From contig BCIG01000012.1 in assembly GCA_001599915.1 (NCBI GenBank), positions 1 to 64,000 on the forward strand: a stretch of 64,000 nt of DNA, given 5' to 3'. The number at the start of each line of letters is the position of its first letter. Positions within the stretch are counted from its first letter, which is position 1. The DNA is from Symbiotaphrina buchneri. Lineage: Eukaryota > Ascomycota > Symbiotaphrinales > Symbiotaphrinaceae. The notes under the pieces were generated by a model. It saw only the letters and a list, made by a program, of their open reading frames with translations. It searched no databases and was not told where the DNA came from. This document shows positions 1 to 64,000 of the stretch, piece by piece. The translations under genes were made by a program, and so were the position numbers.

Positions 1-224
1 GCCACCGCCTTCGCGTCCGGCCCGCCCATTGGCTCCCCGCCGGCGAGGCCGTCGATTCTGCCGCCAAACCCGGACCCCGTCATGCTCCTTCTATGCTAGG
101 CTGTTGATCACTACAAGCTTTTTGCTGCGTATGGCTCCGAATAGACAAACATGCTGTTCGATGAACTGATCCAAATAGGGAAGTGTAAACCACGGAGAAT
201 AAAACCAAACCTCCACAGCAGAAT

Positions 225-1292
225 CTACTTAGCCTCTTCACGCCTCAATTTTTCAACGTTCTGCCACGCAAGCCACAAGTCACGGGCGGTATCGGCGTGA
301 ACGAGCATGAAGAGAGGCGGGAGGGACTTCAGACTGCGCATGATCGCGACCTGCGCGCCCATGAGAGTATATGCCGCCCATAGCATGGGAAAGAACTTGT
401 CCGACTGCCACGCAGGACTGTCCATAGACCTGGTCGCCGCGATCAGACCCGTCATGGCGCCTGCTACGCCAAAAGCCCCCGCCACTCCATAACCGGCTGT
501 GAATTTCCGCTTGTACCCCAGGCTGGAAACACGTCTCTGGGCTTCTTGGTACACGAGATGCGGAGGAGCGAAGTTATATAGATATTCCTTGGCCTGGATG
601 TGCGCGAGCATGTGGTAAAACCATACCGTCACGCCTAACCCGGCCACAACTCCAACCCCCATTAGCGTTGCAGACGTGACGACACGGACGGGGCCATTTC
701 CTGCAACCACATGCCAATAGCTGACAGCCGACGTCGCGAATCGGCCGAGCTGCGCCAGGAGATCAAAGCTCCTATTTATCGCGTCAGAGACATGTTGATC
801 ACCGGAATTTACGGCTGCAACAGCCACCCTTAATTGCGACGAGTTCACATCCTTTAATGCTTCGATATCCTTCAATGCTTCGGGATCCTTCTTAGCCTGG
901 CGCGCCTCTCCCATCCGAGGGGCACTGAGGGTCCGCATCCAATGCAGCTGGTGATCGCCCGTCAGGATGCTCTCAGCCAGCGAGAGCGCACCGAGGGCGA
1001 TGGCTGCGCGGTGCGAGCCCGATTCCAGAGACGGGTCGGATGTGATCTGCACGGCGAGGAGGGGCGCAATGCCGGGAATTGGACCTCGCAGTAGCAGCCG
1101 AGCCATTGCAAGCAAGAGTTTGAGCTTGTCCATCCAGGCCGTTTTGACCACGGTCACAATTGCGTCATTCTTCCATGTCGGCGGCACTGGATGGTCTTTC
1201 CATTGCAGTTGCAGTAGGTTGTGTGCTTGAAAGGGATTTAACGATTTTGGATCTTGGTTTGGGGTCGCAGGGGATATTTCAAGGGCCTCCAT
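225..1292 (-). CDS. orphan membrane protein, function unknown
   Basis: A single uninterrupted frame of 355 codons from an ATG at 1292. I do not recognise the family. The N-terminal half is mostly hydrophilic, with a leucine-rich stretch around residues 55-80. Residues about 205-232 (VVTSATLMGVGVVAGLGV and following) and about 265-290 (GVAGAFGVAGAMTGLIAA) are glycine/alanine-rich and hydrophobic, so they could be membrane helices. A third weaker one lies near 305-325. The spacing loosely recalls peroxisomal or mitochondrial membrane proteins of the Pex11 kind, but I see no diagnostic motif. No intron is needed. Likely a real gene because of its length and lack of low complexity; the function is open. 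Confidence 0.6.
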   Translation of the reverse strand: MEALEISPATPNQDPKSLNPFQAHNLLQLQWKDHPVPPTWKNDAIVTVVKTAWMDKLKLLLAMARLLLRGPIPGIAPLLAVQITSDPSLESGSHRAAIALGALSLAESILTGDHQLHWMRTLSAPRMGEARQAKKDPEALKDIEALKDVNSSQLRVAVAAVNSGDQHVSDAINRSFDLLAQLGRFATSAVSYWHVVAGNGPVRVVTSATLMGVGVVAGLGVTVWFYHMLAHIQAKEYLYNFAPPHLVYQEAQRRVSSLGYKRKFTAGYGVAGAFGVAGAMTGLIAATRSMDSPAWQSDKFFPMLWAAYTLMGAQVAIMRSLKSLPPLFMLVHADTARDLWLAWQNVEKLRREEAK

Positions 1293-1915
1293 TGTGTCTG
1301 GTGTGTTCTCTGGATGCGTAGGGCATCAGTTGAAAGGTCTCGACATGGCATTCTCGGGTTTTGCATATCTTTTATGATCGAATTCATGCGGGGCCCCGCA
1401 AATGAGTCAGCATGCGGGAAACGGCTCGGTCATCTACCTATCATACGGCATTCTTATTGTATCGACTGCCGTCTCTTTTTTGGGATGCTGATATGTCCAC
1501 AGCGGCAAGCTGAAAAGCATGAATGATCCCTAATTGCCCAAAGGATCATTTCACCGAACTAGAGCACAAGATAGCGTTGTCTTGCATCGCACTAGCTGCC
1601 TGTCGGAACATCAGCAACCAATTACAAATGTGATTGATGGCCATAGCCTGAAGTCTGGCGCGAACATCCTTGCCAATTCACATGCAATGGAGCGGACTCT
1701 GCATGGTTACACATGATGGACTGTGAACTACCGGCTCAACTGAGGGGTAGCATGTCGATTAATTGAGGGGTACAAGTAGGGCAGCTGTTGGCATGAGCCC
1801 GTACTACTCGAGGACTTCACCGCTTCTTAGTCTTTGAGCATTCTCACTGGTAACAGCTTTTACTCTTTTACCCGTTCAGAAATTGCTATTGAATTCTTCA
1901 GCAAAGAAATTGACC
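1293..1915. other. intergenic, divergent promoters
   Basis: About 620 bases between the start of the leftward membrane-protein gene and the rightward SDR gene, so it should hold both promoters. Only short frames without family features occur. I see no convincing gene or RNA. Confidence 0.5.
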
Positions 1916-2888
1916 ATGGCAGAAAGAGATCCCAACAATCCGATCTGGTACGAAGGTAATGATCCCCCCACTCCGCGTGGACGCTTCTATCCTCGTTCAC
2001 CTCCTTGTTCATGGCCTCTCCTGATCGCGAGGAACAGGCACGCATTTCACCCCGACCTTGCACAATGACACCTATCCATTCATATCCCCGACGACCCTCA
2101 AAGGCAAATCCATCTTCATCACCGGCGCCTCGAAAGGCATCGGCCGCGCCATCGCCATCGCCGCCGCGCAAGCGGGCTCGACGCAAATCGCCATAGGCGC
2201 ACGCTCTTCCCTGGACGCCACCAAAGCGGCTATGCACACCGCCGCCGCGGAGGCCCGGCACGTGCCTCCCACCATCCTCACTTTGGAACTCGACATCCTC
2301 TCCGAAACCTCCATCGCGGCCGCCGCCAACACCATCAAGAGCGCCTTCGGCACGCTCGACATCCTGATCAACAACGGCGGCAGCATGGAAACCTGGCTCC
2401 CCGTCGGCGCGTCCGACCCCTCAGAGTGGTGGCGCACCTTCGAAACCAACCTGCGAGGGACATATCTCTGCACGCGGGCGCTGATGCCCCTCCTCCTCGC
2501 CTCCTCGGCCAAAACCGTGCTGAACATGTCCTCCATCGGCGCGCACCTGTTCTTCCCGGGCGCAACCGCGTATTTCACGAGTAAGCTCGCGCTGCTCCGC
2601 TTCACGGAGCTGCTGATGGTCGAGTACGGTGCGCAGGGTTTGTTAGTGTATGCGCTGCATCCTGGGGGAGTGAGGACGGAGGTCGCGCTTGTTATGCCCG
2701 ATGTGATCCATCCGGAACTGTTGGATACGCCGGAGTTGGCGGCGCATACGACGCTGTGGATGGTGAGTGAGAGGAGGGATTGGTTGGCGGGGAGGTATGT
2801 CAGCGCGAATTGGGATATGCAGGAGTTGGAGGGGAGGAGGGAGGAGGTGGTGGAGGGGGATTTGTTGAAGGTTAGATTGAAGGTTTGA
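1916..2888 (+). CDS. short-chain dehydrogenase/reductase (SDR), two exons
   Basis: Classical NAD(P)-dependent SDR of 296 residues. Exon 1 is 1916-1955, starting MAERDPNNPIWYEG; an 82-nt intron 1956-2037 (gtaatg to acag) leads into exon 2, which reads THFTPTLHNDTYPF before the Rossmann start. The cofactor loop TGASKGIG is at residues 42-49, NNGG follows beta4, the catalytic Ser lies in NMSSIG and the Tyr/Lys pair in AYFTSK. The frame is open upstream of exon 2 without a good ATG, which is why the small first exon is needed. The substrate cannot be told from sequence. It is a cytosolic-type enzyme with no signal peptide or membrane segment; the neighbour on the right is convergent. Confidence 0.88.
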
Positions 2889-3036
2889 AGGTGCGTGTGT
2901 GGGCAGGTTAGATATACACACATATCAACGATGGCTCATTTGTTCACAGTATAGTCCATAAGTAGCAGAATACCAACAACCATGCGGTGTCTGGAACGGC
3001 CTACACCCACTCCGCCTATGTTTTCACTTCATTAGA

Positions 3037-3939
3037 TCAATACAGCCTCTCCTGCTTTACAACCTCCAAGCCCGGCACGCCGCCCTCCAGCCGGAGCCCC
3101 ACAGCCTCACAGATCCTCGTCGCAATCTCCAACGCTTCCTGCACCTCCTTCTCACCGCCTCCGTTTCTCACCAACCCGCGCATATGCCAGGCCACCTGCG
3201 TAGGCACATCGAGCGGGACGAGCGCGCCGAGACTAACCTGTGAAGTCTCGACCGGGTTGAGGATGCTGGTTTCCGAGAGGTACATGCCGTATTCCATGTG
3301 TAGGCAGAGGTCCTCTGTGTTCGGAATAAATGATTAGCCAGGCGCCATGATCCAGCCCTGTAGACTCCAAGGCGGGTAAAAGAAAGAAGGTAGAAGGCAA
3401 AGAAGAAGAAAGAATGAATATGGAAAGCGACAGCAACATACTCAGCTCCGGCGCATTCTCATACGGCTTCAGCGCCGGCTCCGCATTATCCCGATAAATA
3501 TTTCGAAAATACGTCAGCGCGCGCTCCTTAGTCCCCTCCTCAAACGGATTCTTGACGCCTGCGCGCACATTCGTCGCATCCAGATACTCCGGCCCCGGGA
3601 TCACCTTGCTCAGCGGATAAAACGCGTTCAGTGTGCGCGGGATCCCGAACAGCAGCGTCGTCTTGAGCAGCGATTCTTTAATGCGTCGTAGGATGATGCG
3701 CGACTCGGACGGTGTGCTTGTGCTGATCAGTGTTGTGTAGAGTGTGGCGACGGAGGGCCCGTGGTTGGCGGCGCAGAGGGCGGTTGTCTAGTAGGTGAAA
3801 GGGGGGTTAGGGAGGAGTGAGGAGGGAGGAGAGGGAGGCGTACGAAGATGCAGTACCAGATGGAGTCGGCGGCTTGGTTCTCGGGCCGGGCGGCGAGCTC
3901 GTCGATAAGTTGTTTGATTGCGACGCGTTTGGCTTCCAT
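3037..3939 (-). CDS. AhpD/carboxymuconolactone decarboxylase-like protein, three exons
   Basis: Spliced model: exons 3844-3939, 3442-3787 and 3037-3314 with introns 3788-3843 and 3315-3441; phases agree and give 239 residues. The protein starts MEAKRVAIKQLIDELAARPE, then an alpha-helical core containing TTALCAANHGPSVA and FGIPRTLNAFYPL, and later ENPF-type and YLSETSILNPVETSQVSL segments. The helical pattern and the A-N-H-G and G-I-P-R-T-L-N elements fit the fungal CMD/AhpD-like superfamily. The usual AhpD CxxC pair is not evident, so peroxidase activity is doubtful. It is convergent with the SDR to the left (148 bases between stops). The family call is moderate; the gene structure is good. 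Confidence 0.68.
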
Positions 3940-4749
3940 GATACTGGTCTGCTGGATGGGGCTTATGCTACGCTATGCTTTTGTTTCGATCTGAATGTTA
4001 TTCGCAGATTGCGGCAATGGTGTAGGGCGATGTGGAGCTATGGGGCAGGAGCAAGGATGTGGTGATCTCCATCTACATGGGAGCAGTGGGGAGGGGCAGG
4101 GTTTCTTGGTGTGGGGAAGCCTCGGCATTTGCTCGTAGAAATGCCGGACAGACATTGTAGGCCATCGGCCCATCCTGATATAGTTAAGGGAAGGGAAACG
4201 AAGGTGAGTTGTGCGTCCATTAACGCGTACTATAATCAATGTTCTTGACCTCGCCTTGCTTCATGATCCAGATGATTTCCACAGCGAAATTCTCTGGTGT
4301 CATCGAACGGAGATGTCTCGGATCTGATAATGACGATAACACACAAAGCCCCACATGAAATCGCTCACAGCAGCAACCAACCAATGATCGGCAGTGACGC
4401 ACCCGGAGCAGGGATTCCGCTCAAGCCGCGTGGCCCAGGCGACCCTTGACCACTGCAACCCCGATTTCTTTTTATAATTACCAGGCCCTGCGCTGACTGT
4501 CGCGATGTGACACTGTTGAGATATTTTCTCATTCGAAGTGACAGTGTTTGGCACTCACGCCATTCGTTTATCCGGGTTGATGGGATTGTTACTGAGAGAC
4601 TGCTCGAGTCCACCTTCGCTTGCCTTGACTGGAGCTGGATTGTGACGTCGATGTGTCGATTATTTGCTTCCGGCCAATTGACAGATACGTTTAATCTTTC
4701 GCTCCTAGCACTGTGATGGAAATTTCGAGGTGCTGGGAACTGTTTAATC
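3940..4749. other. intergenic, divergent promoters
   Basis: About 810 bases between the divergent CMD-like gene and the AIM6-like gene. Several short frames exist on both strands, but none shows family features or consistent splice sites. Probably regulatory and untranslated sequence. Confidence 0.5.
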
Positions 4750-6357
4750 ATGGATCGAATTTCTGAGGAAGAGGGCGATGGTCTTTTGGGATCTCCTCGC
4801 GGGCAGCATGCGTCTGAGATGTTGTTGCTTGATGAGCGCAATGAAGCGCAGACTCGCAGACTACCGCTCCGGATGCGGATTTTTCGTGCTCTACATATAA
4901 GACCTTCTCCACGACAGCCATGGCACCATCCATCGTCGAGAACGAGGTCATACTTCTCCCTAATGAAGTGGAAACGGAGCAGAAGACCTAGTCTGTTGGT
5001 CAGTGGGATTGCAATGCTGGTTTTCCTGTACGATCCTCCTCAGATCCCGACAAGGACGATGCTAACGTGACACAGCGGAATCTTTCAATTGCTTACTCTG
5101 TTCACGAATTTGCTGGAGGCAATGTTTCCCGACACAATGCAGCCCCTTATGGAGTCCTGGAGCCAGATTGGGAGAGGAAACACCTCGTTATCCACCTGGC
5201 CGACCGACTTCACCCGGGACATCACTCCCATCCCTTGCCACTCACATAATGACTATTGGCGCCCAATCCCGCTCTACTCTGCTCTTAGCGCTGGCTGTAC
5301 TGGCGTCGAAGCTGATGTATGGCTCTACGGCGATGAGCTCTACGTGGGTCATCGGCGTTGGTCACTGACTGCCAGTCGCACGCTGAAGGCACTCTACATT
5401 GACCCACTGGTCGACATCCTCAGCAAGCAGAACGCTCCCAACGCCTTGGGAGCTATCATGGACGAACACGACGGCACCGAGCCTGTCATACGGGGCGTTT
5501 TCGACACCGATCCCACCCAGACGCTATCACTCTTCATCGACTTCAAGACGGACGGCGCCGCTCTCTTCCCACACGTCATCGCCGCGCTCGAACCCCTTCG
5601 CAGCCGGGGGTACCTCACCTCCTCCAACGGCAGCTTCCTCACCCCCGGCCCAATCACCGTGATCTGCACAGGCAACTGTGCCTACTCCTCCATCATATCC
5701 AACACCAGCAACCCCCACCAGGACATCTTCTTCGACGCGCCGCTGCACGAGCTCTGGGAAGACCGCGAATGGGACGAAGCGCACGGCTGGCCCGACTGGG
5801 ACGACGGCGCGCCGGGGGAAGCCCTCTTCGAGGACGAAGGCAGCGCCGAGGAAGACGCCGCGCTGGGCGACCACCCCTGGGGCACTGGCCGTGAAGGCTG
5901 GCACCTGTATAAACCCGCCCAGCATCGCTCGCACCCGGCGTCGGCCGACGAGATCATTGCTTTGCTACACGACCCGCCGCGCGAGACGTCCGCCGCTATG
6001 CCGCCGCCGGATCCAGCGGACCTCGGGCTCCCGCCTGGGGCGACGCTACATCCGAATCTGTATACTCCGCCGCACGCGCTGTTCGCGTCGACGTCGTTTG
6101 CGCGCGGTGTGGGCCGCTTGTGGAGGGGGAGGTTGTCGCCGGCGCAGATGAATCGGTTGAGAGGACAGGTAAGGGGCGCGCATCGGAGGGGGTTGAAGGT
6201 GAGGTATTGGGGCCTGCCGGCTTGGCCGGTTGGGTTAAGGAATCATGTCTGGGATGTGTTGGTGAGGGAGGGCGTGGATCTGTTGAATGTGGATGATTTG
6301 AAGGCGGTGAGGAGCGTGTGGAGAGGAAGCGGCTGGTTTGAGAGATGGAGGAGATGA
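4750..6357 (+). CDS. AIM6-family PLC-like phosphodiesterase, membrane anchored, two exons
   Basis: Exon 1 4750-5027, a 48-nt intron 5028-5075 with branch point gctaac, exon 2 5076-6357; 519 residues. The N-terminus is hydrophilic and basic, followed by one hydrophobic segment across the splice (LLVSGIAMLVFL then GIFQLLTLFTNLL), suggesting a type II anchor. The catalytic part starts at PIPCHSHNDYW, then GVEADVW and LYVGH, which are the His, Glu/Asp and His motifs of the GDPD-like TIM barrel seen in yeast AIM6 (altered inheritance of mitochondria 6). Later motifs FIDFKTDG and NVDDL fit the same fold. An acidic insert sits around residues 250-300. The substrate is unknown. The gene is intact. 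Confidence 0.86.
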
Positions 6358-6701
6358 TCGATGGAGATGTGCCACGGGGGTTGGGATGCTTGTGGAGTTC
6401 TGGGGTGCATATATCACGGAACAGGAGCTGCATCTGGATATTGACCGGATACATATTGAAGCTCACAGAGTCTTCTGCTTGACCCTTTTCGGTCAGTTTA
6501 GCCTCCCTTGAGTATTGATGGAGGATCTCTCGGTGGCAAAGAGAGAACATGTCTCTGAGTGCCAACAAGACATATACAAGTCTTGCATCACCAAATCTCT
6601 TTTCCTCTACAAACGAGCATGCCCATATCCAGTTTATCCATCCCGAGCCCCTAGCCCCTCCACCCCTCCCCTCCCACCATCAAACCCGCACCCCTGAAAG
6701 C
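6358..6701. other. intergenic between convergent genes
   Basis: About 340 bases between the convergent stops of the AIM6-like and PhyH-like genes. It should contain both 3' untranslated regions and polyadenylation signals; a C/CT-rich stretch occupies 6640-6700. No gene seen. Confidence 0.5.
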
Positions 6702-7808
6702 TCAATCCCAGCACTCCCAATGCATCAACCCCCTCAGCCTCCTCAGTCCCTCATTCCCTGTATCAAAATCCGCCGTCTCCGAACTCAGCAGCTTATGGTC
6801 CACCTCCCCCTTCACCCACTCCGCCTTAAACTCCAGTTGGGTCCAGCTCTCCACCAACCCCCTCACACTCTCCGGCAGCGTTACTCTTCCCCGACACTGA
6901 TACCACGCCGGACAGACCACAAACGCCAACATGACGCGCGGCTCCGCGCTCGCATTCGGCATCCCCGCGTGCCACAGCCGCAGGTCGCGGATGATCACGC
7001 TGCCGGCTTTGACCGCGGGCTGGATCGGCGAAGAGTGTAAACGGCGGGCCTCGACTAGTTCGGGCCGGATCGGGAGGGCGGTCTCCCCGCGTTCGCCATC
7101 AACCCGAACATGCTCATCCACGCTACTCCCGCGGTGACTACCGACCCAGATCTCCGTCGCGCCATTGCCCGCGTCGACGTCGCACAGCGGGATGTTAACA
7201 ACATACCCGAACGGAAACAGTGGGTGCGCGAACTCGACATCGCTATGCACGGGCTGCCGCCCCGTCGCGCCGGGCAGCGCGGTATTCCCGTTCGCGTAGT
7301 GCACGCACGGCCGCGGGCCGAGGATGTTGCTCAGCACGTCGGCGGCGAAGGGGTTCGCCCAGACGTCTTCGAACATGAGCTCGGCCCGTGTCGGAGGCGC
7401 TTGGTCTATGTTCTGCGCGGCGGGCGAGAAGTTGAAGTGGTGCCCCGGCCGGGTGGAGAGGGAGAGCGCTTCGGAGGAGAGGAGGTCGTTGAGAGTGCTG
7501 ATGTGGGAGGGCGAGATGGCGTTGCGCAGGATGATGATGCCGTCGCGGTGGAGGTGCGTGATTGCTGAGGCGAGGACAGAGGGGGGAAGGGATTGGGATT
7601 GGCGGACGGATTCGGGGATGGGGATTGTGTGCACGCTTTGGTTGCGGAGTTTAGAGGGAGGGACGGGGTGCGCCCCGTTGCTGTCGGCTTCTAGTGAAGG
7701 CATCGTGCGCGTGATTGCGGAGGGGGGAGGAGCTCCTGGGCTGGACCTTTCGTATGTTGTGCAGCGGACGATTGGATGTTCGGGAATGATGGAGCTGCAC
7801 GGCGTCAA
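6702..7808 (-). CDS. phytanoyl-CoA dioxygenase (PhyH) family protein
   Basis: Open frame of 368 codons without introns. The true start may be the internal ATG at about 7703 (MPSLEADSNGAH), because the first 35 residues are low in family features. The fold is the Fe(II)/2-oxoglutarate double-stranded beta helix: the HxD pair is in QPVHSDVEF and the distal iron His in LRLWHAGMPN, followed by a candidate 2-oxoglutarate Arg in EPRVML. The region HLHRDGIIILRNAIS matches the usual PhyH N-terminal helix and strand. It lacks an obvious C-terminal peroxisomal signal (ends HWECWD). It is transcribed divergently from the MFS transporter, across an 800-base spacer with several GATA sites. The substrate is unknown; fungal PhyH proteins often act in secondary or small-molecule metabolism. 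Confidence 0.85.
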   Translation of the reverse strand: MTPCSSIIPEHPIVRCTTYERSSPGAPPPSAITRTMPSLEADSNGAHPVPPSKLRNQSVHTIPIPESVRQSQSLPPSVLASAITHLHRDGIIILRNAISPSHISTLNDLLSSEALSLSTRPGHHFNFSPAAQNIDQAPPTRAELMFEDVWANPFAADVLSNILGPRPCVHYANGNTALPGATGRQPVHSDVEFAHPLFPFGYVVNIPLCDVDAGNGATEIWVGSHRGSSVDEHVRVDGERGETALPIRPELVEARRLHSSPIQPAVKAGSVIIRDLRLWHAGMPNASAEPRVMLAFVVCPAWYQCRGRVTLPESVRGLVESWTQLEFKAEWVKGEVDHKLLSSETADFDTGNEGLRRLRGLMHWECWD

Positions 7809-8608
7809 ATCAATCAGTTAGAGTTCTTCCCTCACCAAGCCCCAGGGTACGGGTAGGTACTGTATCTGGAAACAATCCCAGTCACCAAGCACGAGCCGGA
7901 TTCCGGACTTGCACAGTCCGGTTGGACCTTCTCAATAAGCACCACGTCCCACGGAACAGGAGGCAGACAAGCCACAGTCCGGCCCTTATCGACTCCAAGT
8001 TTTCTTATCGTAACTCCGCCCACAAGCTTCCTGATAACGGCGGCTATTCACCTGCTAAGGCTGCTAAAGAGGGGCTGATAGCGATAAGAAAGAAGTGTGA
8101 TCGTCCCCTGCGGGCGAATGTTACGTTACTTCCACCGGAAGCCCCCCGGTCGATGGTCGGCGCTAAACAACTCCACATTTTGCATCCGCGAATAGGAGCC
8201 GGTGAAGAAGCCGGAGGAGATACTAGGTGCTTGTGTACTGTCGGACAACAGCCGATCAGTGAAAGGGGGAAGTCGATCCAAGGATGTGCCTATAGAGTTG
8301 CGGAGAAAGCATCAGATGACTATACCTTAAGATAGCCTACAAACTTATTTACTGAGCTCATGTATCTTATCAAAGTTTCCGATTTGGACCATTCTAGTCT
8401 GGGAGTCTGATGGGCTGTCAAATTCATAAAAACATAAGCCCTATCTATTCAGAGATATTGCTTTAGTGAGAGACTTATCTCGAGTTGACTCTTGATACTA
8501 CCAGCCCTCTATATCCCAACAGACCTCCCACAGCCCATAGCACCTCCTTAACCTGCGCTCCCACATCTCCAATTCAACACACGCCCTGCTCTCCACTCCT
8601 CTCTCGCA
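7809..8608. promoter_or_regulatory. bidirectional promoter with repeated HGATAR motifs
   Basis: Spacer shared by the PhyH-like and MFS genes. HGATAR motifs (either strand) can be read at 7986 (TTATCG), 8005 (TTATCG), 8032 (TGATAA), 8076 (TGATAG), 8082 (CGATAA) and 8368 (TTATCA). In Aspergillus such motifs bind GATA factors such as AreA (nitrogen) or SreA (iron). Six in about 390 bases is suggestive; binding is inferred only. Confidence 0.45.
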
Positions 8609-10396
8609 ATGGGTCGTCCGTCCACCTCCTCTGCCCCGGACGTCGAAACCGGCAAAGCCACCATCGGAATCGGCGCCATCGAAGACCTCAGCAGCGACGC
8701 GCGCGTCGCCACCGAGATCGAGCACACGCTCACCGTCCGGTCCGCAATCAAACTATACCCCAAAGCGATCGGGTGGTCGATCTTCTTCTCGCTAGGGGTG
8801 ATCATGTGCGGCTTCGACCCGCAGCTGCTGGGCAACCTGTACGGCGTCCCCGCGTTCCAGAAGGAGTTCGGGTACGAGTACCAGGGCAGCTGGATCATTA
8901 GCGCGCCCTGGCAGACCGGGCTGAGTATGGGCAATCCGATCGGCCAGGTTGTGGGTGCTCTGGCGGCCGGGTATCCGATGGAGTGGTGGGGCAGGAAGAG
9001 GACGTTTGCGGGCTGTGTGGTTCTCACGGCGGGGCTGGTGTTTTTGCAGTTCTTTGCGAGGAGTTTGAAGGTCTTGTTGGCTGGTAGGTCATTCTCAGGC
9101 ACGTCCTGCTTTGGTCGCTGACGATAGACATAGGAGAGTTACTGGGCGGACTCGTGCTTGGGTGAGTCTTACATTTCCCGGATCTGCAGGGCTAGGGAAC
9201 TGATATATGGCAGGACCTATGCTGTGATTGCACCCTCGTATGCTTCCGAAGTCTGCCCGGTAGCTCTGCGAGGAATCTTCACTTCATACGTCAACCTCTG
9301 CTTTGTGATTGGTACGTTTCCAGCTCATCTGCTTTCCAAGATTATTACTGACCAGGCACAGGTCAATTCCTCGCCAACGGCATCATCGCCGGCACCGAGG
9401 GTCTCGACAGCCACTGGGCATACAGCGCGCCCTTCGCCGCACAATGGTTCTGGCCGCTAATCATTCTAATCGGCGTGCCATTCGCACCGGAATCACCATG
9501 GTGGCTAGCACGCAAAGGGCGCATGGAAGACGCCGAAAAGTCGCTGAAGCGGCTTGCGTCCAAGACGGTCGACGTCAAGCCGACTTTAGCCATGATCGCC
9601 GAGACGGATCGCCTCGAGCAGGAGATGGAAGCGGGTACTACGTACCGGGATTGCTTCAAGAAGGTCAATATCCGCCGCACGGAGATTGCTATTGGCGTTT
9701 ATGCCATCCAGGTCCTGGGAGGAGCCTATCTCATTGGTAAAAATTTTCTGCTGCACTTGTCCAAGTATCATTTCTTTTGCCTGGCTAACACGAACAGGCT
9801 ACTCAACGTACTTCTTCGAACTAGCCGGGCTACCCACGAGCAAAGCCTTCGACATGGGCGTCGGCTTCCTGGGCGTGGGTTTCCTCGGCACCGTTCTATC
9901 CTGGTTCTTAATCGTCTGGTTCGGGCGACGAACCATCTACAACACGGGCCTGGCCGTCCTAACCATCCTACTCTTTCTAATCGGCATCCTCGACTGCGCG
10001 CCTCACTACTCCTCGCGGCCGAGCGTCATCTGGGCACAGTCGTCGCTGATGGTCATCTGGAACTTCTTCTACGACCTGTCCATCGGGCCCGTCTGCTTCG
10101 TGATTTTATGCGAATGCTCTGCCACCAAGGTCCGCGGCAAGACGATTGCGGTTGCGACGGCCGTGCAGGCCACGCTGGGGATTGCGATGACGGTCGCGAT
10201 CCCGTATATGATTAATCCGGACCAGGCGAATATGAGAGGGAAGTTGGGGTTCTTCTTTGGAGGTCTTGCAGCGCTGTGTTTGGTCTGGAGTTTTTTGAGG
10301 GTGCCTGAGACGAAGGGTAGGACGTACGAGGAGCTGGATGTCATGTTTGCGAAGGGGGTGCCGACGAGGAAGTTTAAGGATTACAAGATTGTGTGA
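8609..10396 (+). CDS. MFS sugar-type (alpha-glucoside/maltose permease-like) transporter, five exons
   Basis: Exons 8609-9083, 9134-9161 (28 nt), 9214-9311, 9362-9736 and 9798-10396; every phase agrees, giving 524 residues. A 12-helix sugar porter of the fungal MAL group: GFDPQLLGNLYG in helix 1, EWWGRKRTF after helix 2 (the RxGRR-like loop), SYASEVCPVALRG, PESPWWLARKGR at the end of helix 6, WFGRRTIY in the second half and PETKGRTYEELD at the C-terminus. The cytosolic N-terminus carries an acidic stretch. It heads a run of four + strand genes together with an oxygenase, a nucleobase permease and a deaminase, so the cargo need not be a sugar. GATA motifs lie upstream. Confidence 0.9.
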
Positions 10397-10814
10397 GGAT
10401 ATGAGGTGGCTATGATGATGGTGCCAGGATCCCAGCTTTCTCTTTCTCCTCTAACGTCCGCTAACAGTGTTCCTGATGTTTGCCTTGACAGAGACTACAA
10501 AATACTGATATTGAAAAGACGTCCCAAGGTCTCTGTCATCACTTTTTCAGCCTGTGACATTCCCTCATATAGCCAAGGCAATAACCTTGAATGGTCTGTT
10601 TGGTGTCTTTGCTGTAGAGTCTTTGCTCCTGAAGATGTTTGTTTCGGCCTCGAATAATGTTCATTGCCGGCGGCCTCGCTAGCCCGACGGCCAAAACGCA
10701 GCCTTGCCAGCGCCCCTATCACAAGCTGATAAGACCCCCATCTGCTCCACACCACATCCCAGACCACCCCAGCAGGGCACGCACAAGCCCATTCTCTCCA
10801 CAGCGCTGCACACA
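10397..10814. other. intergenic with one GATA motif
   Basis: About 420 bases between codirectional genes. It includes a TGATAA motif at 10727-10732, less than 100 bases before the oxygenase start. No gene is visible. Confidence 0.45.
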
Positions 10815-11912
10815 ATGACGATCCCTGCGCCCACAATTCCCATCATCGACATCTCGCCGTGGCTTCAGCAGCCCAGCAGCGCCGAGGAGCGCGCGCAAGT
10901 CGTCGCCGCCGTGCGCTCGGCATGCATGACCTACGGGTTCTTCCAACTCGTCGGCCACGGCGTGCCGCTCGCGCAGCAACGGCACATCCTCGAGCTCGCG
11001 CGCACGTTCTTCGCGCTGCCCCTGCCGCAGAAACAGGCGCTTGCGATTAATAGCCCGTCGGGGAGAGGCTATGAACGCGTCGGCGGGCAGACGCTGCAGG
11101 AGGGCGCGCAGCCGGATTTGAAGGAAGTGAGTTGAGCGCACTGGCGCTCTGCCTCTAGGACCGGAGGGACGCGATTGACTTGTTGGCTGCGTAGGGGATA
11201 TATACTGGCAAGGAAGTGTCGCCGGGTGATCCACTGGCCGAGACGTTCCTGTACGGGCCGAATCACTGGCCGGATCTACCGGAAGAAGAGTTCCGGAAGC
11301 CGGTGATGGAGTACAGAGACCGAATGCTGCAGGTGGCGTCTGAGATCATCAGAATCCTCGCCGCCGGCCTGCCGTACGCCGATCATGTCTTCAACGAATA
11401 CATACACGACCCGGTCGCGAATCTAAAGCTGCTGCACTACCCGCCCACAAGTGCGGACAACCAGCTCGGAGGTAATTTGTTCCCCGCCATCGTCTCCTCC
11501 TATCGGTATGAAAGAGGATAGTGTAACAGGTCACTGACTTGTTGATGACATAGCCGGAGCGCACACCGACTTCGGCGGCATTACCATCCTGCTCCAGCAC
11601 CCATCGCAAGCGGGGCTGGAAGTACTCTACCCACCGACGAATACGTGGATCCCAGTCCCGGCAGCGGAGGATACGTTTATTGTCAACGTGGGCAATGTGC
11701 TCAATATGTGGACCAAGGGACAGTATAGGAGCGCTGTGCATAGAGTTATCAATAAGACCAGGGCGGATAGGTATAGCGTGCCGTTCTTCTACCATGGGAA
11801 CCTTGGGACGAAATTGACGCCCCTTGATGGGGTAATAGAGGATGGACAGCATGTGGAGACGATCGGGGAGCATATTCAGGGTAGGTTCAAAAAGGTGGAT
11901 AATAAGGGTTGA
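10815..11912 (+). CDS. 2-oxoglutarate/Fe(II) oxygenase, isopenicillin N synthase-like, three exons
   Basis: Exons 10815-11126, 11195-11471 and 11554-11912 give 315 residues. The N-terminal DIOX_N block reads IPIIDISPWLQQ with the typical YGFFQLVGHGVP. The catalytic block has GAHTDFGGITILLQ (first iron His and Asp), SAVHRVINK (distal His) and DRYSVPFF (the RxS pair that holds 2-oxoglutarate). This is the family of thymine 7-hydroxylase, gibberellin oxidases and IPNS. The presence of RxS points to a 2-oxoglutarate user. It sits between an MFS transporter and an NCS1 nucleobase permease, so oxidation of a nucleobase or its side chain is plausible but not shown. The last few residues (FKKVDNKG) look less conserved. 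Confidence 0.88.
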
Positions 11913-12505
11913 GCTGGAGTCCGGATTTTACGAGGAAATGTTGAGGTATGGCGGTCATGAGGAGCTTGATGTTTGGATATGTACAAAACAGGATGACTAG
12001 CCAAGTCAAATAGAAATTCAATGGAGCTTGTCATGAAGCAAGATCGAAGAAGAGGTCACATGAAAGACCTATCTTCTGCTTGGATATCAACGCCGTACGA
12101 AGCTAGAGGCTGTACGCCTCTTTGCCACAATAACGATCTTCTTCAACAGTCTACAGGTCTGTCGGTATTGGCCATAAAACTGGCTGGTGCAGAGATTGCA
12201 GGGATCCTGATAACCCTGCTTATCGTAGTCCCACTAGATGTGAAGCCATTGGACCGATAAGATGGGATCGATGTGGCAACCTCCCGTATCGGGTAATTCT
12301 GTCCCTCTTTTCGGCCGAAGCCGACACTTGCAGGCTTATCAAATGACGGACTTTCCGAGGCAAAGCTTGAGGATACAGGTAATACCGTTGATAATGATAA
12401 TAAAGAAAATGGCGCAGTCTCGGGTACTTGATCTTGATAAAGTCCCGGTCGAGAGCCTCTTTCCTTGGCTTCCATCGTTGCAGTCACCTTTTGCAGTCGC
12501 ACGAC
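11913..12505. other. intergenic, promoter of the NCS1 gene
   Basis: About 590 bases. The right half holds an unusually dense GATA cluster, described separately. The left half has no recognisable feature. Confidence 0.5.
12208..12440. promoter_or_regulatory. cluster of seven HGATAR motifs
   Basis: TGATAA at 12208, TTATCG at 12220, CGATAA at 12255, TTATCA at 12336, TGATAA at 12389 and at 12395, and TGATAA at 12435, all within 300 bases of the NCS1 ATG at 12506. Multiple closely spaced HGATAR motifs are the known layout of AreA-activated permease promoters in Aspergillus. The motifs are seen directly; AreA control is inferred. Confidence 0.6.
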
Positions 12506-14305
12506 ATGTCTCTTACACGCATTTCGGACTTCCTCCAGGTGCCTGTGCGCCCCGGAGGGGTTTCCTCCGTCTGGGTATGTCTTGACTTGCCAAAATATAT
12601 CTCCGCAAACTGTCTGAAGCGGCCAACTAACAAGCAGTCCAGATCAACGATGACATCCGGCCGCTACCGCCGTCACGCCGCAAATGGGACAAATATGCCT
12701 ATATCTCCTTCTGGGCAATCAACCAGATCTGCCTCAGCAACTGGCAGGTCGGGGCGTCGCTAGTAGCCGTCGGACTATCGGTATGGCAGACAATGATCGC
12801 CGTCATCGTCGCCAAAATCATCATCGCCGCCGTGGCCGTGGCGAACGGCATGGTCGGTGCCGAATGGCACATTGGCTTCCCGGTCTTCTCGCGCGTCATC
12901 TGGGGCATGTACGGGTCGTACCTCGCGATGCTGCAGCGCATTGTGCTCGGGCTCGTATGGTTCGCCGTACAATCCTGGACAGGCGGGCTGTGCATCACGG
13001 TCATCCTAGCGTCTATCTTCCCGACATTTCAAAACATGAAGAACACCCCCCCAGCCTCGGCGAATATGACTACGCAGGAGTTCATCGGCTGGATCCTCTA
13101 CAATGTCCTGACGATCCCAATGCTCTACGTCCCGCCGGAGAAGAGCCGGAAGCTGCTGATGTGGATGAACGTCGTCTCCTTCACCACGCTCACCTGCATG
13201 ATGATCTACCTGCTCGCGCACGCCCACGGTGCAGGGCCGCTCCTCTCGGCTCCCGCCACAGTGCAGAGTGGCAGTCAGCTGGGCTGGGCGATCGTGCAGG
13301 GTATCACGACCGTCATCGGATCGATCGCAGTGGGCCTGACGAACCAACCCGACTACTCGCGGTTCGCCCGCCAGCCCGGTGACCAGGTCTTCGGCCAGTG
13401 GTTCTCCATCACGTTCTTGGGCGCGCTGCTGCCGCTGTTCGGATGTCTGGCCACCAGTGCGACGCAGGGGCTTTACGGCCAGGCTATATGGAACCCGCCG
13501 GATATCGTCCAACTCTGGCTTACGAATGACTATGGCCCAAAGTCTAGAGCGGCCGCTTTCTTCTGTGGAGTGGGGCTTGTAGTGTGCCAGTTGGCCATCA
13601 ACACGTATGTCTCCCATTCGAATAGAGCCATCTCACTCTCCATTCGAATATGCACATCATTGCTGACATGAACCCAGCATCGACAACGCCTTCTCCGCCG
13701 GCATGGACCTCAGCGGTCTGTTCCCGAAATACATCAACATCCGACGAGGCGCGTACATCGCGCTCGTCATCTCCATCGCCATGTGTCCGTGGGAACTGCT
13801 CGCGTCAGCGGGGACCTTCATCAGCGTCATGTCGGCGTACTCAGTCTTCCTAGGCCCGATGTGCGGGATCCAGATCTGCGACTACTTCATCATCCGCCGG
13901 CGGCGCATCAAGCTCTCGGACCTATACACCATCGACAAGACCGGCTTGTACTACTACACGGCCGGGCTGAACTGGCGCGCGTTCGTGGCGTGGGTCGTGG
14001 GCTTCGCGCCGCAGTTGCCCGGCTTTGTGGCGAATGTCAATACGAGTGTCACGGTGCCGACTGCGAGCATGCGCATGTACTATCTCTGCTACCCGCTGGG
14101 CTTTGCGATTAGTTTCCTGCTCTATTGGGGGTTCAATGTCATTGCACCGCCGAAGGGCGCGGGAGAGTATGATGAGGTGGATTATTTTGGCACGTTTACG
14201 CCGCAGGAAGCTGAGAAGTTGGGCGTTGCGCCGGCTCAGCCTACTGTGGGGTTGGAGGTTGTTGATGAGTACAATAAGGCTACCGATGGGGAGGCGAAGG
14301 TCTAG
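12506..14305 (+). CDS. NCS1 nucleobase/nucleoside/allantoin permease (Fur type), three exons
   Basis: Exons 12506-12574, 12643-13604 and 13678-14305 give 552 residues. The Fur-type signature INDDIRPLPPSRRKW spans the first splice junction, followed by a 12-helix NCS1 core: SFWAINQICLSNWQVG (helix 1), NGMVGAEWHIGFPV, GLTNQPDYSRFAR, and GPMCGIQICDYFIIRRR near helix 9-10. Family members move uracil, allantoin, uridine, thiamine or related compounds with protons or sodium at the plasma membrane. Specificity cannot be read safely. It is followed 400 bases downstream by a deaminase on the same strand, which fits uptake then deamination of an amino-purine or similar base. The promoter has seven GATA sites, indicating nitrogen control. 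Confidence 0.92.
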
Positions 14306-14705
14306 ATGGAGTGCATTGCCTGTGTTCGGCTCTAGATGTTATAGATTGCAGTCATTTGAGAAGTGTTTAAATAATAGAGTACATACTCCAAACTACAGGA
14401 ATCGGGAAGCCTAGGTATGAATGACAATCTGGAGCATTACTCCTTTATACATGTATACGGGCGATAGCATTTCAGTCTGAGATAGTTGTTTCCTTTTGAA
14501 AGCAGCTCTGTGGAGTTTCAACTCTAGGACGCACACCCCCACTTGTGATATGTTTCCACATTTGGGGGTTGCAAGCCGATACCGATAAGAGCCCGAATTA
14601 TCCCACAACCTCATGTTTTGGACCACTCGTCAACCTGTCTCCCTAAGGCAAGGTGAGGTAGTTACCTGCAGACCTCTCATCGGCATCCTTGCCTCCAGTC
14701 CCACC
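14306..14705. other. intergenic with one GATA motif
   Basis: About 400 bases between the permease and the deaminase. CGATAA at 14583-14588 lies about 120 bases before the deaminase ATG. No gene seen. Confidence 0.45.
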
Positions 14706-15758
14706 ATGGCGTCCCCCAGTGCCCTCAAATCCTTCATCTCCAACCTCCCCAAGACCGAATTTCACGTACATATCGAAGGCACCCTCAGCGCCTCTCTCCG
14801 ACTCCAGCTCAGCGCTAAACACCACATCCCCCTCCCAGGGGGCGCGCGCAGTTCCTCCGACCTGCTCGCCTTATACACCTTCCACGATCTACCCAGCTTC
14901 CTCGCCATCTACTACAGCGGCATGGCATGCCTTCGCGACGCCGACGACTTCTACGCTCTGGGCATGGGCTACTTCACGACCGCGGCCGCGCAGCGCGTGC
15001 GCTACGCCGAGATCTTCTTCGACCCGCAGGCGCACACGGCGCGTGGCGTCGCCTTTGGCACTGTTGTCGGCGGCCTGGTGCGTGCCCAGCGTGAGGCTGA
15101 GCGGACATTGGGTGTTCGCTCGAATCTTATTATGTGCTTCCTCCGCGACCAGAGTGCCGGTTTTGCTATGGCTACACTGCTCGAGGCGCTCCCATGGCGC
15201 GAGCATATCCTCGCCGTGGGACTTGATAGCGATGAGAAGGATAACCCCCCGGTGAAGTTCCAAGAGGTGTTTGCGCGCGCGCGGCAGAAGGGATTTATGG
15301 TAACGATGCATTGCGACGTCGACCAGCTGAATACGACGAAGCATATCCGGCAGTGCCTGGATGTGATTGGCGTTGATCGCATCGACCACGGGGTTAATTG
15401 CTACGATGACCCGGAGCTGGTGAAGGAAATTGTGCGTAAGGGCATCGGGCTAACGTTTTGCCCCGTCTCGACGCAGCTGTGCGCGGGCACGGCGTATCCG
15501 GAGAAGATCCGAGAGTTGGTCAAGAAGGGTGTGAAGGTCAGCTTGAACAGTGATGACCCGGCATATATGGGCGCGAATTACATGACCGAGAACTATGCGA
15601 CGATGGTGCAGGAGCTGGGCGGTGGCGTGGATGAAGTGGTGCAGTTTGCGATGATGGGCATTGATATTGCCTGGTGTAGTGAGAAGGTCAAGGAGGAGTT
15701 AAGAGAGGAGTTGGAGACGTATGTGACGGATTATGAGGAGTCTGACAACAAATTATGA
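14706..15758 (+). CDS. adenine/adenosine deaminase-like amidohydrolase with altered proton-donor motif
   Basis: Intronless, 350 residues. I chose the ATG at 14706 because of its CCACCATGG context and because MASPSALKSFISNLPK aligns with the usual start just before the metal site. Metal and substrate motifs of the ADA/Aah1 TIM barrel are present: EFHVHIEGTL (HxH), FFDPQAHT, RIDHGV and NSDDPAY (metal Asp). The motif that normally reads HAGE, whose Glu is the proton donor, here reads HCDVDQ (around 15308), so the Glu is replaced by Val with an Asp next to it. The rest resembles fungal adenine deaminases (LDSDEKDNPP, CPVSTQLC). It may therefore deaminate a different amino-heterocycle. Nearness to the NCS1 permease supports a nucleobase role. 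Confidence 0.87.
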   Translation: MASPSALKSFISNLPKTEFHVHIEGTLSASLRLQLSAKHHIPLPGGARSSSDLLALYTFHDLPSFLAIYYSGMACLRDADDFYALGMGYFTTAAAQRVRYAEIFFDPQAHTARGVAFGTVVGGLVRAQREAERTLGVRSNLIMCFLRDQSAGFAMATLLEALPWREHILAVGLDSDEKDNPPVKFQEVFARARQKGFMVTMHCDVDQLNTTKHIRQCLDVIGVDRIDHGVNCYDDPELVKEIVRKGIGLTFCPVSTQLCAGTAYPEKIRELVKKGVKVSLNSDDPAYMGANYMTENYATMVQELGGGVDEVVQFAMMGIDIAWCSEKVKEELREELETYVTDYEESDNKL

Positions 15759-15925
15759 AACGGCGGCGCTTGCATCCATTCAAAGGATCATGATGAATCT
15801 GAAAGCTATATAGTAAAAGAGCGATCAAAGTAACAATGACATGATGGACACCACCCAAGAAACCAAAGCCTTCACCCAGATCACATCTACAATCCTATCT
15901 GATGATAACTCCCGTACCGCCCGAT

Positions 15926-16855
15926 TCACCGCCGGTTCAGCGCCGCCAACGCCGGCAAATAGACGTCAATCGCATCATCCATCGTCGGATACTGCTCCCT
16001 CACATAAATCTCTCCCTTCGAACACTCCATCACCAAGCCCGTCTCCCCACCGCCAAGCACACGTTCATACGCGTTCATAATCGTACTCATCGGCGTGACC
16101 GCATCGCCCGCTACAGTCTCGGCCTCAGGAGGCACCAGCGGCGTCGGCACCAGCCCGGGACACAGCGTATTGAACGTCATGCCCAGACCGCGCAGCACCG
16201 GGTCGGCCCCGAGTGAGCGGATCAAGCCCACCACGCCGTGCTTGGAGGCGCAGTATAGCGGCACCCCCGCGAATCCGTACAGCCCTGTTTGAGAGGATGT
16301 CGCGGTGAATTTGCCCCCTGGGGGCGTGTTGGCTCGGAAATAGCTGATGGCGAGGTAGGCGGCATGGATTGGATGCTGCAAATCGAGCACGACGGTTCGC
16401 AGATCAGGAGCCGGGAGACTGGCTAGGGCGTCAAGGGGAGGAGAGGCAGCGAAGTCGAATGTGTCGGTGATGCCGGCATTGGCGGCAACTGTTCGATCAG
16501 CGTCAACCATGGACTTATCTTCCACCTACTGCCCCTGTGTTGATTCTCCTACGATGTATGCGCATCAAGGCTGCCCCTTCAATTGAGTTCACGCACCAAA
16601 ATCGATCCTCCCATGCTTCGCCCATGTCGCTGCAAATAGATCGCGCAACTCCTCCCACCGCGTGACATTTGTCTTCACAAACGTCCCCGCGCCGTCAAGG
16701 CTCGCGGCGACAGCTTCCCCGCCTGCAGTATTGACATCTGCGATCATGACATGCCAACCTTCGTTCTTCGCAACGAGGTGCTGCGCCAGGGCGGCGCCCA
16801 TGCCGGAGCCGGCGCCGGTGATGATGGCCTGGCGATAAGGGTCAGATAGGAGCAC
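15926..16855 (-). CDS. SDR family dehydrogenase (15-PGDH-like), start unresolved
   Basis: Two exons resolved: 16597-16855 and 15926-16488, intron 16489-16596; the joined product reads RIDFVAANAGI across the junction. Motifs: TGAGSGMG cofactor loop, ADVN after beta2, NAGI, and catalytic YCASKHG. C-terminal residues include PGLVPTPL, typical of SDRs resembling 15-hydroxyprostaglandin dehydrogenase. The frame at 16855 begins with a GTG, so the true start should lie upstream: an ATG near 16895-16900 (MPV) is the only candidate, but it would need a 27-nt intron, which is too short to trust. The substrate is unknown. It converges on the deaminase gene with about 170 bases between stops. Confidence 0.8.
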
Positions 16856-17324
16856 TGAAGTTTGCTAAGGGGGAGGGAAAGAGGAACGCACAACTGGCAT
16901 TCTGATGTTATTGTTTCTTTGCCAATTGGCTTTCTGGTTCTGGTTAACAAACTTCACGCTGAAGTCGATCAGTCTACTCTCGTATGATCGCGGATTCGAG
17001 GGAGGGGTAACCCAGCGAGAAGGAACTCAAAGTTGCCGCTAGACCATTACGCGCAGGTGGGCCCGGACGGGCCGGTCCGGCTTACGGAAGCAGATCATCT
17101 CAGAGCAGCCGTCTTGAGTTCATAAGGATCAAATCTTCTCTTATATGAGAGCTTGACAAAATCGAGAAAAGAAAGACGTCTGATGGATGAAGATTGGTTG
17201 CTAGGATCGATATCTCGAAGGTTTGGCGCTTTTCCTTTGGAACATTTCAAATTATGTGTACTTTGTCAGGGGTACCGGCCCCAGGGTGCGTCAGGTTACG
17301 CCTATCAAGAAAATAAGCAGATAT
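16856..17324. other. intergenic
   Basis: About 470 bases between the SDR start and the 3' end of the HeLo gene, both leftward. It must hold the SDR promoter and perhaps its first codons. Otherwise nothing recognised. Confidence 0.45.
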
Positions 17325-19145
17325 CTAGCTGTGGCTGCAACTGCGGATCAACATGAGAATGGACTCCTCTAGCTTGATACTCTCTGCAAGCTCATCATCG
17401 TCATCATCATTCACAGGGGCCACGTCTAAATTCTTGAGCCGTGGCGGGTCAAAACAGAGCAGGACCGCCTTGGCAAACGGCCAGCCGACGACGGAGCGGA
17501 GCTTGAACACAATCGAGTCTTTACTGTCTGCCTCAAGGAACTCAATCAAGGGGGCTGTACTCGTCTGGACTATGGACTTCGTGATCGCCTCCGGGGCCAA
17601 AAGTTTCTCAACCCGCTCCCAGAGTCCGATCTCCAGCAAAACCACCCCGAGCGCGTAGAGATCGAACTCTCTGTTGAAGGAGGGGCGCGAATCACCTAGT
17701 GCCTGAGGGTGCCGATACAGGTTGAGCTCCGGCGTGTCTGGAAGGGCGTCCGAAATTTGCAGTGGGCCGTCTTCTCGAGCGAACTCATAACCCGCCAGAT
17801 ACGGGCCGGTGAAAAAGCTTAAAGCAGGCCATGTCTGTGTATCGAATTGAAGTAACAGAACATTGTGAGTCCAAATGGCTTTGTGTAGCCAGCCGACTGT
17901 GTGTAACTGCAGGACTGGTTCAGCGATATCCGCGGCGAGTTTTATGAGTGCACCGTAATCGACGCGTGCCAGGGTGTGATCCTGTATGATCTCTGCCATG
18001 GACACCACGGGTTTGAGGTCGCCCGTGGACAGGCTTCTGGGAGCTGGCAAGTCAAAGACCAACCCAGATCGACCAGCTTCTGATATTAAGCCTCGGCAGT
18101 GCAGTGTATGAAAGGAGGCATCGTGAGGTTCATTCAGTAATAGCGCCAGCGATTCCACCCGTCGCGCGAGCTTTGCTGCCATTGAAGGCTCAAGCATCTT
18201 CCACTCCACTAGCACCTCATGTTTGTCGTAGTTGGCAAGCTGCCGGCCGTCTTTCAATCTTACCGAGTCGTTACGTCTCAATTTTCCGGCAATGAGTTTG
18301 ATCTGTTTCAGACGTTGTGCTCGTACCGCCTTAGGTGTCAATTTTGGTCTATCAGTCCTTTCGACCGTGTTCACAGAGTTCTGTCCGGCATTTTCACCCC
18401 CATCAATCTCATCCACACCATATTCGATACGAGCTTTCTTGAGGTGGCTCAAAGAGCTCATGTCAAGGGAGGATGCAGCGACTTGAGGCACCGTGCCGCC
18501 CGTTGGTAGGCAACAGAGCATGTCTAGCTCGTTCTTCCCTGAGTTAGAGACAATACCTCGTCGAAGAAGCGATTGCAAAGCCTGGATGATGAATTGTTGG
18601 TCTTTCCACGCTAGCATCTCAAACAACCGGTCGATAAGGGCCTTTAGCTGGTCCAAAAGTCTGTCAAACTTCTCTTTATCCGCTACAGCCCATCGGAGAC
18701 GCTTGAGAGGCCCGCTATGTGAATGCAGCACGTTTGAGGTTGCCATTTCGAACGTCGAGCGTCTTGGGAGCTTCAACAGTCTTGACAACCCCCGGACCTC
18801 CTCCTCACTAATGACCGTCTCGTCCTCAACAAGCTTGAGATGATACCTTAATTCTATAGCTGAGGTGTCCGTGAGTAACGTCTTCAGTTGACTTAAGACG
18901 TCGTTTACTCGCGTCCAATCGAGCTCGTATTGAATGTTTTGTGACGCTTTTGTCAATCCGACTCTGTCCTCCCATTCGATAAGGCGCACTTCTTCCCACT
19001 GAAGTGTCCGGCGGGCGTAGTCAGCATTTTGTCCAAATCCACGGGCCGTGGAAAGGATCGTGAAACCCTTAATGCATCCTTGAATGAGGCTGATGCCGAA
19101 CGAAATAAGGCCAGTAATAGCCGCAGCCTCGCCAAGACCCGCCAT
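17325..19145 (-). CDS. HeLo domain protein with C-terminal pseudokinase (DUF7580-like)
   Basis: Intronless, 606 residues, with the start set at the ATG at 19145 (MAGLGEAAAITGLISFG); the upstream codons begin only with GTG. Residues about 1-200 match the HeLo fold of HET-S and related fungal death effectors: a hydrophobic first helix, then a GFTILSTARGFGQNADYARR region, the counterpart of the family's FGRDYERC segment, and RLIEWEDRVGL. The C-terminal half is kinase-like: LHTVGWLHKAIWTHNVLLL sits where the catalytic loop should be but has no HRD Asp, and PYLAGYEFAR replaces DFG. DLYALGVVLLEIGLWE fits kinase helix F. So it is a HeLo plus pseudokinase, the layout of animal MLKL. HeLo domains kill by permeabilising membranes once triggered. 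It is divergent, 354 bases away, from a kinase-ankyrin gene. Confidence 0.82.
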   Translation of the reverse strand: MAGLGEAAAITGLISFGISLIQGCIKGFTILSTARGFGQNADYARRTLQWEEVRLIEWEDRVGLTKASQNIQYELDWTRVNDVLSQLKTLLTDTSAIELRYHLKLVEDETVISEEEVRGLSRLLKLPRRSTFEMATSNVLHSHSGPLKRLRWAVADKEKFDRLLDQLKALIDRLFEMLAWKDQQFIIQALQSLLRRGIVSNSGKNELDMLCCLPTGGTVPQVAASSLDMSSLSHLKKARIEYGVDEIDGGENAGQNSVNTVERTDRPKLTPKAVRAQRLKQIKLIAGKLRRNDSVRLKDGRQLANYDKHEVLVEWKMLEPSMAAKLARRVESLALLLNEPHDASFHTLHCRGLISEAGRSGLVFDLPAPRSLSTGDLKPVVSMAEIIQDHTLARVDYGALIKLAADIAEPVLQLHTVGWLHKAIWTHNVLLLQFDTQTWPALSFFTGPYLAGYEFAREDGPLQISDALPDTPELNLYRHPQALGDSRPSFNREFDLYALGVVLLEIGLWERVEKLLAPEAITKSIVQTSTAPLIEFLEADSKDSIVFKLRSVVGWPFAKAVLLCFDPPRLKNLDVAPVNDDDDDELAESIKLEESILMLIRSCSHS

Positions 19146-19499
19146 TGGGATGGATAGGCTCACTCTAGATAGAATGAACCTTAAGCCAAACTTGTGTGAT
19201 CTCGCAACAGATCGAACACGTTTGTATCACGGTTGAGAGGCCAGGGTTTTGTGTGAGGCGAGGTGGCCTGCCGATGGTCGGCGAGAGGATAACCCCGCGG
19301 CGACGGAGCTGAGAAGGTATGCAAGCCACTTTATGCAGAGGATCACATGTACGCGGAACAGACCAATCAGCGCTGGTTGCCACCCACCGCTCCATCACTT
19401 TTGCACAGCAGGCCGACGACAGCCTTCTTTTACGTGCTGAACTGTACGCCCGCCTGCTTTGAGATATCCCCATAGGTCCTCCCAACGGCTTATTAGCCG
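19146..19499. promoter_or_regulatory. shared divergent promoter of HeLo-pseudokinase and kinase-ankyrin genes
   Basis: Only 354 bases separate the two start codons (19145 leftward, 19500 rightward), so both genes probably share regulatory sequence. I do not see a clear TATA box or known operator. Confidence 0.45.
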
Positions 19500-22078
19500 A
19501 TGGTGTTTTCTATGCAGCCTGTTCATTTCCCCCCGGGGCCATATTGCTTGCTTTCCTTGCACACACTGATCCTGGACCTGGAAGACATGGCTAACAGAAT
19601 GAACAGAATGGTACGGCCTGATCTGAGCACATACGTCGCTCTCACGGGCGAATCAATCTTTAGCTGGACGCTGCCAGACTACCTCCGATATCCACACAGT
19701 GTGGCAGCTTCCGTGACTATCGGTTCTGGGACGTCGTATATCATCACACGAAAGGCTGTAGGAAGACCGAGAGACGACAGCCTCCAGGCCGAGATGGGTG
19801 GCATCTCCATCAGTACCAATCCTACCAGACCTGTGGAGATCCCCAAGTTCGTGGTATACAAAATAGCACGAGTGCGCTTTGACGAAGTTGGAAATGCGGA
19901 ACTTGAGGATCAAGCCAAATTTGCCAGTGCTTTCCGTGACTACATTGTTCTTAGCCATCCGCCTGTGATGAAGCACAAGAACCTCATCACACTGCTTGGT
20001 TTGGCCTGGGGCTCGAACCACGAGGTCGAGCTAGACAGGATACCAATACCCATCATTCAGCATGCTGACTGCGGCAATCTGGCTGATTATCAGCAGCAGA
20101 ACATGCTAGGGTTCAAAGAGAAGGGTCACGTATTGATGGATATTGCAACTGGGATAGAGTTCCTGCATAGGTGCGATATCATCCATGGAGATGTAAAGAG
20201 TGAGAATGTACTGCTCTTTCGGCAAGTTGGTGGGACATTGCTCGCAAAGCTTACCGATTTTGGATCCTGTATTCCGGGTGGGCTGGGGGTATTCAATGCC
20301 CTCACGCCGGGCACATCGATGTGGTCTGCTCCAGAGATCATCAACGGGAGTGATGTGACGACATTGCGGCCACAAGCGGACACTTTCTCTTTTGGTCTGA
20401 CGGCTTGGAGAATCACTCTGGATGGTGCAGACCCTCTTTGTGATATGATACTGGGTGGATATTCTCTTGAAAATCGAGGTGTACACTTCCCCATTGAGTC
20501 TCGTATCATGCCATCATTCTCCCATTCAAATATAAGAATAGAGGAGGATAGGTTGAAGAGACTGCTAGCGGACAATGCGTTGCTGGACAGATCTCGACCG
20601 GAGAACTGGACAGCGCAGTATTTTTGGATTGCGTTGCAACGTGCAAGCCAAGGGCGCAACCCGGCAGATACTCTACGAGTAGTCCAAAATGACATACTTA
20701 CTGAAAGGATACGTTACATGGAATGTCTTGAGCTTGTTCTCAGCAAGTGTCTGTCCGTCAACATAGATGAAAGGGACCTTGTCCATGCTGTGAAGGAACT
20801 TGAGAGATATAATGGTCGAGCTCAGAAGTATGCAAATGTTATCCATCCATATTCACCTACTGACTGCTGCCTCAGCACACCTGAGCCGACACCCGTGTCA
20901 ATTAAATCCACCAGGTTGTATAAGATGGCTTCTACCAATGGTGTAAGCCGGGAGTAAACGCCCTGGAAGAGGTCTGCTGTGCTAACCTGTGCAATAAGTT
21001 CACCATGTCTTACCTGAAGATGAGGGATATGCACCCCTATATATCGAACTATATCCTTGGGCATTTTGTTCATAGGGCTCAGAAGGCTAGAGTCCTAGGC
21101 AGACCTTTGAGAGCCATCGAAACCGCAAACTGTGCCTGTTACATGAGTGGGATGGGCTCTGATCGTAGGTACGACGAAAGAAAAGCCCTCGGCTACGTTG
21201 TACAAGCTGGTTCTGGTGAGGGCTTTGAAAGCACTGGAGCAAGTTCCATGGCCTACCGCCTTGCCACAGCCTTCGGAGGCAGCATCGAAGGTACTGATGT
21301 GGGTTCAATGCTGGAATGGTCCGCGGGCCGAGGTTCACTCGCAGCAATGGAGGACCTAGCGCAGGCCTATCCCGAGAGGGTTCCGAATGCTCTGAACATG
21401 CTCCGAACCCGCGGCTGTGGGGTTGGCGCTGACTTCCTGCTTCACATTTATCCACAATGGGTCTTCCCCAAATTTCGTGATGTCAACACCGTGCGCCACT
21501 TTCTGGATCAAAATAACTTCCCTCCACAGGCTCTGATCATAAACAGAGACGGCGACTCTCTGCTGCACGTAAACGCTTGTTATGGGTCATTGGAGGTCGT
21601 CCAAATGCTCGTGAAAGAGTATGGCGTCGATATTGAACTTCGAAATAAACGTGGCGAGACGCCCCTGCTCTGCGCGATCCGGTCTGGGCACTTGCGCTTG
21701 GTTAAATGGTTGTTGGAAAGAAGGGCCGATGCTGGCGTCAAATCTACTCGGAACGAGACAACGCTGCATTGGCTTTTCTCCTTCCCCGACGAAGAAATCC
21801 CGGATTTATTGCGGACACTGATCACGCACGGTGCTGATACATCATGTACGATCTGGGCAGATCACTGCGACTACGCGGCTCAGGAGATTTCCACCTACCA
21901 CGACCGGTGGGACAAACCTGGAGCAGGAACCGCTCTCCACTGGGCTATAAGCAGGAATCGGAAGATGATAGTGGACTGTCTAATGGACGCAGGAGCGAAT
22001 TGCCAATACTATGCTGAGTCAATGCGCAACACAACGGCGATAGAGCTTGCTTCTTACAGCCACTATCATGACATCTGA
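19500..22078 (+). CDS. protein kinase with ankyrin repeats, N-terminal portion
   Basis: Exons 19500-20942 and 20999-22078 with a 56-nt intron (gtaagc donor, gctaac branch), both phase 0. The kinase domain occupies about residues 75-400: GSGTSYIITRK nucleotide loop, YKIAR (candidate VAIK Lys), HGDVKSENVL (catalytic Asp and Asn kept, HRD Arg replaced by Gly), KLTDFGSC and SAPEI. It therefore looks catalytically competent. After the intron come sel1/helical-type sequence and ankyrin repeats such as DGDSLLHVNACYGSLEVVQM and RGETPLLCAIRSGHLRLVKW. The frame stops at TGA 22076-22078 in the middle of a repeat, right after SYSHYHDI, while repeats continue in another frame just downstream. Read as the first part of one longer gene, interrupted there. 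Confidence 0.8.
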
Positions 22079-22083
22079 GCTCT

Positions 22084-23334
22084 TTGATTGATAGACTAAC
22101 AGGTAAGCCCAGACCTCGGCTCCTCGATCTTGGCCAGAGATCAGTACTTGTTACTGAAGGCGCTGTCACTGAAGGAGCTCGCACTCTGACTAGGGTGTCT
22201 CATCTCATCAAGGAAGCTATTGACGGCTCCGACCGGTTCCTGATGGTTCTAAGACACGGGAAGGACTGGGAAACCTCTCTGAAAAGGACTATTGAAGTTT
22301 TGGGTCGGCAGCTATCCTTCCGAATCTTCCTAGCTGGTGTAGACGGCAAAGGCCGATCACCGTTACAATACGCCGCCTTTCGTGGTCATCATGAAGTCGC
22401 TCCATATATTCTAGATCACATGGACGGTTCCAGTCTCGTTAACCAACCGTACCAAAGAGATGGAGGAGCAACACCCATTTTTGATTCAGCCAAGACGGAC
22501 AATAAGACACTTTTCAATCTGTTACAATCAAGAGGCGCAAGAATGGACGTCCGCATAGATTGCCCCGGCAGACCAGGCTCTCCAGACTGGTCGCTTCTTC
22601 ATGTCGCAGCACAGAACGTCATCGCCAAGGATCTGACTCTAGCAGAATCTATCCTTGAAGTGATCCCACCTGATGGTTTCGAGAACCTGGATGATCCGCC
22701 TGCCACACCACTGGCAGTTGCGCTCGAATACAATAGCTTCGGACTGGCCACACGCCTACGGCAGCTGGGAGCCAACATCAACGCCCGTTCAGCCTACGAT
22801 CTACACGAGCCACCAAGATGGTCTGGCACATTCCGTCTGACTGTTCTCGGAGCAGTCGTTGCCGGTAACCTTCGAGATTGCCTAGAGCGGCTGCAGTACC
22901 TACTGTGGCCGGATGAAACGTGCTCCGAATACCCTCAGCCTGACTTCGTCGTAGAGCCCGACAGGGGATGGACAGCGCTCCACGTCGTGGCCTTGGGCTC
23001 TCAGCTGTACACCGAGCCGGAAATACCGGACTTGCCGACACAGAAAGACGTTTTAGCACGCCTCCTGGAAAGATATGATTCCGCCGACGACCTCAATGCC
23101 ACCACAGTAGAGGAGGGAATGACCGCATTGCATATTGCAGTCGATAGATTGCATTCGTGGGCGGTGGAGCAGCTGCTGGATATGCCGGACCTCAACATCT
23201 CTGTTCAGGATATCACTTCACGGACAGCAATGGAGATACTTCAGCAGAAGTTTGCGGGGCTCACGGATGGCTCCAAGGAGTGGGAAGCAGCAGAGCATAT
23301 TCGAGTGTTGTTGGAGGAGCATCTCAACCAATGA
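22084..23334 (+). CDS. ankyrin-repeat continuation of the kinase gene, shifted frame
   Basis: Open frame of about 416 codons with no good ATG at its left edge (the first is near 22243). It holds further ankyrin repeats: GRSPLQYAAFRGHHEVAPY, SLLHVAAQN, GWTALHVVALGS and MTALHIAVDRLHSWAVEQLL. It begins only a few bases after the stop of the kinase-ankyrin frame. Two explanations fit. One base may be missing near 22074-22076, since HDI followed by SSLIDRL restores repeat spacing. Or a donor site may be lost: a gactaac branch and gcccag acceptor end at 22112, and CTGAGC at 22075 would be a GTGAGC donor after one substitution. Either way the gene looks broken, or carries a sequencing error; independent expression of this part is less likely. 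Confidence 0.68.
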   Translation: MIDRLTGKPRPRLLDLGQRSVLVTEGAVTEGARTLTRVSHLIKEAIDGSDRFLMVLRHGKDWETSLKRTIEVLGRQLSFRIFLAGVDGKGRSPLQYAAFRGHHEVAPYILDHMDGSSLVNQPYQRDGGATPIFDSAKTDNKTLFNLLQSRGARMDVRIDCPGRPGSPDWSLLHVAAQNVIAKDLTLAESILEVIPPDGFENLDDPPATPLAVALEYNSFGLATRLRQLGANINARSAYDLHEPPRWSGTFRLTVLGAVVAGNLRDCLERLQYLLWPDETCSEYPQPDFVVEPDRGWTALHVVALGSQLYTEPEIPDLPTQKDVLARLLERYDSADDLNATTVEEGMTALHIAVDRLHSWAVEQLLDMPDLNISVQDITSRTAMEILQQKFAGLTDGSKEWEAAEHIRVLLEEHLNQ

Positions 23335-24272
23335 AAAGGGCAGGAACGACCATTCGACCGCACTTCCAATGAAAACCAGGCGTACCGCCATTATTGATTA
23401 TCATTGGTGCAGTCACGCATCTTCGCAGAATTTTATCAGGAGTATCGGGTCCGTCTTTTACCAGCCGAACAAGCCAAAGCGTAAGGTAGGTTTTTCTCAC
23501 AATTGGCCAATGGCGACGCTCTACTCGGGAGAGAAGCCGGTCTTAACCATATAGCGCGGCCCGTCTCAACCGTTCCAGGCTCTACCCAGGGGGATTGCAC
23601 CATCTGATAACTCTGAACTGACCACATGGCGCCCTCTTGGCTGGCGGTCCAAGGTCCTCCCATACGAGACAAGAGCAGCATCGTCCATCTTGGCATCCCG
23701 TCTAGCCCTCCGACACCGCCTTGGCTTGAAAAATCCCTCACAGCCGTGCTAGCCGCCATGCAATGCTATTGGTCCAAGGCCCTGAAGTGGACCAACAGCA
23801 ACCCGTTATCGGAGATGATCGGATAAGATATGCGCCCAGAGGATCTGATTAGCAGCACCGGTCCCAGACACTAGACCCCCCTTGGGCAGAATACGGCCAC
23901 GATTTGTCCAGGATTCTCTAACAGCACGCAAAATGCTTCCCCTAATTTCTAGCGGAGTTGTTCCAGAAGGGACTGGCCCGAGAAGCCCAGGGGTACTGGA
24001 TGCCAATAGACCAGTGGCTTTCGAAAGCTAGAGAACAGATTTTTCTAATTTCGCACGTAAACGGTAACCGGTCGTCCCTTCGTGATGACCTGGAAGTTTG
24101 TCCCGTCGGAAAAGTGCCGCTTCTCGTGACTATTAAACTGTTCTATGCAGCCCCTCCCGAAAGCTTTTTTCTCTATTTTCCGAACTCAAAGTGGTGCTCC
24201 ATCTTGAAGGCCACCACTACTCAAACCTCACATTTGTTGCCCTGCATATCATTTTCATTCGAACATCTCACC
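23335..24272. other. intergenic, siderophore-transporter promoter
   Basis: About 940 bases. No gene is convincing; a 66-codon frame at 23626-23826 has no family features. Iron-type GATA motifs near 23806-23851 are listed separately, and a CCAAT box on the minus strand is at 23768-23772. Confidence 0.5.
23806..23851. promoter_or_regulatory. cluster of SreA/GATA-like motifs
   Basis: TTATC at 23806, ATCGGATAA at 23818-23826 and ATCTGATTA at 23843-23851. The published SreA-type consensus is ATCWGATAA, so the last two match 8 of 9 positions each. They lie about 420-470 bases before the siderophore-transporter start, with a reverse CCAAT box 40-50 bases further upstream. Iron repression by SreA, and CCAAT/HapX input, would fit the gene; this is inference from motif resemblance. 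Confidence 0.5.
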
Positions 24273-26141
24273 ATGAAGTTCAGACTTGGGCTGAAGCCGG
24301 AATTGGCCCCTCATGTCGGTGTAGCGACCGAACACCATCCAGATGATGCTGAGGCTACTTTCCCCACCGAGCCCAAGGGCAATGGTCTTCAAAAGCAACA
24401 GAAGACACAGAATGACAGTGGTAGCGAAAGCGACGTTGTCACCAAGGAGTTCCAGCATGGTGTACAAGCCGCACAAGCCATAAACCAGGTTTGGTCTAGA
24501 AAGAGTCTGGTAATTGCTTATATCTTGTGAGTACCCGATGGCCTTTTACAGACCAAGAAGTGCTCCTTGATCTAAACTAACGGGACAAACAGAATTTGGA
24601 TCATCCATTTCATCCTGGCATTTGCATCTGGCATCGTCAGCACTCTCACTCCCTATGTCACTAGCGCCTTCGAAGAGCACTCCCTCACGGCGACTACCAG
24701 CATCATCTCCAGTTTGATCGGAGGCCTGATCAAACTTCCGTATGCGAAGCTCATGGACGTTTGGGGCCGGCCCCAAGGTTTCGCCATCATGACCGCCAGC
24801 TTGACGCTGGGCTTGATTATGATGGCCGGATGCAACAACGTGCAGACTTACTGCGCAGCCCAGGTCTTCTACGGAGTTGGCTACAATGGAATCGACTTCA
24901 CCACGACCATCTTCATTGCAGACACGTCCCAATTGAAGAACCGAGCCTTCTTCATCGCCTTCGTCTCGTCTCCGTACCTGGCCACGACGTGGGCCTATGG
25001 CCCTGCTGCCCAAAGCATCTTGGACAATATCGGGTTCCGCTGGGGTTTTGGGATTTGGACCATAATTGTGCCTGTCGTCTGTGCACCGCTGTTCTTTATC
25101 TTTTACTACCACCAGAAGAAAGCGGAGAAGATGGGGTTGGTCACTAAGCTGGACAGCGGCCGTACCTGGACCCAGTCCGTCTACTACTACTGCCGGGAGT
25201 TCGACGTTCCCGGCCTTCTGATCCTGTCCACCGGTCTTGCGCTCTTCCTGCTGGCCTTCAGTCTCTACTCATATCAAGCCAACACCTGGAAATCCCCAAT
25301 GATCATCTGCTTCCTGATCTTTGGCGGCCTCCTCATCATCGCCTTTGGTCTGTACGAGAAATGGGTGGCGCCCGTAACATTCATCCCATGGCAGCTGATG
25401 ACGGACCGCACCGTGTTCTTTACTTACACCATGGCCTTCAGCATCTACCTTGCCTGGTACCTGTGGGACAGCTACTTCTACTCGCTGCTGATCGTCGTCT
25501 TCAACCAGAGCATCACAGACGCGACGTACATCACCAACATCTACACCATCGGCTCGACCTTCTGGGCCATCGTCATGGGCGTGCTGATCCGCTACAACGG
25601 CCGACTCAAGTGGCAGGCGCTCTTCTTCGGCGTCCCCATCACGATCCTCGGCGTCGCTCTCATGATCAAGTTCCGTCAGCCAGACACGAACATCGGCTAC
25701 ATCGTCATGTGCCAGATCTTCATCGCCTTTGGCGGCGGCACCCTGGTTATTTGCGAGCAGATGACTGTCATGGCCGTCTCGTCGCAGCAACATATCCCCG
25801 CCGTCCTGGCCATGGAGGCAATGGTGGCGAACATTGGTAGCTCCGTGGGATCCACCATCGCGGCGGCCATGTGGACCGGGATCTTCCCGAACAAGCTGCT
25901 CAAATACCTTCCAGCGGAATCCCAGGGTGACTTCGCGAGCATATATGGTAGCTTGGTGACGCAGGCATCGTACCCAGTGGGCTCGCCGACCAGGGACGCT
26001 ATCAATCGCTCCTATGGGGAGACGCAGCGCCTGATGCTTATCACTGCTACCTGCCTGTACTCAGTCACATTGGGCTCGACGCTCTTGTGGAGGGAGGTAA
26101 ACGTCAAGAACATCAAGCAAGTGAAGGGCACGGTGTGGTAG
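24273..26141 (+). CDS. siderophore-iron transporter (MFS, SIT/Mir family), two exons
   Basis: Exons 24273-24526 and 24593-26141 with an intron of 66 nt; 600 residues. A hydrophilic N-terminus of about 75 residues is followed by 14 predicted membrane helices. Family features: VTSAFEEHSLTATTSIISSL after helix 1, KLPYAKLMDVWGRPQGF, GYNGIDFTTTIFIADTSQLKNR, SPYLATTWAYGPAAQ, WDSYFYSLLIVVFNQSITDA and GETQRLMLITA at the last helix. These match fungal SIT transporters such as MirB-type proteins, which take up ferric hydroxamate siderophores at the plasma membrane with protons. The particular siderophore cannot be told. GATA motifs resembling the iron repressor site occur upstream. The gene is intact. 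Confidence 0.93.
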
Positions 26142-26671
26142 CGAGTAGATGTACCGGTTGTGGGAGAGGAACACCTGCCAGCGACGTCGTCTTACGCTTG
26201 AGCAGGGTGTTTGGTACCGAGATAGTGACGGCATATCACTCAGAGGAGCTGTAGAAGGACGTCATAAAGCCAACATCCATCTATGCCTGCGCCTGATCTC
26301 CACTTCTGGAAACCTAATAATAACTAGCTGGAAATTAGTATCATCAATCTAGAAATTTATTGCAGTCATCAGTGACGCGTAATCCCAAACGCAGCTGATC
26401 GTACAATGCGAGATGATGCCATAGTGGTTCTATTCGGAGCTTATGAGTAGACAAGAGAGGAAAAGCCGATTGGGTAGCATGCTCAGTCGATCTGATGAGA
26501 CGCCGGGGAAGGGGTATACAGAACGCCCAAAGACAACCAGCTGAGAGAAGTGGGCGTGTTGCAAACATCATGATATATCCCTTTCGATTTCTTTCCATAT
26601 AGCGAAATTAGAAAGCAAATCTATCTCCCAGATGATCCTCCCAGGAGACCTAACGGCCCGCTCCTAACGAC
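26142..26671. other. intergenic between convergent genes
   Basis: About 530 bases between the siderophore transporter stop and the TMEM205-like stop. It should hold two 3' untranslated regions. No gene recognised. Confidence 0.5.
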
Positions 26672-27255
26672 CTACTCAACCTGAATCCTCGCCGCCAATC
26701 TCACTCCATAAACCAGCGCAGCCAACATAGCCACCAGGTTCAGATGGATGCTCATAGCATGATTCTTGCTAAATCTCCTGCACACCTTATACATCTCCTC
26801 GCTCTGGCCGCTCTCGTCATTATACGCCTTGCCGTCCACAATCGCCTGCTGCTGGCGATCGAACATAGCCTGGCGCGTGCGCGGGCCGAATACGAGCATA
26901 TTCAGCAGCGCAAGCCCCAGCATGACGCCCAGCGTCACGGCGTCGCCGGGGTTGTGGAATAGGCTGCGGAGGGACAGGGGTGGGTATGTGAGGATTGTGA
27001 GCGCGGCGCAGAAGGACTGTAGGAGGAAGTAGGCTGGGAAGACACGCGATGGTAGCGTCACGAAGTGCTCTTTCGGCAGCGCTTTGTAGCAGATTTTGGT
27101 CATGAGCCAGGACTGCTCCCCTGGTTAGTGCTTGTTTTGTGAAGCGGCCGAAAGACGGTTCGCGCATACCTGGTATAGCGCCGAGCCTAGCAAGGTCGAA
27201 AATGAATCAGATGCCACGGCGCCAGAGTAATCAGGGACGCCAGAACAGAAGGCAT
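26672..27255 (-). CDS. TMEM205/DUF4149-like membrane protein, apparent one-base break in exon 1
   Basis: Exon 2 is 26672-27112 and reads SWLMTKICYKALPKEHFVTL, then helices AYFLLQSFCAALTILTY and TLGVMLGLALLNMLVFGPRT and a final LVAMLAALVYGVRLA; this is the fungal TMEM205-like four-helix layout. Exon 1 runs from ATG 27255 to 27170 before donor gtatgc. In the ATG frame it gives MPSVLASLITLAPWHLI and then a stop; one base over, it gives FSTLLGSALYQ, which joins perfectly to exon 2. The exon is 86 nt where 87 are needed. One base, probably in the A4 run near 27200, therefore appears to be missing. It could be an assembly error or a young pseudogene. Confidence 0.72.
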
Positions 27256-27729
27256 TGTGGGCTGCGAACACGGGTACGGAGGGTGTCAAGTATTGTTGAC
27301 GAGCTCTACTGATCTGGAGTGTTTATTAGGTATGGTGAAGTAAAAAGAAACAGGAACACAATAATGAATCGTGGAGCGGAAATTGGGCGAATAATAACGA
27401 AAATGGTTGCCTGCCGCTAGTTGGGCGCTATCTATCGGGGGAAGCGCTCCGAATTGAATGACACATCGTGCCACTGCCAACCCGGCTGACTAGGCTAACT
27501 TGTAAGAGCAGGCAGCACTTTTAAAGACCCTAGGTTCTGATCTTTGAAGCTGGGGTGGCTGGAATGTGGGAGATATGCGAGAGTTATTCAGGGTCCGTTG
27601 ATATCATCCAGATTACAATGTCTAAATAAATGTATATACACAGAACTCATAGCACATTAAAGATCTCAGCAAGAAGAAACCCCAAACCAATTTTCCCCCC
27701 TTCGCCATAGACATTTTCACGCAGTATCA
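27256..27729. other. intergenic
   Basis: About 470 bases between the TMEM205-like start and the 3' end of the secreted-protein gene, both leftward. It holds the promoter of the former; no gene seen. Confidence 0.45.
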
Positions 27730-30700
27730 CTAATACACCTGCACAACGGCAGAATTATAGCCCACGAAATAACAGTCGGTGATATTCCCGCCGGTCAATG
27801 TGGTCACCAGGCTGGGGTCTTTCAATGTCTGCGCACCAGTATCCGGATCGGCCGCAAGGAAAATCTTTGGATACTGGTCTTCGTAGATGCAGGTCAGCAG
27901 GTAGTAGATATCACCCGCCGTCGTGGTGGCGACGATGGTCCCGTCAGCGTCGTCGATGGTCAGGAATGCTCTGTACGAAGCTGTCAGCAGAGGCCTGAAA
28001 AATACACACCAAGAGAGAGAGAAGAGGGGGCCGTACATGAGCACCGAGGTTTTAGGTAGGTACGCCGGGTCCGCCAGCCTTAGTCTACTAACACCCAACT
28101 GCGCCATGGTATCCACATAAGCATGCAAGACACGATCATCGCTATCGCCAACCATAACACCATTATTAACAGAAAACAAGGCCGAGACGTCAATGTTCGT
28201 CTCATCATAGGTCGCATTCGCGATCTCTGTCGGCAGGCTGTAGATGTTGCCGTTCGGGGCGTAGTGCAGCGTCAGCAGCTCGCCGTCGGAGATCAGGATG
28301 TCGTAGATGACCGACGAGTTGCTGCTGCTGGTGTCATTGGTGGATGAAGACGAGTTGAGCGTGTTGACGAACGAGGCGTCGATCTCGCTGGGGTCGAAGT
28401 CGGCCACGCTGTCGACGTCGGCGTCCGAGTCGGTTATCTGTCGCTTGGTTGGCGCGTCGAGATATTGAATTGCGGGTGGGGCGTCAATGGCGGGCTGGTC
28501 GCGTTTCGTGAGGCTGTGAAGGGTGTTCAGAGATTGGGGATTGATAGACGATTGAGGAACTTACGGGATACAGCTTGTGAGGGGACTGCTCTTCCAATTA
28601 GAGACTTCTTTGTTATAGAGCCCGATCAAGTTGACATAGACAAGATTCGTCGCGTATACACTGATAGATACGCCGCGACAAGCAGCGGTGCCGACCTCCG
28701 TGACGATGGTGCCATTTACCAGCTCTGCGCTTGCGGATGCGGTGGCCTCGACGAGAATGCCCGGTCTCTCAAACAAACCTGCGCTCTTGTGAAATTTGCC
28801 ATTGAGCACATCGACGGCCAGTTCGAGTGCAACCTCGACGTATGCGTTTCCAGTGAGATTGATCTGCCCATAGACCGAAAAGACGGGCGTAATTTGGGGC
28901 GTGAATCCCGACGCGTACGAAGCGTCTAGATTGATCAAGTTGATTTCCGCCTTGACGGCAGGCCATGCTAGTTTAACGCCCGTGAGCAGCTGGCCCAAGG
29001 CGGAGACGCCAATGCCGCCGCCGGCGTACAATGTCATCTGTGGCCCGACGTTGATGATGCCGGGGATGGTCAGCGGGCTGAACGGGACATAGGCAATCTG
29101 CCGGCGGAAGTCCCAGCTGTAGTTGTATGTTGCGACGATGCCGAGTTGGAGTGCTGCCTGCAGGTTCCCGGTGGCGGTGAGAGCGCCTTGTGAGAGGCCA
29201 TTTGCGATGGTGAAGGTCACGGTGCCGAGGACGTGGATCGTGCCCCTGGATGCAGATGTGTTATTAGCTCTGTTGCGTTTGAGACGATTGGCATAACTTA
29301 CGAAGCGCCGCAGCCGACACAATACACAGTCACATTGCCTGTTCCGGCCTTGTTGGTGGCATTATAAATGTTAAAGGCGGCACCCCAAGGTGAAGTAGCG
29401 CCGGGCGCCGGCGTGGAGAGGGTCAAATCCGTATCAATTGGTTTCAGTGTGTGCGGCTGGTAAGGGTTCAACGTGTCTATCACGTCCGATGCCACGGAAA
29501 CAGCGGCTTGAGCTACATCGACTGTTGCTTGCGCCACCGTATCCACAACGTCCGAGGCGGTTTGGACTACAGTAGAAGCAGCCTGCCAGAGTTAGATGAC
29601 CAGATACCAGGAACTGGGACCGGAGTTGGTAGTGATACTTACATTGCTGACAAAGTCCGTAACGTCGTCCCACCAGCCTCTTTTCTTGAGCTTCCTTTTA
29701 TATAGGTCAGGGCCGCCGGTATCGCCTCCTGTGAAATCCGACGGATCAACACCGCTCACTCCTGGTAATAGCTGCGGATAGTAGGTTGGATCGTAAATGT
29801 CGAGATAGCCGATACAGTTGTCCAGCTCCACATCGAAATAGTCGGAGCCGGGTGTAGCAGAGCAGTTGATATTGGTTCCACCTGTCGTGATGGACACAAT
29901 CTCGCTACTCGAAGGAGTAAATGGCGTGCTCCCCCCGAAAGTGCTCTGGCTCGTACTATCGGTCGTCGTGTTGAATCCGCCATTTCCAGTCGCCGACCAG
30001 CTGCCTAACGTGACCTGAATAGGGGCATTCTGGTCAACGGCCTGTTCCAGGGGAAGGATGTCGACTTCCACAACAACGGTCAACGATGAATGATCTGTCT
30101 GGATATTCGTGGCAAGACGAAATCACGCTGTCCTTGAGAGTACCCCGATCCGCATGCGGGGTCATAGCTCACGAAGATGAACTGCTCTTCGATGGACCAG
30201 CTGCTAGATGCGACCTGGAACGCGTCGTAGTTGTTGAACACGATAGTGGCCTGGCCGTTTGAGCATGAGACGGAAGAAATGTAGCTGGTGTGTTCGAGCA
30301 TGACCGTAGGATAGTTCATGGTCGAGATATTCACAGATGCTACTGTGATATCGCCTGAGGCCATGCCTGTGAGCAGCAGTAAATATGAGGTGGTACAGGA
30401 CGAACTTACTGTTGGATACTGCGGCCTCGGAGTAATACATCTGGACGGTCGTGTTCAGCTGTAAGTTCTCCACGGCGGTCAGGTCCACATCAACATGGAC
30501 AGCAGGGGTCAATGCAGTGCTTGTGGGAGACTGCGTCGAGGTCACAGTAGTCGTTGTTGTTGTCACAGTGGAGGCCGCCACGGGCTGCACAGTGAGCGTT
30601 GTCGCTCCCACATCGACGGTGACATTATAAGAACCCGTTCCGTTCGTGATAGTTATGCCGGCGGGGAGTATCTATGGTGCTGCTTGTACGAGCCCTGAAA

Positions 30701-30755
30701 ACAGCGTACATAGAGCAAGTCCCGCCGCGGGGACGAGAGACGGGGTGTACTTCAT
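27730..30755 (-). CDS. large secreted protein, DUF7029/DUF7223-like, eight exons
   Basis: Model: exons 30690-30755, 30410-30584, 30173-30366, 29643-30098, 29302-29582, 28565-29245, 28037-28513 and 27730-27970; all phases agree, giving about 856 residues. It starts with a signal peptide (MKYTPSLVPAAGLALCTLF). A Thr/Ser-rich stretch follows, then a beta-rich domain (VDVDLTAVENLQL; VVVEVDILPLEQAV), a basic site KRKLKKRGWWDD, an Ala/Val-rich helical piece, and a second beta-rich domain (WGAAFNIYNATNKAG; GTIHVLGTVTF; SPLTIPGIINVGPQMTLYAG). The C-terminal part is Ser/Asn-rich and follows LTKRDQ, a Kex2-like site. This layout resembles fungal secreted proteins annotated DUF7029 and DUF7223, function unknown. 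Exon 8 has two in-frame acceptors 24 nt apart. The first intron is the least certain: without it a TAG follows the signal peptide. Confidence 0.72.
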
Positions 30756-31764
30756 TCCGGCTGACCAGGTTAGTAGTAGAGACCAGGCTCGTCGGCGACT
30801 CGAACATTGATGACATCGTGGAGGATCTTTTGGACTCCTTTAAGACGCTGCCTGACATCGCGTCGGCACTGCCGGCATCCAGATGTAAACAGAGGCTTGG
30901 ATCCAGACTTCGGCATCACTCCATTTGGCCACGCACGCAAATCTCCCCAACTTTTTGTGGAGGGACCCGGAGTAGCTGAAGCGGCTTTGAAGAATGCCCC
31001 AATCAAAAGATGCCCGAGGCGAACCCAGTCAGATTCCATTATTAGCGCCACGGCTGCCATAAGGTTCACTTTAAGCTTGCTTCAAGCTCGGCTTTAGATG
31101 CTGAGCAGCGAGGAGCATTCTTCGACTCCCTGGCCGGGTAAGGCTGTACTTGGCGTAATCTTGCCGAAACGTGGACGGCAGGAGCCCCTTGCATGATTAT
31201 TCGGTTCGCATGCTCTAGTTGGAAATGGTACCGGAATGTAGTGGAAATATTTTGCTCGAGTCGAGACTTTATGTTATTGCATTGCCGGCCGATTTGGTGG
31301 TCGGTGTACAACTGGGACATTGTCCCGTCGGGATTATGGTGCCGCCCCGCGCGTCCGGATGGAGCATGTCTGTCTAGTTGACCCTGGAGGGCTTAGATGG
31401 AAGCTCGGGGCCGTATCAATGCACTTCGAGGAGGTTGACGGGCTGTGCAAATGGTCCTGTATCCTTCCCAGTCGATGATTTGGGACCGATTGAAGTTCAG
31501 CAGTATGTCCATGGTTAGGATGCTCAATTAGAACGACGCGTTGCACTCTGGGAGTTCCTTGTTTGCTATAGACGGATAAGCCCGCAAAATGCGTCGCCAT
31601 CAATGGCCGGTATCCGGCAACTCGGCCAATCGGACGCTAGGGTCCTAGTCTTATCGCTGATAAGCAAATCGCTCAACACCAGGGAGGGGGCGCAGGACTG
31701 CATTATCGCCCACTGTCTGGCTCCTTTCCCTCTCAATTCCCCAGTCTCTCTCCAAGCAGTCACA
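30756..31764. other. intergenic, divergent promoters
   Basis: About 1 kb between the divergent secreted-protein and AatB-like genes. Short frames are present on both strands but show no family features. Around 31655-31665 there is a TTATCGCTGATAAG double GATA motif about 105 bases upstream of the acyltransferase ATG. Confidence 0.45.
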
Positions 31765-33055
31765 ATGCTCGAGATCGAGATCCACTGCATCGGCAGTTCA
31801 TACGAGGTTTGTGGTCATTGCATGCACAACCCTTTGTAAACCCCCCACTGCTGACACCCGTGCTAGATCGGCCGCCTGCATGGCGCGGCGGCGCACGCGC
31901 ATATCGCACGGGGCATCAAGTTCTACGCTGCGTACTTCATGACGAAGGCCAGCATGGATTGGGAGGGCGCGAAGAAGACGGCGGTAAAGTTCCTTCCGCT
32001 CCTGGAGGCGGAGTGGCCTGGATATGTAGAGGAGATGAAAGGTGGGGTGGCGCTCTGATGTTGCATTGATTGACGTTCTTTTCTTTGGTTTTCAGGGGCT
32101 TTTCAAGAGTTGATAAGGGAGCATATTACTTTGCTTGATGGTTGCTGATGATGATTGATTCCCAGGCATCGCCGACGGAGCGGGCGTCGCCTTTGAGGAT
32201 ATCCTCGCGATGAACGTCCGCACGGAGATCTCAATGGGCCTGATGACGGACGGATGTACAGCACTGTACTGGAAACGGGACGAAGCAACTCTGCTCGCCC
32301 AGAACTGGGACGTACGTCCACCCTCCTGCCCCCTCGCAGTCTTTGCTCCTGACCTTTCACAGTGGGAACTCGACCAACAAGCCAACCTCGTTGCACTATA
32401 CATCAGCCAGCCGGGCAAGCCCACGATCGCACAGATCACCGAGGGCGGCATCATCGGAAAAATCGGGCTCAACTCCTCGGGAGTGGGGACATGCTTGAAC
32501 GCCATCCGCGCGAAGGGCGTCGACTTCACACGGCTGCCGACACACATCGCTTTACGCGCCGTGCTCGAAAGCCCGTCCGCCTCCGCCGCCATCGCCACGC
32601 TGGACCGCACGGGCATCGCATCAGCATGCCACATCCTGATCGGCGACGAGACGACCGCAACGGGGTACGAGGGCTCGTATCTAGACGTGCAGAAGCTGCC
32701 CGTGCGCGAGGGCAAGGTCGTGCACTCGAACCACTTTGTGGCAGCGCACCCGGCCGAGGCGTCGCAGGGGTCCTTCAGCAAGGACTCGTATTACCGTATT
32801 GAGCGCATGCAGCAGCTCGTTGATGAGGCCGAGGCGAAGGAGAAGCCGCCTACGCTGCAGACGGTCGAGAAGATGCTGGAGGATGAAGGGAATTTTCCGG
32901 CGGCGATTAATCGCCAGGTTAGTGAGGAGAGTAAGAGCGTCACGCTGTTTAGTATTGTGATGGATCTGGTGGCGAAGAAGGCGAGCGTTAGGCTGGGCAG
33001 GCCGACGGAGGCGAAGGAGAGGTTGGAGTTGGATCCGAGGAAGTTTGATTATTGA
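31765..33055 (+). CDS. acyl-CoA:6-aminopenicillanic-acid acyltransferase-like Ntn hydrolase (AatB type), four exons
   Basis: Exons 31765-31806, 31867-32041, 32166-32311 and 32363-33055 give 351 residues. It belongs to the C45 Ntn-hydrolase family of penicillin acyltransferase. The self-cleavage site is TDGCTALYW: the chain would be cut between Gly and Cys, freeing Cys as nucleophile. Other matches: IGRLHGAAAH, NVRTEIS, QNWDWE, GIIGKIGLNSSGVG, RLPTHIALRAVLES, HSNHF and SVRLGRP. It ends RKFDY, so it lacks the C-terminal ARL-type peroxisomal signal of PenDE and is more like the cytosolic paralogue AatB. No penicillin synthetase or IPN synthase gene is nearby, so a general acyl or amide hydrolase role is more likely. 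The first exon codes only 14 residues. Confidence 0.9.
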
Positions 33056-33792
33056 GTGCTGTTCATGGATGGATGTTCAGTGGTACATATATATCTTATA
33101 TGCTGTGGGTAAATGATATAGTGCCTCATCAAAGAAAATTGACGACTGCTTCCAGGAATGTGGACAATGTGATCGGATGAGCAGTGGGTGTGTATTAGGC
33201 TTGCTTGACCTCTCTGCTATATGGATATTTTCCATACCCTGCATCTACATACCTACGTAGTTAAACTGCTCTTTACGCCTTTCCTAGCCCTGGAAAGCCA
33301 AAACCTCAACATATATACCCACACGCTAATGTCGAATCAGCATGCGGGAAGCTAATGAAGTACGTTCTATTTGATTAAAACAATATCACTGCCTTGTAAC
33401 TTGCTAATAGCTACTGCTGCTACTCGTGAAATCCGAAGGCGATGCAATGAGATGATGGGATGTGATGCAGTTCTCGACTATATACACCCGAAATGAACCA
33501 AACCGGTCATAGCAAAGATCAAATCACCCAATTGAGACGCACTCCCGAATGCAGATGCTGCGATGCGATATTTGATTGCGGATTGAAGGAATAAATGACC
33601 AAGATAACCAAGCAACCAACTTGAACCATCTGCCCAGGACGCCGGCCCGTTGCTCGATGAAAATCACGGAGAAACGGACGCACGCTTGAAATTGCTTTGG
33701 CCAGCCTTCAACGTCCCGGGGCGTTCAAAGAGGAGAGAGGAGGAACAGTGACATGTGACAGAAGAAGTCGACCTCCGTAGTCCACGCAGCTT
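33056..33792. other. intergenic between convergent genes
   Basis: About 740 bases between the acyltransferase stop and the stop of the leftward low-complexity gene. AT-rich relative to its surroundings; no gene recognised. Confidence 0.5.
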
Positions 33793-34446
33793 TCACTCCT
33801 CCTCCAACCCGCGCGCCAGGTCCTGCGCCTGCCTCCTCTGGGCCTCGTCCCTAAAATCCTCGGGCACAATCCTTGAGACTTCCTCGTCGTCTGCCCGCCC
33901 TAATGCCAGCGCCTCCTCCTCGCGATCGAGCGCCGCCTCATTCTCACGCCCCTTCAAGCGCTGGCTGCGCTGCAAGCCCAGCTGCTGCAGCCGCTCGTCC
34001 GCCTGCCGCAGCGCCTCGTGTGTGGGGACGGGACGGTGCCAGTCGTCCGCGCTGAAGGTCGAGTTTGAATGGCGGCGTTCGCGCTCCTCACCGCCGGCCG
34101 TGGGGTTGGAAGTATAGGAGGTGGTGGTGTTGGAGGTGTTGGTGGAGGTTGGGGCGGCTTTGCGATTGGCGACGGGGCTGGAAGATTGCGACCGCGGCGG
34201 CGAAGTGCAGGGTGTCGTGCTGTAGGAGGCGGCGTCGATGATTTGTTTGCTGGACAGCGAGGCGCCGGATTGGTATTGGTAGCTGGAGCACGGCCGGAGC
34301 GGGATGGGCCTGGAGGTCGTGGTGGATGCAGGCGCGGATTCGGAGGTGGTCGTTCTTGCTTGTGAGGTGGATGGTGGTGTGATGATGGTAGGTGCACGCG
34401 GTGCTTGTTGAAGAGGCATGGTTGGCATTGTCAGGGTCTCTGCCAT
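33793..34446 (-). CDS. low-complexity hydrophilic orphan protein
   Basis: Intronless frame of 217 codons from ATG 34446. The first 130 residues are rich in Thr, Ser and Pro and look disordered. The C-terminal 80 residues are charged and probably helical (TFSADDWHRPVP, then HEALRQADERLQQLGLQ and ALDREEEALALG), the more conserved-looking part. No signal peptide or membrane helix. Function not recognised. The charged C-terminus makes a real gene likely; the opposite strand also has open frames, so strand assignment is moderate. Confidence 0.5.
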   Translation of the reverse strand: MAETLTMPTMPLQQAPRAPTIITPPSTSQARTTTSESAPASTTTSRPIPLRPCSSYQYQSGASLSSKQIIDAASYSTTPCTSPPRSQSSSPVANRKAAPTSTNTSNTTTSYTSNPTAGGEERERRHSNSTFSADDWHRPVPTHEALRQADERLQQLGLQRSQRLKGRENEAALDREEEALALGRADDEEVSRIVPEDFRDEAQRRQAQDLARGLEEE

Positions 34447-37400
34447 GCTGTTGATGTTGTGGTTGTTTTGCCCCTTCGCCTTTCTGTGTGTCTTCGGTAT
34501 ATCTGTGTTTGCTGGTATGTCGACCTCGATGATTTCTTCCTTCGAAGCCCGAGTAGAGCTTTCTCTCGTTTATTTCTGTTTGACTTTGTATATCTTTCGT
34601 CGATATCGAATTGTTTGTGGCGTTTTCTAGCTTTTTATCTTCCCTTCCTTACACCGGGACGTTACGGCTATATAAACGCTGTGTGGAGTGAAGGGGACAC
34701 ACCACCCCAGCACATGGCCAGAGCTTCTGGGCCTCTGGCTCGCGTCCCCAAGCCTGCCAAGCAAATCTCTCCACACACGCGGCCCAGTAATGCTCCAGAG
34801 TGGCGTGCTGCTCCACACAGCGGTGCGTATTGCGCACCTTACTGGCCCAGAGTTCCAGAGCTGGAACCTACCAGACCTGGGACATGGGAAAGGACCGAGC
34901 CAAGTCCGCTTTCTGCGAGGGCCAACCGGGATATTGCTGTTAGGGGCGTCCTTGTCCGCTTCGTGTCCGACACAAACATGGACATTGGACAATGCTTTGC
35001 CGTGGCCCGTGCGGACGTAGCAATTGAGACTGTCCGTCCAATCGAAGTTTCCCTTCGGGATTCCGGTTATGGCCAATCTACGTGATATTTTCGTGGTTTA
35101 CCCCGCATTCTCGTGGTTTCCCAATCCCAATATGCTTCGCCCCTTCCAACGGTTGCACCACTATCGGCCGAGAGTCGCCGCCACAACGGCAGGGGCGAAC
35201 GGTTTGACTCCAGTCACACATAGCCGGTACACATCTGGGCGTTCGAAGTGCGGGGAAGCGGGAAGTCAGATGGTGAAGATGGGGTTTCTATTGATAATAG
35301 CGTCGTCGTGTGCCCTGATTCTCTTTCGAGATGCAGTCTTTGTCCCTAGATGCGAGTTTTTGCCCGTGAGTGGGTTGTTCAACGCTGGATGCGGTAGCTG
35401 GTCGTGCGGGCTTGTCACAAGGCGGGAGGAAGAAGGAAATCCAAACCGGAGTCAGAGGCGTTGCTAGGTTGGTCAGCCAGTCTAGGACATTGAGAACGTT
35501 GTACATTATCAGTTCTGCGTTGAGTACGTCAGGCTATTGTGGCTGCTAGAATGATAGACTTGGAGGATTTTTTAACCATTAGATGCAGGAACATCCTGCC
35601 AGTAATGCATATTTCTCTCGGACGGTAGAGTATACACCGGCCCGACGGACAGAAAGTCATAGACTTTGGACTCGCGACCTTCAGGAAGCTCATGAAAATC
35701 GATCTCCTGCCTTTGGGCTGCTTTCCATGTTGCCCGCAAGATGGAAAACCAGACTGGTCTTCCAAATTTCGAGTACTGCTCGTGTGGGTTATAATCTCGT
35801 AAGATGTTCTCTAAAACACTACAGGTGCTAGGTCTCGTTGAATACCAAACTACTGCTCGTAGGACCAAGTGCTCAGATGCCGGGAATACTCGTACCGCAT
35901 TCGCAGCAAGGCATGCAAAATCCGATTCTCTACGGAATCAATACAATACATCCCCGTAAATCCATGACCGAAAACCACATCCTTCACCCTCCCACAAATC
36001 CAATCCTCATCCCGCAATGCCTATACCATCCCTCCTACCGGCAAATCTTCCCGCCCCCGACGCCGGGTACTGTATCCCGGTAGATAACCTAAGAGAATGC
36101 AAGAATACTACTATAGACTTGTACCCTTCGGAACATCCGAGCCGAGACTCCTTCCTCAGGCTTCCAATGATTTTATGTGGGGCATGGAGGTGTCACGCAA
36201 CGCCTCACACCACGTTTCGATGCTGGTGCTGCGCTAGCGATGAGCTTGTTTTTCCACGACCGGAAGGGTTTGTGGGCAAGGGCGGGAAACGCCGTCAAAT
36301 GTAGGTGAGGATGGCGGGAGTTTGCGCCTGCAGTGAGGGCCAAACCAAAGGAAAATGAGAGAGAGTGAGGGACAGACACAGCTCCTAGAAAACAATAATA
36401 AGGTCCCGGAAACGAACACAGAGGCCGCAGTCTCACTGAACCGCCCAGGACTTCCCCGAATTTTCTTGTCTCAGTACAGCAGCCCAAGTGGAATAGAAAT
36501 CCCGGTTTCGGATTTCTATGCCCGCAATTTCGCATCAATCAACCAAGTATGCGTACTCCGTATGGCCTGACATACCGGTAGCGTCCAAATGGCGTGCTTG
36601 CCGGTAGCTTCCTTTTCTTCTTTTGCTGCCCTACGCAGTGTGCAGACCGGTGGGAAAGAGCAATGGGAGCGTGATCGTACTCGTACGCTCGTACTTCGTA
36701 AAACGTCTCTCCCTCGGCGGACTAGTGTTCGGGATACATTCGCCCAGGTGGAAGGCTTGCTGCTTGCTGTTTTAACAACGACGGGGTCGGACGTAGGTAC
36801 AGTTTGGATAGAAGCTTCGGGAACAGAGTTTTCTCCTTGACTAGATCTGTGGCTCATGTGGCCCGGTGCCTGTGGCTGCAGCGGTGGACGACGGGAACTA
36901 AACGCATAAGGATTGGGGAGATCTGGGGTTGTGCTCCTTTCTTTTTCTTGGAGATGCTGACGGTGTTGGACGACGGGTGTGTGTCACGCTGGGGTTGTAT
37001 ATGGCTTTGTGGATGCTTGCTTCTGATAAGGTAGATAGGCAGAAAGCTCCAAAATCGAGATAGACGCTGTCGTTGCAAAATGGGCATTTGAAGCAAGGGG
37101 AACTGGAAAGTTGTGAATTGACTACAGAAATAAAATAGAGGCCGGCTCGAGCATGCTCCTTCTCAGCACCCTGACGGGAGAAGGAAATGGGCAGGAAGGG
37201 CACCCAAAGATAAGATGAAATTGGCCAAGGACGAGTTCCTGGACAATCAAGCACAAGCAACATTTGGGAGTAGTATATGACCATCACTATTATTCCCATC
37301 AGTTCTCCCTGTACAACAGAATGGTTGTATACAAGACAAGCGCGGGCAAATTTGGACGTCGTGGATGGGTTGCATTGGACAAGAGAGGCTGGAATATATC

Positions 37401-38554
37401 GCATGAATGGATCGACGACTGGACGACCACCATCGAGATGTCTTCAAGGGATTTGAGGTGACCGTACCCATATTACATTCATATCTACAATATCCATAAT
37501 AATAACATTCGACTGGGTCTTTCTATAAAGTCTAGATCCCGCGTGTACTCTCCATGACCGGACGAGGGTCGCGTTATGGGCCCTACCCAGCAATTGCAGC
37601 CGACGCCTCCCACATCACGACAGGGACAATGGGTCCGTGCCAGCATCTATCCCTGAAATCCGTACATAAAAAGGCGGGTCCCCCCGAATCCCATCTCCAA
37701 AATTGCACAAAGCTGGTGTTATCCCAACCCACTCACAGAATGTGATCGACAACTCGGGTCGCGTTGTTCCAGCCATGTGCACACACGGGCTTGGCAGCGC
37801 AAATCCGGCAGCACGGGCTGCAAATCCTCTCGACCGAGAGGCGCCGCGCGGAGGTTTGAGTGGCTGAGAGGCGAAAAAGGGGATCCGATCGGTCGATGGC
37901 AGTGCCTGGAAGCGTTAATGCCCGCTTTAGCCCGAGTTAACCGAGCTTCCAGATCTGCGTCGAAGCCGCTAGTGCACGTCTCGGAAGTGCAAGGACCGAT
38001 GGACCAATGAGAGAGTTAACACGCTACAGCCGGCGTGGGATCCAGCAGGGCTTCTGGTTGGTTGGGACGGAGGTAGGCCGGAAGCCAAACCCTGACGCGG
38101 CCGATCGTTGTAAAAGCGGCGGCATAGGTGGTGTGATGCACCCCCTTCAGCCCGCCGGGACTTCCGACTGCAGCGAAAAACGCCGAGACAAGACTCGCTG
38201 CGTAGCCCGCGTTGCCGCACGTTGGGGGCAAGGGGAGAGACAGCGCCTGAAGCTTTTGCTGGATGGAAAAGCAATGAATTACTTAGAACAGCCTAGCCGC
38301 AGGGGTGTTTTGCACGGCACCTGTCCCCCAGCGTAAAGCGGCATTTCTGCCATCGCCCGTTCCGGTCGCCTATAAGCACCCCCGGGGACCTCCCCCTACC
38401 TTTTGTACTGCTTGCCAGCTAAACAGACACGAAACCTCACGCAACCTACCCCCTTCCTTTAAAACTGTTTCGGGCAGAGCAAAAAAAAACAACGTACGAG
38501 CAGTCGACAGATAACACCGCCAACCGTCTCGTGTGCCAATTCTTAACTGGCCAC
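34447..38554. other. long gene-poor interval upstream of the bHLH gene
   Basis: About 4.1 kb without a convincing protein gene. Frames of 60-226 codons exist on both strands, but they overlap one another, lack recognisable motifs and have no consistent splice sites. The right end (38350-38554) is pyrimidine-rich with a possible TATA box, which fits a long 5' leader and promoter of the bHLH factor. A non-coding transcript or a fast-evolving small gene could be present but cannot be shown. Confidence 0.45.
38371..38378 (+). promoter_or_regulatory. possible TATA box of the bHLH gene
   Basis: TATAAGCA at 38371, about 184 bases before the ATG at 38555, followed by a C/T-rich stretch typical of fungal 5' leaders. 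Position and context only. Confidence 0.3.
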
Positions 38555-39721
38555 ATGTCTCTCTCCAGCACCGCAGCCATGCCGGACAATCAGGACAACA
38601 GCTGGCAGAGCCTACTCAACATGTCTCCGCCGGCGGGCAACTACGTCGACCCCTCGAGCTTGACGTTCGATGACCTGCTGAACAACGATTACAATGACCC
38701 GCTCAATGACCTGTCGAATCACACACAAATCAAGCAAGAGCAGCAGTCGTCGCCGTGGGAGAACAATCTGTCCTCCCTCGCCGAGGACCCCTCGGCCCCC
38801 TACGAGATCACCATGCCACCCCGTCGGACACAGACCATGCCCATGCAGACACATGCACAACAACAACGACAGACTCCACATCAACACCTGCAACAGCAGC
38901 AAATACAACAGATTCAGGCTGCGCGGCAACAATGCATCCCCGCCAACTGCGCGCCTCTACAACAAGCTCGACAATCCTTCGACGGCAACGCCGCCCTCTT
39001 CACCTCCCCGCTCTCGTGCCAGCTCAGCTGCGCCGATAAAGTCAAGCCCAATGGTTCATCACAACAGCAACAGCAACAACAACAACGGCCATCGATACGG
39101 CGCGCGGCAAACTCCCAATCCTCCACCACCACCACCGCCTCCGAAATAAAGGGCGAAAACTCCGTCTCCCCACAAGCCATCCAACGCACGCCAGCCTCCA
39201 TCTCCACCGTCTCCAAGACCTCGCCATCCGGCTCCCTCTCGGCCGAAGAAGACAACTCCCCCGCCGCCTCCACCGCCTCCAAATCCACCAAAGGCAAGCC
39301 CTCCACAGCAGCCTGCGCCGGCGCCGACGCCGAAATGGACAGCAAAGACCGGCGCAAGTCCGCACACAGCCGGATCGAGCGGCGGTACCGGGCGAAGATG
39401 AACGCGAAGTTCCAAGCGCTCAAGGACGCGATCCCGAACCTGCAGGGCAACAAGGCGCCGTGGCCGACGGACTGCGACGACATGGACATCGAGGACTTGG
39501 CTGCTAATGCGAAGCCGAATAAGACCACGATCCTCACGCAGGCCGCGGGCTATATCCAGCAGATGGAGAAGCAGACCCAGCAGATGAACCGCGAGATCGA
39601 GTTCCTCCAGAGCAGAGTTAAGGCCCTTGAGAAGCTGGCTTCGTGCGAGGATTGTTGGCTTCTGGCGAGTATGGGCAATCTCAGCTTCAACCCGGCTGTT
39701 GCGGCGCAGAGTGGTGCGTAG
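38555..39721 (+). CDS. SREBP-type bHLH transcription factor without membrane segments
   Basis: Intronless, 388 residues from ATG 38555 (a second ATG at 38579 is possible). The N-terminal two thirds are disordered: Gln-rich runs around residues 100-125 and a CAA/CAG-coded Q run near 170, then a Ser/Thr-rich region. The bHLH is at about residues 270-345: HSRIERRYRAKMNAKFQAL (basic part and helix 1, with the Tyr diagnostic of SREBP-class factors), a long loop containing NKAPWPTDCDDMDIEDL, and NKTTILTQAAGYIQQ (helix 2) running into a leucine-zipper-like MNREIEFLQSRVKALEKL. No transmembrane segment follows, unlike SREBP/SrbA, so it resembles the soluble SrbB or sah-2 type. It would act in the nucleus on E-box or SRE-like sites. 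Confidence 0.85.
   Translation: MSLSSTAAMPDNQDNSWQSLLNMSPPAGNYVDPSSLTFDDLLNNDYNDPLNDLSNHTQIKQEQQSSPWENNLSSLAEDPSAPYEITMPPRRTQTMPMQTHAQQQRQTPHQHLQQQQIQQIQAARQQCIPANCAPLQQARQSFDGNAALFTSPLSCQLSCADKVKPNGSSQQQQQQQQRPSIRRAANSQSSTTTTASEIKGENSVSPQAIQRTPASISTVSKTSPSGSLSAEEDNSPAASTASKSTKGKPSTAACAGADAEMDSKDRRKSAHSRIERRYRAKMNAKFQALKDAIPNLQGNKAPWPTDCDDMDIEDLAANAKPNKTTILTQAAGYIQQMEKQTQQMNREIEFLQSRVKALEKLASCEDCWLLASMGNLSFNPAVAAQSGA
39060..39088 (+). repeat. CAA/CAG trinucleotide run coding polyglutamine
   Basis: An interrupted (CAG/CAA)n tract inside the bHLH gene encodes eight consecutive Gln. Mixed codons suggest selection for the Gln run rather than simple slippage. Confidence 0.8.
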
Positions 39722-41556
39722 AGGGGAGCCCTGGGCTCGACTGCACTGCGTCTTTGTCGTCGTTGCTATTTTATACTATATGGGCTCTCACGGCGTTGTG
39801 ACCTCTCATGAGGATTTTGGATATGTTTCGGCGTTGGAACTCCGGCGTCTACAATGACGGGAGCGGCTTTCTGATGGTTTATCGCTTCTCTACATGTCCT
39901 GATGCCGCGTCCTCCGCAACGCCGGCTTCCTGCCTTTCTTCCAATGTGGTCTACTTTGTCACCGTCGCCGGCTCCCTTGTCGCTCTTCTCCGGAAAAGTG
40001 TGGGCTTGGTTCAGCAGGAAGATGAAGATGAAGATGCAGCTTATACTATATGTCCGTATAGATACCGAAGGATATGAATGAAGGGAGAGTTTGATCTGAT
40101 ATTACGATACATGAAGAACGTAACTGTGCCGTCTTGGTGCTTGATGCGGCGATTGTTGGACCTGTGCTCATCTTGCATCCAATCAGTAGTTCTTGTAAGC
40201 AATCTGATCAATGCTCGGAGAGGGGCCGTGTCCATCTCGTATGGATTCCAAGTATATGCCATCGACTTATAACATGAACCACTGGGCTTACCCCATGTTA
40301 TCTATGTACCTTAGTTATCGCTCCAGAGCTCCACGGATTGGCCAATCTTGCATTCGACATATTTTCATACAAGATCTTAGCTAAGGTAGTCAAGCGAGTG
40401 GGTGTATGTGCTTCCATGATCTACGGAGTATCTACCTCTCTATTGGTGGAAAGCACAGGACACAGGAACACGGAAAACAGTGAAGAGTCGAAAGTACTCC
40501 CTCCGCATGTGCGACACCCGTGAACATGCCACAGTCCTCGATGAGGACCCATGAGCCGGTCCTGTTCGGTGACATACACCGTAGAATGACTCGGAGACTA
40601 GCATTGACCAATAACAGTGGCCGCAAACCTCCCCTAGGAAGATCGAGCGTGCGAGCATATTCTCGACCCTGCCAGGTGTGTGGTGTCAGCAGATGGAGTT
40701 GTGGGTGGTGAGTGGTGCGACGGGTGTGGCGTGAGCCTAACGTGCTCTTTTCTGTCGGGAAGCGAAAAGGGGTTAGGGGGCCTGCCTGCTCTCACTGCCG
40801 GCCGAGAAGCCCCGACAGGTAGGACGAGTACAGAGAAGGGTCTGGAACTGTTCCACGTAACGTGCTACAGCAGCCACTGTGCAACCAACTCGGTGGTCCG
40901 TCCAGTGGGGAGATAAGTCCTGGGCATGGTGATCTGACAACATGGCGAGTGCAGACAGGGGCTGTATGTCCCGCATACTCCATAGCATGTACTCGAGTAT
41001 CTAGCTGGGTAATTATCACTCCACCAAGCCCGCCATATCCCGCAATCGACCAAACCAGTCTCTCAAGAAAGATAAACAATAATAATTATATACCCACCGA
41101 CCCACCCCGCCTACCTCTCACACACACGAACCAAAGCCCCATCTCGACTCCACACAAACAAAAGTGACACAACAGACTGATCTATTCTCAACGTCCACCC
41201 ACTCGAGAATATATCCACTAAGCAACGATCGAGGAAACCCAATTCATCAAATCCATCAACTGCCTGCAGCGCTTCATCTCGCGGCAGAACGAGTTCGGAA
41301 AGGTCTTCCTGTCGACGACACACCCGTCATCCCTCGCCTGCTATACGAAACCGAGACCGAGACCGCCGCTGCACCCGCCGATTTCTTTCGAGGAACAGCA
41401 GCAAAAGCACCAACATCAACAGAAACAGCAGATACTACTACCAAAGGCATTCATCAACGAGCCTTTAACGTCTCAACCATTGCTGGCCTGCAACTGTCAT
41501 ATCCACAACCAACCAATCTCGACATAAACCTCAAACTCAACCATCGAACCACAAAC
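39722..41556. other. intergenic
   Basis: About 1.8 kb between two + strand genes. The last 400 bases read open in the frame of the next gene, but are C/A-rich with no family features and are treated as its 5' leader. No other gene recognised. Confidence 0.45.
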
Positions 41557-42045
41557 ATGGTCTCCTACGACCCCTTCGACTTCACCACCACCACTTCAAC
41601 AGCAGGCAGCGAACCCGCCGGTCCATCCCTACACCACGAAACTCCACTCCCCTCGCCTCTGCCCGTCTCCTACGATCAGACACCACATATCTGCCCCTGC
41701 TGCATCCACCAGCACGAGCACGAAGCCGCACCCGCCGCGTCTCTCTCCCGCACCCCCACATCAACATCAACCTCAACATCACTCTCCCCACCTTCCTCGC
41801 CAAAGCAGCACCACCTTAAGCATCAAGAGGCGCATCTGACGCTGCAAGGCGCACATATGATCTCGCCGCCGCTGTCGCCGCCGCTGTCGCCGAGCACGCT
41901 GAAGAGCGCGGCGGTGGCGAGGGGAGCCGGATTTAGTATTCCGCCGATGCAAGCGCTCGTGGAGGAGTTGCAGGAGGAGGAGGAGCGCAGGGCGGATAGG
42001 AAAGAGGCAAGGTGGGAGAGGCAGGGTGAGTGGGTGTTTTGGTAG
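41557..42045 (+). CDS. low-complexity orphan protein, Pro/Ser/Thr-rich
   Basis: The frame is open from 41164, but the first ATG with a plausible start is 41557 (MVSYDPFDFTTTTS), giving 162 residues. Features: a short Cys/His patch HICPCCIHQHEHE, a Thr/Ser-rich run, a SPPLSPPLSPST repeat, and a charged C-terminal helix VEELQEEEERRADRKEAR. A strong donor (gtgagt) at about 42027 could splice into a downstream segment near 42210 ending FDHDENILAHLLEFAMAG, which would replace the last residues. I do not recognise the family. The Cys pair and acidic helix suggest a small regulatory protein, but this is a guess. Confidence 0.45.
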   Translation: MVSYDPFDFTTTTSTAGSEPAGPSLHHETPLPSPLPVSYDQTPHICPCCIHQHEHEAAPAASLSRTPTSTSTSTSLSPPSSPKQHHLKHQEAHLTLQGAHMISPPLSPPLSPSTLKSAAVARGAGFSIPPMQALVEELQEEEERRADRKEARWERQGEWVFW

Positions 42046-43349
42046 TTTTATTGTTGTTGTTTTTTTTTGGTGTCGTTGTTTGTCTGTCCTGTCCCTGTGT
42101 CCTGCATTTTCTTTCCTTCCTTTTCGGTGGTGCTGAAGCAGCTCTGATGATTGGGTTTTGGAACGGGAATCATGTCTTCGTGGATGTTGTCTGCTTTTCC
42201 CTCCATCGTTGAAGAAGTCAATCGAGGACTACGAGTTGGTGCTGACTCCCCTTCCCTCCGGGCACCAGAATACGAAGAAGAAGACATCGTACGCTTTGAC
42301 CACGACGAGAACATCCTAGCGCACCTGCTCGAGTTCGCTATGGCCGGGGAGTCGGCGATGTGAAAAGAGCAGTCAGCACGTGGGCAGAAGAGTGTGAAAA
42401 AGGGGGTAAAATGCTTTGGATGGGAGTCATGAAGAGAACCTTTGCAAAGAAAAGGCGCTGTTTAATGCTGCTAGCTTTTGCTGCTGCTGATGGCTTGTTA
42501 TTATTCTGGCGTTCTTGGTTGGAATGGAAGGAATGAATGAGGGAAGCGTATTCTGACGATGGGATGGTCAATGTCCTGGAAAAATAGTTAATGAATGAAC
42601 TTGAGGACAACTGATGAACTTGGACTATCATGGTTCTGTTACAGTGATTCCGCAAGAAAACATCCTTATAGATGGGTGCAATATGATTGTTCTAGCACCG
42701 CTCTCGTGATTGATCTGTTCTGTTCTCTCAAGCTAGCTTGCAGCGTAGTGTAGGATGCCACTTCCGTATCAACGGGCTACGAGGGCACTTAAATACCTTA
42801 AGTTCGCTGCTTGCTGTCTGCTGTTTCCTCCATTCAGCTGCAATGCTCCCCATCCACAAGATATACCGCCAGCATACCGCACCTTTCAATCCCAACAAGG
42901 AGTGGCGTCCGGATGCTTCGAGTTTCTCAACCTACGAAGGTCCAGGGCTTCTGCGTCTCCATTTTACATTTTGCATCTGCCAAACTCGCCTCTGTCATCA
43001 AAAGAGCCCTAAAGAGCCTAGTTTCCCAGTCTCTAAGCACTTTACACAAGTTTTTCGAACGCAGAGAAGTCACCAGCCAACGGAGCAACGAGGTCTATCG
43101 AAAAGGTAAAGGTCTTGCCCAGCACTTATCAGCCATCAGGTATGACGGCGTACGCGATGTTACACACTGTGGCACAGCGCTGAACCTTCTTCTCACGACC
43201 CATTTCCCACAGATCTCCATCACATCCTCCTCTCTCCTTTCCTCTGTGCATATTCACATTCCAAACCCACAGCCAAACCCCGGGAATCCAACACTATCTA
43301 CACCCCTTACCCTCTCTCCCCCTACCTCCTCCTCCTCCACTCGACACGC
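42046..43349. other. intergenic, possible extra exon
   Basis: About 1.3 kb. A frame 42172-42363 (MSSWMLSAFPSIVEEVNRGL) could be a final exon of the preceding gene. The rest, including the T-rich tract at 42055-42070 and a C/T-rich tract at 43200-43350, has no recognised gene. Confidence 0.4.
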
Positions 43350-44572
43350 TCATTCCTTCTCATAAGGATCATTCCTATATTTCTCATTGCCAGCGCCCGT
43401 CCCATCATCACGATTCATCCTCCCGGCGCTGGTCCGCAGTCTACCACGGCTCGCGTCCACGATTGGACTGAACCACTTGGTCTCGGCTTTTCCATCTTCG
43501 CTGACGACATTGGCGGGGAAGCTCGTGGCGCCGAGGCCCATAGGATGCTGATGCACATAAATGCCCTCCCAGCTCTTGCGGGGGATCTGGTACGCCTCAT
43601 GCATGATACTCAGATACGGGTGCTGCTTGACAGTCTTATTCCACCAGTCCCAGCCCTCACGGTGCAGCGGCCCATGCGCGTACGCGTGTAGGAAATCCAC
43701 GTTCTTGAAGTACCCCGTGATCATGAACTGGTTGCACGTCGCCCGCTCCGTGCCCACGTACATCTGTCCGCCGAGCCCTGTGGTTTGCGGTTATGTCAGT
43801 GATGTGGGATGGGAGGAGGGTAGGAGCGTAGGAGCGTGGAGGAAGGGATAGGGGAGGGGACGCACAGCCGTATTGCACAGCGTTCTGCTCGAGGTCCCGG
43901 ACCATGCTCCGGAAATATGTGCTGAGCTTCTTCGCGCCGGGGGCGAAGAGGCCCAGTGGACTATGAAGGTCAGAAAAACCTAATCAGCACTTCTTCGCTC
44001 CTCACCACAGAGACCAGCTGCCAAAAAGACACTTATAGAGCTTATGGAGGGATCACACATACTGATTATACCTTGCCCCAATCATCAGGACACAAATCTC
44101 CCTGTCGGCAGGCTCAGGCCCATACCTCCCCTGCTCGTCGGGAAACTGCGCCGAGAACTTCTGCATGATGACGCCGTCCATCTGCGTGTTCCGCTTCAAG
44201 CCCGCTGTGACCAGCAGCGCGTCGCCCACGCGGTACGCTAGGAGGAGAAAAGCTGGTAACAGTGCCAGGCGCGTGTTGAGGATGAGGAGTGCGAGTGCTT
44301 GTAGCGCGGCGCCGAGTAGCATCCATGTTCCTGTGGCGAAGGCGTCGCGGGTTACCTATAAAGGGAGAGTTATGAGAGGGGCGTTTTGAAGGGGAAAGGA
44401 GAGGGGAGTGGTGAACTGGGTGGACTGGGATGGGAGGAGAGGTACGCACCACGTATTGCGAGGTGCTGAAGATGCGCCCGATGAAGGTTTTGTTGGGGCC
44501 AATGTTCGTCTCGCGAGCGAAGTTGGACGGTGGACGAACGGTGCTTGGGGGGATGAGGTTCTGGAATTCCAT
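43350..44572 (-). CDS. DUF4188 (monooxygenase-like) protein, four exons
   Basis: Exons 44450-44572, 44072-44355, 43866-43960 and 43350-43777; phases agree, 309 residues. It starts MEFQNLIPPSTVRPPSNF. A hydrophobic hairpin follows (GTWMLLGAALQALALLILN; LALLPAFLLLAYRVGDALL). The DUF4188 core is VIMQKFSAQFPDEQGRY, CVLMIGA, SPLGLFAPGAKKLSTYFRSM and QMYVGTERATCNQFMITGYFK, ending in the dimeric alpha/beta-barrel part (WEGIYVHQHPMGLG). The family is common in Eurotiales and often annotated as a monooxygenase, but chemistry has not been established. The two N-terminal membrane helices suggest it is membrane bound. The gene looks intact. Confidence 0.85.
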
Positions 44573-45210
44573 CACCGACCGGTCTTTCAATGGATCGATT
44601 CGGATGTGGTAATGGTGGGTCGACGACAAATATAGGAGACAGCAGACGGCAGCTTTGGATGTACGTTGCTGGGAATATGAAGTGCAGCTGGCTTTGATAT
44701 ACATAGTCTTTTATCTTGTTGGGCAGACGGATCGGCGACTATACTCGCTAAGGCGGAGGAATTGCCCACCTTGATCCTACGTCCGTAAGAGCGGTCAGTC
44801 AGTGACTACAGTGACTCAGGAGTTAGTGACACGGACTCTTCTTCCCCTGCGTCCCACAACAAGCTTTGGGGCCAATAATTAGAAAAGAAAAGCGGTTCGG
44901 GCAGGCTACAGTGAGGAAAGCAGGGAATATAGATGGGAACATAAGATAATGCTGACATGAGCGATGAGCAGTAGAAGACTCATCATGCGGTTGTTGGAGT
45001 TATGAATACTACTGACTTGTTATCGCCGAGCGTGGGCGAGGGATAGCCCTTTCTTGATTCAGTCTCATAAGATGAGATAGGTTCATCTCTAATGCATGTA
45101 TTCTTCTATATATGCAAATAGTGGCTCTATGTATGTGTCCACTTCATATGCTTTGCATGAGTCGCATCGATCAACAGCAAAAACAATCTGCTCTCCATTC
45201 CTTCGCGCCT
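44573..45210. other. intergenic
   Basis: About 640 bases between the DUF4188 start and the 3' end of the MFS gene, both leftward. AT-rich, with no gene recognised. Confidence 0.5.
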
Positions 45211-46805
45211 TCAGCCCTCCTTCCTCTTACCAACCCAGCGCCCCCAGCTTTCCCTCAGCGTCTTTGCGAGTGCAAAGCCCACCGCAACCACAAACCCACA
45301 CGCACCCAATGCCACGCCCGCATACAGCCACAGCGATAACCCCACTGCACGCTCTCCAAATCCTCCTCCCCCTCCGCACTCCCCTCACCAGCATTAACAT
45401 AACGCTCCACCGTCCCCGCGATCCCCAAGCCAATTGAAATCGAGTAATTGACAACGGTATTAACCAAGCTGGCCGCCATGCCCTGGTTCTCGCGCGGCAT
45501 CAAATTCGAGAGCAGCACCGTCGACGCCGGGAACGAGATATCCATGCCCCACGGCATGACCAGCATGCCGACGAACAGCTGCGCCCAATAACTCTGTCCC
45601 GCGCCCGCCGTCGCGCTGAGCGCGCAGCCCGCCGTGAAGGCGCTGAGGGAGACCACGAGGAGGTACGCGGTGGGGACGCGGCTGAGCAGGTACCCCGTGA
45701 CCACCGCCGCCGCGCAGCCGGACAGCCCCTCCGGCACGAATTGTGCGGCCGTGAGTAGCGGGGAGGAGCCACGCAGGACTTCGAGGATTTGCGACGTGTA
45801 GTATATCCAGACGCCGAAACTAGCCCAGCCGGCGCCGACGATGGCGAGGATTGTCAGCGCGCTGCCGTTCAGGCTGCCGGGCGGGAAGAGGGGCTGCGAG
45901 GCGCGCCGCTCGAAGAGCACGAACGCGCCCAGGAAGACGAGGCCCAGGGCTAATAGCACGGGGACGTACGGTGTCGACCAGCCGACGATGGGCGCCTGGT
46001 TCCAGGCCAGGTTGACGAGGACGAGGCCCGCGACGCCCAAAGCCGCGCCGACAAAATCGAAGCGCTGGTCCGCCCGCTCGGCGCGCTTCTCATCGGCGGG
46101 GATGACGAGCGCGCTCAGCCCGGCCAGGAAGAAGCATACCACCCCCATGACCCAGTACGCCCAGGCCCACAGCGCCTTCTGTGCAAAGACAGCGCTGAAG
46201 CTGGCGCCTACCAGGAAACCCAGCGGCGCGCTGGCGCCAAACAGCGCAAACACCATGTCCTTCCTCTTGCCCACAGCATACAAGCGGCCCGGGATGGCCA
46301 GCGCATTCGGCAGCAGCGTCGCGGGGCCGATGCCCTGCAGGGCGCGGCAGACGTCGAAGAAGACGTATGCGTGCCGGTTGGCCGGGATGAAGTGCGCGAA
46401 CCCCGCGATGAGGCTCCAGAGTCCGAACCAGCCGAAGCCGATGATGAAGAGGAGCTTGTGCCCGTGGATGTCGCCTAGTCGACCCGCTGGCAGCACGAAG
46501 GTGCCGACTGTTAAGGAGTAGGCGGCGGCGAACCAGGAGAGTTCGCCCGGAGAGGACACGCCCAGTGCGGGGCCGGTGAGGTGCAGCGTCACGATGATTT
46601 GGCCGACGGCGGCTTGGGTGAGGAGTTGCGCGCTGCAGATGAGCAGGATGAAGAGGAACTCGTGCGGGAGCGAGAGGTGCGGCCGAGCTGAGGGCGGTGC
46701 TGCTGCGGTGGCATCGGGATCATCTTGTTGGGGGTCGGCGTCTTCAGCGAGTCCTGGATGTCCTGGTTGGGGTTCATTGACGGAGCAGGTGGCCTCATCG
46801 GCCAT
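45211..46805 (-). CDS. MFS drug/small-molecule exporter (DHA type), two exons
   Basis: Exon 1 45389-46805 and exon 2 45211-45344 around a 44-nt intron (gtgagg donor); 516 residues. A hydrophilic N-terminus of 45 residues precedes helix 1 (HEFLFILLICSAQLLTQAA). Motif A reads AGRLGDIHGHKLLF, and RALQGIGPATLLPNALA is the motif C region typical of antiporters. Later helices include LVNLAWNQAPIVGW and AGWASFGVWIYYTSQILEVL. Without the small intron the frame runs on into basic, non-membrane sequence; with it, the last helix LYAGVALGACGFVVAVGFAL is restored, followed by AKTLRESWG. It most resembles fungal 14-helix DHA exporters near secondary-metabolite or stress genes. Substrate unknown. Confidence 0.86.
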
Positions 46806-47684
46806 GCTTGATGGAGATCAGTCGAGGACTGCGGGGAGGTTGCATTGGCGGCTGGGGATGGGAGATTGATGCCGATGGAGATTGCTGAGAAGATGATGGG
46901 GAATTTGGGGGTATAGGGGTGGGGAATAATGGGAATTGCGAATAATGAGGTCAGATAAGCATTGTCGGCAAACATTTAAGTTGCCGAGACGGGACGCGTG
47001 GGGAGACGGCAGCCTCCCCACTCTTGACTAGCGTCTTCCATACTCTGGGAGCTGTTCGATGTCAGGAACTCAGTGAATGATGTACGTAGCCTATCTGAAA
47101 CTCCAACTGACTCTGTGTGGAATTCCCCTTACTTGTCATCGAGGGGACCCTAGCATTCTTCGTCTTGGTGTTATTCTATGATGCCGCCAAAGAAAGCCTC
47201 CCTTAGCCAAAGGTTCTGTTGGAACTCTTTTGGAAAAATCCGTTATCCTTCCGCTATGGAGTTTGATACCGCGGTAGAATAGCTCGAAGCGGCAGGAAAG
47301 TCCACTTATACTATTCATGTTTATTTCGTCATTCACGTACAACCTCAATTTGACGCGTTTTGGCACGTTACACTGACTTCTGATTCGTTCGCATGTGTGA
47401 TGTGATATCAATTCAGCCGCAGAAGAATTAGGTAGGTACCTTATTTAAGGGAGCAGTTGCCTTACAGTTCCCTCCAGGAGGCTCGCATGTGTGACCTTGG
47501 GTCGCTTGTCGCTTGCCATTACTTCTAGAAACCTTCCTCCTGCCGCCTCCCTCCTTCCTGCGATCGTCGCCTGTCCCGTTCCCGCGTACTCCTTTCATCT
47601 TATACTTCTTTACAGGATATATTTTGTGGACTGCTCCTCCAGCCATTAGCTACAAGGGGCCCCACACCGCTGTGGCTACTAGTC
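46806..47684. other. intergenic, divergent promoters
   Basis: About 880 bases between the divergent MFS and F-box-family genes. Short frames only, none with family features. Confidence 0.5.
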
Positions 47685-49757
47685 ATGGGAACTCGAGGGC
47701 ACTACGCGTTTAGATACCGCGGTAGATGCTACGCCTACTATAACCACTGGGACAGGCACCGAACTCTGACCGTGACCGAGCTATCGTACAAGGTTCTAAC
47801 ATCCCATCCCTTCTTTAGCTATCCTGAAGGACTGGGGACTTTGCTTGTAAAGGACATTCCCACTGATCCTGAAGAATACAAGAGTCCGTCTCTCACACTA
47901 GTTCGGGTCGAATATTCGTTGCTGACTGAGCAATTGTGTAGGGTGGTTGGAGAAGATGCGTGCACGCTATGCTAAGCTCGAGGAGACGCTGGACCGAGAG
48001 ATTCTCACGGTAAATGAGTCGGACATGGTGATAAGTCCAAAGGATCAGACAGCCGACTATCAAGCCATCTTAGATGGCCGACTTATCCTTCTTCCGTCCG
48101 TCTTGGCGGAGACTACCAATGGCTTTGGCATCGAATGGACATATACCATTGACCTGGATCGGGAGATTTTTACCATTGACAATGGAGCTCACTTTAAGCT
48201 GCACCGTATTCCCAGAGATACGTGGATAGAATCGCTGGACACAGACGAGAATGGCGAGCGTACAGTCAGGGCCGAACTGGTTCCCCGAACCTCAATTGGT
48301 GATCTGACGCACGTCTTGCCTGCTTCGGAGGGATGGTTGACCTCGCAGTATGATTTGCTGCACGTCGAGATTGTCAAAGCGAAATCTTACATTGATCTCA
48401 CTTCACCCTTCTCACACGGGCATCTCCTTAGAGCATTCGTATTCCTTAGGTTTGCTTTTTACTTTCCCATCATGTTCTGAGTTGGGCGCCATCTGCTTTT
48501 GTTTTTCGTGAGTTTGCTTTCGCGGCAATCCGGGTCGCAGCTGGAGATTGGTACTTGATACCTGATTCAGATATTTATGAGAAGCGAAGTGGATGTGCTA
48601 AGGACTTCGGTTTCTGCTGGACTTACGCTGCCTCGGGACAGAAGACATTACTACCGTTATTCGGATTGGGCTGCCATTCACCTGATTCGCAGTCTGGATC
48701 TGCCCCCGAGGAGGCTATGTATTGGTATGAGAATGTGCTCATCTGCCTTGAATCGGACACCAGCACTGAGGATGGGCGGAAGGCTGCGGTTGCCAGGGTT
48801 GTCAATTATGGAAGAGACACGTGTCAAACATCTTTTGATGCGGTGATTGTTTCCCTTCTCGATGTGATACTTGTTAGGTTCAAGGGGAACGGCATCGTTG
48901 AGCAATCAGCGCCGCTACCACTATTTCCTGTGCCTTACCATTTGTCGACCCATCCTCGACTTCGACCGCCAACCCATAAGGAGGAAAGAGGTTCCCATGA
49001 GGAGGAAAGCGATCCTTATGAACCGTTCCCAATATATATTGGCACATCATATGGGAAGCGGGTGTCAGAGAAAGCAAAGGGCCCATCCTCCATCCCGGGT
49101 AGATCAACGGAACATACGCAAAGTGGCGCTAATGGTGCGGAGGACAAGAACCCCGATAAGTTCGCTGTCATGGTATCATCCTTCTCTCCGGGCTTCAATG
49201 CACTCGTCCATCTGTTTGAGGGAGCTGTGAAACGAGTGCTTCGACCAGCACCACCGAACGCTTCAAGGCTCCCTTTGGAGGTATGCCAAGCCGTAATGGA
49301 CCACATGGATGATGAAACATACCGGGCATGTGCGAAAGTGAGTCGAGGGTTGAGAGACTACGCTCTTCGCAATATCCGCTTGATGAGGGGTTACACTCTC
49401 AAGAAATATCTATACAACGGACGGTTCAGTATCCAAGTCCGTGAGACTGGAGCTATGATAGAGGCATACCCATACTGCCTTGGCAAAGGACCGAATCAGG
49501 AGACGACTAACTGGATGCCGGCCTTGGGCCACGAACGATCTCTCCTTTTCTCAGATATCTTAGCAGGTCTCAAGTTTACAGGAATCACTGCCACTTGCCA
49601 GCCTTCGTTTCCAGAGCGTGACCCGAAGGATGATCTGTCTTCGAAGTCACGCAGGCTTTGGTACCTTCGCCAGCGCAGGATACAAGATCTAGACCGCTCA
49701 AAATATGGATCCTTTGATGACTATGACCTGGACACCAGCGAAGAAACTATGGCATGA
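47685..49757 (+). CDS. F-box-containing protein of the fungal NHWDSYPEGLG family; one junction unresolved
   Basis: Exon 1 is 47685-47755 (MGTRGHYAFRYRGRCYAYYN), exon 2 47819-47883, exon 3 47942-48449. The exon 1/2 join restores the family hallmark NHWDSYPEGLG but needs a GC donor (gcaccg at 47756). Exon 3 carries WTYTIDLDREIFTIDNGAHF. The last exon, open from about 48571 to 49757, holds GSAPEEAMYWYENVLICLE and the F-box-like SRLPLEVCQAVMDHMDDETY near 49260-49320. The donor at 48450 and acceptors at 48540 or 48570 do not agree in phase, and about 100 residues usual at that place are missing, so the gene may be partly decayed. Homologues are lineage-specific fungal proteins; the F-box suggests a link to SCF ubiquitin ligases. 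Confidence 0.68.
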
Positions 49758-50141
49758 ATGCGTGCTTGGCAAGATATTCGACCAGTGGGGCGTGCACAAA
49801 TTCCGAAGAAGGGTGGAATCCCAGAGACAGTTCCTCCATGCAACCACCCCGTAATACGTTACCCTTGGTGGCAAGACGATGGGTATCGGGAATCAGGACG
49901 ATGGAGCTGGAATTAATAATTGCACCACAGCAATCGGCAGTCAAAACCAGACACTTACCACGGATCCGGATGAGGCTGGAGCTGGGATGGCCAAGGATGC
50001 TTGAAATTCCCAGGGAATGTGGGCGCTGATATTTCAAGATATTGGCTCAATCAAGTATTTTTCGAAAGGCAAATGAAAAAGACAAGGTATCTCGCAAGCT
50101 CTTCGTACGTTACAGTGGCCAAGAACGAGTGCTGCTAAGAT
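49758..50141. other. intergenic between convergent genes
   Basis: About 380 bases between the convergent F-box-family and FAD-oxidase stops. No gene recognised. Confidence 0.5.
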
Positions 50142-51742
50142 CTAAAGACGAGAAGAGACACCACGGCCTTCCAGAGTCGCAGCAATGCCCTTGTAATTGG
50201 GGAACTTCTCTTCTGGGTCCCATTTCTTCCGTATCTCGAGGAACCGTCTCAATGCATTATCTGTCATGACCTACATGCTATTAGCGCCCCCGGCCTTATT
50301 CAAATGGTTCAGAACCATGATCTCGATTTACCTTTGGAAGTCTTTGATTGACGTCGAAATCTGCGATGTATGTCCCGACGGCGACCTTCTCTGCCTCGGC
50401 GAAGACGTCGCGCATCCAAGCCCGCATCTTCCCGTCCCACGTTGGGTCCGTCCAACATGTCATGCTGGCGATGTAGTATTGCTGCGGAAGGCTGAATGCT
50501 TGTTTCTTCTCGTCGGGATATATATCTGCAAAGGCAATGCAGCCGATGGAGCGTCGACTGGGTAAGTCTGTCATGGCTGGTAGGATCGACCTGATCAGCT
50601 GTTACAGTGTCAGCAAATTCACACCATCGCGGACAAGGTCGAATGCGGCTGACCTGCTTCCTGGGCACCTTTGGATCGCTCAAGATACTGTCGCACTGCC
50701 ATCTCTCGCCCTTGCCGGAAGGATTGAGAGCGTCCTGCGCCACAAACAACTCGTCCCATGTCGCTTCAGCCACATCGACGACTTGCAGAACCATTTCCTT
50801 CAGTTGCTCAGGCACATCGCCAAACGCACTCAGATATCCCTCCGCCTCTTCCTTCGTGTGCGTATACGCCAGAGCCTCCAGCACCACCATCAGCGTCCTA
50901 TCCTGCACCTCATCACCCCTCTTCTCCTCATACTTATCCCTATAAAACGTAACCAGCGCCGCATCCGTCGGGCTCTTCTCGGGGATCTTCTCCACCGCTT
51001 GCATCGCCCATTCCAACACCCGCGCAACCCTCTCCCGCGTCTGCTCACCCTCTCCAACACTCATCACAAGCGTGCGATGCCAGACCCTCCTCCTCTCCAT
51101 CGTCCGCCCCCAAAACCGCGTCACCACCCCAAAAAGCGCCTGCCCGCTGCCCCTGGCCGCCCAGAACACATCGCTATTCTCTTCCTCGCTCGCAACAAGC
51201 ACGCTCCCGTCCGGCATCACGACCTCCATCTTCTCAATCCACGACTCGCACGTCGCGCCCCACGCGCGCATGAACCAGCCCTGCCCGCCAGCCAGCAGGA
51301 ACCCGCCCATGCCCACAGTCGGCGAGTGGCCATGCGGGAAAAACCGCCCTCGCGCCGCCATGAAGGTGCCCATGTCCCGCCCGCGCACGCCCGGCCCGAA
51401 GGATACGGTGCCCGTGGAGGGGGAGTAGGAGAGCGTGTTCAGTAGTGAGAGGTCCAGTAGCAGCCCGTTGGAGAGAAGCGCGCTGCAGGGGAAGAGGTGC
51501 CCGCCGGAGCGCACGCCGATGCGCAGAGAGTGCGTTCGCGCGTACTGCATGGCCCAGACGACGTCGGCGGTTGTGGCGGGCCGGATTATGAGTGAGGGAC
51601 GAGAGGGAGGGAGGGCCGCGTTGAAGAACCGGCTTAGGTGCGTGGTGTACGAGGGCGAGGAGCGCGTGTGGATTTCTGGCTCTGAGCCTGGCGGCGGTGG
51701 TGGATCCATGGGGAGGTCGGTCTTTGGCTCTTCGTATGCCAA
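50142..51742 (-). CDS. FAD-linked oxidoreductase, berberine-bridge-enzyme (BBE) type, three exons
   Basis: Exons 50654-51742, 50332-50598 and 50142-50270; phases agree, 494 residues. PCMH-type FAD domain: IIRPATTADVVWAMQYAR, then IGVRSGGHLFPCS with the His that usually binds the 8-alpha carbon of FAD, GPGVRGRDMGTF, and GMGGFLLAGGQGWFMRAWGATCES, whose Cys sits where bicovalent enzymes bind FAD at C6. The C-terminal BBE motif KKWDPEEKFPNYKG lies in the last exon. No signal peptide, so probably cytosolic. The substrate is unknown; such enzymes oxidise sugars or secondary-metabolite intermediates. The oleate hydratase lies about 530 bases upstream on the same strand. Confidence 0.9.
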
Positions 51743-52270
51743 CAGATTGACGGCTTGGTGATGTGTTTATATCTTATTTTTATTTTATTGAAAAGGTGCT
51801 TGAAGTTCATGCGTGTTTTCTGGACACACTGTGATACCCCACACTATGCAGGGCCAGATCCTGTCCGTGGGGTTGCCCCACATCATCCGTCATCTCCAGT
51901 TATATAGATTATTGCTATATCTCGAACCAGTAACATAAAGCAATTATATTTAGCCCAGATCAGAGAAGTGGAGAGGAGTCATGGTGTTAATCTCTACGAC
52001 ACTTTATACGTACAGAGTCTCTCCAGTTAAAGGGTATCTATGGTGTCTTCAGTTTCCGTCCACTTACGGATATCCAAACTAGGAATTGCGAAGCCTGGCA
52101 AGGCGTTCGGGGTTCAGAGGCCTGGTAACTTATTTCCTGAGTATACGTTCCATATACATTCCCTGATCCAAACACTCAAGCACACCTTCCAACTCAGCTC
52201 CCCAAAAGCCTTCCCAACCCAATCTCTCATCACCCCTCACCACATCCCCTCCCCCATCCCCCAAAGCACC
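51743..52270. other. intergenic
   Basis: About 530 bases between the FAD oxidase start and the oleate hydratase stop. AT-rich, holding the oxidase promoter. No gene recognised. Confidence 0.45.
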
Positions 52271-54139
52271 CTAAACAATCAACGTCTTCAGCACCTGAAA
52301 CATCGTGCCCAGATCATGTTCGCCCCTATAAACCCTCGGCACCTTAACATCCACACCCATCAACTCCCTGACCGCCATGCCCGCTCCTCTAACACTATAC
52401 TCAACTGTAAAGACCACATCATCGGCAATCTCCACAAACTGGCCTAGACACGCCAGATTCACGCTCTCCCGCGGCACCACAGGCGGTCTGTCGCTCTTGC
52501 AGCGAGTCAGGAATTGCGATGTGATGAAGGGCAGGTTCGCGGGGATGCACACGGCGCTGTCGGCGATGCTGGACGGGAAGGAGAGGTGCGAAAGGAGTTC
52601 GAGCAGGATCTCGTGCCCGCTGCACGAGGTCATGGGTTTGTGGACGTAGTCGCCTTGGTGGGAGGGGAAGAGCCCGTAGCCCCAGAAGACGGTCACGTCG
52701 GAGGGCTGGTTGAGAAAGTGTGGCTGGTGGGGCACGACGATGCTGTTGTGGCGGGATTTAGTCAGTCAGTCAGTCCGCCCGGGTGGGATGATGGAGATTG
52801 GGGGATAGTAGCGGAGAAGGGAGGCGTACCTCATAAGCCACGCGCTGTCTTTGAACGTGACCAGCGCGCCCGTGCCGGGTTCGTTGTTGGACCATTTCTC
52901 GTACAGCTCGATGAAGGTGGGGTCTTTTAAGGTGACTGTGAAAGAGAGCCAGTCCGATTCTGGAACGCGACTGCAGAAGTTTTTCGGGTTCCCCAGCGAA
53001 TTCCGCTTGGCGGCGATGTTTTGCCATAGCTCCCATGAGGGGTCGAGGGACCAGTCTTCGGCTGGAGGAGTGGTGTTGCTGCCGAGCGAAGACCCGGATG
53101 TCATGCTGCTGCGGGGTTGTTAGCTTTGTTCTCTTGATTTTGATGCACTGGGAGGCTGGAGCATACCCTAGGGTGACAAAGACGACGTCTTCGGGCTTGA
53201 CGTAGATGATGTTGAATTCGCCTTCGTGCTCGAGATGGATCTCTTCGACTATGGTTTGATCAGAGTGGGCGAAAGCCAGGTCACGAACAACAGTATCTTG
53301 CTTGACGTTAGACAAGACCGCTCTGTTGAATACACGGAGCTTTGACATACGTGTTTGAAAGTCGACACATTTCGACGTGAGGAAGGTGATTAATGGAAGA
53401 ATAATGCTGTCGTATTGATTATAGGGTGTGCGGTCCACGCCAGCTAATGAACGAATCCGCGGAAACTCCTGAATGAAGCGATGGAGATATCTCCTGAATT
53501 CAACAGCACTGTGCCACGGCTGAAAAGCGAACCTAGCACGGGTAAGCAAATTCGACGTTGTCTGACATGCCGAATGTGGTGGCAACTGCGTATATATACT
53601 TACGTCGTAGCCCACATGAACCAAAAATCCGTCATAAAAAAATGCGGCTCAAAGCAATCCTCAATCCTCTTCACCCCGAGGCTATCCTCACTCTGCACCG
53701 TCATCTCCACCAAATCCAGTTTATCCTTCGCGCTCAACCCCAAACTCCTATACGGCACGATCTCCGGCTTCCCATCTTCCCCCTTCGCCACCAGCCGCGC
53801 ATTCGCATGCGTCTTGTGGACTTTGTTAAACTCTCGGATCTCGTCCATGACCGTCTTGTTCTCGTCCGTCAGGCTGGGTATGCGCGAGAGCAAAGAGTAG
53901 GTGCACAGGTACGTGAAGTTCAGCATGCGCCCGCCGCGCGCGATGTACCCCGCGTGCGGGTCGCCGGCGCCGTTCATGGAACCCCCGGGCAGATCGCCAG
54001 CTTCGAGGATGTGGATCTGGGAGGGAGGCACGTGGGCGTCGAGGAGGAGATGCGCGGCGGCTGCGAGGGAGGCGATGCCCCCGCCTACGAGGTAGGCATG
54101 TGTGCGCTCTGGATTGCGATGTGTCTTGTGTGATGTCAT
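52271..54139 (-). CDS. oleate hydratase (MCRA family), four exons
   Basis: Exons 53604-54139, 53167-53532, 52830-53108 and 52271-52742; all phases agree, 550 residues. The FAD Rossmann motif is AYLVGGGIASLAAAAHLL. GGSMNGAGD and ARGGRMLNFTYLCTYSLLS carry the acidic and Arg-containing active-site loops of the family. Further matches are PWHSAVEFRRYLHRFI, VDRTPYNQYDSIILPL and, near the end, FWGYGLFPSHQGDYVHKPM. Family members add water to the cis-9 double bond of oleic and related acids to give 10-hydroxy acids, using FAD structurally. Length and motifs look complete. It may be involved in detoxifying or modifying free fatty acids. Intron 3 contains a (GTCA)n run near 52764-52780. Confidence 0.94.
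52762..52780 (+). repeat. short GTCA tetranucleotide repeat in an intron
   Basis: About four copies of GTCA in the third intron of the oleate hydratase gene, immediately before the polypyrimidine/acceptor side when read on the gene strand. Confidence 0.7.
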
Positions 54140-55156
54140 GATTTTGATGCTTGGTTATGCTTTTCTTTGAGGTGAATTATTTGAGTTATTGAAACTTTCT
54201 TGAAGATTGTATACACAGGTTCTGCAGATGGTGATGACGCAGGCTTTAAATTACGGCATGGAGACCCGCACATGTCAAACAAACTACAAATCTGGGGACC
54301 GAGGACCCTGGTAGGCTGCTCCTCTCGTTCCATGACTGAATATGTGCTCTACCATGGTCCAGACACGTCGCAAGCAGTAAGTGTGAGAGAAAGTGGAAGG
54401 CTGCGTGGTGTGACTTTCGTCGGCCGACTCCACAACTAAGGTAGTTCGCTTGGCGTAATGGCTGACATGTGAGATATGCATGTGATGGCGCCGGTACCGA
54501 GATCCAGGGTCCAGTCGCTTCTTTTGTTTTCACGTGATCCTTCTATCAGGACTTTCAAGCAAACAGCTGTCTCCATCTATTGTAAGTCGAAGAAGAGACA
54601 CCGTGAGTCGAATATTCTACCATGGATCAGATCGAGTCTTTTCTGTGGTCATAAAAGGCATGGAGGATGGCAATGTGCCTTGGGCTGGGGAGCAATTGTA
54701 CAATGCCAAAGCGGAACCTCATAGCCAGAGAAAATTGTTGACATAATTCACACCGCAGATTGAGTCGACGAATTTAACAGCAACAGCATCACAAAATACC
54801 TAGCTAGGTGGTCCTTATTTTCTCCTGCAACCAGAAACCGTCATCACCTCAATCATCAAGGTGAAGAGACCCTTATCGGCATCCGGAATATCCCCCCTTC
54901 CGCTCCGGACGTGCCGCAGTGCAGCGTTTATCAGACGCAAATCGCGCTAAGGAAAAGAGCCTTGCGCACGGGCAAAACTCGAGTTCTTCCGAGATTCCAG
55001 AACACCACTCTTCACCGTACCGGAAAACTTCCACCGCGCCTCACCATCACACGCTGTTCTCACCTGGGAGCACGCAGCGCTCGACACTCTCATTGCTCCT
55101 AAGCTTGCAGCCAGGAGAAACATTAGCAACTGCTACCTCAGCACCCATAACGCAAG
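54140..55156. other. intergenic, divergent promoters
   Basis: About 1 kb between the divergent oleate hydratase and zinc-finger genes. Short frames only; C/A-rich leader-like sequence near 54900-55150 precedes the zinc-finger start. Confidence 0.5.
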
Positions 55157-55687
55157 ATGCCCATCACGAAAGATCGCGTACGCCCTCCTGCTTTCTCGCT
55201 CACCGCTCAATCCCTCCCTCCCCATTGGGCAATACCCAAGCTAACACGATCTGCTCCTCGACAGCGCAAGCGCGAACAAGCCAAAGGCGACGCCGACGGC
55301 ACACGCACGCCCAAGAAAGCCAATGGCAACCCCGTCAAGGCACCCAAGCCCACCAGCATCGTACGCACTCCTCCCTGCCCCCCTTGTCCCCTATCTCCCT
55401 TCCCCCCTATCTACCTTCCCCCGCCCTGGCCCTGCCTTTCCCCCGCCCTGGCCATCCCCTTTCCCCTCCTTTCTCTGTCTCTCTTCCCACAACCCGGCGA
55501 ACAACCCCTTGAATACTTTACCACAGAACTGACGTTGGCGATTGGGCCGTGATAGTGCGCCAACTGTCGCAAAGAGATCGTCAACACGAACCTGAAACAG
55601 CTCGAGGTGCACGCCGAGACGCACGACGCCAAGCTCTGGCCCAAGGAGCGCTGCTGGCCGAATGATTTCCCGTCTTCCGGCGCGTAG
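55157..55687 (+). CDS. small C2H2 zinc-finger protein, ZNF706/4F5-like, three exons
   Basis: Exons 55157-55177 (21 nt, MPITKDR), 55265-55360 and 55556-55687 give only 82 residues. The middle exon is basic, RKREQAKGDADGTRTPKKAN, matching the 4F5/SERF-like N-terminus of this family. The last exon carries one finger: CANCRKEIVNTNLKQLEVHA with His pair HAETH, then AKLWPKERCWP. Introns start gtacgc, and the first has a gctaac branch point. The family is small, conserved and nuclear or cytosolic; human ZNF706 is a relative, with roles in translation or transcription repression. Phases are all zero, so each intron could be retained without shifting frame unless a stop intervenes. Confidence 0.85.
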
Positions 55688-56836
55688 GCAGTGACGACTC
55701 GTTGGAAGGTTCTGGAGGGGTGTTGTGTGCGTGCGGGGGTGCTTGCGGGCGGGGGTGCTTGCCTTGGGTTGAGATAGTGAGATGGACACCAGTCCTGCTG
55801 GATAGAAAGGGGTCATGGTTTGCTGCAGGGTGGCCGGAGCTGCAGAGGGAGGGCGTTTAGTGGGCATAGGGCCCTAGTCCAGTGGCATACGGACGGAATG
55901 ATGCATGAGCATGAGCATGGGCATGGGCATGGGCATGAGCATGAGCATGAGATTGCGGTGGCTCCTGTGGCTTGCTAGCCGGAGAGAAGTGGTGGAAGTC
56001 CCTACGGCGAAGGGATAAGGAGTTTACGGCGTACTTGGATTTCCGAACATGCTTGCATATTGCATACAGCCCCCGTGCGGCAGCGTTCGTCTTTTCTTTG
56101 ACAGAGCTCTAGACATTATTGTTGAAATGGATCAATACCCTTGAACCTCGATGCTTTGTTGGAAGTGATCTACGCCGAGTACCGTCGTCACATTCGCGCT
56201 TTCTTTCGAGGCTAGCCAGCCTCGCAAGCCTTCTCAGCTCCGGCCCGGCCTTAGTCTCCAAAAGCCAATAGTTGAAACAACATGCAAGAAAAATCAGCAC
56301 AAAGAGGGAGCGGAGGGAAGATGCCGGAAATGGCCCGAGACTAGCAGGGCAAGCAAAAGTGAGGCAGGGACGGGCAGATGACACACGAAGCTTATCACTC
56401 CCCCGTCCCGCCGCAGCAGGTAGAGCTACACGAAAAAACACAGATCCATAGACCGGAGATCAGAACTGTACATATACAGTTCAGTTAAAGTCTCTTCTTT
56501 CATTTGCATTGCAAAGGGTTATTTCCCAGATTGAACAGCAGAGATACATGCATGCGCACAGGGAGGAGATGCATATAAGTACCTAGCCAACAGGGATATG
56601 CAATCAACGCCCGGCCAGCTATAGGAACGCCGTTAACCCCGCGATGGTGTGCATCTGATGAAAGAAACAAATATGCTGATGAGAAGAGAGGATCCGGGCA
56701 CCCTCGGGACGATGCTTGCAAACACAGAAAGAACCCTATAACATCCCTTCCATCTCTACCTCCGCTCGGCCCCATCCCCAGCCCGACCCCTCCACACCTC
56801 CCTCCCTTCTCCTCCACCACACCCCTCCAACCCAGC
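55688..56836. other. intergenic between convergent genes, with hexamer repeat
   Basis: About 1.15 kb between the zinc-finger stop and the SLC35F6-like stop. It contains the GCATGA/GCATGG hexamer array described separately. A minus-strand frame at 56109-56441 lacks family features. Confidence 0.5.
55903..55951 (+). repeat. hexanucleotide minisatellite (GCATGR)n
   Basis: About eight head-to-tail copies of GCATGA or GCATGG. The A and G variants alternate in blocks (A A G G G A A A), showing recent slippage. It lies in non-coding DNA. Confidence 0.85.
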
Positions 56837-58329
56837 CTAAACATGCTCAATCGGCTCCTCAGGCAACAACTCCTCCAGCCCACCCCTGCCCTGTCCCCCG
56901 GCCTTCTTCTCCGGCGGAGGCACACACGCCCTCAACGGCGGGGCAACAATATCATTAAACAGGAACGTGCCATAGACCAGCAACACGAACCCAACGACTT
57001 GCAACCACTTGAAGCTCTCCCAGCCCAGGCCCAGCGAGACGAGCCAGATGAACAGCGTGCGGCACGTGTCGATGGTAGAGCGCGCCGTGGCGGATACCGA
57101 GCGTGTCACTGAGAGGCCGAAGAAGTTGAAGCCCCTGGTTGGTCGCACGGGTGGGTTAGTTGGAAGCTCAGGCAGGAGGGAGGGAGAAGGTTTGGAGGGG
57201 TGGGGGCTTACCCGATGCTGATCATGATGAGCACGCTGGACACGGCAATGGCGCGGTAATGCGTTAGTTCTCTCCATCCCTCGCTGGCATCGAAGTAGCC
57301 ATAACGGCCGCTCTCGGTTCTTCCGACCGCGAAGTACATGATGATCATGCCTAGCACCGTCACCAGAAACCCGAATATACCCTCCCAGCCCACGACTTTC
57401 AGCGGCTCCAGCGCGTAATTCTCCAGGATCCATTCTTCCAGCACGAACTGCGTGGCCGTGAAGATCTGCGCGCCCGCAATCAGCAGCACCCCGATGATCG
57501 TCTTGAGCGCGTCCGTGGTGGCAGGGTGCTCGACGACCGTGCGGAACATCAAGCCCGTCACATCATGCAAGCTCTGCTCGTCCGGTGATGGCGCCGATTT
57601 GCGGTTCCATATCGCGCCCGCCAGGCCCACGATCCCGACTCCCAGCACGACGACCACAAGCGCGAACCACTGGTACAGCCAGACCCTGCGCCCTAGGAAA
57701 ATCACGCTGAAGCAGCCCACGAACAGCACCAGCGCTCCACGCGTCATCTGGTATATACTTGCCGCCACGAAGAGCAAGCCGACATTCATCAACGTGGTCC
57801 CGGCAATATCGCAGCACGCTGGGAGAGCAAGCAGTATAACCCGCCATGACGTCAGCGGCCGCCGTTCGGGATGTGAGGGTACGAGAGGTTTGGCAACGGG
57901 GTTGGGGATGTCGGTGGAGGAACGGCGCGAGAGGAGCGCTTCGTCTTCGGCTGCGGTGTCTTCGGCGCTGGCGGGCACGGGGGTGTAGGTGGGTTGTGGG
58001 AAGAAGCGGTAGTAGATGTATGAGCCAAAGACGACGAGCCAGCAGCCCATTTCACCGACGAACATTTGGGCCCTAGGATTGTCAGAGTTGGATCGTATGG
58101 AGAACCCGGGAAACATACGTTTGAATGACAGGCTGCTCGAACAGTCGCTGCCTCTTCGGGTCGGGATCATGACAGTTGCCCACACATTGCATATCCTGCT
58201 TTCTGTCAGAAACCATCCTGAACCTTTGGGACGGTAGAAACATACCTGATACTTCGAGAGCAGCGTATTACACACCCCAGTGACGAGCATCATTGTCACC
58301 AAGAACGGGATGAGCGCCCCGGCCGCCAT
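56837..58329 (-). CDS. SLC35F6-like nucleotide-sugar/DMT-family transporter, four exons
   Basis: Exons 58246-58329, 58119-58195, 57212-58072 and 56837-57134 give 439 residues. Helix 1 is IPFLVTMMLVTGVCNTLLSK, followed by the family block DMQCVGNC and FEQPVIQTAQMFVGEM. A long acidic loop (residues about 85-130) separates it from the DMT core: LPACCDIAGTTLMNVGLLFV, SIYQMTRGALVLFVG, FTATQFVLEEWILE and a final LQVVGFVLLVYGTFLFNDI. These match the SLC35F6/C2orf18 group of EamA-fold proteins found in lysosome, mitochondria or vacuole membranes. Substrate unsettled in the family. The C-terminus is hydrophilic (PPPEKKAGG). Intact. Confidence 0.88.
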
Positions 58330-59395
58330 GTTCGCTGTCTAAGGTACCCACTCCAAGAACGCCGATGGACATATCGTTATACACCGCAGGAAGGTAAGGC
58401 AGAGGCACAAATCGCCTGGCCTCAACACATGTTCGTATAATGCGGAAAGGAGCAGGAGTAGTTGCAGAAACCCAGTCGTTGTGGTCTCTTTGTGCTATTG
58501 GCCTCCGCTTCCGGACGCGGAGTTGACGTTGCGTCAGGTAGGGGTCCGGGCTGAGTAAGCCGCGGCTGTTACCCCACAAAGTCCGCACTGACCCAGTGAT
58601 CACAAATCGCGAACTGTGGACCAATCAACATCCGCTCTCGAGACTCATCAAATGGACAGATCATTTGGGATAAATCCTTATACACGTGCAATCAGAGCCC
58701 AAGGCAGACCCATCCGTATTGACATCGAATCCGGTGGTGAAGACAGATGGCATGGCATCTACATCAAAGCCCACTACAGCCTCTCTCCAAAGCAAGGATA
58801 ACACTGCACATCGGCTAGTTACGTTATAGCACTCTTCTTCTCCATTGAAGCCTCTCAATCTATCCGATCTATGCACACACCAAGCCCGTAACAGCCGATC
58901 CGCTGATCATGAACAGCCACCTGAGCTTTCCCAGCCCTCCTACGCTGTTCCTCTTCAATGCCCTCATGGCTCTCTTCTACCCATCCTTTCCTGTCATGCA
59001 TGGTATGCAACAGCAACAAGCCCGTCAATCACCGCCGCTTCTCACGCAGCTCCCCGACAATGCTCACATCCTCCAATTCAGCAGAAGAAGAAGAAGAGAT
59101 ATGCCAGCCAAAAGCTCTTGCCCAAGGTTTCCTTTCTGGTTCCCAATGCAAATGCAACGACAGCAAAGAGCAGCAGGCACAATAGTAGCATCAATCCAAA
59201 TCCAATAATACGCCGGAGACGCCGTCCTTGTACACTCGCAGTCTTCGCAGACAAAACAAAAGCGAAGAGCGAGGAACCATTCCATGTTTTTGTTGGCCAT
59301 ACCATGCATTCAAGCAACAATAGCACCAATGCCTTCGCCTCAGTCTTCAACGGAAGACAAATTCGAATTAACAAGTCGAGAAAGGGAGCGTAACC
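58330..59395. other. intergenic
   Basis: About 1.07 kb between two leftward genes. Frames on both strands at 58850-59390 overlap and are compositionally biased without recognisable motifs. The right part should be the 3' region of the Whi5-like gene. Confidence 0.45.
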
Positions 59396-60667
59396 TTAGC
59401 AACCTCTTCCCATCAATTCCAAGAGCCCGTTCGCTGCTCGTCCCTTGACTACACTGCTCGTAAGATCCACCTCTCGTTCCACCCTCTGAACATCCACATC
59501 TTCATCGTCTGGGATTCCATACCTCCGTCGGAGATAGAGTTCTCTCGCTGCTATAGCCTCATCACTATCGCCTTCCTCATCAAAGTTTGTGCGAAATCTG
59601 CTCAGTGGTGTTCGGTGCACAGCCTTCAGTGAAGTCAGCGCATTGGCCGGTGGTGAGCTCGGAGGCACGTCGCCGTGACTTGAGCTGGTCTCGTTGTCGA
59701 GAAGCGGAGATGGAAGAAGCGTGCGAGGAGCGGATGTAGGACCGGGATCGAGCGTCGACGTGGTGGGATGCGCGTGCGTACAGGATGAGTTTATAGCGGA
59801 TCTCGGTGATACCTGCAGCTTGTCGAATGGGACAGAGGTCTGGCCAGTACGGACTTTGAACATGGCAATACGGAGGCGTAGGCGGAGTGTTTCAGCATGC
59901 TAAGTTCAGAAATGTCAGTGAATCTTCCCCTAATTTCAACGACGAGGCTCGTGACATACCGATAATGGCGGAGAAGCTGCATTTTGCTCCTCCTTCATCG
60001 AGTCGTCCTCGTCCCTCATTGTTGGAGTTGCTGATGTTTCAGCAAGGCACTCCGCACTGCTCGTGAGCCCGCCCGTATCCGTTGTTTGCGAGTAGTTGAT
60101 CAAGCTCGCGAAGCTCCGCTGTGATTCGGCAATTGGGTGGCCGGCGTCAAGGTTGTGGCTTTGGCTTGATAGGTCACTTGGTATGCTGATATCCGACTGT
60201 GCCTCCTAAGCAAGGTCGGATGTCAGCCAGGTCATCATAGCATGGTCATCAGCGGAAGGACACACCTCAAGGTCAATTACGATGGCAGGGCCACGGCTCT
60301 CTTGACCGTCGAGCTCGTCGACATCCATGCCCTGCTCTCCAAGCTCTTCTATCTCATCCCCATCATCGCTGATATTCTCAACATCCGCTTTAACCTTCTT
60401 CTCTTCAACCACATCCCCCAAGCACACCTCAGCATCCACGGCCTCAAAGGGTCTCTTGACGCCCTTCAGCTCCTTCCCTGTCTCAACTGCATCATGCAAC
60501 TGCGTTATCCACTCTTGCCTCTGTTCTTCCTGAAGCGTCGCCTTCTCAGCTTTCAGGTCCAGTGTCCGAATCTTTTTCGGTGTGCCCGTGGGCGTGGTCG
60601 TGTTAACCGGCAGCGCACCGAGGGGCAGGCGTTGCGCGTGTGGTTTGGTCGGTGTGAGGATAGCCAT
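59396..60667 (-). CDS. Whi5/Nrm1-family G1/S transcriptional repressor, three exons
   Basis: Exons 60266-60667, 59960-60205 and 59396-59899, all phase 0; 383 residues. Mostly disordered. The N-terminus (MAILTPTKPHAQRLPLGALP and following) has TP sites and a VKRPFEAVD element. An acidic stretch, SDDGDEIEELGEQGMDVDEL, follows. Near the start of the last exon lies HAETLRLRLRIAMFKVRTGQ, continuing TSVPF, which closely fits the GTB motif through which Whi5 and Nrm1 bind SBF/MBF. Several SP/TP sites after it would be CDK targets. The protein should repress G1/S genes until phosphorylated. Fungi of this class usually carry one such gene, so Whi5 versus Nrm1 cannot be decided from sequence. Confidence 0.78.
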
Positions 60668-61282
60668 GGTGTTGGTGCTCTTGGATAGTCAACAGTATAT
60701 TTTGCCCTTCTCCAAGAATTGCTCCTGCAGCGAGCGTGGCCGATTGGCGTGTGGTGGAACGGAGGTGTGTATGCTTTAGTCGTTGCGGGCCACGGTAAAC
60801 AAGCACCCCCTCTGCAATGCGGCGGCGACGTCAAGAACGGGAGCAGAGCTTCAAAACCTCTCTGGCAGACGACCAAAGAACAAACACGGCGTCTGTGAGA
60901 TCCTCAAGCCGGTAAAGACAGGTCGTGGCAATGGAGATGTGTTCACGTCTCTATGCACGCGTGGGCGAGCTGTCCGCCACGCACCAAACAGTATCTATCT
61001 CCCGCTCTGCTTCTCCGCAGACAAACAAAGTACTCAAGCAGGCAATTGACGCCAAAGTCTAATGAATACTTGAATAAATAAATCAATTGTACCTGCAGGG
61101 CGCGACGGAATAGAGACGTGTATGTCGAGTGAGGAGAGAGAGGAGGAGGGTAGACTCAGACCAGAGCTATGAATGTACGGTATGCGTGTCTGCGTGCTAT
61201 GTATCGCTGTAGCGTACCTCACTCCAGTAAGGTAAAGCAGCTTGTTAGGTACTCGTACACAACCCGTCGCGTGCACGCTTCG

Positions 61283-61302
61283 GTCTCGTCTCGTCTCGTC
61301 TC
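61283..61302 (+). repeat. TCTCG pentanucleotide repeat
   Basis: Four tandem copies of TCTCG (last imperfect), in non-coding DNA upstream of the Whi5-like gene. Confidence 0.75.
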
Positions 61303-61999
61303 CAGAAATGATGCAGCACGTCCGCCCACGCACTCACGCATCGGCTACGGGGCTTTAGCGCATCTGCGCATCGCGACCACAACTCTGGTAGCGCGAACTG
61401 GCTGAACCCCTGAGCCCAGCTCGCCCAGCCATAAACAGGGGGTTGCCGACCCTGAACCAAACTGCAGTCCAGGAAAATGTGCGAAACGACGCGCGGGTCT
61501 ATCCGCACCACCCTTTTTATCCCCTAACCCCGGAAAAATTCAGGGCTCGCAAACAGGGCAAACATCCCTTCTTCTATTCCGCCGCACACGCGTTGTTTTG
61601 TTCCATTCCATTGACATAATCCTCTTCCCCACATTGAACTGGTGCATTGCATCCTGCTATAGAGGGGTGCCGACCTCGAAAGTAACCAACAGCTTGCTTC
61701 ACCAAACTTGTGGTCAATTCCCTGGGATCTTCTACAGCTGCTGTTAGAAAGGGCATTAATCGGATCATCGGCACATGGATGGGCGATTTAATAACAGTCA
61801 CAAATTACACGAACACATCGCATCACATCCATCTACATACCTCCAGACCAAATTTCAGCTTCAAAATCACATCTTATCATTTCCGCACCTCTCTAAACCT
61901 GGAAGAAATCATATCAAAAATCATGGCGACATCATTCAGGCTCATATGATAAAAGACAGTCGCTTTTACCCCCTCAAAAATAAAATGATTCATATCCTA

Positions 62000-62021
62000 A
62001 ATCCCATCCCATCCCATCCCA
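62000..62021 (+). repeat. ATCCC pentanucleotide repeat
   Basis: Four tandem copies of ATCCC in non-coding DNA about 330 bases downstream of the Med15-like stop. Confidence 0.75.
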
Positions 62022-62348
62022 ACCAACCTCTAGATCCCAGCGCAGCAAGATCCACTCCATCAGAATGCACGGGTATTGACTTCAATAAAACAAAAAAAGA
62101 AAAAAAAGAAGCACATTCTTCACCAAATGGACATGAAAACGTCTTCCCCACCATCTTTGACCCCGCTGCGCCTTCTTGACCCCTTGACACCGAGAAAAAT
62201 CCAAAACTTCAAGATATCAAAATTCGACCGTCGCCTTTTTGCTTGCAGATATCCAGTCGGCGTTCTGGAGGCTTCATCATGACTGTGATTCGCTGCTTGA
62301 GCCCTCTTCAACAAGCGCTGTCGTCATATTGACCCTGTGTACGCGATA

Positions 62349-64000
62349 TCACGAACCCCAGTCCTGGAATAGCGACCCATCCCATCCCTCACTTGCTCCA
62401 CCGAATCCATCCAACTCGCTGTTCGATCCAAAGGCTTCATCCCAGCTCATATCGAAAATATCCTTGGCAGGCACGTCTCCCAAGAACAGATCCCCGTCGG
62501 CATCTGCATCCGCTAGAGTGTCCATCTTTTCCGATGGCTTGACGGCGCCCGAGTCAACATTACCAGCGGCTCCGGGTCCCACCACATGAAATGGCTGAGT
62601 TCCCAAGTCTAGCGTGCGTAGTCCCCAATCCGGGATATCCATGTACCAGTCTGGGTCGAAGTCCGCCGCGATTGTGATGCGCAATGCATCATTTTCCGCG
62701 ATGTCCGAAGCCCTGGATGGAGAGGAGTTCACGTCATCCTTTGTTGATGGCGGCGTTAGCGACGGTGCCTGTGATTGCGGTTGCATCTTCTTAAAGGATC
62801 CAATATTCTTAAAATCATCCAGGCCCTTGAAACACTGGACTAGATCTTCAGGAGCAATGCTTGACTCCGCCCAGAGGTTCGGAGGTGTTGGAAGTTGCAC
62901 CGTGGGCTTTGCATTGTCTTCCGTCTTCACTTGACCTTGCGCCGTAGTCGCTGCTTGAGGCGTCCTTGAAGCATCGGCGTTGGCTTTGTTAGGGGTACCG
63001 GCTTCTTGTTTGATATCTGTTGGTACAGCCAGGTTCTTTCCAGCTGCCGCTTTAGCCAGCGCACCCTTGTTGGCAGCATTTGCATCTTCTTTGGGCGCTT
63101 TGGGCGTGCCATCCTTGTTCAGACCAAGGCCCTCTGCCATCGCCTCCAAGGCATACTTCAAAGGATCCTCCACATCACCCTCTTTGATCTCATGTGCTTC
63201 CGCGGTATGTTCAGCCAATGTAACATGAGCATTCGCACCTTCCGCCCTAAAGCCACATCCATCAACGGGACATTGCATGATTTCAATTGACTGCTTGATG
63301 GTCTCATGCTCTTTCTTGGCTTCTGGCAGAACAGCCTTTCCGACCTGCGGCGATGCGTCGATCTGCACAGGGGTAGAAGCCGTGCTTCCTGGCTGGTTAC
63401 CTCTCCTCCTCTTGTTAGGCGGAAATTTCAGTTTGTCAGGGGTCAAATCCGTAGGACCATAGAACTGCGGGACACCCTGCGGAGATGAGGCGCCAAGTGG
63501 GAAGGGGGGTTGAGACGTGGTAGGAGCAGGTGGAACCTTGTAGTTCTGCTTTTGCGAGGATTGCTGTCTCTGCATGTTGAGAGCAGCTTGCTGTTGCTTG
63601 AGATTGGCGGCACTCAGCTGATGGCCTGGGCCATCGATCGGTAATTGTTGCTGAGACTGTTGAGGAGGTTGCTGTTGGGCCACCTGTTGTTGACGACTCT
63701 TCTGCTGCTGCATTACCTTTTGCATGACAAAGTTGAAGCACTTCTTCAGCCTGCCCAAACAAGTATCCAACTCCTCCGGAGATATCGTGAACGCATCCAC
63801 AGGATTTATTTGCTTGTCCTTGAACTGCTGCTCCAAAAGTAAGCGGCAGCGGATGAGTTCCTTTGTAGTATTCTCTTCGCTGAACATCATAAATACCGGC
63901 ATTGACTGTTCAGACCTCCTCAACATGTCATGAGATTCCGCAAGTTTCTGGACCATTTCCTGTCGGGCTTCTGGCGTCATCTTGACAGGAGCGCGTCTCG
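62349..64000 (-). CDS. Med15/Gal11-like glutamine-rich mediator or activator subunit, 5' end beyond window
   Basis: Open from the stop at 62349 to the window edge; at least 543 residues are visible and the start lies off the right end. The first visible part is helical (MTPEARQEMVQKLAESHDML and FTISPEELDTCLGRLKKCFN), then a Gln-rich stretch around residues 90-150. FPPNKRRRGNQP looks like a nuclear localisation signal. A CPVDGCGFRAEG segment with downstream His residues may be a single degenerate zinc finger. The C-terminus is acidic with aromatic residues (DFDPDWYMDIPDWGL; DMSWDEAFGSN; EGWDGSLFQDWG), typical of activation domains. The layout fits fungal Med15/Gal11-type proteins, but the KIX domain that would confirm this should be beyond the window. 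Confidence 0.62.
   Translation of the reverse strand, partial: RRAPVKMTPEARQEMVQKLAESHDMLRRSEQSMPVFMMFSEENTTKELIRCRLLLEQQFKDKQINPVDAFTISPEELDTCLGRLKKCFNFVMQKVMQQQKSRQQQVAQQQPPQQSQQQLPIDGPGHQLSAANLKQQQAALNMQRQQSSQKQNYKVPPAPTTSQPPFPLGASSPQGVPQFYGPTDLTPDKLKFPPNKRRRGNQPGSTASTPVQIDASPQVGKAVLPEAKKEHETIKQSIEIMQCPVDGCGFRAEGANAHVTLAEHTAEAHEIKEGDVEDPLKYALEAMAEGLGLNKDGTPKAPKEDANAANKGALAKAAAGKNLAVPTDIKQEAGTPNKANADASRTPQAATTAQGQVKTEDNAKPTVQLPTPPNLWAESSIAPEDLVQCFKGLDDFKNIGSFKKMQPQSQAPSLTPPSTKDDVNSSPSRASDIAENDALRITIAADFDPDWYMDIPDWGLRTLDLGTQPFHVVGPGAAGNVDSGAVKPSEKMDTLADADADGDLFLGDVPAKDIFDMSWDEAFGSNSELDGFGGASEGWDGSLFQDWGS

What the first reader, a model, noticed from the sequence alone, without database searches (positions are those of the whole stretch)
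17325..23334. Divergent HeLo-pseudokinase and kinase-ankyrin gene pair, RIPK-MLKL-like in layout
The leftward gene joins a HeLo domain (HET-S family, structurally related to the MLKL killer bundle) to a kinase fold that has lost the HRD Asp and DFG. The rightward gene, 354 bases away and sharing its promoter, encodes a kinase with DFG, HGD and APE motifs, plus ankyrin repeats. Active kinase plus pseudokinase-HeLo recalls RIPK3-MLKL or RIPK4-like architecture. Motifs are seen; HeLo cell-death function is established for the family; pairing as one death module is inference.
Basis: partly seen in the sequence, partly recalled or inferred. Interest (0 to 1): 0.78.

Follow-up and report, generated by a model that had tools for sequence, protein, structure and literature searches.

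The report
Fungal MLKL-like killer beside a kinase
A fungal gene joins a membrane-attacking HeLo domain to what looks like a dead kinase, the same layout as the human cell-death protein MLKL, and it sits next to a kinase-ankyrin gene that could be its switch, though that partnership is untested and the neighbour's reading frame appears broken here.

Summary
The leftward gene is real: one uninterrupted 606-codon frame (17325-19145, minus) with a strong HeLo domain (PF14479, E 8.2e-30). Its C-terminal half is very probably a degenerate kinase: 7 of 7 PDB hits are kinases, but weak (best E 0.047) and five are GCN2; 0 of 4 hits of three shuffles are. The HRD Asp is missing and no Asp lies at any candidate DFG position. 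This is MLKL architecture, which a 2025 review already notes for fungal HELL domains. The rightward gene has a clear kinase C-lobe (E 1.2e-17) with HGD, DFG and APE, plus ankyrin repeats. DUF7580 was not matched. The functional pairing is inference: no fungal genomes were available to test conserved adjacency, and both structure predictions failed (pLDDT 34 and 35). Divergent HeLo-effector/sensor pairs are known (het-S/nwd2); a kinase-ankyrin partner instead of an NLR would be a new variant, if real.

The parts
17325..19145 (-). HeLo-pseudokinase gene, 606 codons, single exon
   Evidence: Uninterrupted frame from ATG 19145 to stop
18573..19115 (-). HeLo domain (residues 11-191)
   Evidence: PF14479, E 8.2e-30, profile 4-190 of 205; phmmer to HET-s structure 2wvo, E 7.6e-4, residues 19-175
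19056..19145 (-). First-helix region (residues 1-30); residues 7-25 are the most hydrophobic 19-residue stretch of the protein (mean Kyte-Doolittle 1.78)
   Evidence: the N-terminal helix is the membrane-attacking element of HET-S (PMC12881547, PMC10197012, passages)
17406..18245 (-). Degenerate protein-kinase domain (about residues 301-580, limits approximate)
   Evidence: PF06293 E 0.02 and PF07714 E 0.054, both below cut-off; 7 of 7 PDB hits are kinases (five GCN2, one JAK2, one HRI), best E 0.047; controls 0 of 4
18198..18209 (-). VEWK, candidate VAIK-type lysine (K316)
   Evidence: position; assignment by eye
17862..17885 (-). Catalytic-loop equivalent HKAIWTHN: HRD Asp replaced by Ala, Asn kept
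   Evidence: aligned with the catalytic loops of GCN2 and of the neighbouring kinase
17781..17825 (-). ALSFFTGPYLAGYEF (residues 441-455), region where DFG should lie; no Asp in any of three candidate registers
   Evidence: see full report
19146..19499 (.). Intergenic gap between divergent genes (354 bp; 441 bp if translation starts at 19587)
19500..20942 (+). Exon 1 of kinase-ankyrin gene (start 19500 or, more likely by context, 19587)
19968..20447 (+). Kinase domain, the part matched by Pfam
   Evidence: PF07714 E 1.2e-17, PF00069 E 2.3e-17
20184..20216 (+). HGDVKSENVLL catalytic loop (Asp present, HRD written HGD)
20256..20264 (+). DFG
20328..20336 (+). APE
20943..20998 (+). Best candidate intron, 56 bp, GTAAGC / GCTAACC branch / AAG
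   Evidence: joins kinase and ankyrin frames; 8 of 10 listed candidates keep the frame open, this has the best donor
20999..22075 (+). Exon 2, first ankyrin part
   Evidence: PF12796 E 8.4e-32
22072..22078 (+). Frame break inside an ankyrin repeat (stop in one frame, repeat-like sequence resumes in another)
   Evidence: Ank_2 alignment (E 0.0026) runs to the last residue before the stop, profile position 75 of 90; 4 candidate introns across it, all with poor donors
22079..23334 (+). Second ankyrin part, out of frame with the first in this sequence
   Evidence: PF12796 E 1.6e-16

Best explanation
The leftward protein is a fungal regulated-cell-death effector with MLKL architecture. An N-terminal HeLo bundle attacks the plasma membrane with its first helix when released, and a catalytically dead kinase domain acts as the switch that holds it back. 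The neighbouring kinase-ankyrin gene encodes an active-looking protein kinase fused to a repeat domain of the kind fungal sensors use. It may be the upstream trigger, but that link is not shown, and in this sequence its ankyrin part is frame-broken. Shown: the HeLo domain, the loss of the HRD Asp, the kinase motifs of the neighbour, the ankyrin repeats and the adjacency. Inferred: pore formation, restraint by the pseudokinase, and any phosphorylation of one protein by the other.
For: HeLo PF14479 at E 8.2e-30 over nearly the whole model, and direct phmmer similarity to the HET-s HeLo structure, E 7.6e-4. The first-helix region holds the most hydrophobic stretch of the protein. At the position aligned with HET-S residue 33 the residue is Gly, not the Pro said to account for the non-killing HET-s allele (PMC10197012, passage). 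The C-terminal half is kinase-like in 7 of 7 PDB hits (five of them GCN2) against 0 of 4 for three shuffles, and aligns with the neighbouring kinase with catalytic loops in register (score 45, shuffle mean 34.0, sd 4.9; 19 of 500 shuffles reach it; blastp E 0.17). Human MLKL likewise lost DFG (to GFE) and the catalytic-loop Asp (HGK) (PMC5104457, passage). [quoted passage not shown]
Against: No function was tested. The kinase fold of the C-terminal half rests on sub-threshold matches (Pfam best E 0.02; NCBIfam 0 families). In the whole-protein PDB search one of 6 hits, to the HeLo part, is an unrelated factor (HES-1, E 0.72). AlphaFold2 without relatives gave mean pLDDT 34.0 for the whole protein and 35.0 for the HeLo part, so the fold is neither supported nor refuted. 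No homologue was found to show that the dead-kinase residues are conserved as dead. Some HeLo domains do not kill: that of HET-s exerts no toxicity (PMC3321046, passage).
Confidence: 0.62

Rival explanations
1. True two-gene death module: the kinase-ankyrin protein senses a signal through its repeats and phosphorylates the pseudokinase's activation segment, freeing the HeLo domain, as RIPK3 does with MLKL. (The three rivals overlap in part; their odds need not sum to one.)
For: Divergent adjacency. One partner has kinase motifs and the other is a pseudokinase with HeLo. Candidate acceptors S465, T471 and Y477 lie between the DFG region and HPQ (read). HET-S homologues in all species analysed in PMC3321046 lie next to STAND genes, and het-s/nwd2 are divergently transcribed (passages). 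With a guessed 5-20 ankyrin kinases per genome, a HeLo gene beside one would arise by chance only about once in eight to a hundred genomes.
Against: Adjacency seen once, not tested in relatives. From recalled gene numbers (100-150 kinases and 10-30 HeLo genes among about 10,000), a HeLo gene beside a kinase of any sort is expected by chance about once in every one to five genomes. The neighbour's ankyrin part is frame-broken. The two proteins share no terminal segment by a generic test.
Confidence: 0.28
2. Chance neighbours: the HeLo-pseudokinase is switched by another signal (an NLR elsewhere, a ligand of the pseudokinase, another kinase), and the kinase-ankyrin gene is unrelated.
For: Of 20 flanking frames scanned at E up to 1e-5, 14 matched Pfam: mostly metabolic or transport families, plus one HLH factor and DUF7223; none is an NLR or HET domain. 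The chance argument for kinases at large also applies. No shared terminal segment.
Against: Ankyrin-fused kinases are rarer than kinases at large (recalled), and the orientation and short gap recall known effector/sensor pairs (PMC3321046).
Confidence: 0.5
3. A decaying or recently lost locus: the kinase-ankyrin gene is a pseudogene in this strain and the pair no longer functions, as nwd2 is inactivated in wild het-s strains.
For: Frame break inside an ankyrin repeat. PMC3321046 (passage) reports nwd2 inactivated by a transposon insertion in wild het-s isolates.
Against: The HeLo gene and the kinase exon are open. A single frame break may be an assembly or sequencing error, and an intron with a weak donor (for example 22018-22112) is not excluded.
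Confidence: 0.3

Closest known systems
MLKL (animals), executioner of necroptosis
   Same: N-terminal HeLo/four-helix-bundle family domain followed by a kinase domain that lost the catalytic Asp and DFG (MLKL: HGK and GFE, PMC5104457, passage)
   Different: Very low sequence similarity: MLKL is not among the 6 or 7 PDB hits at E up to 10. A brace region was not looked for, and no site of a partner kinase is known.
Plant MLKLs and Pm13
   Same: HeLo (DUF1221)-type bundle plus a kinase or pseudokinase domain, in immunity (PMC10951266, passages)
   Different: Plant family; Pm13 keeps an active-looking kinase. Not compared by sequence here.
Fungal HELL-domain proteins with kinase or pseudokinase domains
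   Same: Same architecture, stated in a review (PMC12881547, passages)
   Different: The review names HELL domains, whereas this one matches HeLo (PF14479). No characterised member came up in my searches.
HET-S/NWD2 of Podospora anserina
   Same: HeLo effector gene divergently transcribed from an adjacent gene for a repeat-bearing protein (PMC3321046, passages)
   Different: No prion-forming C-terminus matched (PF11558 not listed). The neighbour has a kinase instead of a NACHT domain and ankyrin instead of WD repeats.
RIPK3 / RIPK4-type kinases
   Same: Protein kinase; RIPK4 also carries ankyrin repeats (recalled)
   Different: The 8 best PDB sequences are TYK2, TNIK and MINK1, not RIPKs (E up to 1e-9); the Pfam scans listed no RHIM or death domain.

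Membership tests
HeLo (PF14479) | Match to the curated profile above its cut-off | tested here: met
   104.6 bits against a cut-off of 23.2, E 8.2e-30
HeLo (PF14479) | Helical-bundle fold | tested here: inconclusive
   Single-sequence models, pLDDT 34.0 and 35.0; N-terminal part mostly helical but not usable
HeLo (PF14479) | Membrane-targeting cell-death activity | not testable with these tools
   needs expression
Protein kinase-like fold, leftward protein | Match to a kinase profile above its cut-off | tested here: not met
   PF07714 13.2 bits against 23.1; PF06293 14.8 against 21.3
Protein kinase-like fold, leftward protein | Kinase relatives by sequence beyond chance | tested here: met
   7 of 7 PDB hits kinases, five of them GCN2, best E 0.047; three shuffles 0 of 4, best E 0.57
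Pseudokinase | Loss of catalytic Asp and of the DFG Asp | tested here: met
   HKA for HRD; no Asp at any of three candidate DFG registers
   no match at E up to 1 or up to 10 for the C-terminal half; presence of the model in this Pfam copy not verified
MLKL | Orthology to animal or plant MLKL | tested here: inconclusive
   MLKL not among 6 or 7 PDB sequences at E up to 10; no tree could be made
MLKL | Activation by phosphorylation from a partner kinase | not testable with these tools
   needs biochemistry
HET-S/NWD2-type amyloid pair | Shared amyloid motif: effector C-terminus and sensor N-terminus | tested here: not met
   Generic local alignment only: C-terminal 80 aa against N-terminal 90 aa scores 19, shuffle mean 22.5, 438 of 500 reach it; linker against N-terminus scores 25, mean 23.4, 163 of 500
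Conserved two-gene module | Adjacency kept in relatives | not testable with these tools
   no fungal collection; viral and prokaryotic scans found nothing
Active protein kinase, rightward protein | Kinase profile plus Lys, catalytic Asp, DFG, APE | tested here: met
   PF07714 E 1.2e-17; VVYKIA, HGD, DFG, APE; the alphaC Glu may be Asp (by eye)
RIPK family | RIPK as nearest kinase, RHIM or death domain | tested here: not met
   no RIPK among 8 sequences at E up to 1e-9 (weaker hits not listed); no RHIM or death domain in the Pfam list

The most novel reading that the evidence does not exclude
A fungal necroptosis-like module without an NLR or amyloid: an ankyrin-sensor kinase encoded divergently from a HeLo-pseudokinase that it phosphorylates to release the pore-forming bundle, meaning the RIPK3-MLKL logic (active kinase switching on a pseudokinase killer) exists as a two-gene cassette in fungi.
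Probability: 0.2. Interest if true: 0.88.

Novelty: new variant of a known kind. Interest (0 to 1): 0.45.

Why it matters
The 2025 review of fungal cell death asks for wider exploration of HeLo/four-helix-bundle proteins in fungi and for clarity on how far necroptosis is conserved there (PMC12881547, passage). A HeLo-pseudokinase beside a candidate activating kinase is a concrete, testable case. If the kinase switches the pseudokinase, kinase-controlled killing by a HeLo bundle would be shown in fungi, in a form distinct from NLR-amyloid signalling.

Tried and rejected
No relatives were found. IMG/VR scans with the HeLo protein and with the kinase gave 6 and 1 pattern matches but no confirmed relative; GTDB scans gave 57 and 3 pattern matches and no relative. 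These are viral and prokaryotic collections, so this says nothing about conservation in fungi. The window's own genome is not held. A tblastn of both proteins against the window found no second copy, only a chance-level match at 57769-57855 (E 0.82). AlphaFold2 on the whole HeLo protein and on its first 220 residues gave pLDDT 34.0 and 35.0; no fold search was run on such models. An amyloid-type shared segment in the HET-S/NWD2 manner was looked for by a generic alignment and not found. Four candidate introns across the ankyrin break were listed (donors GTGGAC, GTCTAA, GTCAAT twice). They are disfavoured because they would remove residues that align to the ankyrin profile up to position 75 of 90 (a weak match, E 0.0026). 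NCBIfam gave 0 families for the HeLo protein, and for the kinase only matches far below their cut-offs. The bacterial promoter scan of the gap was run but has no bearing on a fungus. Reading GYE in LAGYEF as the counterpart of MLKL's GFE is attractive but unproven: one search puts DFG opposite FTG, and the GCN2 alignment puts it opposite ALS. Papers: DUF7580 is in no held paper. Searches (all hits listed: 9, 12, 12, 1; 25 of 106, 15 of 110, 10 of 557 listed) show no title on a HeLo-pseudokinase/kinase-ankyrin pair. Only open-access papers are held; the 2016 PNAS paper on the HELL domain (PMC4790977, cited in the review) is not.
Full report
What is there. The window is taken to be from a filamentous fungus, from its introns and gene families. 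On the minus strand, one frame of 606 codons runs from ATG 19145 to a stop at 17325. Residues 11-191 match HeLo, PF14479, at E 8.2e-30, and phmmer finds the HET-s structure 2wvo at E 7.6e-4. The most hydrophobic 19-residue stretch of the whole protein is residues 7-25 (mean Kyte-Doolittle 1.78), in the first-helix region that in HET-S does the membrane attack (PMC12881547 and PMC10197012, passages). At the place aligned with HET-S residue 33, where a change from His to Pro is said to account for the non-killing HET-s allele (PMC10197012), this protein has Gly36 (alignment).

The second half of that protein. Pfam gives only sub-threshold kinase matches: PF06293 E 0.02 and PF07714 E 0.054; NCBIfam gives none. 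phmmer of this half against the PDB gives 7 sequences at E up to 10, and all 7 are kinases (best E 0.047). They are not independent: five are GCN2, one JAK2, one HRI. Three shuffled copies gave 2, 1 and 1 hits, none a kinase, best E 0.57. A local alignment with the neighbouring kinase scores 45 against a shuffle mean of 34.0 (sd 4.9), reached by 19 of 500 shuffles, with the catalytic loops in register; blastp gives the same register at E 0.17. I take it as a degenerate kinase. The catalytic loop is HKAIWTHN: the HRD Asp is Ala and the Asn is kept. The DFG position is not settled. Three registers are possible: residues 441-443 ALS by the GCN2 alignment; 445-447 FTG, which keeps the 22-residue spacing of the neighbour; 452-454 GYE by eye, by analogy with MLKL's GFE. 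None has an Asp, so loss of the metal-binding Asp holds whichever is right.

The rightward gene. The kinase C-lobe is clear (PF07714 E 1.2e-17, PF00069 E 2.3e-17), with VVYKIA, HGDVKSENVLL, DFG, APE and ADTFSFG in order. The N-lobe is not covered by the Pfam matches; by eye the alphaC Glu may be an Asp. The 8 PDB sequences at E up to 1e-9 are TYK2, TNIK and MINK1; none is a RIPK. A second break at 22072-22078 is different. The ankyrin profile aligns, weakly (E 0.0026), up to the last residue before the stop, ending at profile position 75 of 90, and a repeat-like segment resumes in another frame. The 4 candidate introns across it have poor donors and would remove aligned repeat residues. The likeliest reading is a frame break, from mutation or sequencing error. 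As given, the sequence encodes the kinase and the first ankyrin block only. Start choice matters too: ATG 19587 has the better context, giving a 441-bp gap instead of 354.

How it most likely works. By family knowledge, the HeLo bundle permeabilises the plasma membrane when its first helix is freed, and in MLKL the pseudokinase is the switch. The same division of labour is my best reading of the leftward protein. Whether the neighbour works that switch is open. For: HET-S homologues in all species analysed in PMC3321046 lie next to STAND genes, and het-s and nwd2 are divergently transcribed (passages). Against: one instance, no conservation test, a frame-broken partner, no shared terminal segment by a generic test (438 of 500 shuffles score as high; 163 of 500 for the linker), and unremarkable flanks. 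Of 20 flanking frames scanned (of 65 frames of 180 aa or more listed, four of which belong to this locus and another of which lies opposite the kinase), 14 matched Pfam at E up to 1e-5: PhyH, sugar and purine permeases, adenosine deaminase, SDR, two MFS, DUF7223, AAT, HLH, FAD_binding_4, MCRA and a nucleotide-sugar transporter; no NLR or HET domain. From recalled gene numbers, a HeLo gene next to some kinase should occur by chance about once in every one to five genomes; next to an ankyrin kinase (guessed at 5-20 per genome), about once in eight to a hundred.

What is known. [quoted passage not shown] So the architecture is not new. A kinase-ankyrin partner in place of an NLR is in no title listed by my searches, which cover open-access papers only and in three cases listed a part of the hits. 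MLKL's own losses are HGK and GFE (PMC5104457, passage). Plant Pm13 keeps an active-looking kinase on the same layout (PMC10951266, passages). Passages of PMC9815663, PMC4986451 and PMC12258605 treat kinase and HeLo domains as parts of NLRs or as effectors, not this pair. Passages of PMC5148876 and PMC5910433 had nothing on it.

Verdict. The leftward protein is a fungal protein of MLKL architecture, probably a death effector. The pair as a RIPK-MLKL-like module stays a hypothesis that the tools here could neither support nor refute.

Noticed in passing
22072-22078: Frame break inside an ankyrin repeat of the kinase-ankyrin gene; mutation, sequencing error or an unusual intron.
   Followed up: partly
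12631-15758: Purine/cytosine permease (two frames, PF02133) next to an adenosine deaminase (PF00962) on the same strand: looks like a purine-salvage pair.
   Followed up: no
15929-16525: A short frame matching only the C-terminal half of a short-chain dehydrogenase (PF00106 profile 105-191 of 195); may be spliced or partial.
   Followed up: no
32159-33052: Acyl-CoA:6-aminopenicillanic acid acyltransferase family protein (PF03417, E 6.9e-22).
   Followed up: no
50312-53648: MCRA family frame (PF06100, 52773-53648) near a FAD-binding oxidoreductase frame (PF01565, 50312-51766), both on the minus strand.
   Followed up: no
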